DNA of 64,000 nucleotides from Elusimicrobia bacterium GWA2_51_34 (GTDB lineage: Bacteria; Elusimicrobiota; Elusimicrobia; Elusimicrobiales; UBA9959). Within the stretch, counting starts at the first letter, position 1. Every line of letters starts with the position of its first letter. The stretch is taken from the NCBI GenBank assembly GCA_001799565.1, contig MGTS01000012.1:1-64000 (forward strand), written 5' to 3'. Shown here one piece after another: positions 1 through 64,000 of this stretch. A program made the position numbers and the translations under genes. Under the pieces are notes generated by a model, which saw nothing but the letters and a program-made list of their open reading frames with translations, was not told the origin of the DNA and ran no database searches.

Positions 1-67
1 AAGTCACCAGTCACAGGTTTTTTTGCGGTCGTTTCCGGCTTGTGACTTGTGACTTGTGACTTGTGAC
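1..67. repeat. heptad inverted repeat, word GTCACAA, inside the megasynthase ORF
   Basis: The right arm 39-67 is four near-perfect copies of CTTGTGA. The left arm 1-18 is complementary (AAGTCACCAGTCACAGG). They flank a 20-nt loop. On the coding strand the array reads as the heptapeptide SQVTSHK in a linker after the carrier domain. Confidence 0.8.
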
Positions 68-3000
68 CCGTTTCGTCCAGGACGAAACGGATACAGTGCC
101 TTATTGTCGGGTAATCCTTAAGCGCGACATTGTCGCGCCTTGGAATGGAATAATGTTCTCGTATGGCGGCGAAAAGCTCCGCCTGCTTTACGGTGTCAAT
201 GCCGAGGTCGGCTTCCATATCCAGGTCCAGTTCCAGCATATCCTTCGGATAGCCGGTCTTTCCGGTAATCATGGAAAGAATTTCATCCCTGACCGCGTCT
301 TCGCTAAAATTGCCATAGGCCGTAGGCTTCAGGCCGTAGGCTTCTTTGGGAGTTCCTTTATGGTTTCCGGCTTCTGTCTGACTTATGGCCTCTGGCTTAT
401 GGCTTATGGCGGGCTGCGGCGCTTTCTGCGCCGCGCCCTTTTTGTCCTTTACACGCAGAGTATTTAATACCACTTCTAGTTCAGGTGAGGTGTCGCTTGA
501 AATCTCACTCAGCCAGCGCTGATAGAGGTTGTTATTTTCAATCCGCGCCTCCCCCACCTTATAAGTGCGCTGCATAAAAGACATGGCCATATGAGAGCCG
601 AAACCGGCCGCGAAACGCAGGGCATATTCAAGGTCGTATTTTCCGCCTTTGGAAAGATTTATCCCCGCGAGTTCAGGGTCTGGTTCTTTGTAATTAGCAA
701 TGGGCGGGACAATGCCGGTGTTGAGCGCTCTTATGGCAACGGCGTCCTCAAGGCTGGCTCCCATGGTGTGGCCGGTAAAGCCTTTTACATTGCTTACCAC
801 CACTTTGTCGGCGGCGGAGCCGAAAGCTTTTTTAAGGGCCTGTACTTCCGCGGACGCGCTGCCGCCCCTGGCCGGGGTGTATGTTTCATGCGACATGAAG
901 AGAGTTTTTGCGGCTAGATGGTTCCTGTCAAGGCCGTAGAGGCGCTCAATTTTGGCCACGAATTTTTCCATGACGGAGGCCACATGGCCGGTGTCAAGCC
1001 GGGTAACGTGGAAGGCGCTGTTGGCGCTGTCGGAAAGCAGTAAGCGCGCAAGCGGCTTCATGCCCCGCGCGCGCACCAGGGTTTCATCCTCAATTACAAG
1101 CGCCACCGCGGCCGAACCAACTATCAGGCCGTGTCGCCGCTTGTCAAAAGGGAGCGCCGCTTCGGAAATGTTTTCCTTTGTGGTGGCGGTGCCTGAAGCC
1201 AGAAAACCGGGCAGGGTCCACTCATTGACGGTTTCATTTGTGATGTCGTCCGCGGCTACTACCACCACGCGCTTTGCTTTGCCAGCGCGTATCCACGATT
1301 CGGCTATGTGCACCGCCTGGGTGGTGCTGGCGCAGGCCGCGCTGATGTGCGTGGAGGGGCCTTTGGCGCCCACCCATTGGGCGAACTGGCTGTCGCCTAT
1401 CGGTATAGCTTTAAGCAGAAAATTCTGGCTGAAAGTGTAGGAGTCTTTTTTCTCCCCCGTGTGGTGCGGCTTGAAATTCTGTTCCATCCATTGCCTGAGG
1501 GCTTGCTTGTCTTCCTTGCCGCTCAGCCTTGAAATTATGGAATCATAAACTTCCCACATTTCAGCGGGGGATTTGCCGGCGTATTTGTCCATGAAGTAGG
1601 CTGAAATTTCTTTGATAAGCGATTCCATTACCGGGAAAGCGGACGCGAAGATCACGCCCGTTTCCGATGCCAGGGGTTCAGGCAACGCCCACTTCTCCGG
1701 CAGCCAGCTGCCTGTGGTGGTTTTTTTGTAATAGTGGATGAGAGGCAGGCCGGCGTCTTTAAGCGCCAGCACTCCCGCGCCCAGGGCCATCCTGAAAGTG
1801 TTATCCATGGCGTTGGCTATGTTCTTAGGCACGCCGAATTCTTTTTCCAGGTCAAAAACGCCTTTTCTGGCGGAAAGTTTTATGGCCTGGTCGACCGAGT
1901 CTATTTTTTCTATTCTGTGGTTGCCATCCGGGGACTTAACCACGCGTATTATATTTTTACCAATTTGCTTTGCGCGCCAATCAGCCGGTATGGGTTCTAT
2001 CATGTTGCGGCCTTCAAGAATCTCGTCCAGGTTATGTTCCCTGAAAAGATTATCCCAGGTGCCGGGAGTGCCGGCCGCAATGCCGGAGAAAGCGATGTCG
2101 TTCAAGTTTATGCCCAGCGCCTCAAAGCGCGCCTGGTTAAAGGATGAGGACTGCGGGGTAAAGGCTGAAGAGTCGCTTGCTTGTGACCTGTGACTTGTGA
2201 CCTGTGACTCGCCGCGTGTGTCCGCCGCGTCCGCGGCGATTGCCCAGTTCTGGTAATACGGGTTAAAGAAATTTCCGCCCTTTACCGGCAGTTTCCCCCC
2301 CCATTTCACCGGTATGCCGAGCGCCGTCATGTTCGCCAGAAGGTCGTTGAATTCAGTTATGCCGCCGCGCTTCGGATGGTTGGAGGAAAGTATGGTGATA
2401 TCGCTCTTATTTTTAAAAGTGGAAGCCGCGAACGCGCTGAGCACCCGTTTGGGGCCGCATTCTATGAAAGTGCGTACTCCGTCGGAATACATCCGTTCAA
2501 GCTGTTTTATAAATTCCACAGGGCTTACCATCTGCTTGATCAGCATGTCATAAACGCCCTGACGATCCGCGGGAAAGTAATCCGCTGTCACATTTGAAAG
2601 TATGGGTATCGCGGAGGGAGATATCGGTATGCTTTCAAGGAACTGCCTGTACGGGCCCATGGCGGGCTCAATAATGCTTGAGTGGAAAGCGTGGGAAACC
2701 GCTATTTCCTGGGCCTGCACGCCAAGCGAAGTGAACAGCTCTATGGCCTGCTCCACCGCTTTTTTCTCCCCCGCTATTACGGTCTGCAGAGGACAGTTTT
2801 TATTGGCGCATATAACGTAGCCTTTTATTTTCTTGAGTTCGGCTTCCACCTTATTGTGGGGCCAGGCCACCGAGGCCATCTTGCCCGGGTCTTTTACCTT
2901 TACTTTGGACATTTCCTTCGCGCGGCTGGTAACGGCGCGCAGGCCGTTTTCAAAGGTGAAAATACCGGCGGCGGTGGCGGCGGCGTATTCACCAAGGCTG

Positions 3001-5093
3001 TGGCCGATGGCCATATCGGGCTTTATGCCGAACTGTCCTAAAAGGCGGAACATGGCGATATCCGCCGTCATCATGGCGGGCTGCGTCAGCTGCGTCTGTT
3101 TTATGGAGGCCTCGCGTTTTTCCAGTTCCTCTTTTGATTCCTCCGGTTTTGACCAGAGCACTTCGGTCAGGCGCGTATCTATCATTTTTTCAAGTATGGC
3201 GTCGGCTTCGTCAAAGGTGTCCTGCACTATCTTATATTTGCCGGCAAGGTCGCGCATCATGTCCACGTACTGCGAACCCTGTCCCGGAAAGAGAAAACCG
3301 GTTTTAGCGGCGTTTTTGCCGGTTTTAAAGGTGTATACACCCTTCAGTTTTAAGTTAAGCGGCGGCGCAGTCCAAGTCTCCTCTTTGGCGCTTTTCTCCA
3401 AAAAGGCTATTTTTTCTTTCAAATCCGCCGGCGATTTGGCCACTATGGAAACGCCCCACTTTTCGCGCGGTTTTTCGGCTAGGGTATGCGTGAATTGTAC
3501 CAGCGGGTATGTTTCATGCCATTTTGAAACAACTGAAGCGGCAAATTCTTTTGCCTGATCTATCACGCCTTTTTGCGTAGGGGCCGTGAATATAGCGGCT
3601 TCCCCCTGCAGGTGTGAGAACGGAATTTTCGGGTTTTCCCGGATTTCAACGGCGGAACTCTCTTTTTCACCCCCGGCTTTTATGTAAAGCTGGTGGCCGG
3701 GGCCGGTATATTCTTCCATGGTCACATGGAAATTTGCGCCGCCGAAACCGAAAGAAGACACATTGGCCCTGCGCGTTCCCTGTTTTTTCCACTCTTCCTT
3801 TTTCGTAATTACGCGGAACAGGTTTAAGTCTATGCCGGGATTGGGCTTTACGCAGTTAATTGATGGCGGAAGGATTTTGTTGTACAGCGCGAGCGCCGTT
3901 TTGGCTATGCCCACCGCGCCTGCCGCCGCTTTTGTGTGGCCTATCTGGGATTTTATGGAGGTAAGACCTATTTTCCTTGAGCCGTCCATATGCGGCCCGA
4001 ACACTTCTTTAAGCACCTGAACTTCGGCGGCGTCGCCGACCTTGGTGGCGGTGCCGTGCGCCTCCACCATGTCCACATCCGCCGGGGAGTAATCAACCTG
4101 GGAAAAGGCGTTTTCTATGGCTATGCGCTGGCCTTTGGGATTGGGCGCGGTTATTCCCTTGCCCTTTCCATCGGAGGACGCTCCCACGGAATTTATTAAA
4201 GCGTATATTTTATCCCCGTCGCGTACCGCGTCGGAGAGGCGTTTAAGGATATATATGGAGACCGCCTCGGCCATCACAAAGCCGTTCGCCCTTTCGTCAA
4301 ATGTCCAGGAACCGTCAGCGGAAAGCGCTCCTATCTTGCAGAATTTAACATATGCCGGCGGCGACATCATTTCGTCGGCCCCGCCCGCCACCGCCATGTC
4401 AAACTTGCCGGCGCGAAGTCCAAGCACGCAATAATCAAGCGCCGCCAGGGACGAGGCGCAGGCCGCATCCATGGTCATATTCGGGCCGTTGAGGTTAAAA
4501 ACGTTGGCTATACGTCCGGCCGTTACATTTGACAATTCGCCCGGCATGGTGTCCTCGGTTATTTTAAGGATATCTCTGTCTATACCCGCCTCGTATTCGC
4601 TGATTATGGCTTCGCGCTTTTTCCCGTCAAGGGCGGCGAAGGTAGCGGTTTTCTTAAGCAGGTCTTCATTGTAGAATTTGTAAACGCGCAGATCGGTAAA
4701 CTCCTTGCGCATGGCGCCCATGGCGTTGCCGATAACGGCGGCGGCTTTTTTGGGGTCAAAAGGTTTTTTATCGTAGCCGGAATCCTCAAGAGCCATCCTG
4801 GCGGCTTCTATGGTCATCTGCTGCAGGCGGGAAATCTGGGAAGCGGTCTGCGGCGGGATTTTGTATTTTATAGAGTCAAATTTAAAACCTTCAATGAAAC
4901 CGCCTATTTTTGAATAGGTTTTGTCCTGGGTTTTATGGTCTTCGCTGTAATATAGTTTCCAGTCCCAGCGGTCAGCCGGCACTTCACTTACGCAGTTCCT
5001 GCCTTCAAGCACATTCTTCCAAAATTCATCTTTATTCATGGCTTTGGGCGCTATTATGCCCAAACCTATAATCGCTATCTTTTCATTGTTCAT
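1..5093 (-). CDS. KS-AT-KS-ACP megasynthase (PUFA/polyketide synthase-like), C-terminus off the window
   Basis: Type I iterative-type synthase that should build a polyketide or long-chain fatty acyl product. Start ATG at 5093 follows a GAGGTGAAG ribosome site; about 1,698 residues are visible in one frame. KS1 spans about residues 1-460, with active Cys212 in DAACASS and His motifs VEAHGTAT and IGHTKAA. The AT spans about 590-910, with Ser699 in GHSLGEYA. KS2 spans about 985-1530, with Cys1254 in SAACAST and retained His motifs SHETYTP and GHTMGAS. The carrier domain near 1610-1680 reads LGIDTVKQAE, so the residue aligned with the pantetheinylated Ser is Thr1634. Three linker stretches are encoded by heptamer repeats. 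KS-AT order resembles PfaA, but a second complete KS before the ACP differs from PfaA and PfaC. The product is unknown; reductive domains may lie beyond the edge. Confidence 0.9.
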   Translation of the reverse strand, partial: MNNEKIAIIGLGIIAPKAMNKDEFWKNVLEGRNCVSEVPADRWDWKLYYSEDHKTQDKTYSKIGGFIEGFKFDSIKYKIPPQTASQISRLQQMTIEAARMALEDSGYDKKPFDPKKAAAVIGNAMGAMRKEFTDLRVYKFYNEDLLKKTATFAALDGKKREAIISEYEAGIDRDILKITEDTMPGELSNVTAGRIANVFNLNGPNMTMDAACASSLAALDYCVLGLRAGKFDMAVAGGADEMMSPPAYVKFCKIGALSADGSWTFDERANGFVMAEAVSIYILKRLSDAVRDGDKIYALINSVGASSDGKGKGITAPNPKGQRIAIENAFSQVDYSPADVDMVEAHGTATKVGDAAEVQVLKEVFGPHMDGSRKIGLTSIKSQIGHTKAAAGAVGIAKTALALYNKILPPSINCVKPNPGIDLNLFRVITKKEEWKKQGTRRANVSSFGFGGANFHVTMEEYTGPGHQLYIKAGGEKESSAVEIRENPKIPFSHLQGEAAIFTAPTQKGVIDQAKEFAASVVSKWHETYPLVQFTHTLAEKPREKWGVSIVAKSPADLKEKIAFLEKSAKEETWTAPPLNLKLKGVYTFKTGKNAAKTGFLFPGQGSQYVDMMRDLAGKYKIVQDTFDEADAILEKMIDTRLTEVLWSKPEESKEELEKREASIKQTQLTQPAMMTADIAMFRLLGQFGIKPDMAIGHSLGEYAAATAAGIFTFENGLRAVTSRAKEMSKVKVKDPGKMASVAWPHNKVEAELKKIKGYVICANKNCPLQTVIAGEKKAVEQAIELFTSLGVQAQEIAVSHAFHSSIIEPAMGPYRQFLESIPISPSAIPILSNVTADYFPADRQGVYDMLIKQMVSPVEFIKQLERMYSDGVRTFIECGPKRVLSAFAASTFKNKSDITILSSNHPKRGGITEFNDLLANMTALGIPVKWGGKLPVKGGNFFNPYYQNWAIAADAADTRGESQVTSHRSQASDSSAFTPQSSSFNQARFEALGINLNDIAFSGIAAGTPGTWDNLFREHNLDEILEGRNMIEPIPADWRAKQIGKNIIRVVKSPDGNHRIEKIDSVDQAIKLSARKGVFDLEKEFGVPKNIANAMDNTFRMALGAGVLALKDAGLPLIHYYKKTTTGSWLPEKWALPEPLASETGVIFASAFPVMESLIKEISAYFMDKYAGKSPAEMWEVYDSIISRLSGKEDKQALRQWMEQNFKPHHTGEKKDSYTFSQNFLLKAIPIGDSQFAQWVGAKGPSTHISAACASTTQAVHIAESWIRAGKAKRVVVVAADDITNETVNEWTLPGFLASGTATTKENISEAALPFDKRRHGLIVGSAAVALVIEDETLVRARGMKPLARLLLSDSANSAFHVTRLDTGHVASVMEKFVAKIERLYGLDRNHLAAKTLFMSHETYTPARGGSASAEVQALKKAFGSAADKVVVSNVKGFTGHTMGASLEDAVAIRALNTGIVPPIANYKEPDPELAGINLSKGGKYDLEYALRFAAGFGSHMAMSFMQRTYKVGEARIENNNLYQRWLSEISSDTSPELEVVLNTLRVKDKKGAAQKAPQPAISHKPEAISQTEAGNHKGTPKEAYGLKPTAYGNFSEDAVRDEILSMITGKTGYPKDMLELDLDMEADLGIDTVKQAELFAAIREHYSIPRRDNVALKDYPTIRHCIRFVLDETGHKSQVTSHKPETTAKKPVTGD
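312..411. repeat. heptad inverted repeat, word GCCATAA/GCCGTAG, inside the megasynthase ORF
   Basis: The left arm 312-345 repeats GCCGTAGGCTTCAG-like units and the right arm 380-411 repeats CTTATGG units; they are complementary. The centre reads GGGAGTTCCTTT, a variant of the AAGGARYTCCTT apex. It encodes the Lys/Ala/Gly-rich linker between KS2 and the carrier domain. Confidence 0.75.
2180..2210. repeat. heptad tract, word GTCACAG/GTCACAA, inside the megasynthase ORF
   Basis: Four 7-nt units of CTTGTGAC/CCTGTGAC lie in the linker between AT and KS2 and translate as SQVTSHRSQA. Only one arm is evident. Next to it, 2215-2238 is a separate short GC palindrome (CCGCCGCGTCCGCGGCG). Confidence 0.7.
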
Positions 5094-5257
5094 CTCACTT
5101 CACCTCATCTCGTTGATTTGGAAACGGAACACTGGATTTAGGAAATAAAATCAGTCAAGCGGATAAATACCATAAAACCTATTATATTAAAAAACAGCCG
5201 CCTAATCCATATTGTATTTCTTTGGTTTTTGTATTAAGATATACGGGCGGAGGCGTA

Positions 5258-6097
5258 ATGAAGATCAAATTTTGGGGCGCCAGGGGCAGTATTCCTGTGT
5301 GCGGAAAAAAGTATCTTAAATACGGAGGCAGCACCACCTGCCTTGAGCTGCGTTCTCAAAAAAACGAGCTAATTGTTATTGACGCCGGCTCCGGTATCCG
5401 ATTACTTGGCAAGGAGCTGCTGAAAAATCCCCATAACGATTTTAACATGCTTTTTACCCATTCACACTGGGACCATGTAATGGGTTTTCCTTTTTTTGCG
5501 CCGATTTACAGTAAAAAAACCAAAATACGGATCAGGGGCTGCTCTTTTTCCCCGGATTCCGTACGCGAGATTATCGCAAAAACCATGCAGCCGCCCGGTT
5601 TCCCTGTTAAATTTGAGGAAATTTCGGCTAAATTTGAATTTGATTCGGTGTGCGCGGCCGGCTTCGATATCGGGCATGTCAGGATCGTGCCGGTGGAATT
5701 GAGCCACCCAAACCGCGGTTTGGGATATAAGTTCCTTGAAGATGGGCGCTCTTTCGTGTTCCTGACGGATAATGAACTGGGCTTTATACACCCGGATGGA
5801 CGCTCTCCGCGGGATTACGCCGCTTTCTGCCATGGAGCCGATTTGCTGGTGCATGACGCCGATTATAACGACAGTGAATACCCGCGAAGGAAAACCTGGG
5901 GGCATTCCACCTATAGGCAGGCCGTGGATCTGGCGCTGGAGGCCGGTGTTTCGGTTTTGGGCCTTTTTCACCACAATCAGGACCGCAGCGACGCGGAAGT
6001 GGACGCCGCCGTGGCCGAATGTTCCGGAATATTCAGGGGCAGGGGCTCAAAGACTAAATGCGTCGCTATTAAGGAAGGACAGGTGATAGAACTATAA
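5258..6097 (+). CDS. MBL-fold metal-dependent hydrolase
   Basis: Metallo-beta-lactamase-fold hydrolase, 279 residues, probably cytoplasmic (no signal peptide). The Zn-binding signature THSHWDH lies near residue 69, a conserved Asp lies in LLVHDADYND, and late His residues lie in WGHSTY and LFHHNQ. The opening KFWGARGSIP and the overall spacing recall the cyclic-nucleotide or phosphodiesterase-like branch (PhnP/RNase Z relatives), but the substrate cannot be read from sequence. I chose ATG 5258 over an upstream start at 5222 because GGAGG lies five bases before it and homologues begin at this beta-strand. It is divergent from the megasynthase. Confidence 0.85.
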   Translation: MKIKFWGARGSIPVCGKKYLKYGGSTTCLELRSQKNELIVIDAGSGIRLLGKELLKNPHNDFNMLFTHSHWDHVMGFPFFAPIYSKKTKIRIRGCSFSPDSVREIIAKTMQPPGFPVKFEEISAKFEFDSVCAAGFDIGHVRIVPVELSHPNRGLGYKFLEDGRSFVFLTDNELGFIHPDGRSPRDYAAFCHGADLLVHDADYNDSEYPRRKTWGHSTYRQAVDLALEAGVSVLGLFHHNQDRSDAEVDAAVAECSGIFRGRGSKTKCVAIKEGQVIEL

Positions 6098-6100
6098 AGT

Positions 6101-6190
6101 GAGAAGCAAGAAGTCAGAGTTCAGAAATCAGAAGTCAGATCCCTTGACTCTGCGACTCCAGGACTCTTGACTCCCAGACTGATTCTCTGA
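6101..6190. repeat. heptad inverted repeat, word GTCAGAA/GACTCTT
   Basis: The gap starts with AAGAAGTCAGAGTTCAGAAATCAGAAGTCAG (period about 7) and ends with CGACTCCAGGACTCTTGACTC (period 7-8). The arms are only partly complementary. It occupies the whole gap between the MBL hydrolase and the next gene. Confidence 0.65.
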
Positions 6191-6202
6191 GGTGAACCTT
6201 TT

Positions 6203-6742
6203 ATGAAATTTAATATTTATACCGCCTGGATGGACCCGATATTTTACGCCGTTGCGGCAACTTTCGCTGTTTCGCTTTTTTCCCTTGTTTATTCCATACG
6301 GCGTTATGTGGAGTTGAAGAACTCCGATGAATTTGATGAAATTCCTGGCGAAGACCCGGTATCCGCCGCCTTGCCCGCGCAGCAAACCCGTGACGCGATA
6401 CCGCCTGTGGAACAGCCGGGCGCGGAGTTCGAGGCCACCGTCCGCGTAGAGCCTGAAGCCGGCGGTTCAACGCCGCAGCCGGATTTCTCCCAGGCGGCCG
6501 CGCCGCGCGTTCCCTCGGACTCCGGAGCCGGCAGAGCCGAAACTTTCGTCAGGGGCATTTACGAGGAGCTCTCAGGGGTGGACGCGCGGCTTAAAAATAT
6601 TGAGGCTTCAGTTTCAAAAAGCAGGGTCAACAGCGATTTTACCGTTAAGTTCCTGGAGGACATACTCTCCGATCTGGATGCACTGGATAAGGAAAAAATA
6701 AAGGCACGGATAGAATACCTGCTGTCTGATTTGAAAAAGTGA
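6203..6742 (+). CDS. hypothetical single-pass membrane protein
   Basis: 179 residues, family not recognised. A hydrophobic segment at about 11-30 is followed by a basic edge (YSIRRY), which suggests an anchor with a cytoplasmic tail. Residues about 45-110 are Pro/Glu/Ala-rich and probably disordered. Residues about 115-179 are charged and helical (LKNIEASVSK, EKIKARIEYLL), likely coiled coil. GAGGTGAAC precedes ATG 6203. The stop codon overlaps the GTG start of the PorV-like gene, so the two are translationally coupled and may share an envelope role. Confidence 0.6.
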   Translation: MKFNIYTAWMDPIFYAVAATFAVSLFSLVYSIRRYVELKNSDEFDEIPGEDPVSAALPAQQTRDAIPPVEQPGAEFEATVRVEPEAGGSTPQPDFSQAAAPRVPSDSGAGRAETFVRGIYEELSGVDARLKNIEASVSKSRVNSDFTVKFLEDILSDLDALDKEKIKARIEYLLSDLKK

Positions 6743-8157
6743 AAAGGATATTTCTGCTCTGTGCTGCCGCGTTTTTGTCCGGCCGCGCTCCGGTTTTCGG
6801 GGGCTTGCTGCCTGAAGGTTCTTTCAGCGATGACGCGCGCGGCCTTACCTCCGCCTCCTTCCTTAAAACTCCGCCTTCCGCGCGCTTTGAGGCTATAGCC
6901 GGCGCCTGCCTTACCCAAAATGGTCCGCAGTCTTTTTTCTGCAACCCGGCGGGGCTGGCTTCCACTCCGAAAGGAGCCGTTTCGGCTTCGCTTGCCTATG
7001 AAAGTCTGCTTGAGGGGTCTTACAGGGCGGGTACCTCTATTATAAGAGGTTACGGGAACGGCGTTTTAGCCGTCGGTTTCCTTTATAATGATTCCTCGCC
7101 GGGAATGGATAAATTTGACGCCATGGGCCTGACGCCGCTGGGGGATTTTTCGGCTTATGATTCGTCCGCCGGCGCGGCTTTTGCCCGGCGCTATGGTCTG
7201 ACCGATTTTGGTTTCGGAGTAAAGTTTATTAAATCAAAACTGGCCGAGGCTGCCGGTACTTCCGCCGCCCTTGACGCGGGTTTTATTTTCAGGGAGCCGG
7301 GGAGCGCCAGGACCGAATTTTCACTTGCCATGAGGAACTTCGGTTTTCCGTTGAAGCTTGGCTCGCAGCGCGCCCCGCTTCCGCTTGAATTCGGCGGCGG
7401 CCTGAAATGGAAATACACCCCGGATTTTGACATTATGCTTGAGGGGCGGCTGCCGTGCGATCATTCGCCGTATCTGATAATGGCCGGTGAATGGTTCTTG
7501 GGTTTCGCGCCTTCCCCTGTTGTCAGGGCGAAGCAGGCCGGTGTATCCGGCCTTTTTGTGCGCGGAGGAGTAAATCTGAAAAATTATTCCGACCTGGGCG
7601 CTCTTGGGGCTTTTGCCGGCGGTTTCGGCCTGCGGCTGGGCGCTTTGGAATTTGATTACGCTTTTGTCCCCTACGGTGAGCTGGGTTCAACGCATCGGAT
7701 GGAAATTTCCTGGCGGGTTCCGGGCGTAAAAAAGGCGGCCGTGCCTAAAAAACCGGTGGCCAGGGACGCCTGGGCGGTTGTGGCTCCCTTTGAAAACGGC
7801 CCTGGCGTTACCGCAATACAGGCCGAAGTGTTCAGAAATCTTTTTGAAGCGGAACTTTCCGCCTCCGGCCTTTTTAAAATTATAGAAAGGGCGAAACTTG
7901 ACTTTATACTGGCTGAAAAAAAGCTTGCCTACGCGGGGCTTGCCGAAGATAAGGCCGCAGGGGAACTTGGCCGCATGACCGGGGCTGACCTTGCGGTTTT
8001 CGGCTTGGTTTCAAAAAAGGCCGAAAAATACCTGATCACGGCCAGGGTGGCGAAAGTTTCAAACGGCGAGATTTTGCGCTTTGCAGCGGCCGAGGCGGCT
8101 GAGGAATATTTTTTCCGGCAGGCGGCTAGGAAACTAGTCTCCGATCTTTCCCGTTAG
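6739..8157 (+). CDS. PorV-like outer-membrane barrel fused to a FlgO/CsgG-like domain
   Basis: 472 residues with GTG start overlapping the previous stop. An N-terminal signal peptide ends near residue 20. Residues about 30-330 have the pattern of a PorV/UPF0164-type outer-membrane beta-barrel: short amphipathic strands rich in Gly and aromatics, and an opening NPAG motif in the FFCNPAGLAS stretch typical of that family. After a Pro/Lys linker (VPKKPVARD), residues about 345-470 look like a FlgO/CsgG/LpoB-type periplasmic domain (AVVAPFENG, GLFKIIERAKLDFIL, ADLAVFGLVSKK). The fusion suggests an outer-membrane assembly or secretion role; the exact function is inference. Confidence 0.7.
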   Translation: MKRIFLLCAAAFLSGRAPVFGGLLPEGSFSDDARGLTSASFLKTPPSARFEAIAGACLTQNGPQSFFCNPAGLASTPKGAVSASLAYESLLEGSYRAGTSIIRGYGNGVLAVGFLYNDSSPGMDKFDAMGLTPLGDFSAYDSSAGAAFARRYGLTDFGFGVKFIKSKLAEAAGTSAALDAGFIFREPGSARTEFSLAMRNFGFPLKLGSQRAPLPLEFGGGLKWKYTPDFDIMLEGRLPCDHSPYLIMAGEWFLGFAPSPVVRAKQAGVSGLFVRGGVNLKNYSDLGALGAFAGGFGLRLGALEFDYAFVPYGELGSTHRMEISWRVPGVKKAAVPKKPVARDAWAVVAPFENGPGVTAIQAEVFRNLFEAELSASGLFKIIERAKLDFILAEKKLAYAGLAEDKAAGELGRMTGADLAVFGLVSKKAEKYLITARVAKVSNGEILRFAAAEAAEEYFFRQAARKLVSDLSR

Positions 8158-8158
8158 C

Positions 8159-8260
8159 CCGTCCGCCTTAGGCGGACGGGAGGTTGCAGGTATCAGGTGT
8201 CAGGTTACAGTTTTTCCCTGTCACCTGTAGCCTTAAGCCTAATCCTAAAATTACTGCAGA
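8159..8260. repeat. GC palindrome plus heptad tract, word AGGTGTC, in a convergent gap
   Basis: 8159-8181 is a palindrome centred on CCGCCTTAGGCGG that directly follows the stop codon and may act as a terminator. 8183-8260 holds period-7 units (AGGTATC AGGTGTC AGGTTAC, then CCTGTCA CCTGTAG CCTTAAG) whose inner parts pair. The CCGCCTWAGGCGG core recurs at 36046-36062. Confidence 0.65.
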
Positions 8261-8273
8261 TATCTGCCTAAGG

Positions 8274-9107
8274 CTATTTTAACTGCAATTTCAGGTTTTT
8301 TTTTATGCGTTTGAGCATTTCCGCGTGTATAAAACCGTTGGTTGCCAGCGTTTGCGTTCCGTAAGCCGCAATGTCTTTCCAGTGAGTTCCCGCAAAATCG
8401 CTCACACACCCGCCCGCTTCCTCCACCAACAGCCTGCCCGCGGCTACATCCCAGGGTTTAAGGCTGAATTCCCAGTAGCCGTCGGTGCGTCCCGCGGCGA
8501 GCCACGCCATGTCAAGCGAGGCCGCCCCCATGCGGCGCACATCGTGCGACAGCTTCATGAAGTCCGAAAAAAAAGAGCAGTAAAAATCAGCCTTATCGGC
8601 CCGGTCATAGGCAAAGCCTGTCACCAGAAGGGCTTTTGAAATGGATGACACTTTTGAGACCGTAAGACGCCTGCCGTTGAGAAAAGCGCCTCCTCCTCTG
8701 CTCGCCGTAAACACTTCCCTTCTGAAGGGGTCGCAGACTCCTCCAACCAGCAGTTCACTTCCCGCGACCAGCGCTATAGATACCGCCGCCGCGGGAAAAC
8801 CGTGTGCGTAGTTAGTGGTGCCGTCAAGCGGATCTATAACCCAAAGCCGCCCGTTTTTGCTAGGGGGTCCGCCGCGGACCCGCCCGGCGCAAAGGCCGGG
8901 GTTTTCATCTTCTTCCGCCAAAAAACCGTCTTCAGGAAATGCGGCGCGGATTACCGCTTTTATTTTTTTCTGCGAAGCCAGGTCAGCCTCCGTAAGCAGA
9001 TTGGCCCGGCCCTTCAGGCGATAACCGACATGGCCGAATTTAGCCGCCAGTATTTCGCCGCCCCCGGCAAGCGCCCGGTTGAGCACGGTCATTTCCTTCA
9101 TCGTCAT
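8274..9107 (-). CDS. inositol monophosphatase family protein (SuhB-like)
   Basis: Mg2+-dependent phosphatase of the IMPase/FBPase-like superfamily, 277 residues. The metal-site Glu pair lies in LAEEDENPG, the signature DPLDGTTNYAHGFP follows, and the C-terminal motif WDVAAGRLLVEEAGG contains the catalytic Asp. The substrate could be inositol phosphate, fructose bisphosphate, NADP or PAP. About ten extra residues (GRVRGGPPS region) between the Glu motif and DPLDGT come from a GC palindrome at 8864-8883, which looks like an in-frame insertion. Its start overlaps the stop of the upstream kinase gene by 4 nt, so they form one operon. Confidence 0.85.
   Translation of the reverse strand: MTMKEMTVLNRALAGGGEILAAKFGHVGYRLKGRANLLTEADLASQKKIKAVIRAAFPEDGFLAEEDENPGLCAGRVRGGPPSKNGRLWVIDPLDGTTNYAHGFPAAAVSIALVAGSELLVGGVCDPFRREVFTASRGGGAFLNGRRLTVSKVSSISKALLVTGFAYDRADKADFYCSFFSDFMKLSHDVRRMGAASLDMAWLAAGRTDGYWEFSLKPWDVAAGRLLVEEAGGCVSDFAGTHWKDIAAYGTQTLATNGFIHAEMLKRIKKNLKLQLK
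8864..8883. repeat. in-frame palindrome in the SuhB-like gene
   Basis: GGGTCCGCCGCGGACCC is an almost perfect palindrome inside the coding region, in a surface loop before the DPLDGT motif. Family members usually have a shorter loop here. Confidence 0.5.
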
Positions 9108-10012
9108 TTTCCTTTTTTGTAAGCCGCCAAAGCCATGCGCGCCGCCGCCGTCTGGGCTGTTACGCGCGGAGCGGTGAAAACCAGCTTTGCCGCGGATATT
9201 TCCCGCAATCTTTTTATAAGACCCTTTCTGAAAAACTTATTTTTCGTAAGGCCGCCCGCCAGCGCCACTTTTATTTTATTAGTCCGTGGCGTTTTTTTCA
9301 GGCTTTTTGCGATCAGCGCGGCCAGGCTGTTTTGCGCCTGTTCAACCAGCTTACGCTGCCAGCCCTCTTTTTTCTCCGCCGAAACCAGCAGAACCTTGGC
9401 GTAAGCGGCGGTTTGACCGTGGCTGAGACACTGGCCTGTCGCGGGCCTATGGCGCTGTCCGCGACTGAGACACTGGCCTGTCGCGGGCCTCTGGCGCTGT
9501 CCGCGACCGAGGCCTGTAACAGGCTTATTCAGCTTTTTCAGGTATTTCCGCCCCAGCCAGCGGCCTGAACCCGGATCTCCGTCCGCCGGATTATAACCGC
9601 CGGTTCGGATCAATTCGCCGGCGCTGCTCTTGTAAAATGTCACCGAGCCCGTGCCCGCTATCAGAAGCAGCCCCTCTTTTCCTCCGAAAGCGGCGAAATG
9701 GGCGGCCTCGGCATCGGAGATGACATCCACAAGATTAAAGCGTCCCCTGGCGGTTTTAAATAAAAAATCTCTTTTCCATTTTCTTGAAAATGCCCCCCTG
9801 GTGGCTATTATAAGCGGCAGATTAGTTTCAAGTTCCAGTTTTTTAAATTCTTTTTCAAGCCGTAACGCGAGCCGGCCCAGTTCCGTGGTAGGGAAACGCG
9901 CTCCGCGCAGTTCCCTACCCCTTGAGTCAACACAGGAAAGCCTTGTCCAGGTGCCGCCTCTGTCAACTCCCGCCGCCGCGGCTTCAGCGCTTTGTTTTTT
10001 CACAGTTTTCAC
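9104..10012 (-). CDS. BadF/BadG-type sugar kinase (N-acetylglucosamine-kinase-like) with repeat insertions
   Basis: ASKHA-fold ATPase, 302 residues, of the BadF/BadG/BcrA family that includes GlcNAc kinases. The phosphate-1 loop is GVDRGGTWTR near residue 16, the phosphate-2 loop is IAGTGSVTFY near 118, and an adenosine-type motif VALAGGLTKN lies near 250. About 30 residues of a 14-residue tandem repeat (GQRHRPATGQCLSR) interrupt the protein after about residue 160, where homologues have a plain helix. A second in-frame palindrome at 9890-9920 encodes residues near 32-41. Kinase activity on a sugar or amino sugar is inference; the insert may or may not be tolerated. Operon with the downstream phosphatase. 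Confidence 0.75.
   Translation of the reverse strand: MKTVKKQSAEAAAAGVDRGGTWTRLSCVDSRGRELRGARFPTTELGRLALRLEKEFKKLELETNLPLIIATRGAFSRKWKRDFLFKTARGRFNLVDVISDAEAAHFAAFGGKEGLLLIAGTGSVTFYKSSAGELIRTGGYNPADGDPGSGRWLGRKYLKKLNKPVTGLGRGQRQRPATGQCLSRGQRHRPATGQCLSHGQTAAYAKVLLVSAEKKEGWQRKLVEQAQNSLAALIAKSLKKTPRTNKIKVALAGGLTKNKFFRKGLIKRLREISAAKLVFTAPRVTAQTAAARMALAAYKKGK
9424..9520. repeat. 42-bp direct tandem repeat inside the kinase gene
   Basis: The unit starting TGAGACACTGGCCTGTCGCG occurs at 9424 and again at 9466, with a third partial copy before 9520. The period of 42 keeps the reading frame and gives a 14-residue protein repeat. It differs from the heptad families. Confidence 0.85.
9890..9920. repeat. 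in-frame hairpin in the kinase gene
   Basis: GTAGGGAAACGCG, a short loop, then CGCGCAGTTCCCTAC form a hairpin within the coding sequence near the N-terminus of the kinase. Confidence 0.55.
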
Positions 10013-10060
10013 CGTAATACTATGTATGCGGATAAGTTTATTGACCGGATAACGGGCTAA

Positions 10061-10576
10061 ATGATAGCATATAAATTCAGAAGCTTCGTAGCTGCTCCCT
10101 CTATGACAAAACAGCCGGATAGCGTGAATTTAGCCCTCTTGGTAAATCCGGAAAACGTATTCTTCCTTAAAGGCGATTTCTCAAGGGAAAGCGCCGTGGC
10201 TTTTTTAACAGAAAAAATTTATCCCCAGCTTGGAACCGTTATAACCGGCAAAATGCTTTCCCAGAAAGTGGCCGAGGTTGAACGTTCCAATCAGGTGCTT
10301 GAAACCGGCTTTTACATTCCGCACGCCAAGTTTACGGAAATTAACAGGTTTTATATCGCGCTTGGCCTTCTGCCCGCGGGTTTTAAGGACCCAAAATCAG
10401 GCCTTATTGTTAAGGCGGTCCTGCTGCTGCTTTCTCCGAATAAACCGGCTTTTTTCCAGAAACACCTCAATATGCTTTCAAAGCTTTCGCAGGTTTTTCA
10501 ACCGGTATTTATTGAAACCCTTCTCTCAAGCTCTTCGCCGGAAGCGGCCAGCGCCCTGCTTAGAAAAGCCGCCTGA
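10061..10576 (+). CDS. PTS sugar transporter subunit IIA (EIIA-2, fructose/mannitol/nitrogen type)
   Basis: 171 residues spanning one PTS EIIA type-2 domain. The motif TGFYIPHAK, with its phospho-accepting His near residue 87, matches the family's GxGxAIPH region. No IIB, IIC, HPr or EI gene is in the window, so it may be a regulatory IIA (PtsN-like) rather than part of a transporter. It is divergent from the kinase gene with only 48 nt between them. An alternative internal start MTKQPD at about residue 15 is possible. Confidence 0.8.
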   Translation: MIAYKFRSFVAAPSMTKQPDSVNLALLVNPENVFFLKGDFSRESAVAFLTEKIYPQLGTVITGKMLSQKVAEVERSNQVLETGFYIPHAKFTEINRFYIALGLLPAGFKDPKSGLIVKAVLLLLSPNKPAFFQKHLNMLSKLSQVFQPVFIETLLSSSSPEAASALLRKAA

Positions 10577-10580
10577 AAAC

Positions 10581-10735
10581 GCAGGGTACAGGGCAGAGGG
10601 ATATAAAAACAGGGGCTAGCGTATAGGGGATAGGGAAGGGGTGCGAAGCACAATTCAGTTATCAAGTTCCTTATTTCCTGTAACTCTACCCTATCCCCTC
10701 GCCCCTATACCCTTTCTTTCACCCGATACTCTGCT
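10581..10735. repeat. heptad inverted repeat, word AGGGGAT/CCCTATA
   Basis: The left arm (AGGGTACAGGGCAGAGGG to GTATAGGGGATAGGG) pairs with the right arm (CTACCCTATCCCCTCGCCCC). The centre AAGTTCCTTA is an apex variant. It fills the PTS IIA to permease gap. Confidence 0.8.
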
Positions 10736-10783
10736 GTTAATTCCCACCGCTGAAAAATATATAATCAATAAAGCGAAACTTTT

Positions 10784-12784
10784 ATGATTCTTAACAAACC
10801 CAAACAGATTTTTGTGCTGAGCACCGCTATGCTCAGCTTTATTTCTTTCTGGAAGGCCGCTTCCATAGTGCTTTGCGATTTCGGATCAAGCGCGTATTAT
10901 TCCGGCGGCATAGCCGCAAAGGCCTTTGGTCCCGCTTTTCCCTGGTACATAATGGGGGTTATGTTATTTGCCGGGCTCATGCTGGGGGTTTACACCGAAT
11001 CCTGCACGATGTTCGTGCGCGGCGGGGTTTATGTGGTGGTTAAAGAGGCAATGGGTAAGGTAATGGCCAAGCTTTCGGTATCCGCCCTTGTTTTTGATTA
11101 CACGCTGACCGGGCCTATAAGTTCGGTTACCGCCGGCCTTTACCTGGCCGGCCTGCTTGAAAATGTCCTGCCGCTGGTAAATATTAACTGGCAGATACCG
11201 TCAAGGTCTTTCGCGGTGTTTTTCGCCGTGTTGGTAACGGCTTATTTCTGGCGCGCAAATATCCGCGGAGTAGAGGAATCAGCGGATAATAATGTGCGGA
11301 TAATAAATTTTGTGGCCGTGATAGCTGTGGCGCTTATCATCTGGTCGGGAATCACTCTTTATATCAGAGGTTTTACCCTGCCCCCTTTTAAACTGGAATT
11401 CATGCCCAATGCGCTGGGCTGGACTGTAAATTTCCCCTGGCTTAAAACTGCGGGGCTTATCGGTATTATCATGGCTTTCGGCCATTCCATACTTGCTTTG
11501 AGCGGGCTAGAAACGCTTGCCCAGGTTTACCGGGAAATTGAAGACCCGAAGGTGCAAAACCTTAAAAAAACGGCAGTTGTGATCTTTATTTTCAGTATTC
11601 TGTTTACGGGCCTGCTTACTTTTATTTCAGCCCTTATAATACCCGGCGACCTTGTTGTAGGCAAGTACGCGGACAATTTGCTGAGCGGCCTGGCTCTTGA
11701 ACTTACAGGTCCTTACTGGGCACGCCTGTTTATGCAGATGGCCGTAGTTGTTTCCGGGGCCTTAATGCTGGTCGGCGCGGTAAATACGTCTTTTGTAGGT
11801 TCCAACGGGGTGCTTAACCGTGTGGCCGAAGATGGTATTTTGCATGACTGGTTCCGTCACCTGCACAAAAAATACGGGACCACTCACCGCCTTATAAACA
11901 TGATCGCTATCTCCCAGATACTCATTATATTTATCTCGCGCGGGGACGTTTTTTTGCTTGGGGAAGCTTATGCTTTCGGAGTGCTTTGGAGCCTAACTTT
12001 CAATACCCTTTCCATGATCATACTTCGTTTCAGGAAACTGGAGGAAAAACGCGAGTGGATCTTTCCGCTGAATATCAGAGTGGATAACACTTATGTTCCC
12101 ATAGGTCTTATGGCTGTATTAGTGATTTTGCTTGCCGCCACCGGCATGAACATGCTGACAAAAAAAGTAGCCACCATCGCCGGCGTGCTTTTTACCATGA
12201 CATTTTACGCCATTTTCCAGATATCCGAAAAAATGAACCAGAAAAAGGCACAGCTTTATGCGCCGGATGAGGATGCCGAAGAGAAGCTGAATATGCGCCG
12301 TGAGGCGGATATTAACACTATTATCCCGGAACTCAAAAAACCTCGGCGCGTGCTGATACCTGCCCGGAACCCCAATAATCTTCTGCATTTAAAGGCCGTG
12401 CTTGAAACCGTGGACGACGAAACTACTGATATAATAGTTCTGAGCGCCAAAATTACGCACGGCTTCGCCACCGGTTCTGAAACCATGGGCGAAGACGACA
12501 AAGAACTGTTCCGGGCCGTGGTGCTTATGGCCGAAAAATACGGCAAAACCGTAAAACCCATTTTCATGTTCTCCAATGACCCGTTCTATTCCATAGTGCA
12601 GATAGCCCAGGCCGCCGGTGTGGACGAGATAGTTATGGGCGTGTCCGGTTCCTTCGGGGCCGAGGCCCAGCTTGAGAAACTCGCCATGGCCTGGGGTATG
12701 CTGAAAAAATCAGAAGGCGCGGAGAAAATGGTTACCGCCAGAGTTGTATGGGAAGGACGGCAGATGAGTTATCAGTTAAGTTAG
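10784..12784 (+). CDS. APC-family amino acid permease with C-terminal USP-like domain
   Basis: 666-residue inner-membrane transporter. Residues about 10-480 contain roughly twelve hydrophobic segments with features of the APC superfamily: an early helix break near DFGSSAYYSGG and a long loop with GHSILALSGLETLAQVYRE. Residues about 510-666 are soluble and resemble a universal-stress-protein fold (RRVLIPARNPNNL, DETTDIIVLSAK, VDEIVMGVSGSFG). APC transporters with a USP-like tail are a known combination; nucleotide-linked gating is plausible but unproven. The substrate is unknown. It is flanked on both sides by heptad repeats. Confidence 0.85.
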   Translation: MILNKPKQIFVLSTAMLSFISFWKAASIVLCDFGSSAYYSGGIAAKAFGPAFPWYIMGVMLFAGLMLGVYTESCTMFVRGGVYVVVKEAMGKVMAKLSVSALVFDYTLTGPISSVTAGLYLAGLLENVLPLVNINWQIPSRSFAVFFAVLVTAYFWRANIRGVEESADNNVRIINFVAVIAVALIIWSGITLYIRGFTLPPFKLEFMPNALGWTVNFPWLKTAGLIGIIMAFGHSILALSGLETLAQVYREIEDPKVQNLKKTAVVIFIFSILFTGLLTFISALIIPGDLVVGKYADNLLSGLALELTGPYWARLFMQMAVVVSGALMLVGAVNTSFVGSNGVLNRVAEDGILHDWFRHLHKKYGTTHRLINMIAISQILIIFISRGDVFLLGEAYAFGVLWSLTFNTLSMIILRFRKLEEKREWIFPLNIRVDNTYVPIGLMAVLVILLAATGMNMLTKKVATIAGVLFTMTFYAIFQISEKMNQKKAQLYAPDEDAEEKLNMRREADINTIIPELKKPRRVLIPARNPNNLLHLKAVLETVDDETTDIIVLSAKITHGFATGSETMGEDDKELFRAVVLMAEKYGKTVKPIFMFSNDPFYSIVQIAQAAGVDEIVMGVSGSFGAEAQLEKLAMAWGMLKKSEGAEKMVTARVVWEGRQMSYQLS

Positions 12785-12785
12785 G

Positions 12786-12881
12786 AGCTGCTAGTCGGCT
12801 TGTAGGCTGGTATGCTTTCTGTGGAATTCCTAAATTAGGCCTACTAGCATACTAGCTGGCAATCTTCCCCGCCTACCAGCT
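12786..12881. repeat. heptad inverted repeat, word GGCTAGT/GCCTACT
   Basis: Left units (GCTAGTC GGCTTGT AGGCTGG TATGCTT) face right units (AGGCCTA CTAGCAT ACTAGCT) across the apex-like TGGAATTCCTA. A third block, CCGCCTACCAGC, stands just before the def ribosome site. The same word is used at 21093-21152. Confidence 0.8.
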
Positions 12882-12897
12882 TTAATGAGGAGTTTTT

Positions 12898-13455
12898 ATG
12901 TCAATACTACGAATCTGTAAATACGGTGAGAAAATACTTGAAAAGAAAACGCGGAAGGTGGACTTCGCCAAATTGAAAAGTGAACTGCCTTCTTTGCTTG
13001 CGGACATGTTTGAAACCATGGACGCGGTAAAAGGTCAGGGGCTTGCCGCCAATCAGGTCGGCCTTGATTTGCGTCTCTCGGTGATAAAAATCAGGAAAGA
13101 AAACGACGAAGATCTGAGAATAATAGTGATCAACCCTGAAATAGTGGAAAGCTCCGGGTCTCTTCATAAAGAGGAGGGCTGTCTTTCCTTTCCCGGTCTT
13201 TTTGCCAAGGTAAAGCGTTTTTCAAAGGTTAAAGTAAGGGCCTATAATGAAAAGGGCCTTCCCATAGAAATAAACGCTGAAGGGCTTTTTGCGCGGGCTC
13301 TACAGCATGAAATTGACCATTTAGACGGTATGCTCTTTATAAACCGTCTTCCTTTTACCACGCGTCTGAGGTTAAAACCAGTGCTCTTCAGACTGAAGAA
13401 ACAATGGAAAAAAATTGACGAAAGCAAGCTAAAGCCGGTAACCGGTAACCAGTAA
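12898..13455 (+). CDS. def: peptide deformylase
   Basis: Removes the formyl group from nascent N-terminal Met; cytoplasmic metalloenzyme. The three family motifs are present: GLAANQVGLD (near residue 48), EEGCLSFPG with the metal Cys (near 93), and LQHEIDHLDG with the HExxH metal site (near 135). 185 residues, normal length. TGAGGAG lies upstream of ATG 12898. The last residues (KPVTGNQ) are encoded by the start of a heptad tract, so the stop codon sits inside a repeat. It is followed by fmt, the standard functional pair. Confidence 0.95.
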   Translation: MSILRICKYGEKILEKKTRKVDFAKLKSELPSLLADMFETMDAVKGQGLAANQVGLDLRLSVIKIRKENDEDLRIIVINPEIVESSGSLHKEEGCLSFPGLFAKVKRFSKVKVRAYNEKGLPIEINAEGLFARALQHEIDHLDGMLFINRLPFTTRLRLKPVLFRLKKQWKKIDESKLKPVTGNQ

Positions 13456-13553
13456 CCGGTAGCCAGTAAGCAGTATTAAGGTATTCGTTACTACAACCGT
13501 CAGTTGCCCGTTTTTTACCGGTTACTGACCACCGGTTACCGGTTACTTGCTGT
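13435..13553. repeat. heptad inverted repeat, word GGTAACC/AGTAACC
   Basis: Left units GGTAACC GGTAACC AGTAACC GGTAGCC AGTAAGC pair with the right arm ACCGGTTACTGACCACCGGTT. It starts before the def stop codon and ends a few bases before the fmt ATG. Confidence 0.85.
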
Positions 13554-13559
13554 TAGACT

Positions 13560-14567
13560 ATGTCCAAGTTAAAAATTGTTTTTCTCGGCACTCCCGCCAT
13601 CGCCTGCGGCTTTCTGAAGGACCTCCACACGTCCGGCCATGAGGTTTTGGGCGTTATTTCCCAGCCTGATAAAGCTAAAGGCCGCGGGCTTAATATATGC
13701 TGCCCGCCGGTTAAAAACGAAGCCGACAGGCTTTGTCTTGAAACCTGCCAGCCGGCCTCGGGAGCGGAGCTTAAGGAGACGCTTGTGCGTCTTAAACCGG
13801 ATTTATGCGTGGTGGTGGCTTACGGGCGTCTTATCAAAGAAGACGCGCTTCGCGTGCCAGGCCTGGGCTTTGTGAATGTTCATTTCTCCCTGCTGCCGCG
13901 ATACAGGGGCGCCGCTCCGGTTCAGTGGGCGCTTATAAACGGCGAAACCCGTACAGGGGTTACGGTTTTCTGGCTGGATAAGGGGCTTGACACCGGCCCT
14001 GTCTGCGCCTCAAGCGAGGTTCCCATTGAGCCGCGCGATGACGCCCGAAGTCTTTTCGCGAAGCTTGAATTCAAGGGCGTGGCTTTGTTGCGGGAAGCGC
14101 TTGACGATATCGCCCGCGGAAAAATAATAAAAAAGCCGCAGACAGGTTCGGCGTCCTGCGCCCCCCGTCTTACCCTGGCAGATTCCTGGCTTGATTTTTC
14201 ACTCAGCGCAAAAATAAATTATGACAAAATCCGGGGACTTTCAGACGGGCCCAGGGCTAGATTCCTTATTGGCGCGGGAGCAAAGCGTGTGGCGGTGCAG
14301 GTGCTTAAAGCAACGCTTGCGCCAGAGCCAGCCGCGCCGCTGCCGCACGCCGCTAACGGCTGTGTTTGCGCCATTGAAAGAGGAAAGGGTTTTTTTATAA
14401 AATGTAGCGGCTCAAGCCTGCTTATTGAAGAAGTTCAGCCGGAGGGTAAGAAGCCGCAGAAAGCGTATGATTTTTTAAACGGTTTAAGGCTTAAGCCCGG
14501 AGACGCGCTGGCAATATTAGGGAACAAAGGTACAGAGGCGCAAAGTGACAAAGGGTCAAAGTTATAA
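13560..14567 (+). CDS. fmt: methionyl-tRNA formyltransferase
   Basis: Formylates Met-tRNA(fMet) using 10-formyl-THF. 335 residues. The N-terminal Rossmann start KIVFLGTPAIACG, the catalytic-domain signature SLLPRYRGAAPVQWAL (near residue 110) and the C-terminal OB-like domain (about 205-320) are intact. No clear Shine-Dalgarno precedes ATG 13560; the upstream bases belong to a heptad tract. The C-terminal tail (GTEAQSDKGSKL) is likewise encoded by the next tract. Confidence 0.95.
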   Translation: MSKLKIVFLGTPAIACGFLKDLHTSGHEVLGVISQPDKAKGRGLNICCPPVKNEADRLCLETCQPASGAELKETLVRLKPDLCVVVAYGRLIKEDALRVPGLGFVNVHFSLLPRYRGAAPVQWALINGETRTGVTVFWLDKGLDTGPVCASSEVPIEPRDDARSLFAKLEFKGVALLREALDDIARGKIIKKPQTGSASCAPRLTLADSWLDFSLSAKINYDKIRGLSDGPRARFLIGAGAKRVAVQVLKATLAPEPAAPLPHAANGCVCAIERGKGFFIKCSGSSLLIEEVQPEGKKPQKAYDFLNGLRLKPGDALAILGNKGTEAQSDKGSKL

Positions 14568-14618
14568 GGAGCTCCTTCACTTTGTGCCTATGTGCCTTTG
14601 AACCTGTGTCACTTTCCA
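14528..14618. repeat. heptad inverted repeat, word CAAAGTG/CTTTGTG, perfect apex
   Basis: The left arm (CAAAGTGACAAAGGGTCAAAG) pairs with the right arm (CTTTGTGCCTATGTGCCTTTG). Between them is TAAGGAGCTCCTTC, a clean copy of the apex palindrome. The fmt stop codon lies in the left arm. Confidence 0.85.
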
Positions 14619-14643
14619 TCGCCTTTTTTTGCAAGGAGACACC

Positions 14644-15720
14644 GTGGGATTAAAAGATTTTTTTGCCGCCAATTCGTCCTCCTTCGCCAAGGCTTCGGAG
14701 GGACATGGTCCTGCGAAGCTGTTGTCTAGCGAAGCAGACCCGTCCGAAGACGCAAAAGAACGTATTGTCAGTCTGGGTTTTGTCGCCAGAGTGGCAGGGG
14801 TAGGTCTCGCTCTTTTCTTTTTAACGTATTTCCTGTTTTCCTGGACTATGGAAACTGTCATACACAGCAGGAAGGAAGTTATTGTTCCCGACATAAGCGG
14901 AAAGTCCGCGTCAAACGCCCTTCAGCTTCTCAGCGAAAATAACCTGGCTCTAAGGATAGGCGGATATGAATTCAACGATTCCGTGCCTATAGGCACGGTT
15001 TTGCGCCAGATTCCCTCCTCCGGCACGGCTGTGCGCGAGGGGAAAATTGTAAAGGTTGTTTTCAGCCAGGGCGGGGAATCCGTTTTTATCCCCACGCTTA
15101 TAGGCCTGCCGCTCAGGAACGCCGAGCTTCTTTTGCGCCAGCGCTCGCTGCTGCTCGGCGAGGTTACAGAGTCTTATTCTCTGAAGGCGGAAAAGGGTAT
15201 TGTGCTTTCCCAGGACCCGAAGTCCGATTCCAGCGTTACTAAAAATACCATGGTGCAGGCGGTGGTATCCGCCGGCGCTCCTCCGGCCGGCATAATTATT
15301 ATGCCGGATTTCCGGCAGAAAAAAACCGAAGACGCGTATCAATGGGCGTCTGAAATGAAGATCACTTTCAGCCTGGTTGAAGACGAAAGTTCGCTTTTTC
15401 CTTCAGGCACGGTCATAGACCAGTCGCCCTCTCCCGACACCGTGGTTTCTTCGGATTCAAAAGTTTCTCTTACTGTAAGCGCGAGGAAGGGGCAGGGCGC
15501 CAAGGCCGCGGGCGAGTTCCGCGTGCATTATGAGGTCTCCCAAAGCGGTTCTCAGCGCCACATCCGCATTGTGGCGCTAAACCACGGCGGGGAGCGGGAA
15601 ATTTTTAACGGCTTGCGGGATCCGGGCTCAAAAATTGACCTGGCCGTGCCGCTCGCCGGCGCGGAAAAAATCAGGATTTTTGTGAACGGCATTCTGGTTG
15701 AAGAGCGCCCGGTGCAATGA
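14644..15720 (+). CDS. membrane-anchored PASTA-domain protein
   Basis: 358 residues from GTG 14644, chosen because AAGGAG lies six bases upstream. One hydrophobic segment (about residues 48-70, VGLALFFLTYFLF) is followed by three PASTA repeats (about 85-150, 155-218, 222-285: VIVPDISGKSA, VFIPTLIGLP, IIMPDFRQKK) and a beta-rich tail. PASTA domains bind peptidoglycan or muropeptides, usually on Ser/Thr kinases or PBPs. Here no kinase or transpeptidase domain is attached, so a cell-wall sensing or scaffolding role is inference. Residues about 11-40 come from a palindromic CCTTCGCCAAGGCTTCGGAGG-type insert. It overlaps rpe by 4 nt. Confidence 0.85.
   Translation: MGLKDFFAANSSSFAKASEGHGPAKLLSSEADPSEDAKERIVSLGFVARVAGVGLALFFLTYFLFSWTMETVIHSRKEVIVPDISGKSASNALQLLSENNLALRIGGYEFNDSVPIGTVLRQIPSSGTAVREGKIVKVVFSQGGESVFIPTLIGLPLRNAELLLRQRSLLLGEVTESYSLKAEKGIVLSQDPKSDSSVTKNTMVQAVVSAGAPPAGIIIMPDFRQKKTEDAYQWASEMKITFSLVEDESSLFPSGTVIDQSPSPDTVVSSDSKVSLTVSARKGQGAKAAGEFRVHYEVSQSGSQRHIRIVALNHGGEREIFNGLRDPGSKIDLAVPLAGAEKIRIFVNGILVEERPVQ
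14676..14704. repeat. in-frame palindromic insert in the PASTA gene
   Basis: GTCCTCC and GGAGGGAC bracket a TTCGCCAAGGCTTCG core. Related CGAAG units continue to about 14765. The stretch encodes a low-complexity N-terminal segment before the membrane helix. Confidence 0.6.
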
Positions 15721-16436
15721 CGAAACCCTTAATTCCTTGTCCGTCCGGGGAGATCGCCCTGGTGCCTTCGGTTCTTTCGGCCGATTTTTCCTGCCTCAGG
15801 CGCAGTCTTAAAAAAATAGAGGCCGCGGCGGATTGGGTGCAGGTGGATGTTATGGACGGGCATTTCGTGCCCAACCTCAGTTTCGGTCCGGGAGTGGCCA
15901 GGGCCGTGGCCGGGGCCACCATCCTTCCGGTTGACGCGCACTTAATGGTGGAGCGTCCCCTTGAGTTTGTTGACGCTTTTGCCGCTTCCGGCGCCCGGCT
16001 TATCACGGTGCACGCCGAGGCCAAAGACAGCCTGCTTTGCCTCAGGCGGATAAAGCGCCTGGGGATAGCCGCCGGAGCGGCTATCAGGCCTAAAACGCCT
16101 TTTAAAAGCGCGGAAGCTTTTCTCAGAGAGGCGGACCTTATCCTCATTATGACAGTGGAGCCGGGTTTTGGCGGCCAGCGCTTTCTGCATGCAATGATTG
16201 AAAAAATTTCCGTGGCCAGGCGCGCCATAAACGCTTCAGGGCGAAAGATCTGGCTGCAGGTCGACGGCGGAATAAACGCCAGCACAGCCGAACTCGCGGT
16301 TAAAGCCGGGGCTGACTCGCTTGTAATGGGCAGCGCGGTATTCGGCGCTTGCGACCCGGCCGTATTTTTGAGGAATTTGCGTTTGAAATTATCAGGTCGC
16401 GGCACAGGGAGGCGTATATGGCAAAAAAAGTTTTAA
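15717..16436 (+). CDS. rpe: ribulose-phosphate 3-epimerase
   Basis: Interconverts ribulose-5-P and xylulose-5-P in the pentose phosphate pathway. 239 residues, TIM barrel. Signature stretches are PSVLSADFSCL, VQVDVMDGHFVPN with metal-binding and catalytic Asp, DAHLMVERP, MTVEPGFGGQ and the phosphate-binding DGGIN with GADSLVMGSAVF. ATGA overlap with the PASTA gene, and a 19-nt overlap with the following response regulator, place it in the middle of an operon. Confidence 0.95.
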   Translation: MTKPLIPCPSGEIALVPSVLSADFSCLRRSLKKIEAAADWVQVDVMDGHFVPNLSFGPGVARAVAGATILPVDAHLMVERPLEFVDAFAASGARLITVHAEAKDSLLCLRRIKRLGIAAGAAIRPKTPFKSAEAFLREADLILIMTVEPGFGGQRFLHAMIEKISVARRAINASGRKIWLQVDGGINASTAELAVKAGADSLVMGSAVFGACDPAVFLRNLRLKLSGRGTGRRIWQKKF

Positions 16437-16789
16437 TAGTTGAGGATGAGGACCTTATAGCCAAGGTGCTCTCCATACGGCTTGAAAACAGCGGCTATCA
16501 GGTGTCTATCGCATACGACGGGGAAGAAGGGCTGGAACAGGCAAAAAAAGAAAAGCCGGATCTTATGCTTTTGGATATCGGCCTGCCGCGCATAGACGGC
16601 AACACGCTCTGTGAACTTATAAAAACCGATCCCGCGACCAAAGGGATAAAAATAATAATGCTCACCGGCAAAAGACTTGTGGGAGACATGGAAAACGCTT
16701 TTTCCGCGGGCGCCGATATTTATGTCAACAAGCCTTACGACTGGACCCGGCTGCAGGTTCATATACAAGCCCTTATCGGCAACCCGTAG
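16418..16789 (+). CDS. single-domain response regulator (REC)
   Basis: 123 residues consisting of one receiver domain: acidic pocket VEDED, phospho-acceptor Asp in LMLLDIGLP (near residue 53), Thr in IMLTGK and Lys in YVNKPYDW. There is no output domain. ATG 16418 is preceded by GGGAGG and overlaps the rpe end. No kinase is adjacent, so its partner is encoded elsewhere; its job in this metabolic and translation cluster is unknown. Confidence 0.9.
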   Translation: MAKKVLIVEDEDLIAKVLSIRLENSGYQVSIAYDGEEGLEQAKKEKPDLMLLDIGLPRIDGNTLCELIKTDPATKGIKIIMLTGKRLVGDMENAFSAGADIYVNKPYDWTRLQVHIQALIGNP

Positions 16790-16854
16790 AAAAACCCTTT
16801 CTTTTTCCCCCGCGGTTAATACCGCCGCCTGCCGAGTGCAATTGAAGCCGGAAA

Positions 16855-16868
16855 TATAATATAATAAT
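16855..16868 (+). promoter_or_regulatory. possible -10 region upstream of rpsP
   Basis: Two overlapping TATAAT hexamers at 16855-16860 and 16860-16865 stand about 105 nt before rpsP. No good -35 at 17 nt is visible, so this is only a candidate. The leader between it and rpsP contains a GGCGGCTTTGAAGCTGCC hairpin. Confidence 0.3.
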
Positions 16869-16970
16869 GCTGTCGGGCTCTGTTATTGGCGGCTTTGAAG
16901 CTGCCAGGGTGGTTACGCCGTTTTTTGCCGCAGTTGAGCCCAGCTCTTTTTGTGAGTAAGGAGGAAAAGT

Positions 16971-17249
16971 ATGGCAGTAGTTCTAAGGCTTCAAAGAATA
17001 GGGAAAAGAACGCAGCCCCATTACAGGATGGTGGCCATTGAAAAAACCAGAGGGCCGCACGGCGAACCCTTGGAAGTTGTCGGCCATTATAATCCCAAGG
17101 CGGAAAAAGACGCCCAGAAAGTTACCATCAACATCGAAAAATACGAGGGCTGGATAAAGAACGGAGCCAAAGCTTCCCAAACTGTGGATTCCCTGTTTGA
17201 CAAGGCCAAAAAGGCCGCGAAGACCGTTACCGCTCCCGTACAGAAATAA
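16971..17249 (+). CDS. rpsP: 30S ribosomal protein S16
   Basis: 92 residues. The family's N-terminal signature (VVLRLQRIGKRTQPHYRMVA) and GEPLEVVGHYNP are present. A strong AAGGAGG ribosome site precedes ATG 16971. First gene of the conserved rpsP-khpA-(rimM)-trmD-rplS order; here the rimM gene normally found between khpA and trmD is absent. The C-terminal tail is Lys/Ala-rich as in many S16 proteins. Confidence 0.97.
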   Translation: MAVVLRLQRIGKRTQPHYRMVAIEKTRGPHGEPLEVVGHYNPKAEKDAQKVTINIEKYEGWIKNGAKASQTVDSLFDKAKKAAKTVTAPVQK

Positions 17250-17361
17250 GGGAAACCGGGTTACGGTGGTTTTCCCCCCTTAGCCGCGGACAGTCTGCCT
17301 AAGGCGATGCGGGGCAGGCCAGTGTCACAATCTCTTTGGGAAAGGATGGAGGATGCTTTTT

Positions 17362-17589
17362 ATGAAAGAAGCTTTAATGTACATAGTAAACGCTCTTGTC
17401 AATGAGCCCCAGCTGGTGAAAATAGCTTCGTCCGAAGACGGTAATGTTCTGCGTTTCAGGCTGTCCGTGTCCCCGGCCGACAGGGGCAAGCTGATAGGTA
17501 AAGAAGGCCGGGTGATAAAGTCTGTAAGAACGCTTATACAGTCGGTAGCCGCCGCGCAGAATAAGAAAGTTTTTGTGGATGTGGTGTAA
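17362..17589 (+). CDS. khpA: KH-domain RNA-binding protein KhpA
   Basis: Small KH protein of 75 residues; the GxxG RNA-binding loop reads LIGKEGRVIK near residue 44. KhpA proteins bind RNA broadly, often with KhpB, and sit between rpsP and rimM/trmD in many bacteria, as here. I chose ATG 17362 rather than 17353 because GATGGAGG at 17346-17352 gives normal spacing only to the second ATG. Confidence 0.9.
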   Translation: MKEALMYIVNALVNEPQLVKIASSEDGNVLRFRLSVSPADRGKLIGKEGRVIKSVRTLIQSVAAAQNKKVFVDVV

Positions 17590-17590
17590 G

Positions 17591-17689
17591 GGGTAGTAGT
17601 TAGTAGACAGTAGGTGGTAGGTAGGGAAAGCGGTATCCCTTGAAAACCTGCCTATTACATACTACCTACCATCTACTACCTGATACCTT
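17591..17689. repeat. heptad inverted repeat, word GGTAGTA/CTACTAC
   Basis: Left units (GGTAGTA GTTAGTA GACAGTA GGTGGTA GGTAGGG) pair with right units around TACTACCTACCATCTACTACC. It fills the khpA-trmD gap, where rimM would be expected. The tract touches the trmD ATG and leaves no Shine-Dalgarno. Confidence 0.85.
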
Positions 17690-18364
17690 ATGCGGATTGA
17701 TGTTATTACCCTGTTCCCGCGCAGCGTTGACGAAGCCCTGTCGGAAAGTATTATAGGCCGGGCGCGCGGTGAAGGGTTTCTTAAACTCTCTTTTGTTAAC
17801 CCGAGAGATTTTTCAGGCGACCGCCGCGGTACCGCCGATGACAAGCCTTACGGAGGCGGCACCGGCATGGTAATGATGGCGGAGCCCGTATACCAGGCGC
17901 TGAAAAAAGTAAAACAGAAAGGTTCCTTCACGGTGCTGCTTACCCCGAAGGGCAGGCCGTTTACCCAGAAGCTGGCCTTGAGCCTGGCTAAAAAAAAGCG
18001 CCTGATCTTTATCTGCGGCCATTACGAAGGCACCGATGAGAGGATTTCCCCTCTGGCCGATCTTGAGCTCTCAGTGGGCGATTATGTGCTTACGGGAGGC
18101 GAGCCGGCGGCTGCGGTGGTGATAGACGCTGTTACGCGCCTTATTCCCGGGGTGCTCAAAAAAGCCGACGCCACGGTGAACGAAACTTTTACCGGTTCGC
18201 TTCTGGAAGCCCCGCATTATACCCGTCCCGCGCTCTGGCGCGGTAAGAAAGTGCCGGCGGTTCTTCTGGGCGGTAACCACGCTTTAATAGATAACTGGCG
18301 AAAGACCAAGGCGCTGGAACTGACTAAAAAGTACCGGCCGGATTTGCTGAAGAGATTACGGTGA
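17690..18364 (+). CDS. trmD: tRNA (guanine-37-N1)-methyltransferase
   Basis: SAM-dependent m1G37 methylase with the SPOUT knot; 224 residues. Recognisable parts are MRIDVITLFP, DDKPYGGGTGMVMM, the knot region ICGHYEGTDER and VGDYVLTGGEPAA. ATG 17690 abuts a heptad tract with no ribosome site, so translation may depend on coupling or on the hairpin bringing upstream signals close. Followed by rplS after 42 nt. Confidence 0.97.
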   Translation: MRIDVITLFPRSVDEALSESIIGRARGEGFLKLSFVNPRDFSGDRRGTADDKPYGGGTGMVMMAEPVYQALKKVKQKGSFTVLLTPKGRPFTQKLALSLAKKKRLIFICGHYEGTDERISPLADLELSVGDYVLTGGEPAAAVVIDAVTRLIPGVLKKADATVNETFTGSLLEAPHYTRPALWRGKKVPAVLLGGNHALIDNWRKTKALELTKKYRPDLLKRLR

Positions 18365-18406
18365 TGAAGAATCGATTACAGCGATAGGACTCTTAAAGGA
18401 GGAAAT

Positions 18407-18859
18407 ATGAAGGACATCCAGGCTCATCTCGGACTGAAGAATGAAAAATTTGATTTCAGGACGGGCGATACCGTGAAAGTTCACACCAAAGTGGTGGAGG
18501 GAGACAGCGAAAGGATACAGGTTTTTGACGGCGTGGTTATTTCAAGGCGCGGCTCAGGCATAGCCGAAACCATCATCGTAAGGAAAATTTCCTACGGTGT
18601 GGGTGTGGAGCGCATTTTCCCCATCAATTCTCCGAGAATTGACAAAATTGAAGTGACAAAAACCGGTAAAGTAAAGCGTTCGAAAATTTATTATATCAGG
18701 GAACTGGCAGGCAAATCCGCCAGACTTAAAGAGACCGGGCAGAAAGAAGACGGCGGAGTTGCGTCGCAGGCGGTATCTCAGGTTGAGGCGGTCCCCGCGG
18801 CTCCGGCTTCCGCGGCAGCCCCGGCTTCGGCTGCCACCGACGTTAAAGCCGCTAGTTAA
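18407..18859 (+). CDS. rplS: 50S ribosomal protein L19 with Ala/Pro-rich tail
   Basis: The first about 115 residues are a normal L19 ([36 protein letters not shown]). A further roughly 35 residues are an Ala/Pro/Val-rich tail with a repeat-like [14 protein letters not shown] stretch, longer than the usual L19. AAAGGAGG precedes ATG 18407. Confidence 0.95.
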
Positions 18860-18865
18860 CAAAAG

Positions 18866-18992
18866 GGTATAGGAACTGGAGAAGTCAGAGGACAGATGTC
18901 AGAAGTCAGATCCGCAATTGATTTCCTCAAATCTGATTTCTGTCCTCTGGCTTCTGACCTCTACTCTAGCCCCTCTACCCTAACTCCTATCC
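18866..18992. repeat. nested heptad hairpin: outer word AGGGTAT/CCCTCTA, inner word GTCAGAA
   Basis: The outer arms (GGGTATAGGAACTGG with CTACCCTAACTCCTATCCC) enclose inner arms (GAAGTCAGAGGACAGATGTC with GTCCTCTGGCTTCTGAC). Two word families occur in one element. It overlaps the possible N-terminus of rnhB. Confidence 0.8.
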
Positions 18993-19006
18993 CAAAAGGC
19001 GGGATA

Positions 19007-19684
19007 TTGGAAAAAACAACTGTGCCGCTTTCCACTTTTGACCATTCATTGATAGCCCAAAGAAATCCCGTTTTTCTTGTGGGTGTTGACGAGGCCGGAC
19101 GGGGACCTTTGGCAGGCCCGGTGGTCGCTTGCGCCGCCCATATTCCTCCCGCGGTTTTTCCCCTGGTTTCCCCCTTTGTAAATGACAGTAAAAAATTAAC
19201 CCCCAAAAAAAGGGAGGCGGCTTTTTCGGCTATGCTCGGAGCCGGGGTTCGTTCCGGTTTCGGCTGGGCAATGCCTGAGGAAATTGACCGCTGCAATATA
19301 TTGGAAGCCACCTTCAACGCCATGGGCACGGCGGTTAAAAGGCTCGCCCGCCTCCTTGGTGTGCTGCCGCCCGCCGGTTTATTTGTTCTGGTGGATGGGC
19401 CGTATAAAATAAAGCGTCTTGCCGTAAGCCAGGAGGCCGTGGTGGACGGCGACGCGCGCTCTCTTTCTATCGCCGCCGCGAGTATTTTCGCGAAGGTTCT
19501 GCGCGACCGCTGGATGGCGCGCCTTGAGACGCGGCACCCGGGCTACGGCCTGGCAAAACATAAGGGCTATGGTACGGCCTCGCACCTTTCCGCCTTGCGC
19601 GTTTTGGGCCCGTCTGCCGTTCACCGCCTTAGTTTCGCGCCTGTAAAAATGGCAGCTATATCAGAAGTCAGAAGCCAGAAGTAG
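19007..19684 (+). CDS. rnhB: ribonuclease HII
   Basis: Cleaves the RNA strand of RNA-DNA hybrids and single ribonucleotides in DNA. The DEDD residues are visible: GVDEAGRGPLAGP, the later Asp in VDGPYKIK, and ARSLSIAAASIFAKV. The frame is open back to ATG 18896, but those 37 codons are encoded by a heptad repeat (SEVRSAIDFLKSD); I prefer TTG 19007, preceded by AGGCGG and nearer to the family start. GTG 19022 is an alternative. The last residues (ISEVRSQK) are again repeat-encoded. Confidence 0.88.
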   Translation: MEKTTVPLSTFDHSLIAQRNPVFLVGVDEAGRGPLAGPVVACAAHIPPAVFPLVSPFVNDSKKLTPKKREAAFSAMLGAGVRSGFGWAMPEEIDRCNILEATFNAMGTAVKRLARLLGVLPPAGLFVLVDGPYKIKRLAVSQEAVVDGDARSLSIAAASIFAKVLRDRWMARLETRHPGYGLAKHKGYGTASHLSALRVLGPSAVHRLSFAPVKMAAISEVRSQK

Positions 19685-19772
19685 GAATTTGCTGGCCATT
19701 CGCTCGCCAGTTCGGCGAGCGCCCGCTGAAATAGCGGGCGAATTCTGACCACTGATCACTGTCTACTTGGGC
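19657..19772. repeat. heptad tract GTCAGAA with two internal GC hairpins
   Basis: It begins in the rnhB 3' end (CAGAAGTCAGAAGCCAGAAG). Two short hairpins follow (CGCTCGCCAGTTCGGCGAGCG and CGCCCGCTGAAATAGCGGGCG). It ends with CTGACCACTGATCACTGTC before yraN. Confidence 0.7.
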
Positions 19773-19787
19773 GGCACCAAAAAAATT

Positions 19788-20144
19788 ATGAACGACCGTG
19801 GCAAAATTTACGAAGACCAGGCCGCCGCTTTCCTTGAAAATGCCGGTCTCACGCTTATACGGCGCAACTGGAGCGCCCCCACAGGCGAGATAGATATTAT
19901 AGCTTCAGAAAAAGGCGCTCTGGTTTTTGTGGAAGTACGCGGGCGTTCAAGCGCGGGTTTTGGCTCCCCCGCCGAAACGGTGACAAAATCAAAGCAGGTC
20001 CGAATCATAAAAACGGCTATCGGCTATCTTAAGGCCAAGGCTCTTAAACCGGAGAGCGTTCGTTTTGACGTAGTGGCTATTATCCCTGGAAACGCGCCGG
20101 AACATATCCGTGGCGCCTTTGATGCCGGAAAATACTGGTATTAA
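19788..20144 (+). CDS. YraN/UPF0102 family endonuclease-like protein
   Basis: 118 residues. The family core of a restriction-endonuclease-like fold is present: RRNWSAPTGEIDIIASE, LVFVEVRGRSS with the E-x-R/K motif, and TKSKQVRIIKTA. Function is still debated in the family (Holliday-junction or recombination links proposed). ATG 19788 is preferred over TTG 19767 inside the repeat edge. Position after rnhB is a common arrangement. Confidence 0.88.
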   Translation: MNDRGKIYEDQAAAFLENAGLTLIRRNWSAPTGEIDIIASEKGALVFVEVRGRSSAGFGSPAETVTKSKQVRIIKTAIGYLKAKALKPESVRFDVVAIIPGNAPEHIRGAFDAGKYWY

Positions 20145-20149
20145 ACCCA

Positions 20150-20235
20150 GGGTTTAGGGTAGAGGGTAGAGTTGCAGAAAGTAAAGAACTCCTTACTCTA
20201 AACCCTATACCCTAGCCCCTATACCCTGTTGTTAA
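20150..20235. repeat. heptad inverted repeat, word AGGGTAG/CCCTATA, near-perfect apex
   Basis: The left arm GGGTTTAGGGTAGAGGGTAGAG pairs with the right arm TCTAAACCCTATACCC. The centre AAAGAACTCCTTAC is an apex copy. The word is the same as at 10581-10735. Confidence 0.85.
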
Positions 20236-20247
20236 AGGAAACTACTT

Positions 20248-21087
20248 ATGAACACCCCCTGTGATACGCTCAAAACAGTTGACATTGCGGCTGGCTGGCT
20301 GAAGACCAGGACCGGTGGGCGCAAACCGGCAATAGCCATAATAGCCGGCAGCGGCCTTGCCGACTCCCTGCCGGGGCTTGACGACAAGCTGGTTATCCCG
20401 TATAAAGAAATTCCGGGTTTCCCTCCCCCCACGGTAAAGGGGCACAAAGGCGAGCTTATTTTCGGGCGGCTGGGTTCCAAGGAAGTTGTTGTTATGCGCG
20501 GGCGCTTCCATTACTACGAGGGCCGGCCCCTTAATTTCATCGCTTTTCCCATACGGGTGCTGGGCGCTTTGGGAGTGAAAAAATTGATTCTGACCGCCGC
20601 GGTCGGTTCGCTTAAACCTTCCATTAAGCCCGGCGATCTGCTGCTGCTTAAAGACCATATAAACCTGATGGGTTCAAATCCCCTTATAGGAAATTATAAC
20701 CCGGCTTTCGGCGAAATGTTTCCAGATATGAATGAGCCCTATGACGCCCTGCTTCGCGAGACCGCCGTTAAGACCGCGAAAAAACTGAGGGTGGCCGTGA
20801 AAACCGGCGTTTACGCGGCCGTACCCGGCCCGTCTTATGAAACACCCTCCGAAGTTAAAGTTTACCGCCTTCTTGGCGGGGATGTGGTTGGCATGTCGGT
20901 GGTGCCTGAAAACATAGCCGCCCGCCAGCTTAAAATGCGTGTGCTCGGTCTGTGCTGGATTTCAAACTTCGCCAGCGGCATTTCACAAACAACTCTGTCC
21001 CACGACGAAGTGCTTGAGCTCGGCGCCGTAGTTTCAGTGAAAATAAAAATCCTGCTTGAAAGCCTGCTGAGATCCGAGGCATTCTGA
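20248..21087 (+). CDS. punA: purine-nucleoside phosphorylase
   Basis: Phosphorolyses purine nucleosides to base plus ribose-1-P. 279 residues of the PNP/MTAP family (trimeric type). Signs are IAIIAGSGLADSL (phosphate-binding Ser), GHKGELIFGRL, RFHYYEGR, LTAAVGSL, and the base-binding region with GDVVGMSVVPE. TTAAAGGAAAC precedes ATG 20248. It heads a salvage group with pyrimidine-nucleoside phosphorylase and upp. Confidence 0.93.
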   Translation: MNTPCDTLKTVDIAAGWLKTRTGGRKPAIAIIAGSGLADSLPGLDDKLVIPYKEIPGFPPPTVKGHKGELIFGRLGSKEVVVMRGRFHYYEGRPLNFIAFPIRVLGALGVKKLILTAAVGSLKPSIKPGDLLLLKDHINLMGSNPLIGNYNPAFGEMFPDMNEPYDALLRETAVKTAKKLRVAVKTGVYAAVPGPSYETPSEVKVYRLLGGDVVGMSVVPENIAARQLKMRVLGLCWISNFASGISQTTLSHDEVLELGAVVSVKIKILLESLLRSEAF

Positions 21088-21092
21088 CCGCG

Positions 21093-21152
21093 GAGGCTAG
21101 TATGCGAGTATGCTGGTAAGCTTAAAGCCTACTAGCCTACAGGCCTACCAGC
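21093..21152. repeat. heptad inverted repeat, word AGGCTAG/GCCTACT
   Basis: Left units AGGCTAG TATGCGA GTATGCT face right units GCCTACTAGCCTACAGGCCTAC. The word is the same as at 12786-12881. It lies between the two phosphorylase genes. Confidence 0.8.
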
Positions 21153-21166
21153 TGTTAAGGAGTCTT

Positions 21167-22477
21167 ATGCGAATGCTTGACCTGCTGCTTAAAAAACGCT
21201 CCGGCCTTGAACTTTCCGGCCCCGAGCTTGAATTTATAGCTGCCGGCGCGGCTTTGGGTTCTATACCGGATTATCAGCTTTCCGCCTGGCTTATGGCCGT
21301 TTTTTTTAACGGCCTTACCAAAAAAGAAACCGCCGCTTTTACCAGGGCCATGGCCCTTTCAGGCGCGCGTCTTAACCTTAAAGGCGTTAAAGGCGCCAAG
21401 GTGGATAAGCATTCCACCGGCGGAGTGGGTGACGGCGTGTCGCTCGCGCTTGCTCCGGTGGCTGCCGCCTGCGGTGTGGTGGTGCCCATGATGAGCGGCA
21501 GAGGCCTTGGCCACACTGGTGGAACGCTTGATAAGCTTGAGTCCGTGAAAGGCTTTAAGGTGCGGCTCGCCCCGGGGCGCGTGGTAAGCCAGCTTAAAGC
21601 CACGGGACTTTCAATGTTCGGCCAGACGGCGGAGCTGGCTCCCAGCGACAGGAAACTTTACGCGCTTCGCGACGCTTCATGCACAGTGGAATCTATGCCG
21701 CTGATAGTCGCAAGCATACTTTCAAAAAAATACGCCGAAGATATTACCGGGCTTGTAATGGATGTTAAATACGGCTCGGGCGCTTTCCTGAAAGATTTTA
21801 AAAAAAGCAGAGAATTGGCGGTTGCCTTAATGGAGACCGCCAGGCTTCTGGGCATACGCTGCGTGGCGCTGCTAACGGCTATGGAAGAGCCGCTGGGCCT
21901 TGCCGTGGGAAACGCTATTGAAATGGAACAGTCCATCCGGATATTACAGGGCGAAAAAGGCCCCGCGGATTTCATGCGGGTGCTTGAAGTGCTTTCTGGC
22001 TGGATGATTTACCTTGGCGCCAAAGCCCGTACTCCGGAGGAAGGCGAAGAAAAGGCGAGAAGAGCCATAGTTTCCGGCGCCGCGCTTGAAAAATTGCGCC
22101 TGCTGTTCAAATGGCAGGGCGGAGATACGCGGGCGGCGGATAACCCCGGGCGTTTCCTGCCCAGGGCAAAGCTTTCTCGTGAAATAAAAGCTGTCAGGGG
22201 CGGGTATCTTACCAGGCTTGATTCAAGGACCGTAGGACATGCCAGCGTGATGCTTGGCGCCGGCCGCAGCCGGGCCGAGGACACGGTAGATTTCGGCGCG
22301 GGAATAATGCTTTCAAAAAAACTCGGAGATAAACTGAGGCCGGGCGAAGTGGTGGCCAGGCTTTACGCCTCCGACGCTAAAAAACTTTCCGAGGGCGCCA
22401 AAATGTTTGAGAGCGCGCTTGCAACGGGTCCGCGTCCGCCCAAAAAAGAGCCGTTGATAAGAGAGATAATAAAGTGA
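21167..22477 (+). CDS. pdp: pyrimidine-nucleoside (thymidine) phosphorylase
   Basis: Phosphorolysis of pyrimidine nucleosides; 436 residues. The family signature KVDKHSTGGVGDGVSLALAP lies near residue 80, followed by GRGLGHTGGTLDKLES and the Lys/Ser phosphate residues. The C-terminal alpha/beta domain ends with the typical Gly-rich GRGL-type region. ATG 21167 has TTAAGGAG upstream; the frame extends back through the repeat to 21110 but that part is not conserved. It sits between PNP and upp. Confidence 0.93.
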   Translation: MRMLDLLLKKRSGLELSGPELEFIAAGAALGSIPDYQLSAWLMAVFFNGLTKKETAAFTRAMALSGARLNLKGVKGAKVDKHSTGGVGDGVSLALAPVAAACGVVVPMMSGRGLGHTGGTLDKLESVKGFKVRLAPGRVVSQLKATGLSMFGQTAELAPSDRKLYALRDASCTVESMPLIVASILSKKYAEDITGLVMDVKYGSGAFLKDFKKSRELAVALMETARLLGIRCVALLTAMEEPLGLAVGNAIEMEQSIRILQGEKGPADFMRVLEVLSGWMIYLGAKARTPEEGEEKARRAIVSGAALEKLRLLFKWQGGDTRAADNPGRFLPRAKLSREIKAVRGGYLTRLDSRTVGHASVMLGAGRSRAEDTVDFGAGIMLSKKLGDKLRPGEVVARLYASDAKKLSEGAKMFESALATGPRPPKKEPLIREIIK

Positions 22478-22483
22478 TCATAA

Positions 22484-22605
22484 CGCAAAGCGTTATGATC
22501 GCCATAAGTTTTAAGCCATAGGCCATATGTCAGTTAAGGAACTCCTTAAGAGCTTATAGCGTGCAGCCTACGGCGTATGGCAGTGATGGCATTATGGCGT
22601 TTATC
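22484..22605. repeat. heptad inverted repeat, word GCCATAA/GCCATAG, perfect apex
   Basis: Left units (GCCATAA GTTTTAA GCCATAG GCCATAT) and right units (TTATAGC GTGCAGC CTACGGC GTATGGC) flank TTAAGGAACTCCTTAA. A separate palindrome GATCATAACGCAAAGCGTTATGATC lies at the left end (about 22473-22500). Confidence 0.85.
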
Positions 22606-22616
22606 AGGAGACTTGT

Positions 22617-23246
22617 ATGAATAAAAATATCCATATTTCAAAACATCCTCTTGTGCTTGATAAAATAGCCCGCTTGAGGGACAAGAACACATCCGCGGCC
22701 GATTTCAGGCGGCTGACAGGCGAAACCAGCCTGCTTTTGGCTCACGACGCGCTTTTAAACGTGAAAGTAAAAAGTGTGAGCGTGCGCACGCCCATAGGCG
22801 TTGCGCCGGCGCAAACGCTTTCCCACGACATGGTTTTTGTGGCTATTTTAAGGGCGGGGCTTGGCATGCTTGACGGCCTGGTTAAGCTTCATCCAGAAGC
22901 AAAACTGGCGCATATAGGCATTTATCGCGACGAGGAAACGCTAAAGCCCGTAAAATACTATGTCCGCCTTCCCAAAATAAAGAAAGACAGCCTGGTAGTG
23001 GTGCTTGACCCCATGCTTGCAACAGGGGGCTCCGCAGTAGAAGCCGTGGAAATACTTAAAGCCAGGGGCGCGGTAAATCTTTGTTTTATCGCTCTGATAG
23101 CGGCTAAGGAAGGTTTACGCCGACTTTCAGCCGCGCACCCCTGCCTGCCGGTTTATATCGGCACGGTAGATTCAAAGCTGAATAAAAACGGCTATATAGT
23201 GCCGGGCCTGGGCGATGCCGGCGACAGGATGTTCGGAACAGATTAA
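22617..23246 (+). CDS. upp: uracil phosphoribosyltransferase
   Basis: Uracil plus PRPP to UMP; 209 residues. The PRPP-binding motif VVLDPMLATGGSAVEAV lies near residue 128 and the uracil-site region GTVDSKLNKNGYIVPGLGDAGD near the C-terminus. The N-terminal ISKHPLVLDKIARLRD is typical. ATCAGGAG precedes ATG 22617. It completes the nucleoside-salvage group. Confidence 0.96.
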   Translation: MNKNIHISKHPLVLDKIARLRDKNTSAADFRRLTGETSLLLAHDALLNVKVKSVSVRTPIGVAPAQTLSHDMVFVAILRAGLGMLDGLVKLHPEAKLAHIGIYRDEETLKPVKYYVRLPKIKKDSLVVVLDPMLATGGSAVEAVEILKARGAVNLCFIALIAAKEGLRRLSAAHPCLPVYIGTVDSKLNKNGYIVPGLGDAGDRMFGTD

Positions 23247-23268
23247 AACCGGCTCCCGCCGGTTTTAA
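23246..23268 (+). terminator. terminator-like hairpin after upp
   Basis: AAACCGGC, short loop, GCCGGTTTTAA directly follows the upp stop codon. The T run is only four, so strength is uncertain. Confidence 0.5.
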
Positions 23269-23375
23269 TGTCACAAGTCACAAGTTTCAAGTCACAAGTG
23301 AAAAAGGACAGCAATTGCTGTCCTTTTTTATGCCCGCCGGTGCTCTTACTTGTGACTTGTGACCTGTGTCTTGTG
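23269..23375. repeat. heptad inverted repeat, word GTCACAA, with terminator-like core
   Basis: The left arm GTCACAAGTCACAAG continues as TTTCAAGTCACAAG, and the right arm is CTTGTGACTTGTGACCTG plus TCTTGTGAC. The core AAAGGACAGCAATTGCTGTCCTTTTTT (23305-23331) is a strong hairpin with T run, placed between convergent upp and the Crp-type regulator. Confidence 0.85.
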
Positions 23376-23376
23376 A

Positions 23377-24096
23377 CTATTTCCTGGCGTGCGGGCCGGC
23401 TATTTTTAAAAGCCCGGCGTGATCCAGTATTTTTATGGCTTTGGATTCCCGTTGTATCAGGTGTTTTTTTTCAAATTCAGCTAGTATCCGGACCACGGTT
23501 TCAAGAGCCAGACCGGTTATTTCGGCTATCTCCGTGCGCTTCAAGCCGTAGATCGCGGGAACGCTGGTATCTTTGCTTTTAAATGAAACTGCTTTAAGCA
23601 GGGCTTTTGCCACCTTGCCTTTGGCCGGCTGGTAAGCGGCATCGCTTAGTTTTGCCTGTAAATTGTGCGTTTCCTCTGCCAATTTACGCAGGAAAAGTTT
23701 GTATGTTTTCGGGTTGGCGGACAGGAAATTATCAAGGGCTTTTTCGCTTAAAAAAGAAAGAGTGGTGTCGCCCATGGACCTGGCGTTGCAGGAATAGTGA
23801 TTGCCGGAGAAAAAAGCGATGTGGCCGAAAAGTTCCCCCGGGTGACGTATCCAGGATATCATCTGCTGGCCCCGGGCGTCTATGGAAAAAACTTTTGCCC
23901 TGCCTTTGCAGACCACAAAAATTCCGGAGGGTTTCTGGGACTCGCCGTAAATTTCTTCGCCGTCTTTAAGTTGGCGCACGGTTTTTATGGCGTCCCAGAG
24001 TTTTTTGGCCTCTGGCTCAAGTTTGTCGGCGAAACAAATTGTAAGAAAACCGCAACCTGAGCAATCCGCCACTGGTTTTTTTGTCGTATTTTCCAT
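23377..24096 (-). CDS. Crp/Fnr-family regulator with FNR-type cysteine motif
   Basis: 239 residues: cyclic-nucleotide-binding-like beta domain (about 30-145) and a C-terminal winged HTH (about 165-225, LKRTEIAEITGLALETVVRILAEF). The N-terminus has CSGCGFLTIC, the same C-x2-C-x5-C spacing as the FNR [4Fe-4S] ligands. A fourth Cys occurs in VVCKG or NHYSCNAR, not at the standard FNR position. This predicts an oxygen- or redox-responsive activator, fitting the superoxide reductase genes further right; targets are unknown. ATG 24096 with a GGGGGGAG leader is chosen over an upstream TTG. Confidence 0.88.
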   Translation of the reverse strand: MENTTKKPVADCSGCGFLTICFADKLEPEAKKLWDAIKTVRQLKDGEEIYGESQKPSGIFVVCKGRAKVFSIDARGQQMISWIRHPGELFGHIAFFSGNHYSCNARSMGDTTLSFLSEKALDNFLSANPKTYKLFLRKLAEETHNLQAKLSDAAYQPAKGKVAKALLKAVSFKSKDTSVPAIYGLKRTEIAEITGLALETVVRILAEFEKKHLIQRESKAIKILDHAGLLKIAGPHARK

Positions 24097-24197
24097 GTCT
24101 CCCCCCAACCCTTTGAATTATCATTATACAATTTTTTTTGGAAACTGTTTTGGGCCATTTGCTAAACTATACTGAGCGCGCTTTTGCGCGTTCAGTG

Positions 24198-24330
24198 TCA
24201 CAAGTCACAAGAGCACAAGTCACAAGTTTGCACCAGTAAAAAAACAAAAATCCGGAATTTTAAACATCTTTCCTCTATCTTCAATCGTTTTTCTTACTTG
24301 TGACCTGTGCTCTTGTGACATGTGTCCTGC
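24198..24330. repeat. heptad inverted repeat, word GTCACAA, matching odd unit in both arms
   Basis: The left arm is GTCACAAGAGCACAAGTCAC and the reverse complement of the right arm is GTCACAAGAGCACAGGTCAC: the atypical unit AGCACA occurs at the same place in both. The loop is about 60 nt. It lies in the divergent region between the regulator and the flippase. Confidence 0.85.
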
Positions 24331-24337
24331 AATTGAT

Positions 24338-25939
24338 ATGTTCACAGAAATTAAAAAACTTGGCAAAGAATCGCTGGTTTACGGTTTGTCTACCGTGGCT
24401 TCGCGAATGCTTACCTTCCTTCTGCTTCCTTTCTACACGCATTACCTTTCCCCCGCCGATTACGGCGTGGTTGCGGCAGTTTTTTCCTACATAGCTTTTT
24501 TTAATATCCTCTCCCACTACGGCCTTGACCAGGCTTACATGCGCTACTATGAGGAAAGAGAAAAGGCTTTCCCCGCCGCCTTTTGGGGTATTACCGTGGT
24601 TTCTTTGATTATGGCAGTGGTTCTTTGCTGGGGAAGCAGGGGGTTTGCGCTTGCGGCCGGCATCGGCGCAGGCCGCAGCCGCCTGGTTATCTACTCTGCC
24701 GTTATTCTTTTTGCGGATGCTTTAAGCGCCGTGCCGTTCGCGGATCTCCGCATGGCGCATAAGGCGCTTAGATATTCCCTCATCAGGTTTTTAGCCGTGG
24801 TAGTGAATTTAGTTTTAAATTTTTGGTTTATCGCCGGTTCGGGCTGGGGACTTGAAGGAATTTTTGCCGCTAATATCATTTCCTCGCTGGTTACTCTCGC
24901 TGTTGTCCTTTGGCCGGCACTCCCGCGCCTGAAATTCAGCCTGGATAGGCCCCGCCCTTTTGGCCTTAGAACAGAAGATTTGGAAGCCGGAGATAAATCC
25001 GACGCCCGGGTTGGTGAACCAAAAGGGCGGGGTAAACCAGGCCGTTTGATGGGCATAGCCCTTGCGATACGGCACGGCCATAGGCCAGTGTTTTATGAAA
25101 TGCTATCTTTCGCCCTGCCGCTGGTGCCGGCGGGGCTTGGCGCCATGGCCGTGCAGGTAATAGACAGGCCCATACTGCTTCGCATTTCGGGCGAGACGGC
25201 GGTTGGCATTTACCAGGCTAATTACCGCCTCGGCATTTTTATGATGCTGGTGGTAAGCATGTTTGACCAGGCCTGGCGCCCTTTTTTTATAGAACGGGCC
25301 AAAAACCCGGACGCAAAACCGCTGTTTGCCAGAATTCTCACTTATTTTGTCATGGGTTCTGCCGCGCTGGTGCTCGCGCTGTCCTTCTTTATGGATGATT
25401 TGGTGAAAATAAGAATTTTAGGCAGTCCGTTAATACATCCCGCGTATTGGCCGGGCCTGGGGCTTGTCCCTGTGGTTTTATGGGGATATTTATTCAACGG
25501 GCTTTATGTTAATTTTCTGGCCCCGGCCGTGATTGCAAGAAAAACAGGTTATATAATGGCCGCCGCTCTTTTCGGCGCGGCTATAAATATCGCAGCCAAT
25601 TTTCTGCTCATTCCCCCTTTCGGTATTATGGGGGCCGCCTGGGCTACCTTCGCGGCATATTTTTCAATGGCAGTATTCATGTATCTGTCCGGCAGGGGCT
25701 TTTACTCCGTGCCCTACGAGTACAAACGCGTGGCCGGGTTGTTGTGCGCGGCGGGCCTTTGCGCTTGTGTTATTTTTCTAAAACCTTCAATGGAACCCGG
25801 TGCCTGGCTGGCCGCGCGCTTGGCGGCGCTTGGTGTTTATTCAGCCGCGGTTTTTTTTCTGCTCACGTGTGAAGAAAAAAAAGTTTTAGAAATATTTTTT
25901 ACAAGAATATTCCCGTTTCCCCGCAGTTCTGAGCTTTAA
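24338..25939 (+). CDS. polysaccharide flippase (MATE/MviN-like, Wzx type)
   Basis: Inner-membrane lipid-linked oligosaccharide flippase candidate, about 533 residues and about 12-14 hydrophobic segments. The opening GLSTVASRMLTFLLLPFYTHYLSPADYG is characteristic of the polysaccharide-biosynthesis transporter family. The loop after about the sixth helix is expanded by roughly 35 charged residues encoded by a palindrome (24939-25042). The start is uncertain: ATG 24338 or ATG 24320, the latter within the repeat; neither has a ribosome site. No glycan-synthesis genes adjoin it. Confidence 0.85.
   Translation: MFTEIKKLGKESLVYGLSTVASRMLTFLLLPFYTHYLSPADYGVVAAVFSYIAFFNILSHYGLDQAYMRYYEEREKAFPAAFWGITVVSLIMAVVLCWGSRGFALAAGIGAGRSRLVIYSAVILFADALSAVPFADLRMAHKALRYSLIRFLAVVVNLVLNFWFIAGSGWGLEGIFAANIISSLVTLAVVLWPALPRLKFSLDRPRPFGLRTEDLEAGDKSDARVGEPKGRGKPGRLMGIALAIRHGHRPVFYEMLSFALPLVPAGLGAMAVQVIDRPILLRISGETAVGIYQANYRLGIFMMLVVSMFDQAWRPFFIERAKNPDAKPLFARILTYFVMGSAALVLALSFFMDDLVKIRILGSPLIHPAYWPGLGLVPVVLWGYLFNGLYVNFLAPAVIARKTGYIMAAALFGAAINIAANFLLIPPFGIMGAAWATFAAYFSMAVFMYLSGRGFYSVPYEYKRVAGLLCAAGLCACVIFLKPSMEPGAWLAARLAALGVYSAAVFFLLTCEEKKVLEIFFTRIFPFPRSSEL
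24939..25042. repeat. in-frame long palindrome in the flippase gene
   Basis: The arms GCCTGG-N5-CCCCGCCCTTTTGG and CCAAAAGGGCGGGG-N4-CCAGGC are perfect over 6 plus 14 bp. The loop is about 55 nt. The reading frame stays open and gives a charged loop insertion (GLRTEDLEAGDKSDARVGEP). Confidence 0.8.
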
Positions 25940-26068
25940 ACCCTTTACCTTTTTCCCTCATCCTTACTACCATAGGTCCTTTGTCATCTGAAAAAGGGAC
26001 TTTTGGCCCTTAATATAACGTTTTTTTCCCGCGATAATATAAATATCCGTTCCCGTTTTTTAAGACAT

Positions 26069-27385
26069 ATGGCGAGAAAAATTATTGCTCTACTGTTTCT
26101 TATGTTTTCCACCCGCGTCAATGCGCTTTACGCCGGAGATTTTAGTCTGGTCCGGCTCAGCGCTTCGGATTTAAACGCCCTGGCGGCCCCTGCCTTACCC
26201 GCTGCACCGTCCACTGAAACAACTACTCCGCCCGTGCCGGAAAAAGACTGGACCGTGATGGTTTTCGTGAACGGCAAGAATAATCTGGAAAGTTATGCCC
26301 TCACGGACGTAAATCAGATGGAACTTGTAGGGAGCACGAAAAAAGTGAATGTACTGGTTGAAATGGGCCGCATGAAAGGACAGGAAGACGATGATGTGAA
26401 CGAAGGTGATTGGACCGGCGTGCGCCGTTATCTTATCACAAAAGATTCGGACCTTAAGCACATAGCTTCCCCGGTGCTGGATTACCGCAAAGACGCGGAT
26501 ATGGGGTCATGGAAAGAGCTTGTGAATTTCGTTAAATGGGGCAAGACCCGCTATCCCGCGCGCCGCTACGCGCTTATCCTGTGGGACCACGGCTATGGCT
26601 GGAAACCTCTGGATGATGCCAACATCCCAGATTTTGCGAATGTCAGTAAAGGCTTCTCGCTGGATGACGCAACCGGTCATGAGATTTCCACTTTGCAGCT
26701 TGGCGCCGCGCTCAAGGCGGCCGGCGGAGTGAATTTCTTTATGGCCGACGGCTGTCTTATGCAGATGGCGTCAGTCGCTTACGAATTAAAAGATCATGCC
26801 GAGGTGATGGTAGCCTCCGAGGAAATGGAGCCTGGCATCGTCCTGCGCTACGCCCGGTTCCTGGAGATGATTGATGAAAAGCCTCAGTCGGACGCGGAAG
26901 AGCTTGGAGTTAACGCCGTAAGGATATACAGGGATTATTTTATATCAGGGGGCGATACGGAATTCACCATTTTGACGCAGTCCGCGGTCCGGCTATGGAA
27001 GATGTCGGCCTTGCGCGCGAAGCTGGACGTCTGGGCGGGGCTGGCCCTGGCGGCTGAAAGAGAAGTTCTCGCTTCCGCGAAAAAAGCCTGCAAGTCGTAC
27101 GACGACCCGGAATATAAGGACCTTTACCACTTTGTGTCGCTGGTTACGGCGGGTACTCGGGACGCGGGGCTTCAGGCGGCGGGTGCGGATGTGATGAAGT
27201 TCATCACGAGCGAGCTGGTTATAGAGAACTGGGCCCTGGCTTCCGACAGCAACGGCATATCTATCTATGTGCCGGATAAATACGATCCTCTCTACGACAA
27301 ACTGCAATGGTCCCGCGACGGAGTATGGGACGATTTCGCCAGACTGATGGCAACCCTGCCCCCTTCAGTTCCGCCCGGTGAATAA
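26069..27385 (+). CDS. secreted clostripain-family (C11) cysteine peptidase
   Basis: 438 residues with a signal peptide (ARKIIALLFLMFSTRVNA). The C11 core shows the catalytic His in ALILWDHGYGW (near residue 178) and Cys in FFMADGCLMQMASVAYEL (near 227). The start WTVMVFVNGKNNLESYA is typical of the family. C11 enzymes cleave after Arg or Lys; envelope or extracellular location is expected. I chose ATG 26069 for the signal peptide; the frame opens at 26003. A Pro/Thr-rich linker (about 45-60) precedes the domain. Confidence 0.85.
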   Translation: MARKIIALLFLMFSTRVNALYAGDFSLVRLSASDLNALAAPALPAAPSTETTTPPVPEKDWTVMVFVNGKNNLESYALTDVNQMELVGSTKKVNVLVEMGRMKGQEDDDVNEGDWTGVRRYLITKDSDLKHIASPVLDYRKDADMGSWKELVNFVKWGKTRYPARRYALILWDHGYGWKPLDDANIPDFANVSKGFSLDDATGHEISTLQLGAALKAAGGVNFFMADGCLMQMASVAYELKDHAEVMVASEEMEPGIVLRYARFLEMIDEKPQSDAEELGVNAVRIYRDYFISGGDTEFTILTQSAVRLWKMSALRAKLDVWAGLALAAEREVLASAKKACKSYDDPEYKDLYHFVSLVTAGTRDAGLQAAGADVMKFITSELVIENWALASDSNGISIYVPDKYDPLYDKLQWSRDGVWDDFARLMATLPPSVPPGE

Positions 27386-27393
27386 ACACTTTG

Positions 27394-28152
27394 TTATTTT
27401 TCCTGCTGGAGTTTGCCGAAGGCGGAAACGCCGATGACGGTGGTGGCCGCGCAGAAAACAAATATCATGCCCAGGTCCGTCCAGGCCGAAAAAGCGCCTT
27501 TGCCGAGCATGATTATGCGCATGATGTCCACGGCGTAGGTAATAGGGTCTAATAGGCTGATGGTTTTTATGTAAGGCTCGGCCGTGGAAATGTCAAACAA
27601 AGCGCCGCTGAAAAAGAAAAGCGGCCAGGTCAAAAAGCTCATTATAAGTCCGAAGCCCTCCATGGATTTCATCCTGGCGCCTATGGTCAGCCCGATGTTG
27701 GTTATCATATAAGAAACCGGTAAGCAAACCGCCAGGCACAGCGCCACTTCCAGCGCTTTGAGCGGCAGTATGAAGCCGGCGCCTATAACAAGCAGCAGCA
27801 GGGTTTCTATTATCGCGCCCAGCATTCCCCCCAGCGTCTTGCCGATAAAAAGCGTGGTCCGCGAGATGGGCGCCGCCAGCACTTCTTTTAGAAAATCCAG
27901 CCGCTTGTCCCAGATTATGTAAAGTCCGTAAGTTATGGAGGTGAAAAGTATCACCATCGCAACTATACCCGGGAAGATGAACTGCTGGTAGGTATAGCCC
28001 GGCACGGGGCTGGTGCCGGAGACCATGCCGCGGCCCATGACGAACAGAAAGAGGAGAGGCGAGATCAGGATGGAAACAATGCGTTCTTTTTCCCTGAAGT
28101 AGACCTTTGCCTCGCGAAGCAGTAAAGCGTAAATGGCGTTTAAATTAAACAT
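27394..28152 (-). CDS. ABC-2 type transporter permease
   Basis: 252 residues with about six membrane helices; ABC-2 exporter permease of the DrrB/NodJ type (FIFPGIVAMVILF, the FLKEVLAAPISRTTLFIGK loop, and the LTWPLFFFSGALF region). Its ATPase partner is at 29749-30720, on the same strand, but an unrelated S41-type gene lies between. The exported substrate is not predictable. Confidence 0.88.
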   Translation of the reverse strand: MFNLNAIYALLLREAKVYFREKERIVSILISPLLFLFVMGRGMVSGTSPVPGYTYQQFIFPGIVAMVILFTSITYGLYIIWDKRLDFLKEVLAAPISRTTLFIGKTLGGMLGAIIETLLLLVIGAGFILPLKALEVALCLAVCLPVSYMITNIGLTIGARMKSMEGFGLIMSFLTWPLFFFSGALFDISTAEPYIKTISLLDPITYAVDIMRIIMLGKGAFSAWTDLGMIFVFCAATTVIGVSAFGKLQQEK

Positions 28153-28255
28153 AAATGTAAGCGAATAGCGAATAGTAAATAGCGAATAGCGGTGGAGTTT
28201 CTCTCTAACTCTCCAGCTCCTAACTTCTTAACTTCTAAACTCCTGAACTTTTTTA
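28146..28255. repeat. heptad tracts, words AGCGAAT and TCTTAACT
   Basis: The left tract is AGCGAAT AGCGAAT AGTAAAT AGCGAAT (exact period 7). The right tract is period 8 (TCCTAACT TCTTAACT TCTAAACT). Unlike other loci the two tracts do not pair well. The right one runs into the 3' end of the S41 gene. Confidence 0.7.
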
Positions 28256-29718
28256 CGGCCGCTATCATGTTTCGAGTTTTCTATAAAACTCAATATTTCT
28301 TTGAGTATGTTACCTTCGCTCCAAACAGTCGGCATAACTCCGCGTCCTTCCGCCATGTTACCGTTTTCTCCTAAATAAAATGCTTTAAAGGGAAGATAAT
28401 AACCGAGCCTGGAGTTTGGAAGGAAAACCGGCGATATGTCCCCAAAAGAGTTCATTCCACCGGTGTTGACGCCGACTGTTACTATGTTGGGAAACTGTTT
28501 TGCCATTGCGGTCACAAGCTCACATGTTGAATAGCATTCTTCATTAACAAGAATAAATATCTTCCCATCGTAAGTTTTATTTCCGAGAGGTATGTTCCTG
28601 GCAGATGTTCCAGGTTGTTCGAATGTTTTTGAATAATAATCTTTCTGTTCCAGATATGTCCTCATTGTTTTTCCCAACTTGTCCACTCTCTTTTTCAGAC
28701 TGTTTATTTCCTTCTTGTTTTTGGTGTTTTTCTTTACGCGCTCAAGTCTGTTGAATTTGCTGTTATAATCCAGTATTGCCGAAGCCAATGACCTGACTGT
28801 TTTCATGAGTGGATAGACCAAATATCCCGCCTCAATATTTTCAAGCCAGCGAAAAAATATCGGGTCGCTTCCACCGGAATTATTCCGCAAATCCAATACT
28901 ACATAGGGATAGTTTGAAAGGGTTTTCGCGCTGTCAATGAAAGCATTCATTTCGTCCGGATGTCCGGGATTAAACCCACTAAGGCTGATATAATAAACAT
29001 CTTTTTGTATTTCCTTTTCCTCAAAAAGACCTGATTTTTCCTGTGTCGATACCTGAATCGGAGTAAGCGCAATCCTTTCTTCCCCTCCATCAGGCTTTTT
29101 GCAGGTGATATAATCCGCCTTCTTTTTCAAAACGACCATATCGGTTTTAACTATCTTTCCGTCGGAAAGATAGTCCTGTTCCTTTAAGATTTCTCCCTTA
29201 TCGTCTAGGGAGCAGTTTGCGGTATCTATCTTTTCCCCGGCTCTATAAGGGTTCCAGCGCGAATAATTCTGATATCTTTTGTCTTTTCCATATGAGATAT
29301 GAAAGTGGCCGTCTTCTATATTGTTTTTGGTGAGATTTGAGAGAAGTTCCGCATAATCCTGCACTTTCCATGTTTCTTTCGTGTTGATACTGTCTATAAC
29401 AGAGGTGAAATAATGGTCCCATAAAAATCCATTTTTACCTTCGTAGTAATCATAACCGCCATAGCCGTATTTTAAAAAATAAGCCGCATACCGGAAATCA
29501 TCAAGAGCCTGTTCTCTTGAGATTGTGTTTGGATATTTGTCGGGTTTCGACTGATTTTTATTTAAGATTACCTTATGAAAATCAAGAGTCGCGAAAAAAT
29601 CATTTCCATACTTATCATTTTCCTGCGCAGCACCTTCTTTCAATATTCCAGCGGTAAGCGCTAATATTATCGCTATTATCCAGTTTTTTATAAGTCTTCT
29701 TGATCCTGGGTAATTCAT
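28228..29718 (-). CDS. secreted S41-family (tail-specific protease-like) peptidase
   Basis: 496 residues with a signal peptide (WIIAIILALTAGILKEGAAQ). The S41 catalytic region is recognisable: YVVLDLRNNSGGSDP near residue 275, and NEECYSTCELVTAMAKQ near 400, where the Ser in YSTCE is the expected nucleophile. A Lys-rich coiled stretch (about 320-355) is inserted between them. The gene is clearly more AT-rich than its neighbours and separates an ABC permease from its ATPase, which suggests later insertion. The C-terminus is encoded by repeat sequence. Confidence 0.8.
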   Translation of the reverse strand: MNYPGSRRLIKNWIIAIILALTAGILKEGAAQENDKYGNDFFATLDFHKVILNKNQSKPDKYPNTISREQALDDFRYAAYFLKYGYGGYDYYEGKNGFLWDHYFTSVIDSINTKETWKVQDYAELLSNLTKNNIEDGHFHISYGKDKRYQNYSRWNPYRAGEKIDTANCSLDDKGEILKEQDYLSDGKIVKTDMVVLKKKADYITCKKPDGGEERIALTPIQVSTQEKSGLFEEKEIQKDVYYISLSGFNPGHPDEMNAFIDSAKTLSNYPYVVLDLRNNSGGSDPIFFRWLENIEAGYLVYPLMKTVRSLASAILDYNSKFNRLERVKKNTKNKKEINSLKKRVDKLGKTMRTYLEQKDYYSKTFEQPGTSARNIPLGNKTYDGKIFILVNEECYSTCELVTAMAKQFPNIVTVGVNTGGMNSFGDISPVFLPNSRLGYYLPFKAFYLGENGNMAEGRGVMPTVWSEGNILKEILSFIENSKHDSGRKKVQEFRS

Positions 29719-29748
29719 ATCGGGCCTTCCTCAACTCTATGCTATCCA

Positions 29749-30720
29749 CTATCTTCTTGTTTTAATTGTCGCTATCCTTTCAAAAATACCTTCGGCGTGT
29801 TCTTCGGCGTCCTCGCTCATCTTCTGGCCGGCAAATTTTAAGAAGACATCGTCTAAGGTAACCCGCCGCACTTCCACTTCTTTGATGTCCCCACCGGCGT
29901 TTAAAAGCGCCTGTAAATTCTTTCCCGAATCAACGATGCCTATTTTGTAATGGCCGTTTTCCTGTTCCACGCTGTTGACGAACGGAAGTTTTTTCAGGGC
30001 TTCTTCGTTTATTTCGCCGGTAAGGAAGACCAGGTCCTGGCCGACTTTTTTCTTTAAAGCGAAAGGTGTGTCCAGTTCTATTATCCGGCCTTTATATATT
30101 ATGCCTATGCGGTCGGCTAAGCTGTCCGCCTCTTCCATGTAATGGGTGGTAAGTATGATGGTGGTGTTATGGGCGTTTTTAAGTTCCCTGATATGGTTCC
30201 ATACCGCTTTGCGGCTGGCCGGATCAAGACCCAGCGTAGGTTCGTCCAAAAAAAGTATCTTAGGGCCATGTATCAGGCCGCGCGCTATTTCTAGGCGCCG
30301 CCTCATGCCGCCGGAATAGGTTTTTACGAAGCTGTCGCCCCTGTCGCTTAAGTTGACCAGCGCCAGCATTTTGTCAATTTTTCCGTTTATTTCACTCCGG
30401 GGCAGGCCGTAAAGCATGGAATGGAGATAAAGATTTTCACGCCCCGTGAGAAGGTCGTCCACGCTGGGTTCCTGGAACACTATGCCTATCTGCCTGCGAA
30501 CGTCCAGCGACTGGCGGTTGATGTCGTAGCCGGCTACCAGGGCGGAGCCGGAAGTGGGCCGCACCAGCGTGGCTAACATGCTTATAAGGGTAGTTTTCCC
30601 TGCGCCGTTCGGGCCAAGCAGGCCGAATACTTCGCCTTCCGGAATTTCAAGAGAAACGCCGTCAACGGCGGTTACCTCCCCGTAGCGCTTAACAAGATTG
30701 TCGGTTTGTATCGCGGCCAT
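29749..30720 (-). CDS. ABC transporter ATP-binding protein (DrrA-type)
   Basis: 323 residues. Walker A GPNGAGKTT (near 38), signature YSGGMRRRLEIARGL (near 137), Walker B ILFLDEPTLGLDP and the switch His in TTHYMEEAD. A C-terminal extension (about 225-323) matches the domain often found in DrrA-like ATPases. It should power the ABC-2 permease at 27394-28152 despite the intervening S41 gene, 31 nt downstream. Confidence 0.93.
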   Translation of the reverse strand: MAAIQTDNLVKRYGEVTAVDGVSLEIPEGEVFGLLGPNGAGKTTLISMLATLVRPTSGSALVAGYDINRQSLDVRRQIGIVFQEPSVDDLLTGRENLYLHSMLYGLPRSEINGKIDKMLALVNLSDRGDSFVKTYSGGMRRRLEIARGLIHGPKILFLDEPTLGLDPASRKAVWNHIRELKNAHNTTIILTTHYMEEADSLADRIGIIYKGRIIELDTPFALKKKVGQDLVFLTGEINEEALKKLPFVNSVEQENGHYKIGIVDSGKNLQALLNAGGDIKEVEVRRVTLDDVFLKFAGQKMSEDAEEHAEGIFERIATIKTRR

Positions 30721-30737
30721 AAGTAAATTCTACAAAA

Positions 30738-30806
30738 TCCAAGGTTGCCGTAGGCTGTAAGCCATAGGCGGAACGACTGCCATAGGCCGTAAGCCGTATG
30801 CCATAA
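30738..30806. repeat. heptad inverted repeat, word GCCATAG/GCCGTAA
   Basis: Units GCCGTAG GCTGTAA GCCATAG face GCCATAG GCCGTAA GCCGTAT GCCATAA across a short GCGGAACGACT centre. It lies upstream of the ABC ATPase. Confidence 0.7.
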
Positions 30807-30818
30807 ATTAAGCGTAAA

Positions 30819-30852
30819 AAAATAATCCACGCCGAAACGGGGATTATTCGCG
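30819..30852 (-). terminator. Rho-independent terminator after the alpha/beta hydrolase
   Basis: Read on the minus strand: AATAATCC, a 12-nt loop, GGATTATT, then seven T. It sits about 10 nt past the stop of the alpha/beta hydrolase gene. Confidence 0.7.
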
Positions 30853-30861
30853 TAATAATTA

Positions 30862-31722
30862 TCACTGCAGGTTCTTATTGAAGAAATTCAGTATTTTCCT
30901 GTCATACTCCGCCCCGCCAATATCCGCTGTTTCGCCGTGGCCGGCGCCTTTGATTATCCAAAGCTCCGTTTGCGGGGCTATTTTGTGCAGGGTCAGTGAA
31001 TTTTCAACAGGCACCTGCGTGTCGCTGTCGCCGTGTATCAGCAGCACCGGCGTTTTTATGCCGGCTATAAAATTCTCCGGAGCCACGCTATCCGCGCTGA
31101 TCCCCATAAACACCAGGTTCCATGCTCTCATGAACCACAAAAGCGGGATACGGAATACGCCAAAGCCTTTAAAAACAAAGTCCAGTTCACGGGTTAAACT
31201 CGCGTAAGGTGCGTCCAGTACCCGGGCTTTTATCTCTTCATTTTTTGCCATGGCCAGGGTAGCCGCTCCCATTGAAAAGCCGAAAGCTCCTATACGGGTT
31301 AAACCTTTAGCCTTCAGGAAATTTATGGCGGCGGTTACGTCCTTGGTTTCGCGGCGGCCACCCGTTGAGAAAAAGCCGCCGCTTTTTCCCATGGCCCTGA
31401 AATCAAACAGGATCAGGTTGAAATCTTTAGACAGAAAAGAGGTAAAGCCCAGAACATTGCCCTTGTCCATGGGGTAGCCGTGGCAGATTATTACGGCTTT
31501 ATCGCTTTTCGCGTTAGGAATGAACCAGCCGTCCAGTTCCACCCCGTCCGAGGCTGTAAGTCTGATATTTTCCACCCCGCGGTCTGCGCGCCAGTGCCCG
31601 GGCGGGCTTACATATCTTTTCGGGTGGGTATACATGAAAAACACGATAAGCGAAAGCACCAGGTAAAGCGCCGCGGGATAAACTATAACCCTTATTAGTA
31701 TGGCCGGGATCATTTTTTTCAC
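30862..31722 (-). CDS. alpha/beta hydrolase with N-terminal membrane anchor
   Basis: 286 residues. A hydrophobic N-terminal helix (about 8-30) anchors it or exports it. The catalytic triad is Ser in GAFGFSMGAATLAM (near 150), Asp in LIHGDSDTQVP and His in KGAGHGET. The oxyanion stretch VIICHGYPMDKGN is also present. It resembles the BEM46/YqkD-like serine hydrolases; the substrate is unknown. Its start overlaps the pcm stop by 4 nt, so the two are coupled. Confidence 0.85.
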   Translation of the reverse strand: MKKMIPAILIRVIVYPAALYLVLSLIVFFMYTHPKRYVSPPGHWRADRGVENIRLTASDGVELDGWFIPNAKSDKAVIICHGYPMDKGNVLGFTSFLSKDFNLILFDFRAMGKSGGFFSTGGRRETKDVTAAINFLKAKGLTRIGAFGFSMGAATLAMAKNEEIKARVLDAPYASLTRELDFVFKGFGVFRIPLLWFMRAWNLVFMGISADSVAPENFIAGIKTPVLLIHGDSDTQVPVENSLTLHKIAPQTELWIIKGAGHGETADIGGAEYDRKILNFFNKNLQ

Positions 31723-32402
31723 TTTTCTCTTCCCGCATCCCCGTATGCGGCTAGCATTGGAACGAACCTGACCCTGGTAGTGCCGGTTTCCTTAAAACCC
31801 TCGGCAGTTCTTTCAAACACTTTAAGCGTCTGGGCTTCTTCGGGGCCGATGGGTATTACCAGGCGGGCTCCGGGTTTAAGCTGGTTTAAAAGCTCCCGCG
31901 GCGCGGAAATGGCTGCGCAAGCGGTAATTATGCCGTCATAGGGCGCGCGCTCGGGCCAACCCGCGCGCCCGTCGCCTGTTTTAAGATTTATGGCTGGATA
32001 CCCCAGCCTTTCGAGCGTGAGGCCGGCGGACTTTGAAAGTCCGGGAAAAATTTCAACGCTATACGTCTCGCAGCCAAGCTCGCTTAAGCACGCGGCCTGA
32101 TAGCCGGAACCGGTGCCGATTTCAAGGACCTTTGCTCCCGCTTTTATCCCCAGTAATTCCATCATCAGCGCCACAATATACGGCTGCGACATGGTCTGAC
32201 CGCTTGATATAGGAAGCGGATAATCCTCGTAAGCGCGGGTGCGCAAATCTTCGGGCGCGAACAAATGCCGTTTTACACTGCCCATGGCCGTCAACACCCC
32301 GGCGTGTTTTATGCCGCGCCGTTTTATCTGGTCATCCACCATTTTTGACCGCAAAAAGGTCTGGAATTCCTCAAATTTAGGGCCAAGTATGTGATGGATC
32401 AT
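31719..32402 (-). CDS. pcm: protein-L-isoaspartate O-methyltransferase
   Basis: SAM-dependent repair of isoaspartyl residues; 227 residues from ATG 32402. Signature stretches are PISSGQTMSQPYIVALM, the SAM loop VLEIGTGSGYQAACL and GRLVIPIG. The frame continues upstream to 32432, but those codons (MAYSLWQKF) belong to a heptad tract. A start at MVDDQIKRRGI, where many Pcm proteins begin, is also possible. Confidence 0.92.
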   Translation of the reverse strand: MIHHILGPKFEEFQTFLRSKMVDDQIKRRGIKHAGVLTAMGSVKRHLFAPEDLRTRAYEDYPLPISSGQTMSQPYIVALMMELLGIKAGAKVLEIGTGSGYQAACLSELGCETYSVEIFPGLSKSAGLTLERLGYPAINLKTGDGRAGWPERAPYDGIITACAAISAPRELLNQLKPGARLVIPIGPEEAQTLKVFERTAEGFKETGTTRVRFVPMLAAYGDAGREK

Positions 32403-32404
32403 AG

Positions 32405-32508
32405 TAAATTTTTGCCATAAGCTATATGCCATAGGCCATAAACTACAAGGAAACTCTTAAAAAAACTATGGCTTACGGCTTAGCTTATGGCGTATGGCGT
32501 GTTATTTT
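32405..32508. repeat. heptad inverted repeat, word GCCATAA/TTATGGC (last heptad tract in the window)
   Basis: Units GCCATAA GCTATAT GCCATAG GCCATAA pair with TATGGCTTACGGCTTAGCTT. The centre ACAAGGAAACTCTTAA is an apex variant. No heptad tract was seen to its right. Confidence 0.85.
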
Positions 32509-32878
32509 ACCACACTCCTTTTTGTACCATGAAGCAGGCGGTGACTGTTTTTATGCCGTAGAGCTTCGCTTTTTTGAGCGCTGCCGGCGATTCGGAGCCG
32601 GGTTGCATCCACACGGTTTTTATCCCGAGTTTGTTGCACTGCTCAATTACTGCAACTGTTGCGTCCGGCGGTATCACGGTTATTACGAGGTCCGGTCTTT
32701 TTTCAATTTCGTCAAGGCTTGGATAAAGCCGGTTTCCCAGCACAAATCCGCCTTTCGGGTTTACGCCCTTAACGGGATACCCGGCTTTAAGCAGGTCGCG
32801 AAAAATTTTATACCCGTATTTTGAAGCGTTGTCCGATACCCCAACCACGGCTATAAGTCCGTATTCTGTCGGATTCAT
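32507..32878 (-). CDS. CoA-binding domain protein (YccU-like)
   Basis: 123 residues, a single Rossmann CoA_binding domain: IAVVGVSDNASKYGYKIF, VNPKGG, PDLVITVIPPDATVAVIEQC and VWMQPGSES. Such small proteins bind CoA or acyl-CoA; their role is poorly defined. It forms a same-strand run with the pilin-like gene 10 nt upstream. Confidence 0.88.
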   Translation of the reverse strand: MNPTEYGLIAVVGVSDNASKYGYKIFRDLLKAGYPVKGVNPKGGFVLGNRLYPSLDEIEKRPDLVITVIPPDATVAVIEQCNKLGIKTVWMQPGSESPAALKKAKLYGIKTVTACFMVQKGVW

Positions 32879-32888
32879 TTAGTTTCCC

Positions 32889-33599
32889 TTAATATTTATA
32901 CCACTCAAGGCTTTCCCCTTCGGCTTTATGCGCGCAGTCAATTACCAGCATGCCGGAATTTATGGAGTCCGTGCTTGAAAAATAAAGCCAGCCGCCGCTG
33001 TCCGTTACGGCGGAAGACAGGTTGTTCTCGTATTTTTTTGAATCAATCACGGTTACATTGCCGGTTTTTACGTGGCCCGGCAATTGTAATTCCGGTATGA
33101 ACTTCAGATAACCGGTTGTCAGTTCGCTCAGGTCTTTCGGAAAAATGCCGTTGTGGTCGGAGTAATAAATCTGCAGGGCGGTTCGTGTTTGGGCCAGACT
33201 TGATCTGGCCGCGGTTTCCTGTTCTTTGTAAAGAAGTTCCTTCTCTTCGGCCTCAAGCTCTTGCAGTATTTCAGGGCCAAGCAGGGCTTTAAGCTTTATG
33301 GCGAGTCTTGATATGTCTTTTGAGGTTTCCTCAAGTTGTCCCGGTTCAAGCCTGCCCTGTTTTGCTAGCATGACCGAAAGATACTTTATGGCCTGAAGCG
33401 TTTCTTTGAGGTATTTCGGCATGCAGGCCGTTTTAGCCGCAGTCGGAGTTTCCGGCGGGGTTTGGACCGTATCAGGGGCGGCAGGCGGCTGTTTTTTAAT
33501 CTCGGGGACGCTCAGTGCAGTTCCCTCAAGCGCCATGGCCGGAGTTACGGGTGAAAAAACAAAGCCCAGCGCCGCGCCCCAAAAAAGTATTATTTTCAT
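32889..33599 (-). CDS. secreted protein with type IV pilin-like C-terminal domain
   Basis: 236 residues. A signal peptide (to about residue 23) is followed by a Pro-rich region, a helical Leu/Glu segment (about 60-125) and a C-terminal part like the globular domain of GspG/pilin proteins (RTALQIYYSDHNGIFPKDLSEL, then GGWLYFSS). The usual prepilin cleavage motif and N-terminal hydrophobic stalk are missing, so it probably does not polymerise like a pilin. Function unknown. Confidence 0.65.
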   Translation of the reverse strand: MKIILFWGAALGFVFSPVTPAMALEGTALSVPEIKKQPPAAPDTVQTPPETPTAAKTACMPKYLKETLQAIKYLSVMLAKQGRLEPGQLEETSKDISRLAIKLKALLGPEILQELEAEEKELLYKEQETAARSSLAQTRTALQIYYSDHNGIFPKDLSELTTGYLKFIPELQLPGHVKTGNVTVIDSKKYENNLSSAVTDSGGWLYFSSTDSINSGMLVIDCAHKAEGESLEWYKY

Positions 33600-33622
33600 T
33601 CCCCCGCCTTTTCCCGCCTATG

Positions 33623-33682
33623 GCCCCGCCACCTGCTTATTTGCCGAAAGCAAATCTGCGATTTACAGTCAGACGGCGGGGC
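33623..33682. repeat. compound palindrome between surE and the pilin-like gene
   Basis: The outer arms GCCCCGCC/GGCGGGGC enclose a second hairpin ATTTGCCGAAAGCAAAT. It is not heptameric. Confidence 0.7.
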
Positions 33683-33692
33683 GGCAGAGCCC

Positions 33693-34445
33693 TCAAATCT
33701 TCCAGTTTTCCAGTTCGGTGATGAATTTATAATCCGTAAGGTCAAATTGTATGGGCGTAATTGAAATATAGCCGGCCCTTACCGCGTTCAGGTCGCTTGA
33801 GGTGTCGGAGTCTTTTGGCTTAAAATCGCCGTCCATCCAGTAGTAAATCTGGCCGCGCGGATCTTTGCGCATGTCAAACCAGTCGTTGAAAGAGGTGCGG
33901 CTCTGGTTGGTAACGCGCGCGCCTTTAATTTTTGAAGCGGGTATGGCCGGTACGTTTACATTTAAAAGCGTGCCGGCGGGCAGGCGGTGTTTTTTCATGG
34001 CGGCGGCTATTTTAGCGGAAAACGCTGCGGCCGCCGAAAAATCCGGCCTGACGAAAGTGTCAAGCGAAACCGCCAGGGAAGGAATCCCTAGCAGCGCCCC
34101 TTCCGTGGCTCCCGAAACCGTGCCGGAATAAAGGATGTTATAGCCGGTATTCGCGCCCAGGTTTATTCCGGAAACCACCAGATCCGGTTTTTTTTTCATC
34201 AGGGTTTTGATGGCCAGTTTTACGCAATCAGCCGGCGTGCCGCTTGTGGCGTAGCCGAAAAAATTACCGTTGCGGCGCGCTTCGTTCACCCGCAAGGGGT
34301 CAGCCAGGGTGATGGCATGGCCCACGGCGCTGCGCTGGGTATCGGGAGCCACCACGGTTACATTGCCCATTTTTTTCAGAGCCGCGGCCAGGGCGGCAAT
34401 GCCCTCGGCATAAATTCCATCGTCGTTTGTGATGAGTATTTCCAT
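33693..34445 (-). CDS. surE: 5'/3'-nucleotidase SurE
   Basis: Metal-dependent nucleotidase and exopolyphosphatase, stationary-phase survival family; 250 residues. ILITNDDGIYAEGI with the metal Asp pair starts the protein; VVAPDTQRSAVGHAITL, YATSGTPADCV and VSGINLGANTG are all typical. SurE is often adjacent to pcm, which is 1.7 kb away here. Confidence 0.95.
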   Translation of the reverse strand: MEILITNDDGIYAEGIAALAAALKKMGNVTVVAPDTQRSAVGHAITLADPLRVNEARRNGNFFGYATSGTPADCVKLAIKTLMKKKPDLVVSGINLGANTGYNILYSGTVSGATEGALLGIPSLAVSLDTFVRPDFSAAAAFSAKIAAAMKKHRLPAGTLLNVNVPAIPASKIKGARVTNQSRTSFNDWFDMRKDPRGQIYYWMDGDFKPKDSDTSSDLNAVRAGYISITPIQFDLTDYKFITELENWKI

Positions 34446-34478
34446 TTTGATCTAAAATTCGGAAAAAGCGCGGGGCGG

Positions 34479-34563
34479 GCCCAGGCCTTTTGGCAACAAG
34501 GAAAAGCTCTATACGCTATGCGCAAACCTGTCGGCTGAAGCTCTATGCCAAAAAGAGCTGGGC
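34479..34563. repeat. palindromic element between surE and a response regulator
   Basis: The arms GCCCAGGCCTTTTGGCA and TGCCAAAAAGAGCTGGGC are complementary except at the centre. Between them AAGCTCTAT occurs twice. Confidence 0.5.
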
Positions 34564-34579
34564 GGATTCTATGTTCCAA

Positions 34580-34975
34580 CTAGCTGAAATAACTGTCGTA
34601 ATTGTGCAAAATGACGGGGCCCGTAATTTCCTTGATGAGGGCGTCCAACTGGGCTATATTGAACGGCTTTTTGATGAATCGGACTTGCTGGTTTTTTAAG
34701 GACATGGTGTCACTTTCCGGTATCTTCAGCCCGCTCCAGATAATAGCGGGGATCTTTTTGTAGTCTTCAAGATTCCTTAGTTTTTCAAAGGCCGCCAAGC
34801 CGTCAAGCCCCGGCATATTTATGTCCAGAATGACCAGATCGGCGCTGAACCCTTTCAGCTTTTCAAATAATTCATTGCCGTCACCAACACAAACTATACC
34901 ATGCCCCGTGGACTGCAGATGCGCGCTGATCATACTCAGGAGGTTGGAGTCATCATCCGCTATTATAATATTCAT
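34580..34975 (-). CDS. single-domain response regulator (REC)
   Basis: 131 residues. Acidic pocket IADDDSN, acceptor Asp in LVILDINMPG (near 53), Ser/Trp switch in IIWSG and Lys in FIKKPFN. No output domain. It is divergent from the REC-AraC gene at 35231 and is the leftmost of five receivers in this region. Confidence 0.9.
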   Translation of the reverse strand: MNIIIADDDSNLLSMISAHLQSTGHGIVCVGDGNELFEKLKGFSADLVILDINMPGLDGLAAFEKLRNLEDYKKIPAIIWSGLKIPESDTMSLKNQQVRFIKKPFNIAQLDALIKEITGPVILHNYDSYFS

Positions 34976-35230
34976 AGATTAAAAACCGGCAGTCATCAGC
35001 TATGACCAATTATTAAACAAAGTTTACATTAATATTCTTTTTTCTTCAATGGCTCGTGTAGGCAACAGCTTGCCCACCCTGCCTCCGTATCTGTGTGGAA
35101 ACGGGGAGGTCAGAAATGGTATATGTGAAAAGAACCGTGAAGGATGTGGATTTGTATAAGGCGTTTTATTTACAATAAGAACATTATGGCTAAGATTATA
35201 AAAAAATCGGTTCGAAGCCGGAATTTATGG

Positions 35231-35986
35231 ATGAAAACGAAAAGAACGGAAAAAAGTCCGCCCAGGCAGGAGAAAATACTCCTTGTGGACGATGATGAGA
35301 TCTTCCGGGAAGAATTTGTGGAATGTTTCAGCGGATACGGGTTTATTCAGGCGGCTGACGGCAATGAAGCCATGAAGATCCTGAAAAAACCTAATGAGAT
35401 AGACCTTGTTATAATGGATGTCCGGATGCCGGGCATGGACGGCCTGTCCCTGTTAGAGAAAATAAACAAAATTTCTTCCGGTGTGGGCACTATAATCGTC
35501 ACCGGCTACAGTTCCAAAGAGGTGGTTTTAAGGGCGTTAAGAGGCAAGGCCGACGATTACCTGGAAAAGCCTTTTGATCTTGAAAAGGCCCGCGCCGTAA
35601 TTGAAAAGGTGCTGAACGCCAAAAATGGCGGGTACTGCAACGACGCGGCCGACACCGCGGGTAAGATAGAACATGTGAAACGCTTTTTGAGCAGAAACTC
35701 ATCGCGAAAAGTTTCCCTGAAAGATGCGGCAGAGGCCGTATGCCTGAGCCCTAAATATCTGAGCAGGATATTCCAGGAACACGAAGGTACGGGGTTCAAT
35801 GAATACAAGCTGGAATTAAAGATGACCGAGGCGAAAAATCTTTTAAAACAGACCGCCTACAACGTTGACCAGATCTCGGAGAAGCTGGGTTACCAGAACA
35901 CCGAGTCTTTCATACGGCAATTCAAAAAGACCGCAGGGCAGACTCCTTTCGGATACCGGAAAAAAATCCGGGGCAATCCCCGATAA
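35231..35986 (+). CDS. REC-AraC family response regulator
   Basis: About 251 residues from ATG 35231: receiver domain (about 15-130; LLVDDDE, LVIMDVRMPG acceptor Asp, VTGYSS, YLEKPFD) joined to an AraC-type double HTH (about 150-250; VCLSPKYLSRIFQEHEG, ISEKLGYQNTESFIRQFKKTAGQTPFGYR). It should act as a DNA-binding transcription factor of the YesN type. Earlier in-frame starts at 35144 and 35186 exist; none has a convincing ribosome site. Neighbouring REC proteins and kinases suggest a shared phosphorelay. Confidence 0.88.
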   Translation: MKTKRTEKSPPRQEKILLVDDDEIFREEFVECFSGYGFIQAADGNEAMKILKKPNEIDLVIMDVRMPGMDGLSLLEKINKISSGVGTIIVTGYSSKEVVLRALRGKADDYLEKPFDLEKARAVIEKVLNAKNGGYCNDAADTAGKIEHVKRFLSRNSSRKVSLKDAAEAVCLSPKYLSRIFQEHEGTGFNEYKLELKMTEAKNLLKQTAYNVDQISEKLGYQNTESFIRQFKKTAGQTPFGYRKKIRGNPR

Positions 35987-36000
35987 AATTCCAGCGGCCT

Positions 36001-36062
36001 CCTTGAGCGGGCCGCTTCCCCCCCTCCCTTAACCAGTGAAATTCGTCCGCCTAAGGCGGACG
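36001..36062. repeat. GC hairpin and CCGCCTAAGGCGG palindrome
   Basis: GCGGCCTCC to GGGCCGC (about 35992-36016) may terminate the REC-AraC transcript. GTCCGCCTAAGGCGGAC at 36046-36062 repeats the palindrome core seen after the PorV-like gene at 8165. Confidence 0.55.
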
Positions 36063-36130
36063 CCCGGCGTACGTGCGGACGTATTTTTTCAGACCGCGGA
36101 AAAAAGTCAATAAAAAGAGGAAAGGGCCGA

Positions 36131-36159
36131 TTACCGCCTTCGCCGGATTACGGTATCAT
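36131..36159 (+). promoter_or_regulatory. possible promoter of the 36195 response regulator
   Basis: TTACCG, 17 nt, TATCAT. The -35 matches poorly; the position 36 nt before the gene start is reasonable. Confidence 0.3.
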
Positions 36160-36194
36160 AAAGGCATGTAAATTCCGTGGTTAAGGAGCGTAAA

Positions 36195-36623
36195 ATGCCG
36201 CACGAAAGAAAAGTTGCGCTGTTAGTGGACGACGACAACGAATTTATTTCCGAACTTCAGGAGTCGCTGGCTTTGAGCGGCTACATTCCGGTAGCCGCCT
36301 CCAACGGGCGGGAAGCGCTGAAAGCAGCGCGGGAAATACGGCCGGACGTAATATTGCTGGATTTAAAGCTGGGGACGGAGAACGGTTTCAGGATCGCCGA
36401 TAAGATCAGAAAAGATCCGGCTACGGAACGCATACCCATTATTATGATGAGCGGGCATTTTAACGAATTAGACCACTCAAAACTGCTGGCCCCGTCCGCC
36501 GTCAATATATATCTGAATAAACCTTTCAGTCAGAAAGATGTGGTTCTCAGCATACAGACTGTTTTAACGGATCAAACAGAAACCTCTCTTAACCTGATGA
36601 AGCGCCTTCTGCTTGACGCATAG
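36195..36623 (+). CDS. single-domain response regulator (REC)
   Basis: 142 residues. LLVDDDNEF pocket, acceptor Asp in VILLDLKLGTENG (near 58), IIMMSGH, and Lys in YLNKPFS. ATG 36195 has AAGGAG seven bases upstream. It leads the oxygen-defence genes (ferritin-like, superoxide reductase), so it may be co-transcribed with them. Confidence 0.9.
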   Translation: MPHERKVALLVDDDNEFISELQESLALSGYIPVAASNGREALKAAREIRPDVILLDLKLGTENGFRIADKIRKDPATERIPIIMMSGHFNELDHSKLLAPSAVNIYLNKPFSQKDVVLSIQTVLTDQTETSLNLMKRLLLDA

Positions 36624-36716
36624 TGGAAAAAAGTCGGAAAAAAGTTGAAGCGGCCTCTTACGGCACGGCCTCGGTTTACGGTATTTTTTATGCGGAGCAA
36701 AAAAATGGAGGAAATT

Positions 36717-37160
36717 ATGGAAAAAAAGAAAGAAGAACTGATAAAGGCGCTTAACGAGGCGCTTAAACTTGAACACGCGGCCAGGATCCAATATCTGGCC
36801 CACGCGGAACTGATAAAAGGCGTTAATGCGGAAAAGATCATAGAAAGGCTTAAAGAAATCGCGTCCGACGAGGAAAAGCATGAAAACAAGTTCCGGACCC
36901 TGATAGGCGATTATCTGGGCGGCGAACCGGTAATGGAACTGGCCGCCACGCACAGGGCGGAGGATCTTGCCGGGATTATGCGGGTTAATCTTAAAGGCGA
37001 GAAGGAGGCTATAGACCTTTATAAGGCCATATATAAAAAGGTTGTGGCGGGCAAAGATCTGTTGCCGTATGAGTTTGAGACGATTGAACATGAATTGCGG
37101 CATATAATAATTGACGAACAGGAGCATGTGGTGGAATTAGCGCGTTTGCTGGGAGAATGA
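36717..37160 (+). CDS. ferritin-like diiron protein
   Basis: 147 residues, four-helix-bundle pattern. Metal ligands occur as paired Glu and Glu-x2-His: EALKLEHAARIQY, ASDEEKHENKF, GEKEAIDLYKAIY and IDEQEHVVELA. It fits the ferritin/bacterioferritin/DUF2202-like group that oxidises or stores iron. ATG 36717 follows GGAGG; ATG 36705 is an alternative. It lies directly before superoxide reductase, consistent with peroxide or iron handling. Confidence 0.85.
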   Translation: MEKKKEELIKALNEALKLEHAARIQYLAHAELIKGVNAEKIIERLKEIASDEEKHENKFRTLIGDYLGGEPVMELAATHRAEDLAGIMRVNLKGEKEAIDLYKAIYKKVVAGKDLLPYEFETIEHELRHIIIDEQEHVVELARLLGE

Positions 37161-37183
37161 TCAGTTAGCGCGCCATGCGTAGC

Positions 37184-37219
37184 CCCCGCACTTTTTCCAA
37201 AAAGGGCTAAAGTGCGGGG
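37184..37219 (+). promoter_or_regulatory. strong hairpin between ferritin-like gene and superoxide reductase gene
   Basis: CCCCGCACTTT and AAAGTGCGGGG form a perfect 11-bp stem, loop 14 nt, without T run. It ends 19 nt before the sor start and overlaps the approach to its ribosome site, so it could stabilise or control translation. Confidence 0.55.
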
Positions 37220-37238
37220 TAAATAAGGAGGGGAAATT

Positions 37239-37634
37239 ATGGCTGACTTAAAGAACCTGCTGCAAAACGCCGACTGGAAGACTGAAAAGCACACTCCGGC
37301 CATTGACGCGCCTGATACGGTAAAAAAGGGGAAAATGTTCCAGGTCACCGCGACTGTGGGCAAAGAGGTGGCGCATCCGAACACCACACCCCATCACATC
37401 CGCTGGATCATGCTGTATTTCAAGCCGGCGGACGATAAATTCCCGTACCAGATAGGCAACTTTGAGTTTACCGCTCACGGAGAATCCGCGCAGGGGCCCG
37501 ACACAAGCGGCGTATACACTCATCACGAAGTAACAGTGTCCTTAAAAACGGATAAACCGGGAATCATTTATGCCTTAAGCTATTGCAATATACACGGTCT
37601 TTGGCATAGTTCAAGGGAAATAAAAATCGGGTAG
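37239..37634 (+). CDS. superoxide reductase (neelaredoxin type)
   Basis: Reduces superoxide to peroxide without making O2, the typical anaerobe defence. 131 residues. The Fe(His)4Cys centre is visible: Glu-Lys-His in TEKHTPAI (near 16), His in VAHPNTTPHHIRW (near 46-53), and Cys/His in SYCNIHGLW (near 117). There is no N-terminal desulforedoxin domain, but a separate small desulforedoxin-like gene is at 38029. GGAGGGG precedes ATG 37239. Confidence 0.95.
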   Translation: MADLKNLLQNADWKTEKHTPAIDAPDTVKKGKMFQVTATVGKEVAHPNTTPHHIRWIMLYFKPADDKFPYQIGNFEFTAHGESAQGPDTSGVYTHHEVTVSLKTDKPGIIYALSYCNIHGLWHSSREIKIG

Positions 37635-37685
37635 TTTTAATGCGGAATTTCCAATGAGGGGTCAGGATTAAAAAGGGGAATAGTC

Positions 37686-37979
37686 ATGAAACTTAAAACT
37701 GCGGTTATTTATGACAGTATGTTCGGCAACACCAATAAGCCGGCACAGGGCGTATGCGAAGGCATAATCAGTGCCAGAGTCGAGCCGCTTTTGACGATGG
37801 CCGTGCCGAAGGTGATTGCCAGGGATATTGCCGGGTTTATTCCCGGGTGGAATCCGGCAAGAATATCAAAGTGGAAAAAATTCCGGGAGTAATTTAAGGT
37901 AGCGCAGCCGGAGGATTGTTACAACGTGGACGGAGTGTTAGTGTACTCTCCCGTGCGTTTCGGCAGCATGTGCGCTTAA
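37686..37979 (+). pseudogene. remnant of a WrbA-like flavodoxin
   Basis: A 68-codon ORF begins with an FMN-type loop (AVIYDSMFGNT) and then loses similarity. After its stop, a different frame reads DGVLVYSPVRFGSM, matching the PTRFGNM region of WrbA/flavodoxin proteins, and ends at 37979. The two pieces lack the rest of the fold. A ribosome site (AAAGGGG) still precedes ATG 37686, so a short peptide may be made. Decay of a flavodoxin next to superoxide reductase is the simplest reading. Confidence 0.6.
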
Positions 37980-38028
37980 ACGCGCTATTTTACGGAAGAA
38001 GAACAATATCACATAAAAGGAGAAAGTT

Positions 38029-38199
38029 ATGCCAAAAACATCATCCGTGAAAACGAAAAAAACACAGCCCAAAAACAGGACGGGCAGAAAATATGTCTGC
38101 GGAACCTGCGGCCTGGCTGTCACGGTGGACAGGGACTGCGGTTGCGTGGAGGCATGTGAGCTTATATGCTGCGATAAAACCATGCGGCCCGGTAAATAA
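38029..38199 (+). CDS. small desulforedoxin-like protein
   Basis: 56 residues, start ATG 38029 after AAAGGAG. A basic N-terminus (about 20 residues) is followed by YVCGTCGLAVTVDRDCGC and ending LICCDKTM. The C-x2-C plus C-C pair matches the Fe(Cys)4 site of desulforedoxin and the N-terminal domain of desulfoferrodoxin, where the second pair is also CC. Three further Cys (37, 39, 43) are extra. It probably donates electrons to the neighbouring superoxide reductase; this is inference. Confidence 0.8.
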   Translation: MPKTSSVKTKKTQPKNRTGRKYVCGTCGLAVTVDRDCGCVEACELICCDKTMRPGK

Positions 38200-38540
38200 A
38201 ACGCGGGCGCGCTGTAATCCCGTTTCATAACCGCCCCCGGCATCGCCGCTCAACCTTGTTTGAGCCTGCGGCCGGGGCGGATTATGAATATGGTCACGAT
38301 GCCTTCGTTTTAGTATTATGTTTTATAACCTAGGGGAGATGCCTTTTTTTGCGCGGTCAAAGGATAAATGGGTCCGGAAAATAAAATAAAAATCGCAAAA
38401 GAGACGCCGTTTGCCGCGGCTATAGTCGGAATCCCTGCCACGGCAGGCTGGATATTTGACATCGGTTCTTTGAAAAGTGTTTCCCCGGCCCGGGTAAGCA
38501 TGAAGTTTCCCGACGCCGCGTTCGTTCTCAGCGGCTTCTT
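38200..38540. other. 341-nt gap before the sensor kinase
   Basis: A GC hairpin (CCGCCCCCGGC to GGCCGGGGCGG, 38229-38281, with inner GCTCAACCTTGTTTGAGC) probably terminates the desulforedoxin-like gene. Short frames on both strands (for example 38368-38550) show no conserved features, and no clear promoter was found. Confidence 0.5.
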
Positions 38541-41279
38541 ATGTCCATAAGAATAAAGCTTATTGCCACCTACCTGCTGGTCGCCCTGGTCCCCCTGCTT
38601 TTCCTGGGCGCCATCACCTTCCACAATTACAGGGATTCCCTGGAAAGCACCCGTATCTCCCAACTGCGGGATATTACCGCTTATAAAGCCGATCATATAG
38701 GGGATATGTTTTCCGGGCTCGACGCCGATATCCAGATAGCGCAGAGTTTTTACAATATCAAGACTAATCTTCCCGTGCTTAGCGCTATGGCCGGCAATCC
38801 AACGGGCCCGGAGTTCGTGGCGTCAAAAAAAATGTTGGACGGGCAATTGCGGCCCATGGCGCGCGTTAAGGGCCTCTACGACATACTTCTGACCAATCCC
38901 TCCGGGAAGATAGTTTACGCGTCCAATCCCGCCCATTGGGCGAAACATTTCCGGGACCGTCTTCCGGGGCCTTCGCAAAAATCGTTTGAGGAAGGGAAAA
39001 AACGGGTTTATTTTTCCGACATCTTTGTCAGCATAGTGGAAGGGAACAAGCCGGTAATGCTGGTTTCCGCCCCTGTAGCCGATTTTAAAGGGGCCTTTGC
39101 CGGAGTGGTGGCGTTTTCGGTGGATATGGCTCCCGTTTACGGACTTGTCCAGGACGCCACAGGGCTTGGAAAGACAGGCGAGACCGTTCTCGGCAAAAAA
39201 GACGGCGGGGAAGTTATATTCCTGAATCCGCTCAAGAACGACCCCCGGGCGGCGCTGGAACGCCGCCTGAGTTTCAGGGAGAAATTCGGCAAGCCCATCC
39301 AGGAAGCGGTGCAGGGAAGGGCGGGGAGCGGCCGGCTGAATGATTACCGCGGCGTAGAGGTCATCGCGGCATGGCGGACCATTCCCGTTATCGGCTGGGG
39401 TATTGTTGCGAAAATTGATTCCGAAGAGGCGTTCGCGGAAGCCAGGCACATAGGGCATTTTGTCGTTCTTATCATGGCCGTCCTCATTTTGCTCTGCGGC
39501 CTGATGGCTTTTTTTATAGCGCACTCCATCTCAGATCCCATAAAAAAACTCTCCAAGGGCGCGGCGGTTATCGGAGGCGGGAATCTGGACTATAAGGTCG
39601 GGACCGGTAGTAAAGATGAAATCGGCCAGCTTTCAAGGGCGTTTGACGCCATGACGGAGAGTTTAAAGAAAACCACCGCTTCCCGCGACGCGTTGAATGA
39701 GGAGATATACGAACGAAAACAGGCGGAAAGGCTGCTTGAGAGCGAACGGGACAACCTTAGGAATATTTTTGACGGCGTAAGCGTCGGTATGCTCCTGCTT
39801 GATGAGAAGGGCGCCATAATGCGCGTTAATAACGCCATTACCAACTGGCTCGGAAAGAAACCAGAAGAAATATTCGGAGTTCAGCCGGGTAACGCCCTGG
39901 GTTGCATCCATGTCATGAATAATTCCGCTATCTGCGGGCACACCATCGCCTGCCGGGACTGCTCCATCCGCGAAGCGTTTGAGTTGGTGCTGCGTTCCGG
40001 CGAACCCGTCAGCGGGCTGGAGGCTCCGGCGGAATTTTTTTCCGGCGGCGGTCAGGTTAAACTCTGGTTTGAGATTAACGCCAATCCTCTTGTTATAGAC
40101 GGAAAAAAATACGTTCTGCTGGCTCTGAACGACATTTCAGGGCGCAAACGTGCCGAAAAAGAAAAGGAACGTTTTTTTAAGGAGTTGCAGGAAAATGAAG
40201 ATCGTCTGAAAAAAGCTCAGGAAATATCCCATCTGGGCAGCTGGGAGCTTGACGTTATTGGCAACAGGCTGTCCTGGTCGGACGAGGTATACAGGATATT
40301 CGGACTGAAACCGCAGGAATTCGCCGCCACATACGAAGACTTTCTGGAGGCTATCCACCCTGACGACCGCGCGGCGGTTGACGCCGCATACTCAGGGTCG
40401 CTGCGGGCGGGCCGTGACTCCTACGAGATAGAACACCGTGTGGTAAGAAGAGCTACCGGAGAGGTCCGTGTTGTGCATGAAAGATGCGCTCATATCCGCA
40501 ACGCCGCAGGCGTTATTGTCCGGTCGGTCGGCATGGTGCATGATATCACCGAGCGCAAGAAAATGGAAGAGGGACTGAAACGTTCCAACGAGAGCCTTGA
40601 GCAGTTCGCCTATGTGGCCTCGCATGACCTGCAGGAACCGCTGCGGATGATGGCCAGCTATTCGGAACTGCTGGAACGGCGCTACAAGAAAAAACTGGAC
40701 TCCGACGCGGACGAATTCATTAATTATATCGTGGATGGGGCCAAGCGCCTGCAAAAATTGATAAACGACCTTCTGACTTACTCCCGGATAGGCCGCGCCG
40801 GGAAAGAGGTCTCGGGCGAGCTTGATTGCAACGCCATTCTGGGCAGGGTTCTCGGCGGCATGAAGCCGGCGGTTGAAGAATCCGGGGCGGTGGTGACCAA
40901 TGACCCGCTGCCGGCGCTGACCGGCAACGAGAGCAATTTCTCCCAGCTGTTCCAGAATCTCATCGGCAACGCCATTAAATTCCGCGGGGCCGAGCCGCCG
41001 CGCGTTCATATAGGCGCGCAAAGGCAGGGCGGCGCCTGGTTGTTTTCCGTAAAAGACAACGGCATAGGCATAGAACCGCAGTACAAAGACCGTATTTTCC
41101 TTATCTTCCAGCGCCTGCACGGCAGGGGCGAATACCCCGGCACGGGTATAGGCCTCTCCATCTGCAAGAAGATAGTGGAAACATATGGCGGACGGATCTG
41201 GCTGGAGTCGGAACCCGGCAAAGGTTCGGTTTTTTATTTTACTATCCCGGAGAAAGGAGAACTTAAAAATGATAAGTAA
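38541..41279 (+). CDS. membrane sensor histidine kinase (dCache-HAMP-PAS-PAS-HisKA-HATPase)
   Basis: 912 residues. Membrane helices at about 7-29 and 302-325 bracket a dCache-like periplasmic sensor. HAMP follows (about 325-380), then PAS1 (about 405-520), PAS2 (about 555-670), HisKA with the phospho-His in [12 protein letters not shown] (near 694) and a HATPase domain ([30 protein letters not shown]). PAS1 carries four Cys spaced C-x9-C-x5-C-x2-C (GCIH to [10 protein letters not shown]), which suggests a metal or redox site. It overlaps the next response regulator by 11 nt and is probably its cognate kinase. Confidence 0.92.
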
Positions 41280-41721
41280 AAATTACGTGCTACCCATAGA
41301 GATACTGCTTGTTGAAGACAACCCTGCCGACGTGCGCCTGACCACCGAGGCCCTTAAAGAGGAAAAGATTTTAAACAATCTGAACATCGTTTCAGATGGG
41401 GTGGAGGCCATGGCCTACCTCCGCAGGGAAGGCAAATACGAAAAAGCGGAACGGCCCGACCTGGTCTTACTGGACCTCAATCTTCCCAAAAAAGACGGGC
41501 GTGAGGTACTGAAGGAAATAAAGGAAGACCCTTCCCTGAAGACCATCCCGGTAGTGGTTCTTACGGCCTCAGAAGCTGAGGAGGACGTAATGAGTTCATA
41601 CACCCTGCACGCTAACTGCTATATAACCAAGCCCGTGGACCTGAAGCAATTTATAAAAGTGGCCACGTGCATACAGGATTTCTGGCTGACAATAGTAAAA
41701 CTGCCACCCAGGAACGCCTGA
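41269..41721 (+). CDS. response regulator (REC, Rcp1-like)
   Basis: 150 residues. [13 protein letters not shown] start, acceptor Asp in [13 protein letters not shown] (near 67), VLTASE and Lys in YITKPVD. It resembles the Rcp1 type that pairs with phytochrome-like or PAS kinases. ATG 41269 with AAAGGAG overlaps the end of the 38541 kinase gene, indicating translational coupling. Confidence 0.92.
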
Positions 41722-41753
41722 GTTCCCGGGATGGAGCACCGGTTGGGAGCGTT

Positions 41754-43478
41754 ATGGATGACAATTGTTTAAATATCCTTATCGTGGAGGATAACCCCGG
41801 AGACCTGCGGCTGGTGCGTGAGTTCCTTGGTGAGTCCTCTGCTCCCGTTTTCAAAACGGCGCACGCCGGCCGTCTTTGCGAAGCGCTGGAAACCCTGGCA
41901 AAGGGCTCTTTTGACGTGGTACTTCTGGACCTTGACCTGCCCGACAGTTCCGGGCTGGGGGCGCTGGAAAAGATCTCCGCCGCCAAAGCGGAAATCCCCG
42001 TAATAGTGCTTACCGGCCAGAGCGACGAAACCTTGGGGTTTGAGGCCCTGCGCAAGAGCGCCGGGGATTATCTGGTGAAGGGACAGATAAACACCCACCT
42101 TCTGACGCGAAGTATCAGATACGCCATTGAGCGCAGGAAAAAGGAAAAAGAGCTGGGCGTTCTCAACCGGGCGCTGAAAGCGCACAGCGACAGCAGCCAG
42201 GCTATGTTGCGCGCGACCGGCGAAGCGGAGTACCTTGAAAAAGTCTGCCGGATTATCATGGAATACTGCGGCCACTCCATGGTCTGGGTGGGTTTTGCGG
42301 AAAATGACAAAAATAAGGCCATCCGTCCCGTGGCGCAGGCGGGCTTTGAGGACGGGTATCTTAAAACGCTGAATGTGACCTGGGCGGACACCGGGTTGGG
42401 AAGGGGGCCGACGGGCACGGCCATTCGCACGGGAAAGCCCGGCGGCTGCAGGAACATGCTTACCGACCCGGCATTCGCGCCCTGGCGGGCGGAAGCCTTG
42501 AAACGGGGCTACGCGTCTTCGCTGGCCCTCCCCCTGAAGGCCGACGGCGGAACTTTCGGCGCGCTGACTATCTATTCCAGGAAAACGGACGCGTTTTCGG
42601 AAAGAGAAACGGCGCTGCTGGTTGAAATAGCCGATGACCTGGCTTTCGGGACAATGGCTATCAGGCTGCGCCTGGAGCGCGAAAAGGTGGATGAGATACT
42701 CCGCCGTGACAACGAAACATTTGAAAAACAGGTCAGGGAGAGATCGCGTGAATTGCTGTACGCCCAGCAGGAACTGGAAAAAGCGAAACGTCTTTCCGAT
42801 ATCGGCACGCTGGCCGCTATCGTCGCTCACGAACTGCGCAATCCTCTGGCCGCCATAAGCATGGCGGCCTCCAATATCAGGAGAAAAGCCGGCAATCCCC
42901 TGCTTGACAGGAATCTTGATAATATTGACAAAAAAGTAACAGAAAGCAACCGGATCATAAGCAATCTGCTGTTCTATTCACGGATAAGAATGCCGCAATT
43001 TGATACGGTGGATATCTCCGCCATTCTTGAAGAATGCGTTGATGTCGCGGAAAGCGCCTCTTCACTCAAAGTTCCGGTGCGTATGGACCTGGGTATTTCA
43101 AAGAATACTTTGATAAAAGCCGATCCGCTGCAGATGAAAGAAGTTTTTTCCAATATTTTAAACAACGCCTTTGACGCCGTTTCCTCCCGCCCCCGCGGAA
43201 AAATACAGGTCCGCGCCGCCGAAAACGGCGGATTTATCAATATCCGCGTTGAAGACACCGGGGTGGGAATAGACAAGGAAACTCTGGGCAAGATCTTTGA
43301 GCCGTTCTTCACCACCAAGGCGAAAGGCACGGGGCTGGGCCTTTATGTCTGCCAGCAAATTATAAATCTTCATGGCGGCGCTATAACGGTAGAGAGCGAA
43401 CCCGGCAAAGGGACCGTTTTTAGCGTAAATTTACCCAGGGGGCCTGAAAATGGCGAAAAAAAGAATACTGATCATTGA
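41754..43478 (+). CDS. REC-GAF-histidine kinase
   Basis: 574 residues, soluble. N-terminal receiver (about 1-125: IVEDNPGDLRL, VVLLDLDLPDSSG, VLTGQS, LVKGQ in place of a KP motif). GAF domain at about 150-310 (MEYCGHSMVWVGF, SLALPLKADGGTFGALTIYS). HisKA with phospho-His in AAIVAHELRNPLAAIS (near 364), then HATPase (NILNNAFDAV, VEDTGVGI, GTGLGLYVCQQI). Receiver at the N-terminus implies that it takes phosphate from another kinase. It overlaps the following response regulator by 29 nt. Confidence 0.9.
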   Translation: MDDNCLNILIVEDNPGDLRLVREFLGESSAPVFKTAHAGRLCEALETLAKGSFDVVLLDLDLPDSSGLGALEKISAAKAEIPVIVLTGQSDETLGFEALRKSAGDYLVKGQINTHLLTRSIRYAIERRKKEKELGVLNRALKAHSDSSQAMLRATGEAEYLEKVCRIIMEYCGHSMVWVGFAENDKNKAIRPVAQAGFEDGYLKTLNVTWADTGLGRGPTGTAIRTGKPGGCRNMLTDPAFAPWRAEALKRGYASSLALPLKADGGTFGALTIYSRKTDAFSERETALLVEIADDLAFGTMAIRLRLEREKVDEILRRDNETFEKQVRERSRELLYAQQELEKAKRLSDIGTLAAIVAHELRNPLAAISMAASNIRRKAGNPLLDRNLDNIDKKVTESNRIISNLLFYSRIRMPQFDTVDISAILEECVDVAESASSLKVPVRMDLGISKNTLIKADPLQMKEVFSNILNNAFDAVSSRPRGKIQVRAAENGGFINIRVEDTGVGIDKETLGKIFEPFFTTKAKGTGLGLYVCQQIINLHGGAITVESEPGKGTVFSVNLPRGPENGEKKNTDH

Positions 43479-43818
43479 CGACGATGCGGAGTTGGGCGAA
43501 GAAATGGCGGAGATTCTGGAGGCCGAAGGTTATTCGGTGGAGAAAGTGTCGGACGGACTTAAAGGGATAGAACTGATACGGAAAAATATCTATAACGTTT
43601 TTCTGCTTGATTTCAAGATACAGGGGATGACGGGAATAGACTTGTTGAAAATAATAAGGAAAAAAGACCCGAAAGCGGCGGTTTTCTTTGTTTCCGGGCG
43701 TCCGGGCCTTGACGCTATCCTTGCGGCGGAAAGCCTGTCGGATGAGATTAAGGGGATAATAGAAAAACCTTTTGATTCAGAGCTTCTTCTTGAAAAGGTA
43801 AGAGCGTGCCACGCGTAA
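43450..43818 (+). CDS. single-domain response regulator (REC)
   Basis: 122 residues. IIDDDAEL pocket, acceptor Asp in VFLLDFKIQGMTG (near 54), FVSGRPG and Lys in IIEKPFD. It starts inside the 3' end of the preceding kinase gene. It ends the string of two kinases and two regulators. Confidence 0.9.
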   Translation: MAKKRILIIDDDAELGEEMAEILEAEGYSVEKVSDGLKGIELIRKNIYNVFLLDFKIQGMTGIDLLKIIRKKDPKAAVFFVSGRPGLDAILAAESLSDEIKGIIEKPFDSELLLEKVRACHA

Positions 43819-43852
43819 GAATATCTCCAGGACTATCCGGATAAAAATCCGG

Positions 43853-44266
43853 TTAGTTGGCGAACAGGTTCTTGTGTTTATACATCACGTAGGCAAAGGA
43901 AGAATAAAGAGCTATTTGTGCAAACGCCAATAAACTTACGGTATGAAGAAAGAAAAGTGAATCAAATAAATTTAAACAGATGAAAGCGATCAAACTCTTG
44001 TACGCCCAGGTTTTAGTTTTCAGCAGCCCATACGCGCAGTAAAGGGTTACTACCGCTCCCAGCAATCCGTTTATAAAACCGCCAAAACCGGCGGAATAAG
44101 GAACAGCAACGCCGGATTCCCCCGCCTTGGCGAGCAGGCTATTGCCTACCGTCATTGCACCTATCGATCCTATTGACACGATTGAAGAGAATGCGAAGAC
44201 AACTCCTACGATAGCGAATATGACACCAAGAACCTTGGAGATAATCAGAATTGTTTTATCGTTCAT
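43853..44266 (-). CDS. small four-helix membrane protein
   Basis: 137 residues with hydrophobic segments at about 8-30, 60-80, 86-106 and 110-130. Gly/Ser-rich first half; no recognised family and no conserved polar motif. It is separated from the signalling genes by strand. Confidence 0.65.
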   Translation of the reverse strand: MNDKTILIISKVLGVIFAIVGVVFAFSSIVSIGSIGAMTVGNSLLAKAGESGVAVPYSAGFGGFINGLLGAVVTLYCAYGLLKTKTWAYKSLIAFICLNLFDSLFFLHTVSLLAFAQIALYSSFAYVMYKHKNLFAN

Positions 44267-44336
44267 GATTTTTAGTATATGTAATTCAGGATAACGCGGT
44301 CAAGATTGATTGAGAATTATCCCAACGCAATAGGAA

Positions 44337-45773
44337 TTACTGGTTTTTGATGATCCGGACATATTCATCCCTGATCTTTTCTGCCGTTTTTATATCGCCC
44401 TTGCTTTCAAAGAAAAGGTTTAGATATAGATAACGTGACAAAATATCTTCATGGAGAAATACCGATTCCGCCATTTTCGTAACCGTCGCGGTCCCGGATT
44501 TTTCGTGCAGCCACGCGCTGGCATTGCCCCCTATCGGATTCTTAACCAAAGATACTACCGGATCTTTACCCGCTTCCTGCTCGTAGCCCGGAGGCCATGG
44601 ATGATACGCTCCGATAAAGGCGAACAGGGTGGAAGCCGCCAGTAAAGCCGCGAAGATGAACGGGTTTAACTCCCGGATGACCGGAGGGAGGAAGAACAGG
44701 CAGAGAGGAATAATGGGTATGAGATAGCGGAAACCATACGACCAGCCCCCGTAAGAGCCGGCAAAAAAAATATGGAACAGGATCGTGGCTGCGATCCCCG
44801 CCCCCAGCCAGCGGGTCCTGGCCCGGCCTAGAACTTCGCCGCAGCGGAGTTGTTTGACTAATCCGAAGATAGCTGGCAATAGCACTGGAGATACGGTGAA
44901 AAAACCGTGCCAGCCGAAAAGGCACTTCAAAGGATAAAACCAATCGTCGGGCAGGAGCACGCCGCCCAGATTCGGGGCGAATTGTCCGCTGTGGTCATAG
45001 CCGCCGGAAATCATTTTTACCGGCAGCACGGAACCGGTAATTACCAGGTTTGACGCGCAAAACAACGCTGGGGCAAGGCTTGCGGAAAGCAGATACCTCA
45101 CCAGGGATCCCTTTTTCGTGGAGTGCCGGAGCATGCCGGAGAAAACAGCCAGAAATATAGCGCCCGGCGCCGGATCGGCGCAGAAGGCGAGGGAGGCCCA
45201 GAACCCCGCCTTAACGGCCTTCTCCTCTATCACCGCGCAGAATGCTGCGAACAGGAAGGCGGCGGCTACGGTATGATTGTTCAACGTAACGGAGAAACTT
45301 GTAAGAATGGTCCCGAACATGAGGCTTGCCGCGGCGAAATACTGAACTCTTCGCTCCGGCCTGAAATATTTTTGGGTGGCCGCGTAAAATTTCACTGCGA
45401 GCCAGGCGGAGCTGAGGCCGACCAGCAGTAATGTAAGCAGATAGACCACCAGATGTTCATTGCCGGCGAAAGAGACTCCCGGTATCCTACTTAGAAGATA
45501 GTACACGCCTGCGCCGGCAATGCTGAGAAAGGGAGGCTTATTGCTGAAATCCCTGCCGTTGAGCGTGACCCGGTCTATCGTCCAGGAATAGCGCGATTCA
45601 TTGATATAAGGATGATGATAATCCACCAGGGCTTCTATCTGGGCGAAGCGGGAGGCGTCGTTCCCGGCCAGAAAAACGCTGTTATGGGTGAAAAGCGTGA
45701 GAACGCCCAGGCTGATAAAAAAAACCAGTATCTTCTCAATAGCGGTAACGGACGGGGCGGTGTGCTGGTTCAT
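44337..45773 (-). CDS. GT-C-like polytopic membrane glycosyltransferase candidate
   Basis: 478 residues with about ten hydrophobic segments. The first periplasmic loop holds acidic residues near NDASRFAQIEA and a HPYIN motif, as in GT-C enzymes that use lipid-linked sugars (PMT or ArnT relatives). A further periplasmic loop contains GGYDHSGQFAPN. The family assignment rests on topology and these features only. It is divergent from the M28 peptidase gene. Confidence 0.65.
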   Translation of the reverse strand: MNQHTAPSVTAIEKILVFFISLGVLTLFTHNSVFLAGNDASRFAQIEALVDYHHPYINESRYSWTIDRVTLNGRDFSNKPPFLSIAGAGVYYLLSRIPGVSFAGNEHLVVYLLTLLLVGLSSAWLAVKFYAATQKYFRPERRVQYFAAASLMFGTILTSFSVTLNNHTVAAAFLFAAFCAVIEEKAVKAGFWASLAFCADPAPGAIFLAVFSGMLRHSTKKGSLVRYLLSASLAPALFCASNLVITGSVLPVKMISGGYDHSGQFAPNLGGVLLPDDWFYPLKCLFGWHGFFTVSPVLLPAIFGLVKQLRCGEVLGRARTRWLGAGIAATILFHIFFAGSYGGWSYGFRYLIPIIPLCLFFLPPVIRELNPFIFAALLAASTLFAFIGAYHPWPPGYEQEAGKDPVVSLVKNPIGGNASAWLHEKSGTATVTKMAESVFLHEDILSRYLYLNLFFESKGDIKTAEKIRDEYVRIIKNQ

Positions 45774-45877
45774 ATTTCAGTATGCGACGGGCCGGTATCC
45801 CGGAAATTATAATAAAAAGATCGCAGGCGGGGCAGTTAATATCGCGAAAACGCATGAATCAAAGGCGATTAAAACCC

Positions 45878-45906
45878 TTGACCATCCACGGGATTTACTT
45901 TATAAT
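45878..45906 (+). promoter_or_regulatory. near-consensus sigma70 promoter for the M28 peptidase gene
   Basis: TTGACC at 45878-45883, exactly 17 nt spacer, TATAAT at 45901-45906. The expected transcription start (about 7 nt downstream) coincides with the GTG codon at 45913. Confidence 0.75.
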
Positions 45907-45912
45907 TGCATT

Positions 45913-47058
45913 GTGAAACTTTCATCCCGCCTGCCGGCTGCGGTTTCTTTCTTGTTGTTATGCGCGGCCCCGGTTTGCGCCCTAGAACCGTCCGTTTCAG
46001 GGCCGTCCTACCTGCTTATGTCCCATGATCCGGTTTTCCTTGAGGAAATTTCTAAAATTTCAAGCACGGTTTATTCCGCAGGCCGCACGCGCCTTATAAA
46101 ACTTTCAATGCCCTTTTCCCTGCTTCCTCCTGAAACCGCCGCAAAGCTGCGCGAAGTTTCTTCGGACGAAGTCTACAACGCCCCGGCGGCAAAGGGTCCT
46201 AAAAAAACCGCGGACCCCGCCGTGCTCGCGATAATAGCAAAAGTTGACGGCGCCCGCCTGATGGGATATGCCGACTCTATAACTATGACCGGCAAACGCA
46301 GCGCGGCGCAGTTGGACATCTCCGCCGCTTCTGGCAACCGCCTGGCCATGGATTATATCGCCGGCACTTTCAAAGAATTGGGATACGAGACGCAATGGCA
46401 GTGCTATAAAGACCGCAAAGCCGATAAGGAATGTAACATCGTTGCCAGACGCAAGGCCGGGCAGTCCGGCGCTAAAGCTGTGCTCGTTATAGGGCACATG
46501 GATTCAACCGGCTATGAAAACGCGGGCGCGGATGATAACGCCTCCGGAGCGGCCGGTGTTCTGGAAATGGCCCGTATTCTTGCCGGTTACAAGTCGGATC
46601 ACGACTTTATCTTCGTAACCGCCAATGGCGAGGAGAATGGGATAACCGGGGGGTATGCCTGCGCGAAGAAACTGAAAGAATCGGGAGAGCTTTCAAGCGT
46701 TGCCTGGGCCATAAACATGGACATGATCGCCTGGAACAATGACGGCGTGCTGGAAATTGAGACCAATAAAGAATTTTCGGCCCACGCGAATTGGGTAGGC
46801 GCGCAAGCCAGGCTTTACACAAAACTTGAGCCGTATATCGCCATGCCCGCCTGGGGCAGCGATCATGTGCCTTTTCTTGAAGCCGGCATTCCCACCTATC
46901 TTTCCATTGAGCACTGGGAAAACCACAACCCCTGCTACCACAAGGCCTGTGACAAAATGTCGGCTCTTTCCTGGGATTATGCCGCCGACATAGTGCGCCT
47001 GAACCTTGCCGTTATAGCGGAAAAAACCCGCCTGACACCGCTTGCCTCAAAACCCTGA
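45913..47058 (+). CDS. secreted M28-family zinc aminopeptidase
   Basis: 381 residues from GTG 45913, with a signal peptide (KLSSRLPAAVSFLLLCAAPVCA). All five zinc-site residues are visible: His/Asp in LVIGHMDST, Asp in GADDNASG, Glu pair in TANGEENG, Asp in INMDMIAWN and His in WGSDHVPFLEAG. It probably trims peptides outside the cytoplasm. The frame is open back to 45688 but overlaps the divergent gene and lacks a signal there. The promoter at 45878-45906 predicts a leaderless transcript starting at the GTG. Confidence 0.88.
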   Translation: MKLSSRLPAAVSFLLLCAAPVCALEPSVSGPSYLLMSHDPVFLEEISKISSTVYSAGRTRLIKLSMPFSLLPPETAAKLREVSSDEVYNAPAAKGPKKTADPAVLAIIAKVDGARLMGYADSITMTGKRSAAQLDISAASGNRLAMDYIAGTFKELGYETQWQCYKDRKADKECNIVARRKAGQSGAKAVLVIGHMDSTGYENAGADDNASGAAGVLEMARILAGYKSDHDFIFVTANGEENGITGGYACAKKLKESGELSSVAWAINMDMIAWNNDGVLEIETNKEFSAHANWVGAQARLYTKLEPYIAMPAWGSDHVPFLEAGIPTYLSIEHWENHNPCYHKACDKMSALSWDYAADIVRLNLAVIAEKTRLTPLASKP

Positions 47059-47104
47059 CAGATTTGCGCAATGCGCAATATGCAATTAATCCCGCAGCAG
47101 ATCC

Positions 47105-47224
47105 CTAAATGTGGAACCCCGCCTGCTTTAGCCTGTCTTGTTCGACACGATAGCCTTTTTTTCTGAGCAAGGATATAAAATCGTTTTTAAGCCAGTCCCG
47201 GTAAAACTCACCAGGAGACTTCAT
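47105..47224 (-). CDS. possible 39-residue basic protein
   Basis: ATG 47224 after GGGGGG; 39 residues, amphipathic and charged (SPGEFYRDWLKNDF, LLRKKGYRVEQDRLKQAGF). The composition looks protein-like rather than random, but no family is recognised and it may be the remnant of a larger gene. It lies in the otherwise gene-free 47059-47410 interval. Confidence 0.35.
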   Translation of the reverse strand: MKSPGEFYRDWLKNDFISLLRKKGYRVEQDRLKQAGFHI

Positions 47225-47286
47225 CCCCCCGGGGAGTATAATGTCAAAAAGGCCGCAGAGGAACCATTAGTGCGGCGGTTAAGCAT

Positions 47287-47323
47287 ATAACAAAAAATCC
47301 CCGATTTGTTGTCGGAGATTTTA
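47287..47323 (-). terminator. terminator after the M23 peptidase gene
   Basis: On the minus strand AATCTCCGA, 6-nt loop, TCGGGGATTTTTT. It is about 90 nt beyond the M23 stop codon. Confidence 0.6.
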
Positions 47324-47410
47324 AAAGTGGCGGGCCCCTTAGTAGACGAGGTTTATAGCTTTTTTATTTCCCCCCCGCTCCCGGTAAATGTTTACTTCAA
47401 TCGGCCTGAT

Positions 47411-48097
47411 TTATACGGGGAGGGCCAATCCACGTTTTTTTCTTATACTGGGACGAGGCAATCTATAATCGTGCGGGTTTACCCAATACCGCTTGAGTTC
47501 TTCTTCGGTTTTCGGATACTTTACCTTAAAGAAACCCGTGTCGCTTCTTTCGCACGCGCCGGGTTTGCGTATCTCCCAATGAAGGTGCAAACCATAACTG
47601 CCTTTGCCTGTGTTACCCATCTTGCCGAGGAGCGTGTTCGGCTCTATGACCTTGTTGTTTAAAGGGCTGACGACACGTAAATGGATAAACCACTGACACC
47701 CGCCATTCTTTGTGTGGACCAGAGCGTAGTTGCCCGCATATGAGTCAAATCCCGTTTGGACAAGTCCACCTTCGGGGCTGTAAACCGCTTCTTCGCCACC
47801 AAGGTCAATTCCCGGGTGTTTGACCTTGAAATCATTGCCGCATAACCATGCGAGTTTAACAGGCGCAACGTGCAGGTTCGCGTTTGACAGCAGAGCTTTA
47901 GGTTTGGGCATGGCGACAGTGGATTTCGGCAGAGCGCCAATGCCGGAAATAACGGTATTGGAGCCCTTGGGTTTAGCATTATCAGCCACCGCATCCCTGA
48001 GGTCAGATGGAGTACCCCTATACGAATTTTTAATATGGGCAAAAACCGCCGCTGTTACTATCACGGCGACAAGCGTATATTTTTTCCAGTTGGTCAT
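47411..48097 (-). CDS. M23-family peptidase, membrane-anchored or secreted
   Basis: 228 residues. A hydrophobic N-terminus (TLVAVIVTAAVFAHI) acts as signal or anchor. The M23 (LytM) domain has the metal His/Asp in HPGIDLGGE (near residue 115) and the HxH motif in YGLHLHWEIR (near 183). It probably cuts peptidoglycan cross-links. ATG 48097 with GGGAG upstream is preferred over an earlier start at 48157. Confidence 0.85.
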   Translation of the reverse strand: MTNWKKYTLVAVIVTAAVFAHIKNSYRGTPSDLRDAVADNAKPKGSNTVISGIGALPKSTVAMPKPKALLSNANLHVAPVKLAWLCGNDFKVKHPGIDLGGEEAVYSPEGGLVQTGFDSYAGNYALVHTKNGGCQWFIHLRVVSPLNNKVIEPNTLLGKMGNTGKGSYGLHLHWEIRKPGACERSDTGFFKVKYPKTEEELKRYWVNPHDYRLPRPSIRKKRGLALPV

Positions 48098-48197
48098 ATT
48101 TTCTCCCGCAATTTTCAAATTATAATCCAAGTATAACACTTCCCTTCTATTTGTCAAGGGCCTTTTTTAAATGCTAATTGCTAATTAAAAAATAAAA

Positions 48198-48315
48198 GTG
48201 CATATCCTGTTTTTCATATAAATTCACTGTGGTCGACGGCGAATTCTTTTATCGCTCCAAGACCGGGTTTTTAGGGAAGAATCCCGTAATCTTACGCCGG
48301 CTACTGTGCACTTTT
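48198..48315. other. possible structured RNA or transcript-end element
   Basis: AAAAGTGCA and TGCACTTTT close a roughly 100-nt interval containing shorter potential stems (GGTCGACGGC region, CCGGGTTTTTAGGGAAGAATCCCG). It lies between rsgA and the M23 gene on the minus strand. No riboswitch class was recognised. Confidence 0.3.
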
Positions 48316-48380
48316 AAAAAATTCCCAACAGGGCTTTTTTAATTCTAAATGGGGCAATATGGACTTGTAATTTTCACGTT

Positions 48381-49448
48381 TTATGGGGATTTGTATTTTT
48401 TTATCTGTTCCAAAGCTTTTTTAACAAATTTCCCGAATTGATGGTCCTTTTTCCTTCTCTCATTTTTTGTCATTTGGTAATATCCGGCTTCTTTTTTTAG
48501 CTTGAGGTAATTTGAAAACCTGTTTTCATCTAATTCCCCGGTTTCTACGGAAACTTTAACTGCGCAACCGGGTTCATGGGTATGCGTGCAATCCTTGAAT
48601 CTGCATTTTTCAGACAAGGTGGAAATGCCGTCAAATACAGTGTCTATTCCGATAATTGAATCAGCCATTCCTACCTCACGCAGACCGGGGTTGTCTATGA
48701 TGATCCCCCCATTATTGAGGAAATACATTTCACGGGTTGTTGTAGTGTGCTTTCCCCTGCCGGTAAGTTCGCCTATAGCCTTTATTTTTGTGGCATTACT
48801 GCCGAGTAGTTTGTTTATTAAAGACGATTTCCCGACACCCGACGACCCAAGAAAACAATATGTTTTAGTCTGTGAGATACGGGAGCGTAATTCTGCAATC
48901 CCATGATCGGAGGTAACGCTAGTGGTAAAAATTTCCACATTTTTAAATCTCTTTCTTATTTGGGCTGTTTTTTCTTCCAGTTCGGCTGCGGAAATAAGGT
49001 CTGTTTTGTTTAATATGATGCTTGGTTCTATGCCGCCGTCTTTTGCCAACGCGCAATAGCGCTCAAAGCGGTTCAAATTATAATCCCTATCCATTGATTC
49101 AATAGCAAATGCCACGTCAATGTTAGTCGCAATGACCTGTATACTGAATTTTCCGCTGGTTTTTCGTTTTAAAAGCGATTTTCGCGGTAAAACGCCATAA
49201 ATAACCGCCCAATTCACTTCTAACTCTGAAATGGCTACCCAGTCTCCTACGGCAGGATAATCTTCCCTGGATTTTGCCTGATGCATTTGTTTTCCGGTTA
49301 TTTTCGCGGGGAATTCTCCGTTTTCGTTTTTAACCCTGTAGGTTTCCTTATATTCGGCTATAACCCGTGCAACTGAATAACCATCCAACCCCAATCTGTT
49401 GCGATGAGTTTCAAAAAAACTGTTATAGCCCAGATCTTTAAGTTCCAT
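48381..49448 (-). CDS. rsgA: ribosome small-subunit-dependent GTPase A
   Basis: Circularly permuted GTPase assisting late 30S assembly; 355 residues. OB domain first (about 30-105), then G4 NKTD (near 155), G1 GSSGVGKSSL (near 208), G2/G3 region with TTTTREM and IIDNPGLRE, then the C-terminal zinc site (CRFKDCTHTHEPGC). Normal length. It is somewhat AT-rich compared with the neighbouring operons. Confidence 0.95.
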   Translation of the reverse strand: MELKDLGYNSFFETHRNRLGLDGYSVARVIAEYKETYRVKNENGEFPAKITGKQMHQAKSREDYPAVGDWVAISELEVNWAVIYGVLPRKSLLKRKTSGKFSIQVIATNIDVAFAIESMDRDYNLNRFERYCALAKDGGIEPSIILNKTDLISAAELEEKTAQIRKRFKNVEIFTTSVTSDHGIAELRSRISQTKTYCFLGSSGVGKSSLINKLLGSNATKIKAIGELTGRGKHTTTTREMYFLNNGGIIIDNPGLREVGMADSIIGIDTVFDGISTLSEKCRFKDCTHTHEPGCAVKVSVETGELDENRFSNYLKLKKEAGYYQMTKNERRKKDHQFGKFVKKALEQIKKYKSP

Positions 49449-49502
49449 CTACACATGGTCCTGTCTGATTAAAAATCGCTGCTCAGCCGAAAATGGCCGT
49501 TT

Positions 49503-49964
49503 TTAAGGCCTAAAACCGGTTTGGCGGAAGGGCAAAAGATAAAAGTGTCGTAACGCCGCCGGCATATGGGAGCCTACAGATCCTATAATCATAACTATGG
49601 TCAACAAAGCGATGCGGTGCTCCCAAAATACAGGGGTCAATATCAGTATGGCGAGCTTGAGCAGCACCAGAGTGCCCGCCAACTGCAGGATCCAATCAAA
49701 GCTGGAATAGAGTTCAAGCGTCATAAGGCCTGCGCCTGTAAAAACAGTCAAATACAGCCAGACGGCAAGTTCGGTCCGGGGAAGACCAAACCAGTGCCCG
49801 CCGAATAATACGGAGAAACTCAACAGGTGAATAGTGCGCAGGGTTATACGTGCGGCACGGCTGCCTCTCCATTTTCTTTTTTCAAGCGGGAACAGGATCC
49901 CTTTCAAATCATTTCCAACAGGTTTCATTTTTATGCTGCTATTGACTCCGCTTAACTTTACCAA
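49503..49964 (-). CDS. small multi-pass membrane protein
   Basis: 153 residues; about 45 soluble residues, then three or four helices (IHLLSFSVLFGGHWFG, LYLTVFTGAGLM, LAGTLVLLKLAILIL, LLTIVMIIGSVGS). His residues occur in helix edges (GGHWFG, GSHMP), reminiscent of heme- or copper-associated small membrane proteins, but no family can be assigned. Confidence 0.55.
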   Translation of the reverse strand: MVKLSGVNSSIKMKPVGNDLKGILFPLEKRKWRGSRAARITLRTIHLLSFSVLFGGHWFGLPRTELAVWLYLTVFTGAGLMTLELYSSFDWILQLAGTLVLLKLAILILTPVFWEHRIALLTIVMIIGSVGSHMPAALRHFYLLPFRQTGFRP

Positions 49965-50077
49965 TTTTACTGCCTGTTTCCAATTTTAACATTTATCGCT
50001 TTTCTCATGGTTCGGGTTATGTTCTTTTTCTCCGCCAGTGTACTGCTGCCCCCCGGCGCTTTTCGGTTGTTCGGTCT

Positions 50078-50431
50078 TTATTTTACATTCAGCACGTCTG
50101 TGATGGCCTTTTCCAGGCTTTCCTTCGGCAGAACGCCGGTTACCATCTGCGGCTGTCCGGTCGCCGGTATTAAAAGCATGGTGGGTATGCTTTGTATGCC
50201 GAACAGCGATGAAAGCTGCTGCTCCTCATCGGTGTTTACCTTGTAAATATCCAGCTTCCCGGCATATTTATCAGCCAACTCGGCCAGCACTGGTGAAAGC
50301 ATTTTGCACGGCCCGCACCAGTCTGCGTAGAAATCCACGATGCAGGGTTTATCCCCGGCGAATTTCCATTCTTTGTTGTTCTCAAAATTAAAAACCTTTT
50401 CCTTAAACGACTCAAGTTTCAGATTTTCCAT
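50078..50431 (-). CDS. trxA: thioredoxin
   Basis: 117 residues. Active site ADWCGPCKM near residue 40, cis-Pro in QSIPTMLLI. GGAGG precedes ATG 50431. It is isolated from the thioredoxin reductase-like gene at 55703, but that enzyme is its plausible partner. Confidence 0.95.
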   Translation of the reverse strand: MENLKLESFKEKVFNFENNKEWKFAGDKPCIVDFYADWCGPCKMLSPVLAELADKYAGKLDIYKVNTDEEQQLSSLFGIQSIPTMLLIPATGQPQMVTGVLPKESLEKAITDVLNVK

Positions 50432-50483
50432 ACATCCTCCTTATGGAACTGTATAGTCCGGTACCGTGGTCCGGCCTTCTGTA

Positions 50484-50607
50484 AATTAGATGCGTCAGGT
50501 GACTAAAAGGATTCATCCTGTCATGGCAAAACATAGGGCGGCATGAAGGAATGTCGGCATTTTGTCTGGCAAAATGAATCCTTTTTTGCCCCCATGCATC
50601 TAATTAG
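50484..50607. repeat. long imperfect palindrome (MITE-like) in the trxA/TolC divergent region
   Basis: The outer arms ATTAGATGC...AAAAGGATTCAT and ATGAATCCTTTT...GCATCTAAT match over about 30 of 36 positions. The interior of roughly 50 nt has no ORF. Target-site duplications are not obvious (AAATTAG versus CTAATTAG). It could be a small non-autonomous element or a regulatory cruciform. Confidence 0.6.
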
Positions 50608-50631
50608 CAAGAGATTCAGGAGGCAGTTACC

Positions 50632-51984
50632 ATGACCAGTAAAACACTATTTGTCGCCATGTTTTTTCTTATGCCTTTATCTGCCAACGCGTCTTCGCTT
50701 ACGCTGGAGGCGGCGGTAGAGCAAGGTCTTAAGGCCGATAACATATTAAAGGAAGAAGTCGCGCATGTTAGCGGCGCTAAGGCCGGCTTGAATCAGGCTC
50801 AGTTGTCCAGACTTGGCGGATTCAAATTGAAAGGAATGTATACTGACGGAACTGATCCGGTTTATGCGTTCGCTACGGCCATGAAACAGGGTACGTTCAG
50901 CATGGCCTCTATGTCTACAATAAACGATCCGGCGGTCACACGCAATTATATGGCTGGAATAGAGGCCGGGATTCCACTCTTTACCGGCTTTGCCATTTCA
51001 AATGCGGTAAAGATTGGAAAGATGGGAAGTGAAGCCGCGCAAAACGGGTATGAGCGGGCGCGCGCCGGTATAACTTTCAAAATAACTTACCAATGGCTGA
51101 CAGTCTTGCTGCGCCGGCGATTGGCGGAATTGGCCTTTGACAGCGTAAAGAGCGCCGAAACCGAATTGAAAACAGCTCAGATGCTTAAAGACAAGGGCAT
51201 GGTGCTTGGGTCGGATTACTACGGCGCGCAATCCATACTTTCCACGCTGCGCGGTTACCGCTTAAACTGGGATAAGGCGCTGACTTTGGAAAAAGAAAAA
51301 CTGGCCATAGCGCTGGGGCTTGACCCGGCCTCGGATATCGATGCTTCGGGAGAGCTGTATGAGGCCGTCTATGCCGAAAAGACCAGGGAGGAGCTGACTG
51401 CCGCGGCTAACGGCGGCCGTAATGATATAAAGGCTCTGGATAAAATGGCCGCTATCTCCAAAACCACGGAGATTATGCAGAAAAACTCCCTGCTTCCGGT
51501 CATAGAGGCCTTCGGTTCATGGGAAACCAACTCCGAAACCCTTTCAGATTTCAAAGCCAATCGTCTGCTGGGTTTGCGCCTGACCATATCGTTGGGCGAC
51601 CCCGCCTATTTCGCTAAAAAAGAAACAGCCAGGGCTGAAGCCTCAATGGCCGCCAGTCGTCTGGATGAGGCGCGCAAACAAGTTTCTGTTGAAGTCGCCG
51701 GGGCACTGAACAACTATAACGCCGCCAGGGAAAGCCTGCCGGTGGCGAAAGAAACCATGGAAAAGGCCAGACAGTCGCTCGAACTTTTCCGCCCCCTTTA
51801 CCGGCAGGGCCGGCAGAGCGTGCTGGAAGTCCTTCGTGCCCAGTCCTCCGTCCTTCAGGCCGAAGCCGCCTACTATGAAACCCTTTATAAGCTGAACCTC
51901 TTTCACGCCCAGACGCTTCTTGCATCCGAGACACTGGACACGGCGGCAGTGGCGGATATGTCGAATATGCTTAGTCGGAGATGA
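50632..51984 (+). CDS. TolC-family outer-membrane efflux protein
   Basis: 450 residues with a signal peptide (SKTLFVAMFFLMPLSANA). It shows long alternating heptad helices and the repeat organisation of OEP/TolC channels (SLTLEAAVEQGLKAD, ALNNYNAARESLPVAKETMEKARQ). Followed after 17 nt by the RND pump, to which it should couple. GGAGGCAG precedes ATG 50632. Confidence 0.88.
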   Translation: MTSKTLFVAMFFLMPLSANASSLTLEAAVEQGLKADNILKEEVAHVSGAKAGLNQAQLSRLGGFKLKGMYTDGTDPVYAFATAMKQGTFSMASMSTINDPAVTRNYMAGIEAGIPLFTGFAISNAVKIGKMGSEAAQNGYERARAGITFKITYQWLTVLLRRRLAELAFDSVKSAETELKTAQMLKDKGMVLGSDYYGAQSILSTLRGYRLNWDKALTLEKEKLAIALGLDPASDIDASGELYEAVYAEKTREELTAAANGGRNDIKALDKMAAISKTTEIMQKNSLLPVIEAFGSWETNSETLSDFKANRLLGLRLTISLGDPAYFAKKETARAEASMAASRLDEARKQVSVEVAGALNNYNAARESLPVAKETMEKARQSLELFRPLYRQGRQSVLEVLRAQSSVLQAEAAYYETLYKLNLFHAQTLLASETLDTAAVADMSNMLSRR

Positions 51985-52001
51985 TCAACGGAGAAACTAC
52001 A

Positions 52002-55000
52002 ATGCAGAACCAAATACCATACAAATACGGAATGGCGGGGCGCATGGCCGGGGCATTTATAAATTCCCGCCTCACCCCCATACTTATAATTACTTTTATG
52101 CTGCTTGGTGTCTTCTCAACTTTCAAGCTGCCGCGCGAAGAGGAACCGCAGATAAACGTGCCGATGTTCGATATTATTGTCCCGTTCTACGGAGCGGCGC
52201 CGAAAGAGATAGAAAAGCATTTAGTGGAAGTGGGCGAGCGCAAACTATGGGAAATTCCGGGGGTGGAATATATTTACTCGATGGCCCAGCCTAATTTTGC
52301 CATGTTCACCGTGCGCTTCAAGGTAGGAACTATCCCCGAAACCGCCGCGAACCTCATTTACACAAAAACTTTTGATAACAAGGATCTGTTTCCCGGCGGC
52401 GCGGGGGAGCCTTTGATAAAGTTCCGCGCGATAGATGACGTCCCGGTGCTGGCTTTAACTCTCTGGGGCGAGGGCAAAGATGATTATGAACTTCGCCGCA
52501 CGGCCGCCCGGATACAAACCGAGATCAACGCGGTAGGGAATGTTTCAGAGACGCGTATTATAGGCGGGCATAAACGCCAGTTCATAGTCCACTTCGATCC
52601 GGCCGCCATAGCGCGGCACCGTATTACCCCCCCGATGCTTGCCGGTATAATAAAAATGTCCAACGCCCGCCTGCCGGCCGGGCATTACAACCAGGGTGAC
52701 ACTAAACTGCTGGCCGAAACCGACGCTTTTATACGCAGCGCTGACGACCTTAAGAACATAATAGTTGGAGTTTTTGACGGCCGGCCTGTTAAGCTCTCTG
52801 AGGTGGCGGATATAAAAGACGGCCCGGACGAGCAAGAACGCTCCGTCGCAATGCTGCAGGGCCCGGCATCTGCCGTAAAATCCGCCGGAGAACGGCCTGC
52901 AGTAACCTTGTCGGTTGCAAAACGCCGCGGAGCTAATGCCACGGAAGTGTCGCGCGCCGTATTGGCGAAAGTGGAAGCCATGAAAGGCCGCGAGATACCG
53001 GACGGCACGAACATCGCGGTCACCCGCAACTACGGCGAAACCGCAAAGGCCAAATCGGACGAACTTATTTACCATATGCTGCTGGCTACGTTATCGGTAA
53101 CCCTGTTGATCGCGCTGACTTTGGGTTTGCGCGAAGCCGCTGTGGTGCTGGTGGCTATTCCCGTAACGCTCGCGCTGACCATGCTTGTTTACTATCTGTA
53201 CGGATACACGCTAAACCGTATTACGCTCTTTGCGCTGATATTTTCCATCGGTATTCTTGTAGACGACGCCATAGTAGTGGTGGAAAATATAAACCGCCAC
53301 TGCGGTATGAACCGGAAGAACTCACTCTACAGGAACATTCTTAACGCTGTGGACGAGGTCGGCAATCCTACGATACTCGCCACCTGGACCGTAATAGCCT
53401 CCATATTGCCGATGGCTTTCGTCAGCGGTATGATGGGGCCATACATGCGTCCTATCCCCATTGGCGCTTCCGTGGCGATGCTATTTTCTCTTGGAGTCGC
53501 TTTCGCCTTTACTCCCTGGCTTTATGCGAAGGTGGTACAACGCTGGCCTCTTAAGCGCTGCGGGAACGAACGCGAAGGCGTATTGGACGGGCTATACCGA
53601 AGTTTGATGAAAAAACTGATATATGTGCCCGCCAATGGGAAGAAATTCCTTGTTTTCACGGCTGGGCTGCTTGCCGCCGTGCTGGCCATGGTGGCCTTCA
53701 GACTGGTTATCTTCAAGACTTTGCCTTTTGACAATAAAAACGAATTCCAGGTTATTATAAACATGCCAGAGAGTTCATCATTGTCGCGCACGCAACGGGC
53801 CGCAGGCGAAATGGCTGAATATCTGGCCGGCATTCCGGAAGTCAGGGACCTGCAGGTTTACGCCGGAGCGTCCGCGCCTTACAACTTCAATGGCCTTGTG
53901 CGGCACTACTTCCTGCGCAGCGAGCCTTATCAGGCAGACATCCAAGTTAACCTGTCCGATAAAAGCGAAAGAAAACGTCAGAGCCACGATATCGCGGTAG
54001 CGGTGCGCGCCCCCCTCAAGAAAATAGCCGACAGTTACGGCGCCCGCCTGCAGGTGGCGGAAGTCCCGCCCGGTCCCCCGGTAATGGCTACCATGCTGGT
54101 GGAAGTATTTGACCCCAATCCTAAAAACCAGAAAGCGCTGGCGGAAGAAATAAAGAACATTCTCAGAAATACCGAGGGGATAGTGGACGTGGACTCCTAT
54201 ATTCCGGAAGATCAGCCCATAACGCGGCTTTTGGTTGACAGGCAGAAAGCCACGTTGAACGGTGTAGCGGCCTCCGAAATAGTCCAGACGGCGGCGCTAT
54301 CGCTGTCCGGGTCGGATATTGACTCGGCTCACGTGGAAGATGAGAATGAGGCGGTAGATATACGCCTGCGCCTTTCTCCTGAAAAGCGGCGGCAGCTTTC
54401 AACGATGAAGGAAATTAAATTCTTCTCCCCCAACGGCACCATTATTCCTATGGCCAGTTTCGTTACGGCGGAGAACGGCCTGGAGAACCAGCCGATATAC
54501 CACAAGAACCTGCAGCGCGTTATCCATGTAACGGCGGATATTGCCGGCGGCACTGAAAGCCCGGTATATGCGGTACTGGACCTGAAAGCTAAAATAGACG
54601 CGCTTTCCAAATCGCGCGGCGCGGAGATCAAGCAGTATTTTACCCGGCAGCCGGTAAGCGCATCAGAAACAGCGATAAAATGGGATGGTGAGTGGCAGAT
54701 CACCTATGAGGTATTCCGGGACCTGGGTCTGGCTTTTGCAATGGTATTATTGCTGATCTATATACTGGTTGTGGCCTGGTTCGAGGATTTCCTGACTCCG
54801 CTGATAATCATGGCGGCCATCCCTATGGCGCTGATAGGCATTATTCCCGCGCATTGGGGGATGGGGGCGTTTTTCACAGCTACTTCTATGATAGGTTTCA
54901 TCGCTTCAGCCGGTATCGTGGTGCGCAATTCCATCATACTTGTGGACTTTATAAACCTCAAAATTCGCGACGGGATGCCGCTGGCCGAGGCTGTTATAGA

Positions 55001-55268
55001 GGCCGGAGTGGTCCGTTTCCGCCCGATGCTGCTTACGGCTCTGGCCGTGATCGTGGGCGCAGGAGTTATCCTGTTCGACCCTATCTTCCAGGGACTGGCG
55101 ATATCGCTGATAGCGGGACAGATAGCGGCTACGCTGCTGTCGCGGGTGGCGGTGCCGGTGTTGTATTACCTGGCGTTCAGGAACAAGCTGAAGGACGCGC
55201 ATATTCGCAAGCCGGAACCAAAACCCGGAGAGTTGACAGATGAAATACTGGGCTATACCGGAGAATAA
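52002..55268 (+). CDS. RND efflux transporter permease subunit
   Basis: 1,088 residues, the standard RND size: 12 membrane helices in two halves and two large periplasmic loops. The proton-relay helix 4 carries the Asp pair in GILVDDAIVVVENINRH (near 420). The periplasmic entry REEEPQINVPMFDIIVPFYGAAP is typical of the HAE/HME-type group. ATG 52002 is chosen over 51981 because ACGGAG precedes it. No membrane-fusion (adaptor) gene lies next to it, although tripartite pumps need one. Confidence 0.92.
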   Translation: MQNQIPYKYGMAGRMAGAFINSRLTPILIITFMLLGVFSTFKLPREEEPQINVPMFDIIVPFYGAAPKEIEKHLVEVGERKLWEIPGVEYIYSMAQPNFAMFTVRFKVGTIPETAANLIYTKTFDNKDLFPGGAGEPLIKFRAIDDVPVLALTLWGEGKDDYELRRTAARIQTEINAVGNVSETRIIGGHKRQFIVHFDPAAIARHRITPPMLAGIIKMSNARLPAGHYNQGDTKLLAETDAFIRSADDLKNIIVGVFDGRPVKLSEVADIKDGPDEQERSVAMLQGPASAVKSAGERPAVTLSVAKRRGANATEVSRAVLAKVEAMKGREIPDGTNIAVTRNYGETAKAKSDELIYHMLLATLSVTLLIALTLGLREAAVVLVAIPVTLALTMLVYYLYGYTLNRITLFALIFSIGILVDDAIVVVENINRHCGMNRKNSLYRNILNAVDEVGNPTILATWTVIASILPMAFVSGMMGPYMRPIPIGASVAMLFSLGVAFAFTPWLYAKVVQRWPLKRCGNEREGVLDGLYRSLMKKLIYVPANGKKFLVFTAGLLAAVLAMVAFRLVIFKTLPFDNKNEFQVIINMPESSSLSRTQRAAGEMAEYLAGIPEVRDLQVYAGASAPYNFNGLVRHYFLRSEPYQADIQVNLSDKSERKRQSHDIAVAVRAPLKKIADSYGARLQVAEVPPGPPVMATMLVEVFDPNPKNQKALAEEIKNILRNTEGIVDVDSYIPEDQPITRLLVDRQKATLNGVAASEIVQTAALSLSGSDIDSAHVEDENEAVDIRLRLSPEKRRQLSTMKEIKFFSPNGTIIPMASFVTAENGLENQPIYHKNLQRVIHVTADIAGGTESPVYAVLDLKAKIDALSKSRGAEIKQYFTRQPVSASETAIKWDGEWQITYEVFRDLGLAFAMVLLLIYILVVAWFEDFLTPLIIMAAIPMALIGIIPAHWGMGAFFTATSMIGFIASAGIVVRNSIILVDFINLKIRDGMPLAEAVIEAGVVRFRPMLLTALAVIVGAGVILFDPIFQGLAISLIAGQIAATLLSRVAVPVLYYLAFRNKLKDAHIRKPEPKPGELTDEILGYTGE

Positions 55269-55284
55269 TTACTGTGGAGGATAT

Positions 55285-55476
55285 ATGACAATAAACGAGG
55301 CATTAAGACTGCTGGCCGGAGTAATTGTGCTGCTGAGCGTAGGGCTGGCGGTTTACGTGAACATTAACTTCCTGTGGCTGACGGCCTTTGCAGGCGCGAA
55401 TCTGCTGCAATCGGCCTTTACAAAGTGGTGTCCGGCCATAGGGGTTTTTAAGAAGATCGGTCTGAAGGATTGCTGA
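55285..55476 (+). CDS. DUF2892-like small membrane protein
   Basis: 63 residues: two hydrophobic helices (LRLLAGVIVLLSVGLAVYV, FLWLTAFAGANLLQSAF) and a CPAIGVFKKIGLK tail as in DUF2892/YgaP membrane domains. TGGAGG precedes ATG 55285; it follows the RND gene by 16 nt and shares its operon. Confidence 0.8.
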   Translation: MTINEALRLLAGVIVLLSVGLAVYVNINFLWLTAFAGANLLQSAFTKWCPAIGVFKKIGLKDC

Positions 55477-55477
55477 T

Positions 55478-55690
55478 ATGAAAATTACCGGCATTCTGGC
55501 TGCTGCGCTGCTGACCGCGGCCTTCATGGTTCTGGGCAAGATCCGCAGCCAGGATTTTTATCTCGCTGCGCTTGTATCCGGATTTGTTTTTTTTCGTCTG
55601 GCTACCGGCAGTTCCTGCCCCTTGGCATGGCTGTTAAGCAAATTAGGGGCGAAAGGCTTATCCTGTCCCTCGGATGGCAAAATGAATTAA
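55478..55690 (+). CDS. second small two-helix membrane protein
   Basis: 70 residues, one base after the preceding stop. Two helices and a CPLAWLLSKLG tail like the CPAIGVFKKIG tail of its neighbour; probably a diverged relative of DUF2892. Function unknown; linked to the efflux operon by spacing. Confidence 0.65.
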   Translation: MKITGILAAALLTAAFMVLGKIRSQDFYLAALVSGFVFFRLATGSSCPLAWLLSKLGAKGLSCPSDGKMN

Positions 55691-55702
55691 TACTGATTAT
55701 TA

Positions 55703-56614
55703 TTATCTTTTTACGGCTCCGCCGGCTTTTGCATATTCAGCAGCGTTGATGCCTGCCACGCAGCCCTCGCCTATCGCTTTCGCTATCTGGAAAGGCGCGC
55801 CGCAAATATCCCCGGCGGCGTATATCCCCGCGATATTTGTCCGTTGTTTTTTATCCGTCTTTATATAATCAAATTTCTCGCCTTCAAGCTCCACACCCAG
55901 TTGAGCGGCCAGTTCCATGGCGCCCTTGGCCCCCAGTTCGATAAAGATACCGTCCGTAGGATATTCAGTGGAATCTGCAAACTTTATTCCTGTAACTTTC
56001 GAGTTGCTGCCCAGGATCTCCACTATCTTAGCGCCTTCCAGCATCTTTACGCCGCTGTCGGCCAGCTGTTGCAGAAGTTTTTCATTAACCCCCGTCTTGT
56101 CGTAGATAAGCGTTACTTCACTGGCATAGGCGGTAAGCAACACGGCGCCAGAGGCGGCTGCGCTGCCGCTTCCGGCCATCGCCACTTTCTTCCCCCTGTA
56201 AAAATTGGCATCACATTCCACGCAGTAACTTACGCCTTTCCCGTAGTACTCCTTTTCCCCTTTCACATTAAGCGTATTGCGCTTTATTCCCAGCGCAAAT
56301 ATGATGCTTTTGGCCGAGATTGCCGTGCCGTTTTCCGTGTTGAGATCGAAAATGTCCCCATTATTCCTGACCTTGGTTATATCCTCTTCAAAAAACACGG
56401 CTCCAAATCTCTCCGCTTGTTTTTTGCCGTCTAAAAGCATCTCCCTGCCGCGAGATACGCCCTGCATACAGCAGTAGTTCTCCACATGCGCGGATTCAAG
56501 ACTGCTATGGGCTATTTTTCCGAACACCGCGGTTTTTGTTTTTTTCCTGGCGGCGTGTATGGCGGACTGGATGCCCGCCGGCCCCGAGCCTATTATAATC
56601 ACATCGGTTTCCAT
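55703..56614 (-). CDS. thioredoxin reductase-like flavoprotein lacking the NADPH motif
   Basis: 303 residues. FAD site IIGSGPAGIQSAI at the start, redox site YCVECDANF (CVEC, near residue 132) and C-terminal FAD motif GIYAAGDICG. The second nucleotide fold reads MAGSGSAAASGA, and the usual HRRxxxRA is replaced by IYDKTGVNEKLL, so canonical NADPH contacts are missing. This resembles ferredoxin- or F420-dependent thioredoxin reductases. Last gene of the DUF134-NifX-sigma operon. Confidence 0.85.
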   Translation of the reverse strand: METDVIIIGSGPAGIQSAIHAARKKTKTAVFGKIAHSSLESAHVENYCCMQGVSRGREMLLDGKKQAERFGAVFFEEDITKVRNNGDIFDLNTENGTAISAKSIIFALGIKRNTLNVKGEKEYYGKGVSYCVECDANFYRGKKVAMAGSGSAAASGAVLLTAYASEVTLIYDKTGVNEKLLQQLADSGVKMLEGAKIVEILGSNSKVTGIKFADSTEYPTDGIFIELGAKGAMELAAQLGVELEGEKFDYIKTDKKQRTNIAGIYAAGDICGAPFQIAKAIGEGCVAGINAAEYAKAGGAVKR

Positions 56615-56630
56615 TTTTGTCTCCCGCGCT

Positions 56631-57179
56631 CTATTGGCGGAAATCAGCCAGTTGTTCTTTAAGAAGATTCCTCGCGCGATGCAGTCTGGTTTTCAGGGCG
56701 GCGATAGATATTTTGATGCGCTTCGCCGCCTCGGCATTGGGCAGACCCTCTATATCGCAAAGTGTTATTGCTATACGATAACCGGGTGGCAGAGATCGCA
56801 ATGCCTTGCTTACCGCCAGGGAAAGCTCGTTTTTCAGCGCATTTTCATTTACGCCGGAGCGGGAAGGATATCCTTTGCCGGTTTCATCAGGCATCCCGGA
56901 GCGGGCCTCGGTTTTCACTTTGCGGAAGCGCTGCCAGCAGTTATTCGCGGCGATGCGATAAAGCCAGGTGCCGAAAGCGGCGTTAGCCTTGAAAGAATTT
57001 ATGTGTTTAAGCGCGGAAACAAATGTCTCCTGCGCCACGTCGTCCGCCTCTGAAGGCATCCTTGCGCAGACGCTGGAAGCGATGCCGTAAAGCCGGTCCT
57101 TATACTTCAGGACCAGCGTCTCAAAGGCTTTGTTATCGCCATTGCGGGCGCGTGTTATAATCTCGCTTTCTTCCATCAT
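56631..57179 (-). CDS. ECF-family RNA polymerase sigma factor
   Basis: 182 residues: sigma2 region (AFETLVLKYKDRLYGIA, ADDVAQETFVSALKH, TWLYRIAANNCW), a linker, and sigma4 HTH (ALRSLPPGYRIAITLCDIEG, LPNAEAAKRIKISIAALKTRLHRA, residues in two adjacent parts). No anti-sigma factor gene adjoins; the flanking genes are a NifX-like protein and a flavin thioredoxin reductase. ATG 57176 is equally possible. Confidence 0.93.
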   Translation of the reverse strand: MMEESEIITRARNGDNKAFETLVLKYKDRLYGIASSVCARMPSEADDVAQETFVSALKHINSFKANAAFGTWLYRIAANNCWQRFRKVKTEARSGMPDETGKGYPSRSGVNENALKNELSLAVSKALRSLPPGYRIAITLCDIEGLPNAEAAKRIKISIAALKTRLHRARNLLKEQLADFRQ

Positions 57180-57186
57180 TTGAGAC

Positions 57187-57561
57187 TTAATGGCATCCGT
57201 GTCCGCCGTGATGTCCGCAGGCGTGCATGGGATCAGCTTCCTTAAGTTTGCCGGACTTTACAGCTTTTACGGCTTCTTCAACCGTAGCTGCCGGGCTGAG
57301 GTAAACTTTTATGCCTGCGGCTCTCAGGCCGTTTATAGCGCCAGCTCCCAGGCCGCCGGCAACCACCGCATCGGGCTTGGCATTGCCCACAGCCTTGAGC
57401 GGGTTACACATACCGTGCTCGTGATCAAGGTTTCCGTTATCTATGATATCGCATTTAAGCGTTTCGGTATCGCAAACCGTGAAATATGGAGCGCTGCCAA
57501 AATGCCCGTAAACCTCCGCCTTCAATCCGTTTTTTGTTTCAGTCGGTATACAGATTTTCAT
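57187..57561 (-). CDS. NifX/NifB-type iron-molybdenum cofactor-binding family protein
   Basis: 124 residues. CIPTETKNGLKAEVYGHFGSAP opening, VVAGGLGAGAINGLRAAGIKV core and a C-terminal metal-rich tail (MHACGHHGGHGCH). Outside nitrogen fixation such proteins are thought to bind Fe-S or Mo/Fe clusters. No nif genes are here. It overlaps DUF134 by 4 nt, a common pairing. Confidence 0.9.
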   Translation of the reverse strand: MKICIPTETKNGLKAEVYGHFGSAPYFTVCDTETLKCDIIDNGNLDHEHGMCNPLKAVGNAKPDAVVAGGLGAGAINGLRAAGIKVYLSPAATVEEAVKAVKSGKLKEADPMHACGHHGGHGCH

Positions 57562-57890
57562 TTATGTTCTCCTCCACGGGGTTCCCGTATCAGTTCCACC
57601 GGGCCGCCTTCTATTTTAAGAGCCTTGCCGTTTACTACGGCATCGGCCAGCTTCCTTCTGGCGGAAGCGAGTATATTGCCGAAAGTCTGCCTGGATACTT
57701 TCATGGCCGAGGAGGCCCTTTCCTGATCTTTATTGTCCAGTTCGGAATACTTTAACGCCTGAAATTCGTCCAGCTGCAGGATTATCTCTTCCAGTCCGCA
57801 AAGCGGGACTGCGCGTGGTTTGAAATAATAAGCGCGCGGCTCCGATGTCACCTTCCTGCATTTAAATGGTCTGGGCATGGTTATTGGCAT
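57558..57890 (-). CDS. DUF134 family HTH protein
   Basis: 110 residues. Starts RPFKCRKV, ends with a sigma4-like HTH (ALKYSELDNKDQERASSAMKVSRQTFGNILASARRKL). DUF134 proteins are presumed regulators and often stand beside NifX-like genes. The ATG at 57890 lies in a perfect palindrome; ATG 57878 (RPFKCRK start) is an alternative that leaves the palindrome as an operator in the leader. Confidence 0.88.
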   Translation of the reverse strand: MPITMPRPFKCRKVTSEPRAYYFKPRAVPLCGLEEIILQLDEFQALKYSELDNKDQERASSAMKVSRQTFGNILASARRKLADAVVNGKALKIEGGPVELIREPRGGEHK

Positions 57891-57900
57891 ATGCCAATAA
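57881..57900. promoter_or_regulatory. perfect 20-bp palindrome at the DUF134 start
   Basis: TTATTGGCATATGCCAATAA is fully self-complementary, centred at the DUF134 ATG. The symmetry and location suggest an operator for a dimeric HTH protein, possibly autoregulation by DUF134. Confidence 0.65.
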
Positions 57901-57992
57901 ACACATCATAAACAACTTGACCGCCTTCAGTCAACAGCACTGAAAAAATATTCGTATTTTATATCCCCCCCAAAATTGTAAACTTATTCTAG

Positions 57993-58790
57993 ATGGATCA
58001 CTCGCCCTGGTTCGCAATCACTCTCTCAACTTTAGCTGGCCTGGCCACCGGCATAGGCGGCATAATAACTCTTTTCACCAGGAATACTAACCGCAGGTTC
58101 CTGTCCGCTTCCCTTGGGTTTTCGGCCGGAGTAATGATATACATAGCCCTTTCGGAGATGCTGCCGGACGCACGCCGGCTTATTGATGTCGGAATAGGCG
58201 GCAAAGCCGGCGCTTGGGCGGTTGCGCTCGCTTTTTTTGCCGGAATAGCCGTAACCGCGCTGATTGACTTTTTAGTGCCGGAGCCGGAAAACCCGCATGA
58301 ACCACATAATATTGAGGAGGCCCGTGCCTGTCCCCCGCGGCTTCTTAGAACCGGCATGGTTACCGCCCTGGCCATCACCATCCATAATTTCCCGGAGGGG
58401 ATAGCCACAATGATGACCGCGCTTCATGATACGCATGTGGGTATATCCATAGCATTTGCCGTGGGAATGCACAATATTCCGGAAGGGATAGCCGTCGCCG
58501 TGCCAATATACTGCGCCACGCAAAGCCGCTCAAAGGCTCTTATATGGTCTTTCGCATCTGGATTGACTGAGCCGCTTGGAGCATTAATCGCGTATATCCT
58601 GCTTGCCCCCTATCTCAGCGGCACATTTTTGGGGATTATCTTCGCGGCAGTGGCTGGAATCATGGTTTTCATCTCTTTTGATGAACTTTTACCCGCCGCG
58701 CATGAATACGGCCACCATCACTGCGCGGTTTACGGCCTTATTTCAGGCATGGCCGTAATGGCAGTCAGCCTTATAGCCTTCGGGAAATAG
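57993..58790 (+). CDS. zupT: ZIP-family metal transporter (ZupT-like)
   Basis: Divalent metal (Zn2+/Fe2+) uptake across the inner membrane; 265 residues, eight helices. Metal-site helices IV and V read IHNFPEGIATMM and MHNIPEGIAVAVP. It is divergent from DUF134 and near the other metal uptake genes. Confidence 0.93.
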   Translation: MDHSPWFAITLSTLAGLATGIGGIITLFTRNTNRRFLSASLGFSAGVMIYIALSEMLPDARRLIDVGIGGKAGAWAVALAFFAGIAVTALIDFLVPEPENPHEPHNIEEARACPPRLLRTGMVTALAITIHNFPEGIATMMTALHDTHVGISIAFAVGMHNIPEGIAVAVPIYCATQSRSKALIWSFASGLTEPLGALIAYILLAPYLSGTFLGIIFAAVAGIMVFISFDELLPAAHEYGHHHCAVYGLISGMAVMAVSLIAFGK

Positions 58791-58896
58791 TCAGCCTGCT
58801 GCACCCGAACAGTTCTTCCATATTTTCGCCTGTCTATTGCTACTTTCATCATCTTGTTCTCTATTGTGATGGTAAGTGTCTGAAATGTTCCGATTA

Positions 58897-59088
58897 TCAG
58901 GATTTGTCGCGCCAATAGAAGTACATGGCACGGATATAAGTCGCTATAGCGATTATCGCAATCGGCCAGATAAACTTTTTCACGTACAGCGGGAAATACG
59001 CGCCAAGGATCATGCCCACGCATATGACGCAGGTTTTTAAGACGCCAAGTTCAAACGCCGTGTAGGTTTTACTACGAAACATGCTCAT
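58897..59088 (-). CDS. small membrane protein next to NicO transporter
   Basis: 63 residues from ATG 59088 after GGAGG; two hydrophobic segments (LKTCVICVGMILGAYF, FIWPIAIIAIATYIRAMYFYW). No recognised family; 13 nt after the NicO stop, so an operon partner. Confidence 0.7.
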   Translation of the reverse strand: MSMFRSKTYTAFELGVLKTCVICVGMILGAYFPLYVKKFIWPIAIIAIATYIRAMYFYWRDKS

Positions 59089-59101
59089 CTTATCCTCCGA
59101 A

Positions 59102-59803
59102 TCACAGCCCCATAAATGTAACAGCCACTCCACACATTAAAACTGCGAAACCGGCGAGTGCATGAGAATACCTTTCAATCTTCCGAAGAGGCAATAGCTC
59201 TATCCCGCGCAAAGCCGCTAAAACCATGACCATCATTGTGGAGATAGTGGTGAGCGCGAAAACCGCCGTAACGACGATCACCCCGCTTATACTGCTTTTG
59301 GCCGCCGGGTATATAAGCAGCGGGATAAGCGGCTCGCAGGGGCCGAAAACAAAAATAGTAAATAATATCCAGGGAGTGATGTTAGCTTTCCCGGCGTCGT
59401 GGACGTGGGCGTGATCCTCAGCGTGAGCGTGTGTGTGAACATGCCTGAATCCGGCGTGCGCGTGCGAATGCTCGTGTTCCCTGCCTGAATATGCCTTCTT
59501 GATCCCCCAGATAAAATATAACAGGCCGAATACTACCAGCAGCCATCCGGCAATACCACCACGCAAGGATTCTATATTCTCTAGGCTGGTTACTTCCGCG
59601 CCAATATAAACACCGGCAAACCCCAAAGCTACCGAACTCCCTACATGTCCAAGGCCGCAGAGTAAGGTGATAACGCCGGTTTTCAAATAAGACCAGTCAC
59701 GGGCTTTGGCCATTGCGATAAAGGGCACATAATGGTCAGGCCCCAGCAAGGTGTGAAAAAAGCCGATAGAAGCGGCAGTAATCACCAGAACGCTTGAGTC
59801 CAT
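59102..59803 (-). CDS. NicO/UreH-like nickel-cobalt (metal) transporter
   Basis: 233 residues, six helices. Helix 1 contains FFHTLLGPDHYVPF, matching the HX4DH-type metal motif of the NicO group. A cytoplasmic loop (about 110-140) is very His-rich (HEHSHAHAGFRHVHTHAHAEDHAHVHD in three parts), suited to metal binding. Direction of transport cannot be told from sequence. Confidence 0.82.
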   Translation of the reverse strand: MDSSVLVITAASIGFFHTLLGPDHYVPFIAMAKARDWSYLKTGVITLLCGLGHVGSSVALGFAGVYIGAEVTSLENIESLRGGIAGWLLVVFGLLYFIWGIKKAYSGREHEHSHAHAGFRHVHTHAHAEDHAHVHDAGKANITPWILFTIFVFGPCEPLIPLLIYPAAKSSISGVIVVTAVFALTTISTMMVMVLAALRGIELLPLRKIERYSHALAGFAVLMCGVAVTFMGL

Positions 59804-59915
59804 GTTGTCTCCCGGGATGTGTTTATGTTTTTATACTAGCATTTTCTCGTTGAGCGTATTCAGCTTAATATCAGCTCATAGATTTGCTTTGGCGTGTTGT
59901 GTGCGGCCGATTTTT

Positions 59916-60731
59916 TCAGGAGTTCCTGCGTAGTATCAGGCGCGCGCAGTAGGCGCCTATAACAAGCATGCCGAAAGCGCAGACTATGGCCGCGCCGGTG
60001 GGCAGGTCAAAACGACCTGAGGCGTATATCCCAGCCAAGCTGGTCAAGCCTCCCAAGCCCCAGCCCCAAAGAAGCCGCTTTTTGAAATCATTTGTAAAAA
60101 GCATCGTGGAGACGGCCGGCATTATCAGGAAAGAAAATACCAGCAGGACGCCTGCCACTGCCACTGAACTTGTAACAACAAAGCCGAAGGTGACATAAAA
60201 CAAGAAATCCCAAAGTCTTACATTTATGCCTTCCCTCTGCGCCTCATCAGGATCTTTGGAGATTAGAATAAATTTCTTCCTGAAGGCGTAATGGAAAAAC
60301 CCGATAAGGCCGTAAAGAACGGCTATTTTCGTTATTTCCGCACTCCCGACGAAGATGATATTGCCTACCAGCATTTCCTTCAGGTGGCTGGCTTCGCCAG
60401 GAATCCGGTCAAGCACAAGAACGGCCAGCGCCGCCGCCACCACGTATGTTATACCTATCACGGCTTCCTGCGGGACATGCGAATCTTTCAGCCGGGTAAA
60501 AGCATATAAAGCCGCCCCGACAAAAGTGAAGCCTAGCGAGAACAGGTATGCCTGTGGTGAATGAAGTGAGAAGCCGAAAAGCACCGAAACTACGGCGCCC
60601 AGCGCCGCTAGCTGTGCCAGAGCCAGATCCACGAATATTACTCCACGCTCAACTACATGCACACCCAAATAAACATGGATGCCGGTAAGTATTAAAGCTG
60701 CTATAAACGGCAGTAGCATTAGTTCTATCAT
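59916..60731 (-). CDS. znuB: zinc/manganese ABC transporter permease (ZnuB-like)
   Basis: 271 residues, about eight helices, ABC-3 family: GVHVVERGVIFVDLALAQLAALG, ISKDPDEAQREGINVRLWDF and SSVAVAGVLLVFSFLIMPA. Pairs with the substrate-binding protein 97 nt upstream. An ATPase gene is not present in the window. Confidence 0.92.
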   Translation of the reverse strand: MIELMLLPFIAALILTGIHVYLGVHVVERGVIFVDLALAQLAALGAVVSVLFGFSLHSPQAYLFSLGFTFVGAALYAFTRLKDSHVPQEAVIGITYVVAAALAVLVLDRIPGEASHLKEMLVGNIIFVGSAEITKIAVLYGLIGFFHYAFRKKFILISKDPDEAQREGINVRLWDFLFYVTFGFVVTSSVAVAGVLLVFSFLIMPAVSTMLFTNDFKKRLLWGWGLGGLTSLAGIYASGRFDLPTGAAIVCAFGMLVIGAYCARLILRRNS

Positions 60732-60828
60732 TGTAATATTTCCTTTTTATGCATTTATATGCGATCCTCTGCTTCTGTCTGTTATGAATGTAAGTTGTGG
60801 AGTCGCTTTTGTTCAGACTAATTACGGC

Positions 60829-61719
60829 TTACTGAGACAGCTTTCCGACCAGACAATCAAACACTTCAAAGTATGTTTTTACTTCCGGCAGCCCCCCGAT
60901 CGAACTGGGGACGGTTAATAACCCGGCGCCAGTTTTTTCCGCTATCATCCTCGGTCCTTTAAGCGGATAGTAGGTTTCGGCTATTATATACTTGGCGCCT
61001 TTTTCCTTTATTGTTTTGATGACACTATTAATGTGTCCGGGTGAAGGCGGAATACCCGGCTTGGGCTCCACATTTTCCACTATCTCAAGTCCGAAAGCCT
61101 GCGCGAAATAAAGCCAGGAGTTGTGATAGGTGACTATTTTCATGCCTTTAACCGACGCCATTTTCTCCTTCCATTCCTTCACTTTGAGCGCCAGCTCCGC
61201 CCTGTATTTCTCCAGGTTGGCGGCATAGAAGCCGGCGTTGGAGGGATCAAGGCGGCAGAGGCCGTTTTTGATCGTGCCGGCCATTGTTGCGGAATTATCC
61301 GGGTCCAGCCAGTAATGAGGATTGCCGAATATATGTATATCACCCATAGAGGCGTCCACTTTTTTTGTCGGCACCTGCAGGACCTTTATGCCCACCGAAG
61401 TGTCCACATAGCCGGGCGCGCCGTAGACGATTTTTCCGTTCCGGGCCGCCGCCACAAGGCTGTCCGCCCACATATCCTGGTCCAGGCCGATTCTGACCAG
61501 CATGTCGGCTCGGCGCAACTTTACTACCATACTGGGTTTAGGCTCCACGAAATGCAGGTCCTGATCCCCGGATGAAATACTTTCAACTGAGACCTTATCA
61601 CCGCCCACCCTCTCAACCAGATATTTCAGATCGGTTGTTGTTGTCATCACTTTTATTGCTGCAACTGCGGGGACGGTCCATAAAGCCAGCCCCGTTATCG
61701 CTAAAAATATTTTTTTCAT
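60829..61719 (-). CDS. znuA: zinc/manganese ABC substrate-binding protein (ZnuA-like)
   Basis: 296 residues with a signal peptide (KKIFLAITGLALWTVPAVAA). Cluster-A9 features: first metal His in DQDLHFVEPKPS (near 58), second in GNPHYWLDP (near 128), third in YHNSWLYFA (near 190) and late Glu/Asp in AETYYPLK. No long His-rich loop, so Zn or Mn cannot be separated. AGGAGAAA precedes ATG 61719. Confidence 0.92.
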   Translation of the reverse strand: MKKIFLAITGLALWTVPAVAAIKVMTTTTDLKYLVERVGGDKVSVESISSGDQDLHFVEPKPSMVVKLRRADMLVRIGLDQDMWADSLVAAARNGKIVYGAPGYVDTSVGIKVLQVPTKKVDASMGDIHIFGNPHYWLDPDNSATMAGTIKNGLCRLDPSNAGFYAANLEKYRAELALKVKEWKEKMASVKGMKIVTYHNSWLYFAQAFGLEIVENVEPKPGIPPSPGHINSVIKTIKEKGAKYIIAETYYPLKGPRMIAEKTGAGLLTVPSSIGGLPEVKTYFEVFDCLVGKLSQ

Positions 61720-61751
61720 ATTTTCTCCTGTTTTTCTGTAAGTTGTCGGTA

Positions 61752-62918
61752 TCACTCCAGATCATGGCTGTGCGGACCTATGCCGAAACTCATCTGTACC
61801 CAGCCCTCATTGGCTTTTTCGCCGTAAAGGTTCTTATGCCTGTATTGCACTCTGGCATGCGTAGTTTCGGTGAGGCGCCGGGTCAACATAGCCGAATATA
61901 CTCTTTCGTAGGAAATAACTGGCATGGCGTTTTCGGAATAGTCGAATCTTACTCCGGCGTCCCAGTATTTGCTCCATCTGTAGTTCACCAGCGAATATCC
62001 TCCATCCCGGTTGAGATTGCCGGCCGGCACTTTTCGGGCCAGATGGAACCATTCGTTCTGGAAAGTCCAGCGCTTATAAGCTGAAGGCCAGTGTTTAAGG
62101 GCCAGGTCGACTCCGGTTATTTTGACATTATCCTGATGATGCGTATAATGGCTGCCTTTGCCCTTCAGCGCGTTCAAACCGACCATCATCTCGGTTTTGG
62201 GACCAAAAGCGAAAGATGTGAGCAGGCGTCCGGTATAAACCTTGTCCGCCACTGAGAATTCATCGCTTTCAACTATAATCGGAACCGTAACCGTGGAGCC
62301 GGTTATATCCAGTATCTCCGCCGTATTTCCCTCTCCAACATCGTGATGATGTTCCGGTACGGTCCATGCGCCGCCCTGGATTTCGGCATAAAAAGGCAAC
62401 GGTATAAGATATGAAAGGGCGAGTCCTTGCCCTACAAGGCCATGGTCGCCGAAGAAGTTTGTGATGACAGAAGGCTGGTCTACCATGGGCCGGTGATGAC
62501 TGTGCGATTTATTCAGGCGTCCGAAGTCAACATGTATCTTACCAGCTTGTGCGGACAATCCCGGTAAAACTTCAAGGAAACTCATCTTTGCCTCGCATAT
62601 TTCGGCTTCATATCCATCGTAGTGCTTGTGAATGGCCAGGAACACATCCGCTTTCATTTTTGGATAGATATAGCCCTGAAAGGCGGTTTCCACCTCGTCG
62701 AACTCAAGCTTGTTCCTTGATTCATCCGTTTTGTCGTCGCTTATATAGCCGTTAAAAACGCCTATCACGCTTATATCCGGCAGGTTAAGAGGCGTTCCGC
62801 GCATACCCTGCGGTGGAGGGGCGGTCTCTATGATTTTGGTAGTGAATCCCTCCGTTTCCTGCGCTATTGCGCAAGGGGTAAGGGCAGTAAATAATAATAA
62901 AATCATGAATCTTTTCAT
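61752..62918 (-). CDS. His-rich outer-membrane porin-like protein of the zinc operon
   Basis: 388 residues with signal peptide (KRFMILLLFTALTPCAIA). C-terminal aromatic beta-strand pattern of a barrel and family-like stretches KIHVDFGRLNKSHSHHRPMVDQP and FFGDHGLVGQG. Several His clusters (HSHHRP, PEHHHDVG, HYTHHQD, GPHSHD) fit metal binding. Located 33 nt before znuA, it probably brings zinc across the outer membrane; this is inference. Confidence 0.75.
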   Translation of the reverse strand: MKRFMILLLFTALTPCAIAQETEGFTTKIIETAPPPQGMRGTPLNLPDISVIGVFNGYISDDKTDESRNKLEFDEVETAFQGYIYPKMKADVFLAIHKHYDGYEAEICEAKMSFLEVLPGLSAQAGKIHVDFGRLNKSHSHHRPMVDQPSVITNFFGDHGLVGQGLALSYLIPLPFYAEIQGGAWTVPEHHHDVGEGNTAEILDITGSTVTVPIIVESDEFSVADKVYTGRLLTSFAFGPKTEMMVGLNALKGKGSHYTHHQDNVKITGVDLALKHWPSAYKRWTFQNEWFHLARKVPAGNLNRDGGYSLVNYRWSKYWDAGVRFDYSENAMPVISYERVYSAMLTRRLTETTHARVQYRHKNLYGEKANEGWVQMSFGIGPHSHDLE

Positions 62919-63010
62919 GGTTCCTCCTTGGGAATATTATGTGTCAACTGAACGGGCGGGACAATTATCCAGGCCGTGTAATGGAGTACTGCTTATGAGT
63001 AATAGAGGAG

Positions 63011-63319
63011 TTACGCGGAGAACGGCGGGGCGCGGCTGGAACAAATAAAAACAGCAATTCGTTTTGCGAACGGCAATCTGCAAATCAAATTTATGCGGCT
63101 GCAATTGTCGGGATGAATTAAAGACTCGTAGTCACCGCTGGGGCTCACTTCAAGGGAGCCAAAGACAGCGCAGATCTGGCAATCATTGTCCGCCGGATTA
63201 TGAGCGGACTCTGTTATATGAAAAATCCAGGCCCCGCCCACGACAGCTGCTACCGCGAAACAGACCATGGTTCTTCGTAATTCTGGGGATCTCATTAAGG
63301 ATATTCTATAAATTCTCAT
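63011..63319 (-). CDS. small Cys/His protein with membrane helix (DUF2946-like)
   Basis: 102 residues: one hydrophobic helix (MVCFAVAAVVGGAWIFHI) followed by ADNDCQICAVFGS and a spaced Cys pair further on. The helix-plus-CxxC layout resembles small periplasmic proteins found with metal transporters. It overlaps the end of the M23 gene by 14 nt. Confidence 0.6.
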   Translation of the reverse strand: MRIYRISLMRSPELRRTMVCFAVAAVVGGAWIFHITESAHNPADNDCQICAVFGSLEVSPSGDYESLIHPDNCSRINLICRLPFAKRIAVFICSSRAPPFSA

Positions 63320-64000
63320 TTTGTCTTTCCCTGTTTTGCCCGGACCGGAAAAGGAATTGAAACTTGTCGTTTAACGGTTCTATTCCGCTAATAAATCTTT
63401 GCAGTTCCGTGCCTGTAAGCTTTGTCGCCGGCGGCGGATTGATTTTCAGGAAATTGGCGTATCGGCCGTTCGATTTTATGCTGAAATCAAGATGCGGACC
63501 CGTGGCCAACCCCGTCTTGCCTACATAGCCGATAACCTGCCCCTGACTGACTCTGGTTCCGGTTTTTATTCCTTTGGCATAAGCGCGCAAATGGCCGTAG
63601 CCGGTTACATATCCTCCGCCGTGACGCAACTCAATGAAATTACCGTAACCGCCCTTCCAGCCTTTATAAACCACGGTCCCGTCGGCCACGGACGACACCG
63701 GCGTACCCGATGGCGCGGCGTAGTCTATCCCATTGTGCGGCCGGTATATCCGGAGTATCGGATGGAAGCGGGCCTTCGAAAAATACGAGCTTATCCTGCG
63801 GTAGCTCAATGGGGCGCGCAGGAACGCCCTCCGCAGCGAGCCGCCGGTTTCGTTGTAGTAAGAGGCGCCGTAATAAAAAGCATGTTTTTCTCCGGTTTCC
63901 TCGCCCCGGTAAACGGCGCCGAGCACCCTGGCAGGGCACGGTACCCCGAGCGCGGTGCGGCATTCCTCCCAGACAAGCGCGAAGGTGTCGCCTTTGCGCG
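63306..64000 (-). CDS. M23-family peptidase, N-terminus beyond the window
   Basis: At least 230 residues, open to the right edge. LytM domain: metal His/Asp in YRPHNGIDYAAPSG and TGPHLDFSIK, where the usual HxH reads HxD; this variant occurs in part of the family but changes a zinc ligand. Preceding PAS or LysM parts may lie off the window. Probable peptidoglycan endopeptidase. Confidence 0.85.
   Translation of the reverse strand, partial: RKGDTFALVWEECRTALGVPCPARVLGAVYRGEETGEKHAFYYGASYYNETGGSLRRAFLRAPLSYRRISSYFSKARFHPILRIYRPHNGIDYAAPSGTPVSSVADGTVVYKGWKGGYGNFIELRHGGGYVTGYGHLRAYAKGIKTGTRVSQGQVIGYVGKTGLATGPHLDFSIKSNGRYANFLKINPPPATKLTGTELQRFISGIEPLNDKFQFLFRSGQNRERQNENL

Follow-up and report, generated by a model that had tools for sequence, protein, structure and literature searches.

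Local autorepressors such as IscR and NsrR let the state of a cluster set the expression of cluster and redox genes. Some ECF sigma factors have no anti-sigma gene next door and are controlled by transcription, so that their activity follows the amount made. In the orp operons of Desulfovibrio vulgaris, palindromic operators overlap the sigma-70 promoter of the regulator gene (PMC3897727), and the isolated Di-Nase (NifX-type) domain of the MrpORP protein binds Fe–S clusters (PMC6345978). FFTR and DDOR are pyridine-nucleotide-independent CxxC flavoproteins that are related to TrxB and have a degraded NADPH site (PMC9025218, PMC8469568). The locus described here can be set against each of these. 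It lies in the window, by which we mean the whole 64,000-nucleotide stretch of contig MGTS01000012.1 of Elusimicrobia bacterium GWA2_51_34 that was analysed.

At the core of the locus, four tightly spaced genes follow one another on the minus strand: DUF134, a NifX-like gene, an ECF sigma factor gene and a thioredoxin reductase (TrxR) gene (Table 1). The DUF134 and NifX genes overlap by 4 nt (57558-57561), and spacers of 7 nt and 16 nt separate NifX from ECF and ECF from TrxR. The initial annotation had read these genes as a one-strand operon headed by a perfect palindrome. Pfam and NCBIfam matches, together with the gaps of −4, 7 and 16 nt, establish that the operon is real, and its genes are probably co-transcribed; the palindrome is indeed perfect, and no such palindrome arose in 100 shuffles of the window. 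The DUF134 protein matches PF02001 at 74.7 bits, well above the Pfam gathering score of 27. Its likely start is 57878 (MPRPFKCRK...) rather than 57890, where a longer ORF opens, and the palindrome is therefore upstream of the gene and not within the ORF.

Table 1. Features of the locus, with positions in the window.
Feature	Positions	Strand	Basis or remark
Thioredoxin gene, predicted ECF target	50078..50431	-	117 aa, WCGPC; PF00085; adjoins ECF in relatives
Predicted ECF promoter of thioredoxin, TGAATCC-N15-GCATCTAA	50486..50515	-	motif
Predicted ECF promoter of OEP-RND, TGAATCC-N14-GCATCTAA	50575..50603	+	motif
Outer-membrane efflux protein gene (OEP/TolC type), predicted ECF target	50632..51984	+	PF02321
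RND efflux transporter gene, predicted ECF target	51981..55268	+	PF00873, 486 bits
Two small membrane proteins 3' of the RND gene	55240..55690	+	first YgaP-like, PF11127; both kept beside RND in loci L283 and L284
Thioredoxin-reductase-like flavoprotein gene	55703..56614	-	303 aa; CVEC site, HRRxxxR lost
ECF sigma factor gene	56631..57179	-	182 aa; without adjacent anti-sigma
NifX-like gene	57187..57561	-	124 aa, His/Cys-rich tail; PF02579; predicted cluster-binding sensor partner of DUF134
DUF134 gene	57558..57878	-	106 aa; PF02001; predicted repressor, sigma-region-4-like HTH
Predicted DUF134 operator TTATTGGCATATGCCAATAA	57881..57900	.	perfect palindrome; expected over transcription start
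-10 element TATGAT	57905..57910	-	18-nt spacer; ends 4 nt before operator; relatives show equal geometry
-35 element TTGACT of operon promoter	57929..57934	-	sequence; TTGAC upstream of operator kept in relatives

The palindrome accompanies DUF134 genes far beyond this locus. Within the 2.6-Mb genome of the window, matches with up to three mismatches occur in two places only, each directly 5' of a DUF134 gene. The sequence GTTATTGGCATATGCCAATAAC is present at the equivalent position in relatives of the window, and DUF134 genes across the phylum are likewise preceded by the operator, at varying distances from the start codon. Among 39 DUF134 genes of the phylum that were picked by protein, 38 carry a copy (≤3 mismatches) within 150 nt upstream, whereas a single one of 679 control windows does. 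When GTDB was scanned for the pattern TATTRGCATATGCYAATA on DNA only, with no use of protein information, at least 115 stretches were returned; the matches listed span Vibrionaceae, Omnitrophota, Clostridia, Chlorobi, Ignavibacteria, Planctomycetota and others. DUF134 starts 4–98 nt downstream of the palindrome in 68 of the 115 matches listed, where chance would yield about 0.01 such coincidences under the rough assumption of one DUF134 gene per 3-Mb genome. NifX starts within 300 nt downstream in 13 of these 115, DUF134 or NifX is found elsewhere in the same stretch in 10 further ones, and neither is present in the retrieved stretch in 24. Mrp-like ATPases lie behind the palindrome at no fewer than one locus devoid of DUF134 and NifX (L188) and at several sites where DUF134 or NifX is more distant; other palindromes with neither gene nearby look like chance matches. 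The number of operator sites per genome is one or two in the 28 genomes examined, in which a reversed control pattern found none. From its position and conservation, we predict that the palindrome is the operator of DUF134, and the window's DUF134 gene has this operator in common with other DUF134 genes. At another locus (L175, around 4900-5326), the palindrome is located 5' of genes for a YgaP-like membrane protein and a 510-aa sulfide:quinone oxidoreductase-like protein, so the regulon may have a connection to sulfide.

The AlphaFold (AF2) model of DUF134 (pLDDT 81.5) contains an HTH. Foldseek places this HTH closest to domains of sigma region 4 (probability about 1.0, with weak E-values of 0.04–0.6), and fused DUF134 homologues give Pfam Sigma70_r4 matches; a PDB sequence search with DUF134 returned no useful match. 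The predicted fold of DUF134 is a sigma-region-4-like HTH. The NifX-like protein matches Nitro_FeMo-Co (PF02579) at 66.2 bits, against a Pfam gathering score of 26.3, and is related to the solved NifB, MTH1175 and ORP structures. The DUF134–NifX gene pair recurs in relatives and is adjacent in many phyla, and in four Firmicutes DUF134 and PF02579 (NifX) form a single fused protein. In relatives, NifU_N, porin-like and ZnuA/B genes mostly come after the pair, and on enterobacterial plasmids it occurs with PaaI and Dps genes; DUF134 genes are found in about 180 to nearly 200 plasmid records, mostly enterobacterial. By analogy with the Di-Nase domain, the window's NifX is predicted to bind a cluster, and it may act as a cluster sensor that modulates DUF134.

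Three further loci show the neighbourhoods in which these genes are found. Both Klebsiella plasmids that were read (L289 and L290) carry a DUF134–NifX–PaaI–Dps–ArsR–FAD oxidoreductase cassette with two degenerate tandem operators upstream. In the window, genes for a porin-like protein (61752-62918) and a small secreted-type protein (63011-63319), no Pfam match, belong to a set that travels with ZnuA/ZnuB and DUF134–NifX in many relatives. The second DUF134 operon of the window's genome (contig C12, about 80.6–83.3 kb; L056:16627-19344) has the operator TTATTGGCATAAGCCAATAA; DUF134 is followed in order by genes for phosphotransacetylase, Fur, NifX, a pair of ferredoxin-type ParA ATPases and NifU_N, and Mrp comes later.

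The ECF sigma factor consists of regions 2 and 4 only, matching Sigma70_r2 at 57 bits (residues 22–88) and r4_2 at 54 bits (residues 122–171) within its 182 residues. Neither in the window nor in the inspected relatives does an anti-sigma gene adjoin it; for the window, this had been noted from the sequence at the outset. Copies with at least 66% identity are present in 10 of the 59 family genomes, its own included, and the orthologues of relatives often have thioredoxin, OEP-RND and YgaP-like genes as neighbours. The divergent region between the window's thioredoxin gene and its OEP-RND genes contains the motif TGAATCC-N14/15-GCATCTAA twice, once in each direction. All 12 occurrences of this motif in the 59 genomes are upstream of thioredoxin or OEP-RND genes, and it is found in 6 of the 10 genomes with an ECF orthologue versus 2 of the 49 without (Fisher p = 1e-4). 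The exact motif is missing from the other 4 of the 10 ECF-bearing genomes, and it stands before thioredoxin in two genomes where no ECF orthologue reaches 66% identity. The −35 element before the pump is altered in two genomes, G020 (ECF 66% identical) and G023 (54%), where TGAAAC replaces TGAATCC. We interpret the motif as an ECF-type promoter, and the ECF sigma factor is likely to recognize it.

Two observations concern the surroundings of these genes. No membrane-fusion (HlyD-type) gene lies between the two genes of the OEP-RND operon (50632-55268) or directly behind them, an uncommon arrangement for an RND pump. In one relative (L033, contig C59 of G025), the ECF orthologue is part of an arsenic island, with thioredoxin and ferredoxin genes downstream; by eye, the island contains ArsM-like, ArsC-like, ACR3-like and ArsR-like genes, and an ACR3-like gene is also present on the window's own contig (L057).

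The TrxR-like protein matches Pyr_redox_2 at 128 bits, and its best NCBIfam match, TRX_reduct, reaches 228 bits, below the equivalog cut-off of 343. Its best PDB match is 5nii, which we take to be the Gloeobacter DDOR. The protein retains the CVEC site, the FAD motif GSGPAG and a GSGSAA (GxGxxA) motif, and YDKTGVNEK replaces HRRxxxR; the housekeeping TrxR of the same genome keeps HRRDQLRA. An earlier description of the enzyme as devoid of NADPH motifs is thus correct for HRRxxxR but not for GxGxxA. Lacking HRRxxxR, the protein departs from the motif set of the NADPH-dependent TrxB enzymes (CxxC, GxGxxG, GxGxxA and HRRxxxR), and in keeping GSGSAA it departs from the motif definition of FFTR and DDOR, which is the absence of GxGxxA/G (PMC9025218). 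Retention of GxGxxA and loss of HRRxxxR make NADH or another donor possible. The closest match in the 60 nearest relatives searched is at 38%, with no orthologue above this value, so the enzyme was probably acquired or has diverged fast, and its role is read from its position only.

We favour, as the probable reading of the locus, a two-tier switch in which a DUF134 autorepressor with a NifX sensor controls an ECF sigma factor that in turn serves thioredoxin and OEP-RND efflux. In the first tier, a DUF134 dimer would repress its own operon: its sigma-region-4-like HTH would bind TTATTRGCATATGCYAATAA, a site adjoining the −10 box and expected to span the transcription start. The NifX-like protein would act as the sensor subunit of DUF134, and its gain or loss of a metal or an Fe–S (or Mo-type) cluster would alter the grip of DUF134 on the operator. 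In the second tier, derepression would lead to synthesis of the ECF sigma factor, which could do without an anti-sigma, since transcription would determine how much of it is made. Together with core polymerase, it would read the TGAATCC-N14/15-GCATCTAA promoters of thioredoxin and the OEP-RND efflux operon. Thioredoxin may be recharged by the TrxR-like enzyme, presumably encoded on the same transcript as the ECF sigma factor, and the electrons may come from a donor that is not NADPH. The presumed output is thiol repair and efflux under cluster or metal stress.

The connection between the two tiers was assessed in the 59 family genomes. According to the initial annotation, its reading would be refuted if the four-gene set occurred together in no other genome. 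The exact set is indeed found in no other family genome, but three of its genes, DUF134, NifX and ECF, do recur in one run in two of them: on one strand, G302 has the order operator–DUF134–NifX–NifU_N–ECF–thioredoxin, and G239 has DUF134–NifX–NifU_N-like–...–ZnuA–ZnuB–ECF. In the other family genomes the two parts are apart, and the coupling is therefore recurrent but optional. Since ECF orthologues in several relatives are located outside DUF134 operons, the link between the tiers is recent or optional. An alternative is that DUF134–NifX and ECF–TrxR are unrelated, uncoupled cassettes that were joined by rearrangement in a metal-gene island. The mostly separate occurrence of the halves in the family, the NifU_N, porin-like and ZnuA/B genes that follow DUF134–NifX, and the position of the relatives' ECF genes beside thioredoxin or RND would all fit such a history. 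Against it stand the tight spacing of the genes in the window and the presence of DUF134–NifX–...–ECF in two more genomes in differing arrangements, once with thioredoxin directly 3' of ECF. We consider this alternative rather unlikely, if worth keeping in view.

The geometry of the promoters bears on how DUF134 acts within the proposed switch. A sigma-70-like promoter is located at or near the operator in 58 of 68 sites versus 18% of shuffles, a contrast that is somewhat overstated because the shuffle control destroys the fixed operator sequence. Most commonly, TTGACA lies about 25 nt upstream of the operator and the −10 element ends no more than 4 nt from it; a bound dimer would therefore cover +1. 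An operator that abuts a sigma-70 promoter is as expected of a repressor site, which suggests repression rather than activation. DUF134 could instead be an activator or a nucleoid-like factor that binds the palindrome and recruits polymerase, given that its HTH resembles sigma region 4, which contacts −35 boxes, and that at some loci (for example in Vibrionaceae) the best-scoring promoter sits downstream of the start of the site. However, this is difficult to reconcile with the good TTGACA and closely placed −10 of most sites, where the dimer would sit over +1, and we regard it as distinctly improbable.

The initial annotation had also proposed a redox- or cluster-controlled sigma circuit, one reading of which is that NifX or TrxR acts directly on ECF as an anti-sigma. 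The circuit finds support in outline, but control appears to be exerted at DUF134 and the palindrome, and nothing points to an action of NifX or TrxR on the sigma factor. The genes do adjoin in the window, with no anti-sigma gene nearby; however, most relatives have the ECF gene without NifX or TrxR alongside, and NifX stays with DUF134, to which it can be fused. We consider an anti-sigma role of NifX or TrxR very unlikely. Finally, we reject as scarcely credible that the palindrome works in RNA, as a hairpin over the message start (an attenuator or ribosome-access switch): although in the window it would fall in a very short 5' leader, directly 5' of a start codon with no clear Shine–Dalgarno sequence, its distance to the start codon ranges from 4 to 98 nt, the site may overlap the −10 box and hence lie partly outside the transcript, and 25 of 81 sites have half-site letters that are unable to pair in RNA (A..C), such frequent hairpin-breaking substitutions indicating that recognition most probably takes place on DNA.

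A search of the literature accessible without subscription found, judged by title and abstract, no paper on the function or operator of DUF134. In searches with operator sub-strings, neither TTGGCATATGCCAA nor TGGCATATGCCA appeared among the matches listed, and those papers were unrelated. The predicted DUF134 regulator family with its conserved operator is apparently undescribed, and the first gene together with its palindrome represents the strongest discovery of this analysis. It proposes a function and a DNA target for a family to which no role has been assigned and which occurs in many phyla and on plasmids, and a sensor role for stand-alone NifX-like proteins; an orphan ECF sigma factor becomes part of a testable cascade. 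With an operator this short and conserved, the regulon is open to reading in any genome, and binding can be tested directly with a short labelled duplex. On a broader view, for and against which we find the balance about even, DUF134 and NifX would constitute an undescribed, phylum-spanning regulator family that reads the status of metal-sulfur clusters via NifX/Di-Nase and represses from an operator that is universal and centred on GCATATGC; the Elusimicrobiota version would have captured an ECF sigma factor, extending its reach to thioredoxin and RND efflux.

Of the known systems, the orp operons resemble the one described here in having NifX/Di-Nase-type proteins with Mrp-type ATPases and palindromic operators at a sigma-70 promoter of the regulator gene. 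Palindromes of the window's type also precede Mrp-like ATPases in several loci, and the second DUF134 operon of the same genome combines NifX, ParA-type ATPases and NifU_N with a later Mrp. However, regulation in Desulfovibrio is not by DUF134 but by DVU2106, a sigma-54 activator that works with IHF, and no ECF sigma factor has been described in that system. MrpORP itself is an Mrp P-loop ATPase fused to Di-Nase and has sigma-54 promoters, features that the locus lacks: the window's NifX stands alone, reaches 27 bits against an MrpORP cut-off of 450, and its promoter looks like a sigma-70 type. The TrxR-like protein differs from FFTR and DDOR in keeping GxGxxA while being without HRRxxxR. The proposed DUF134 switch resembles IscR and NsrR in its local autorepression controlled by cluster state, but its HTH is sigma-region-4-like and not of the Rrf2 fold, and the part that would bind the cluster is a NifX protein, either on its own or fused to DUF134. 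Compared to other ECF sigma factors without an anti-sigma, the controller here would be an uncharacterised repressor, DUF134.
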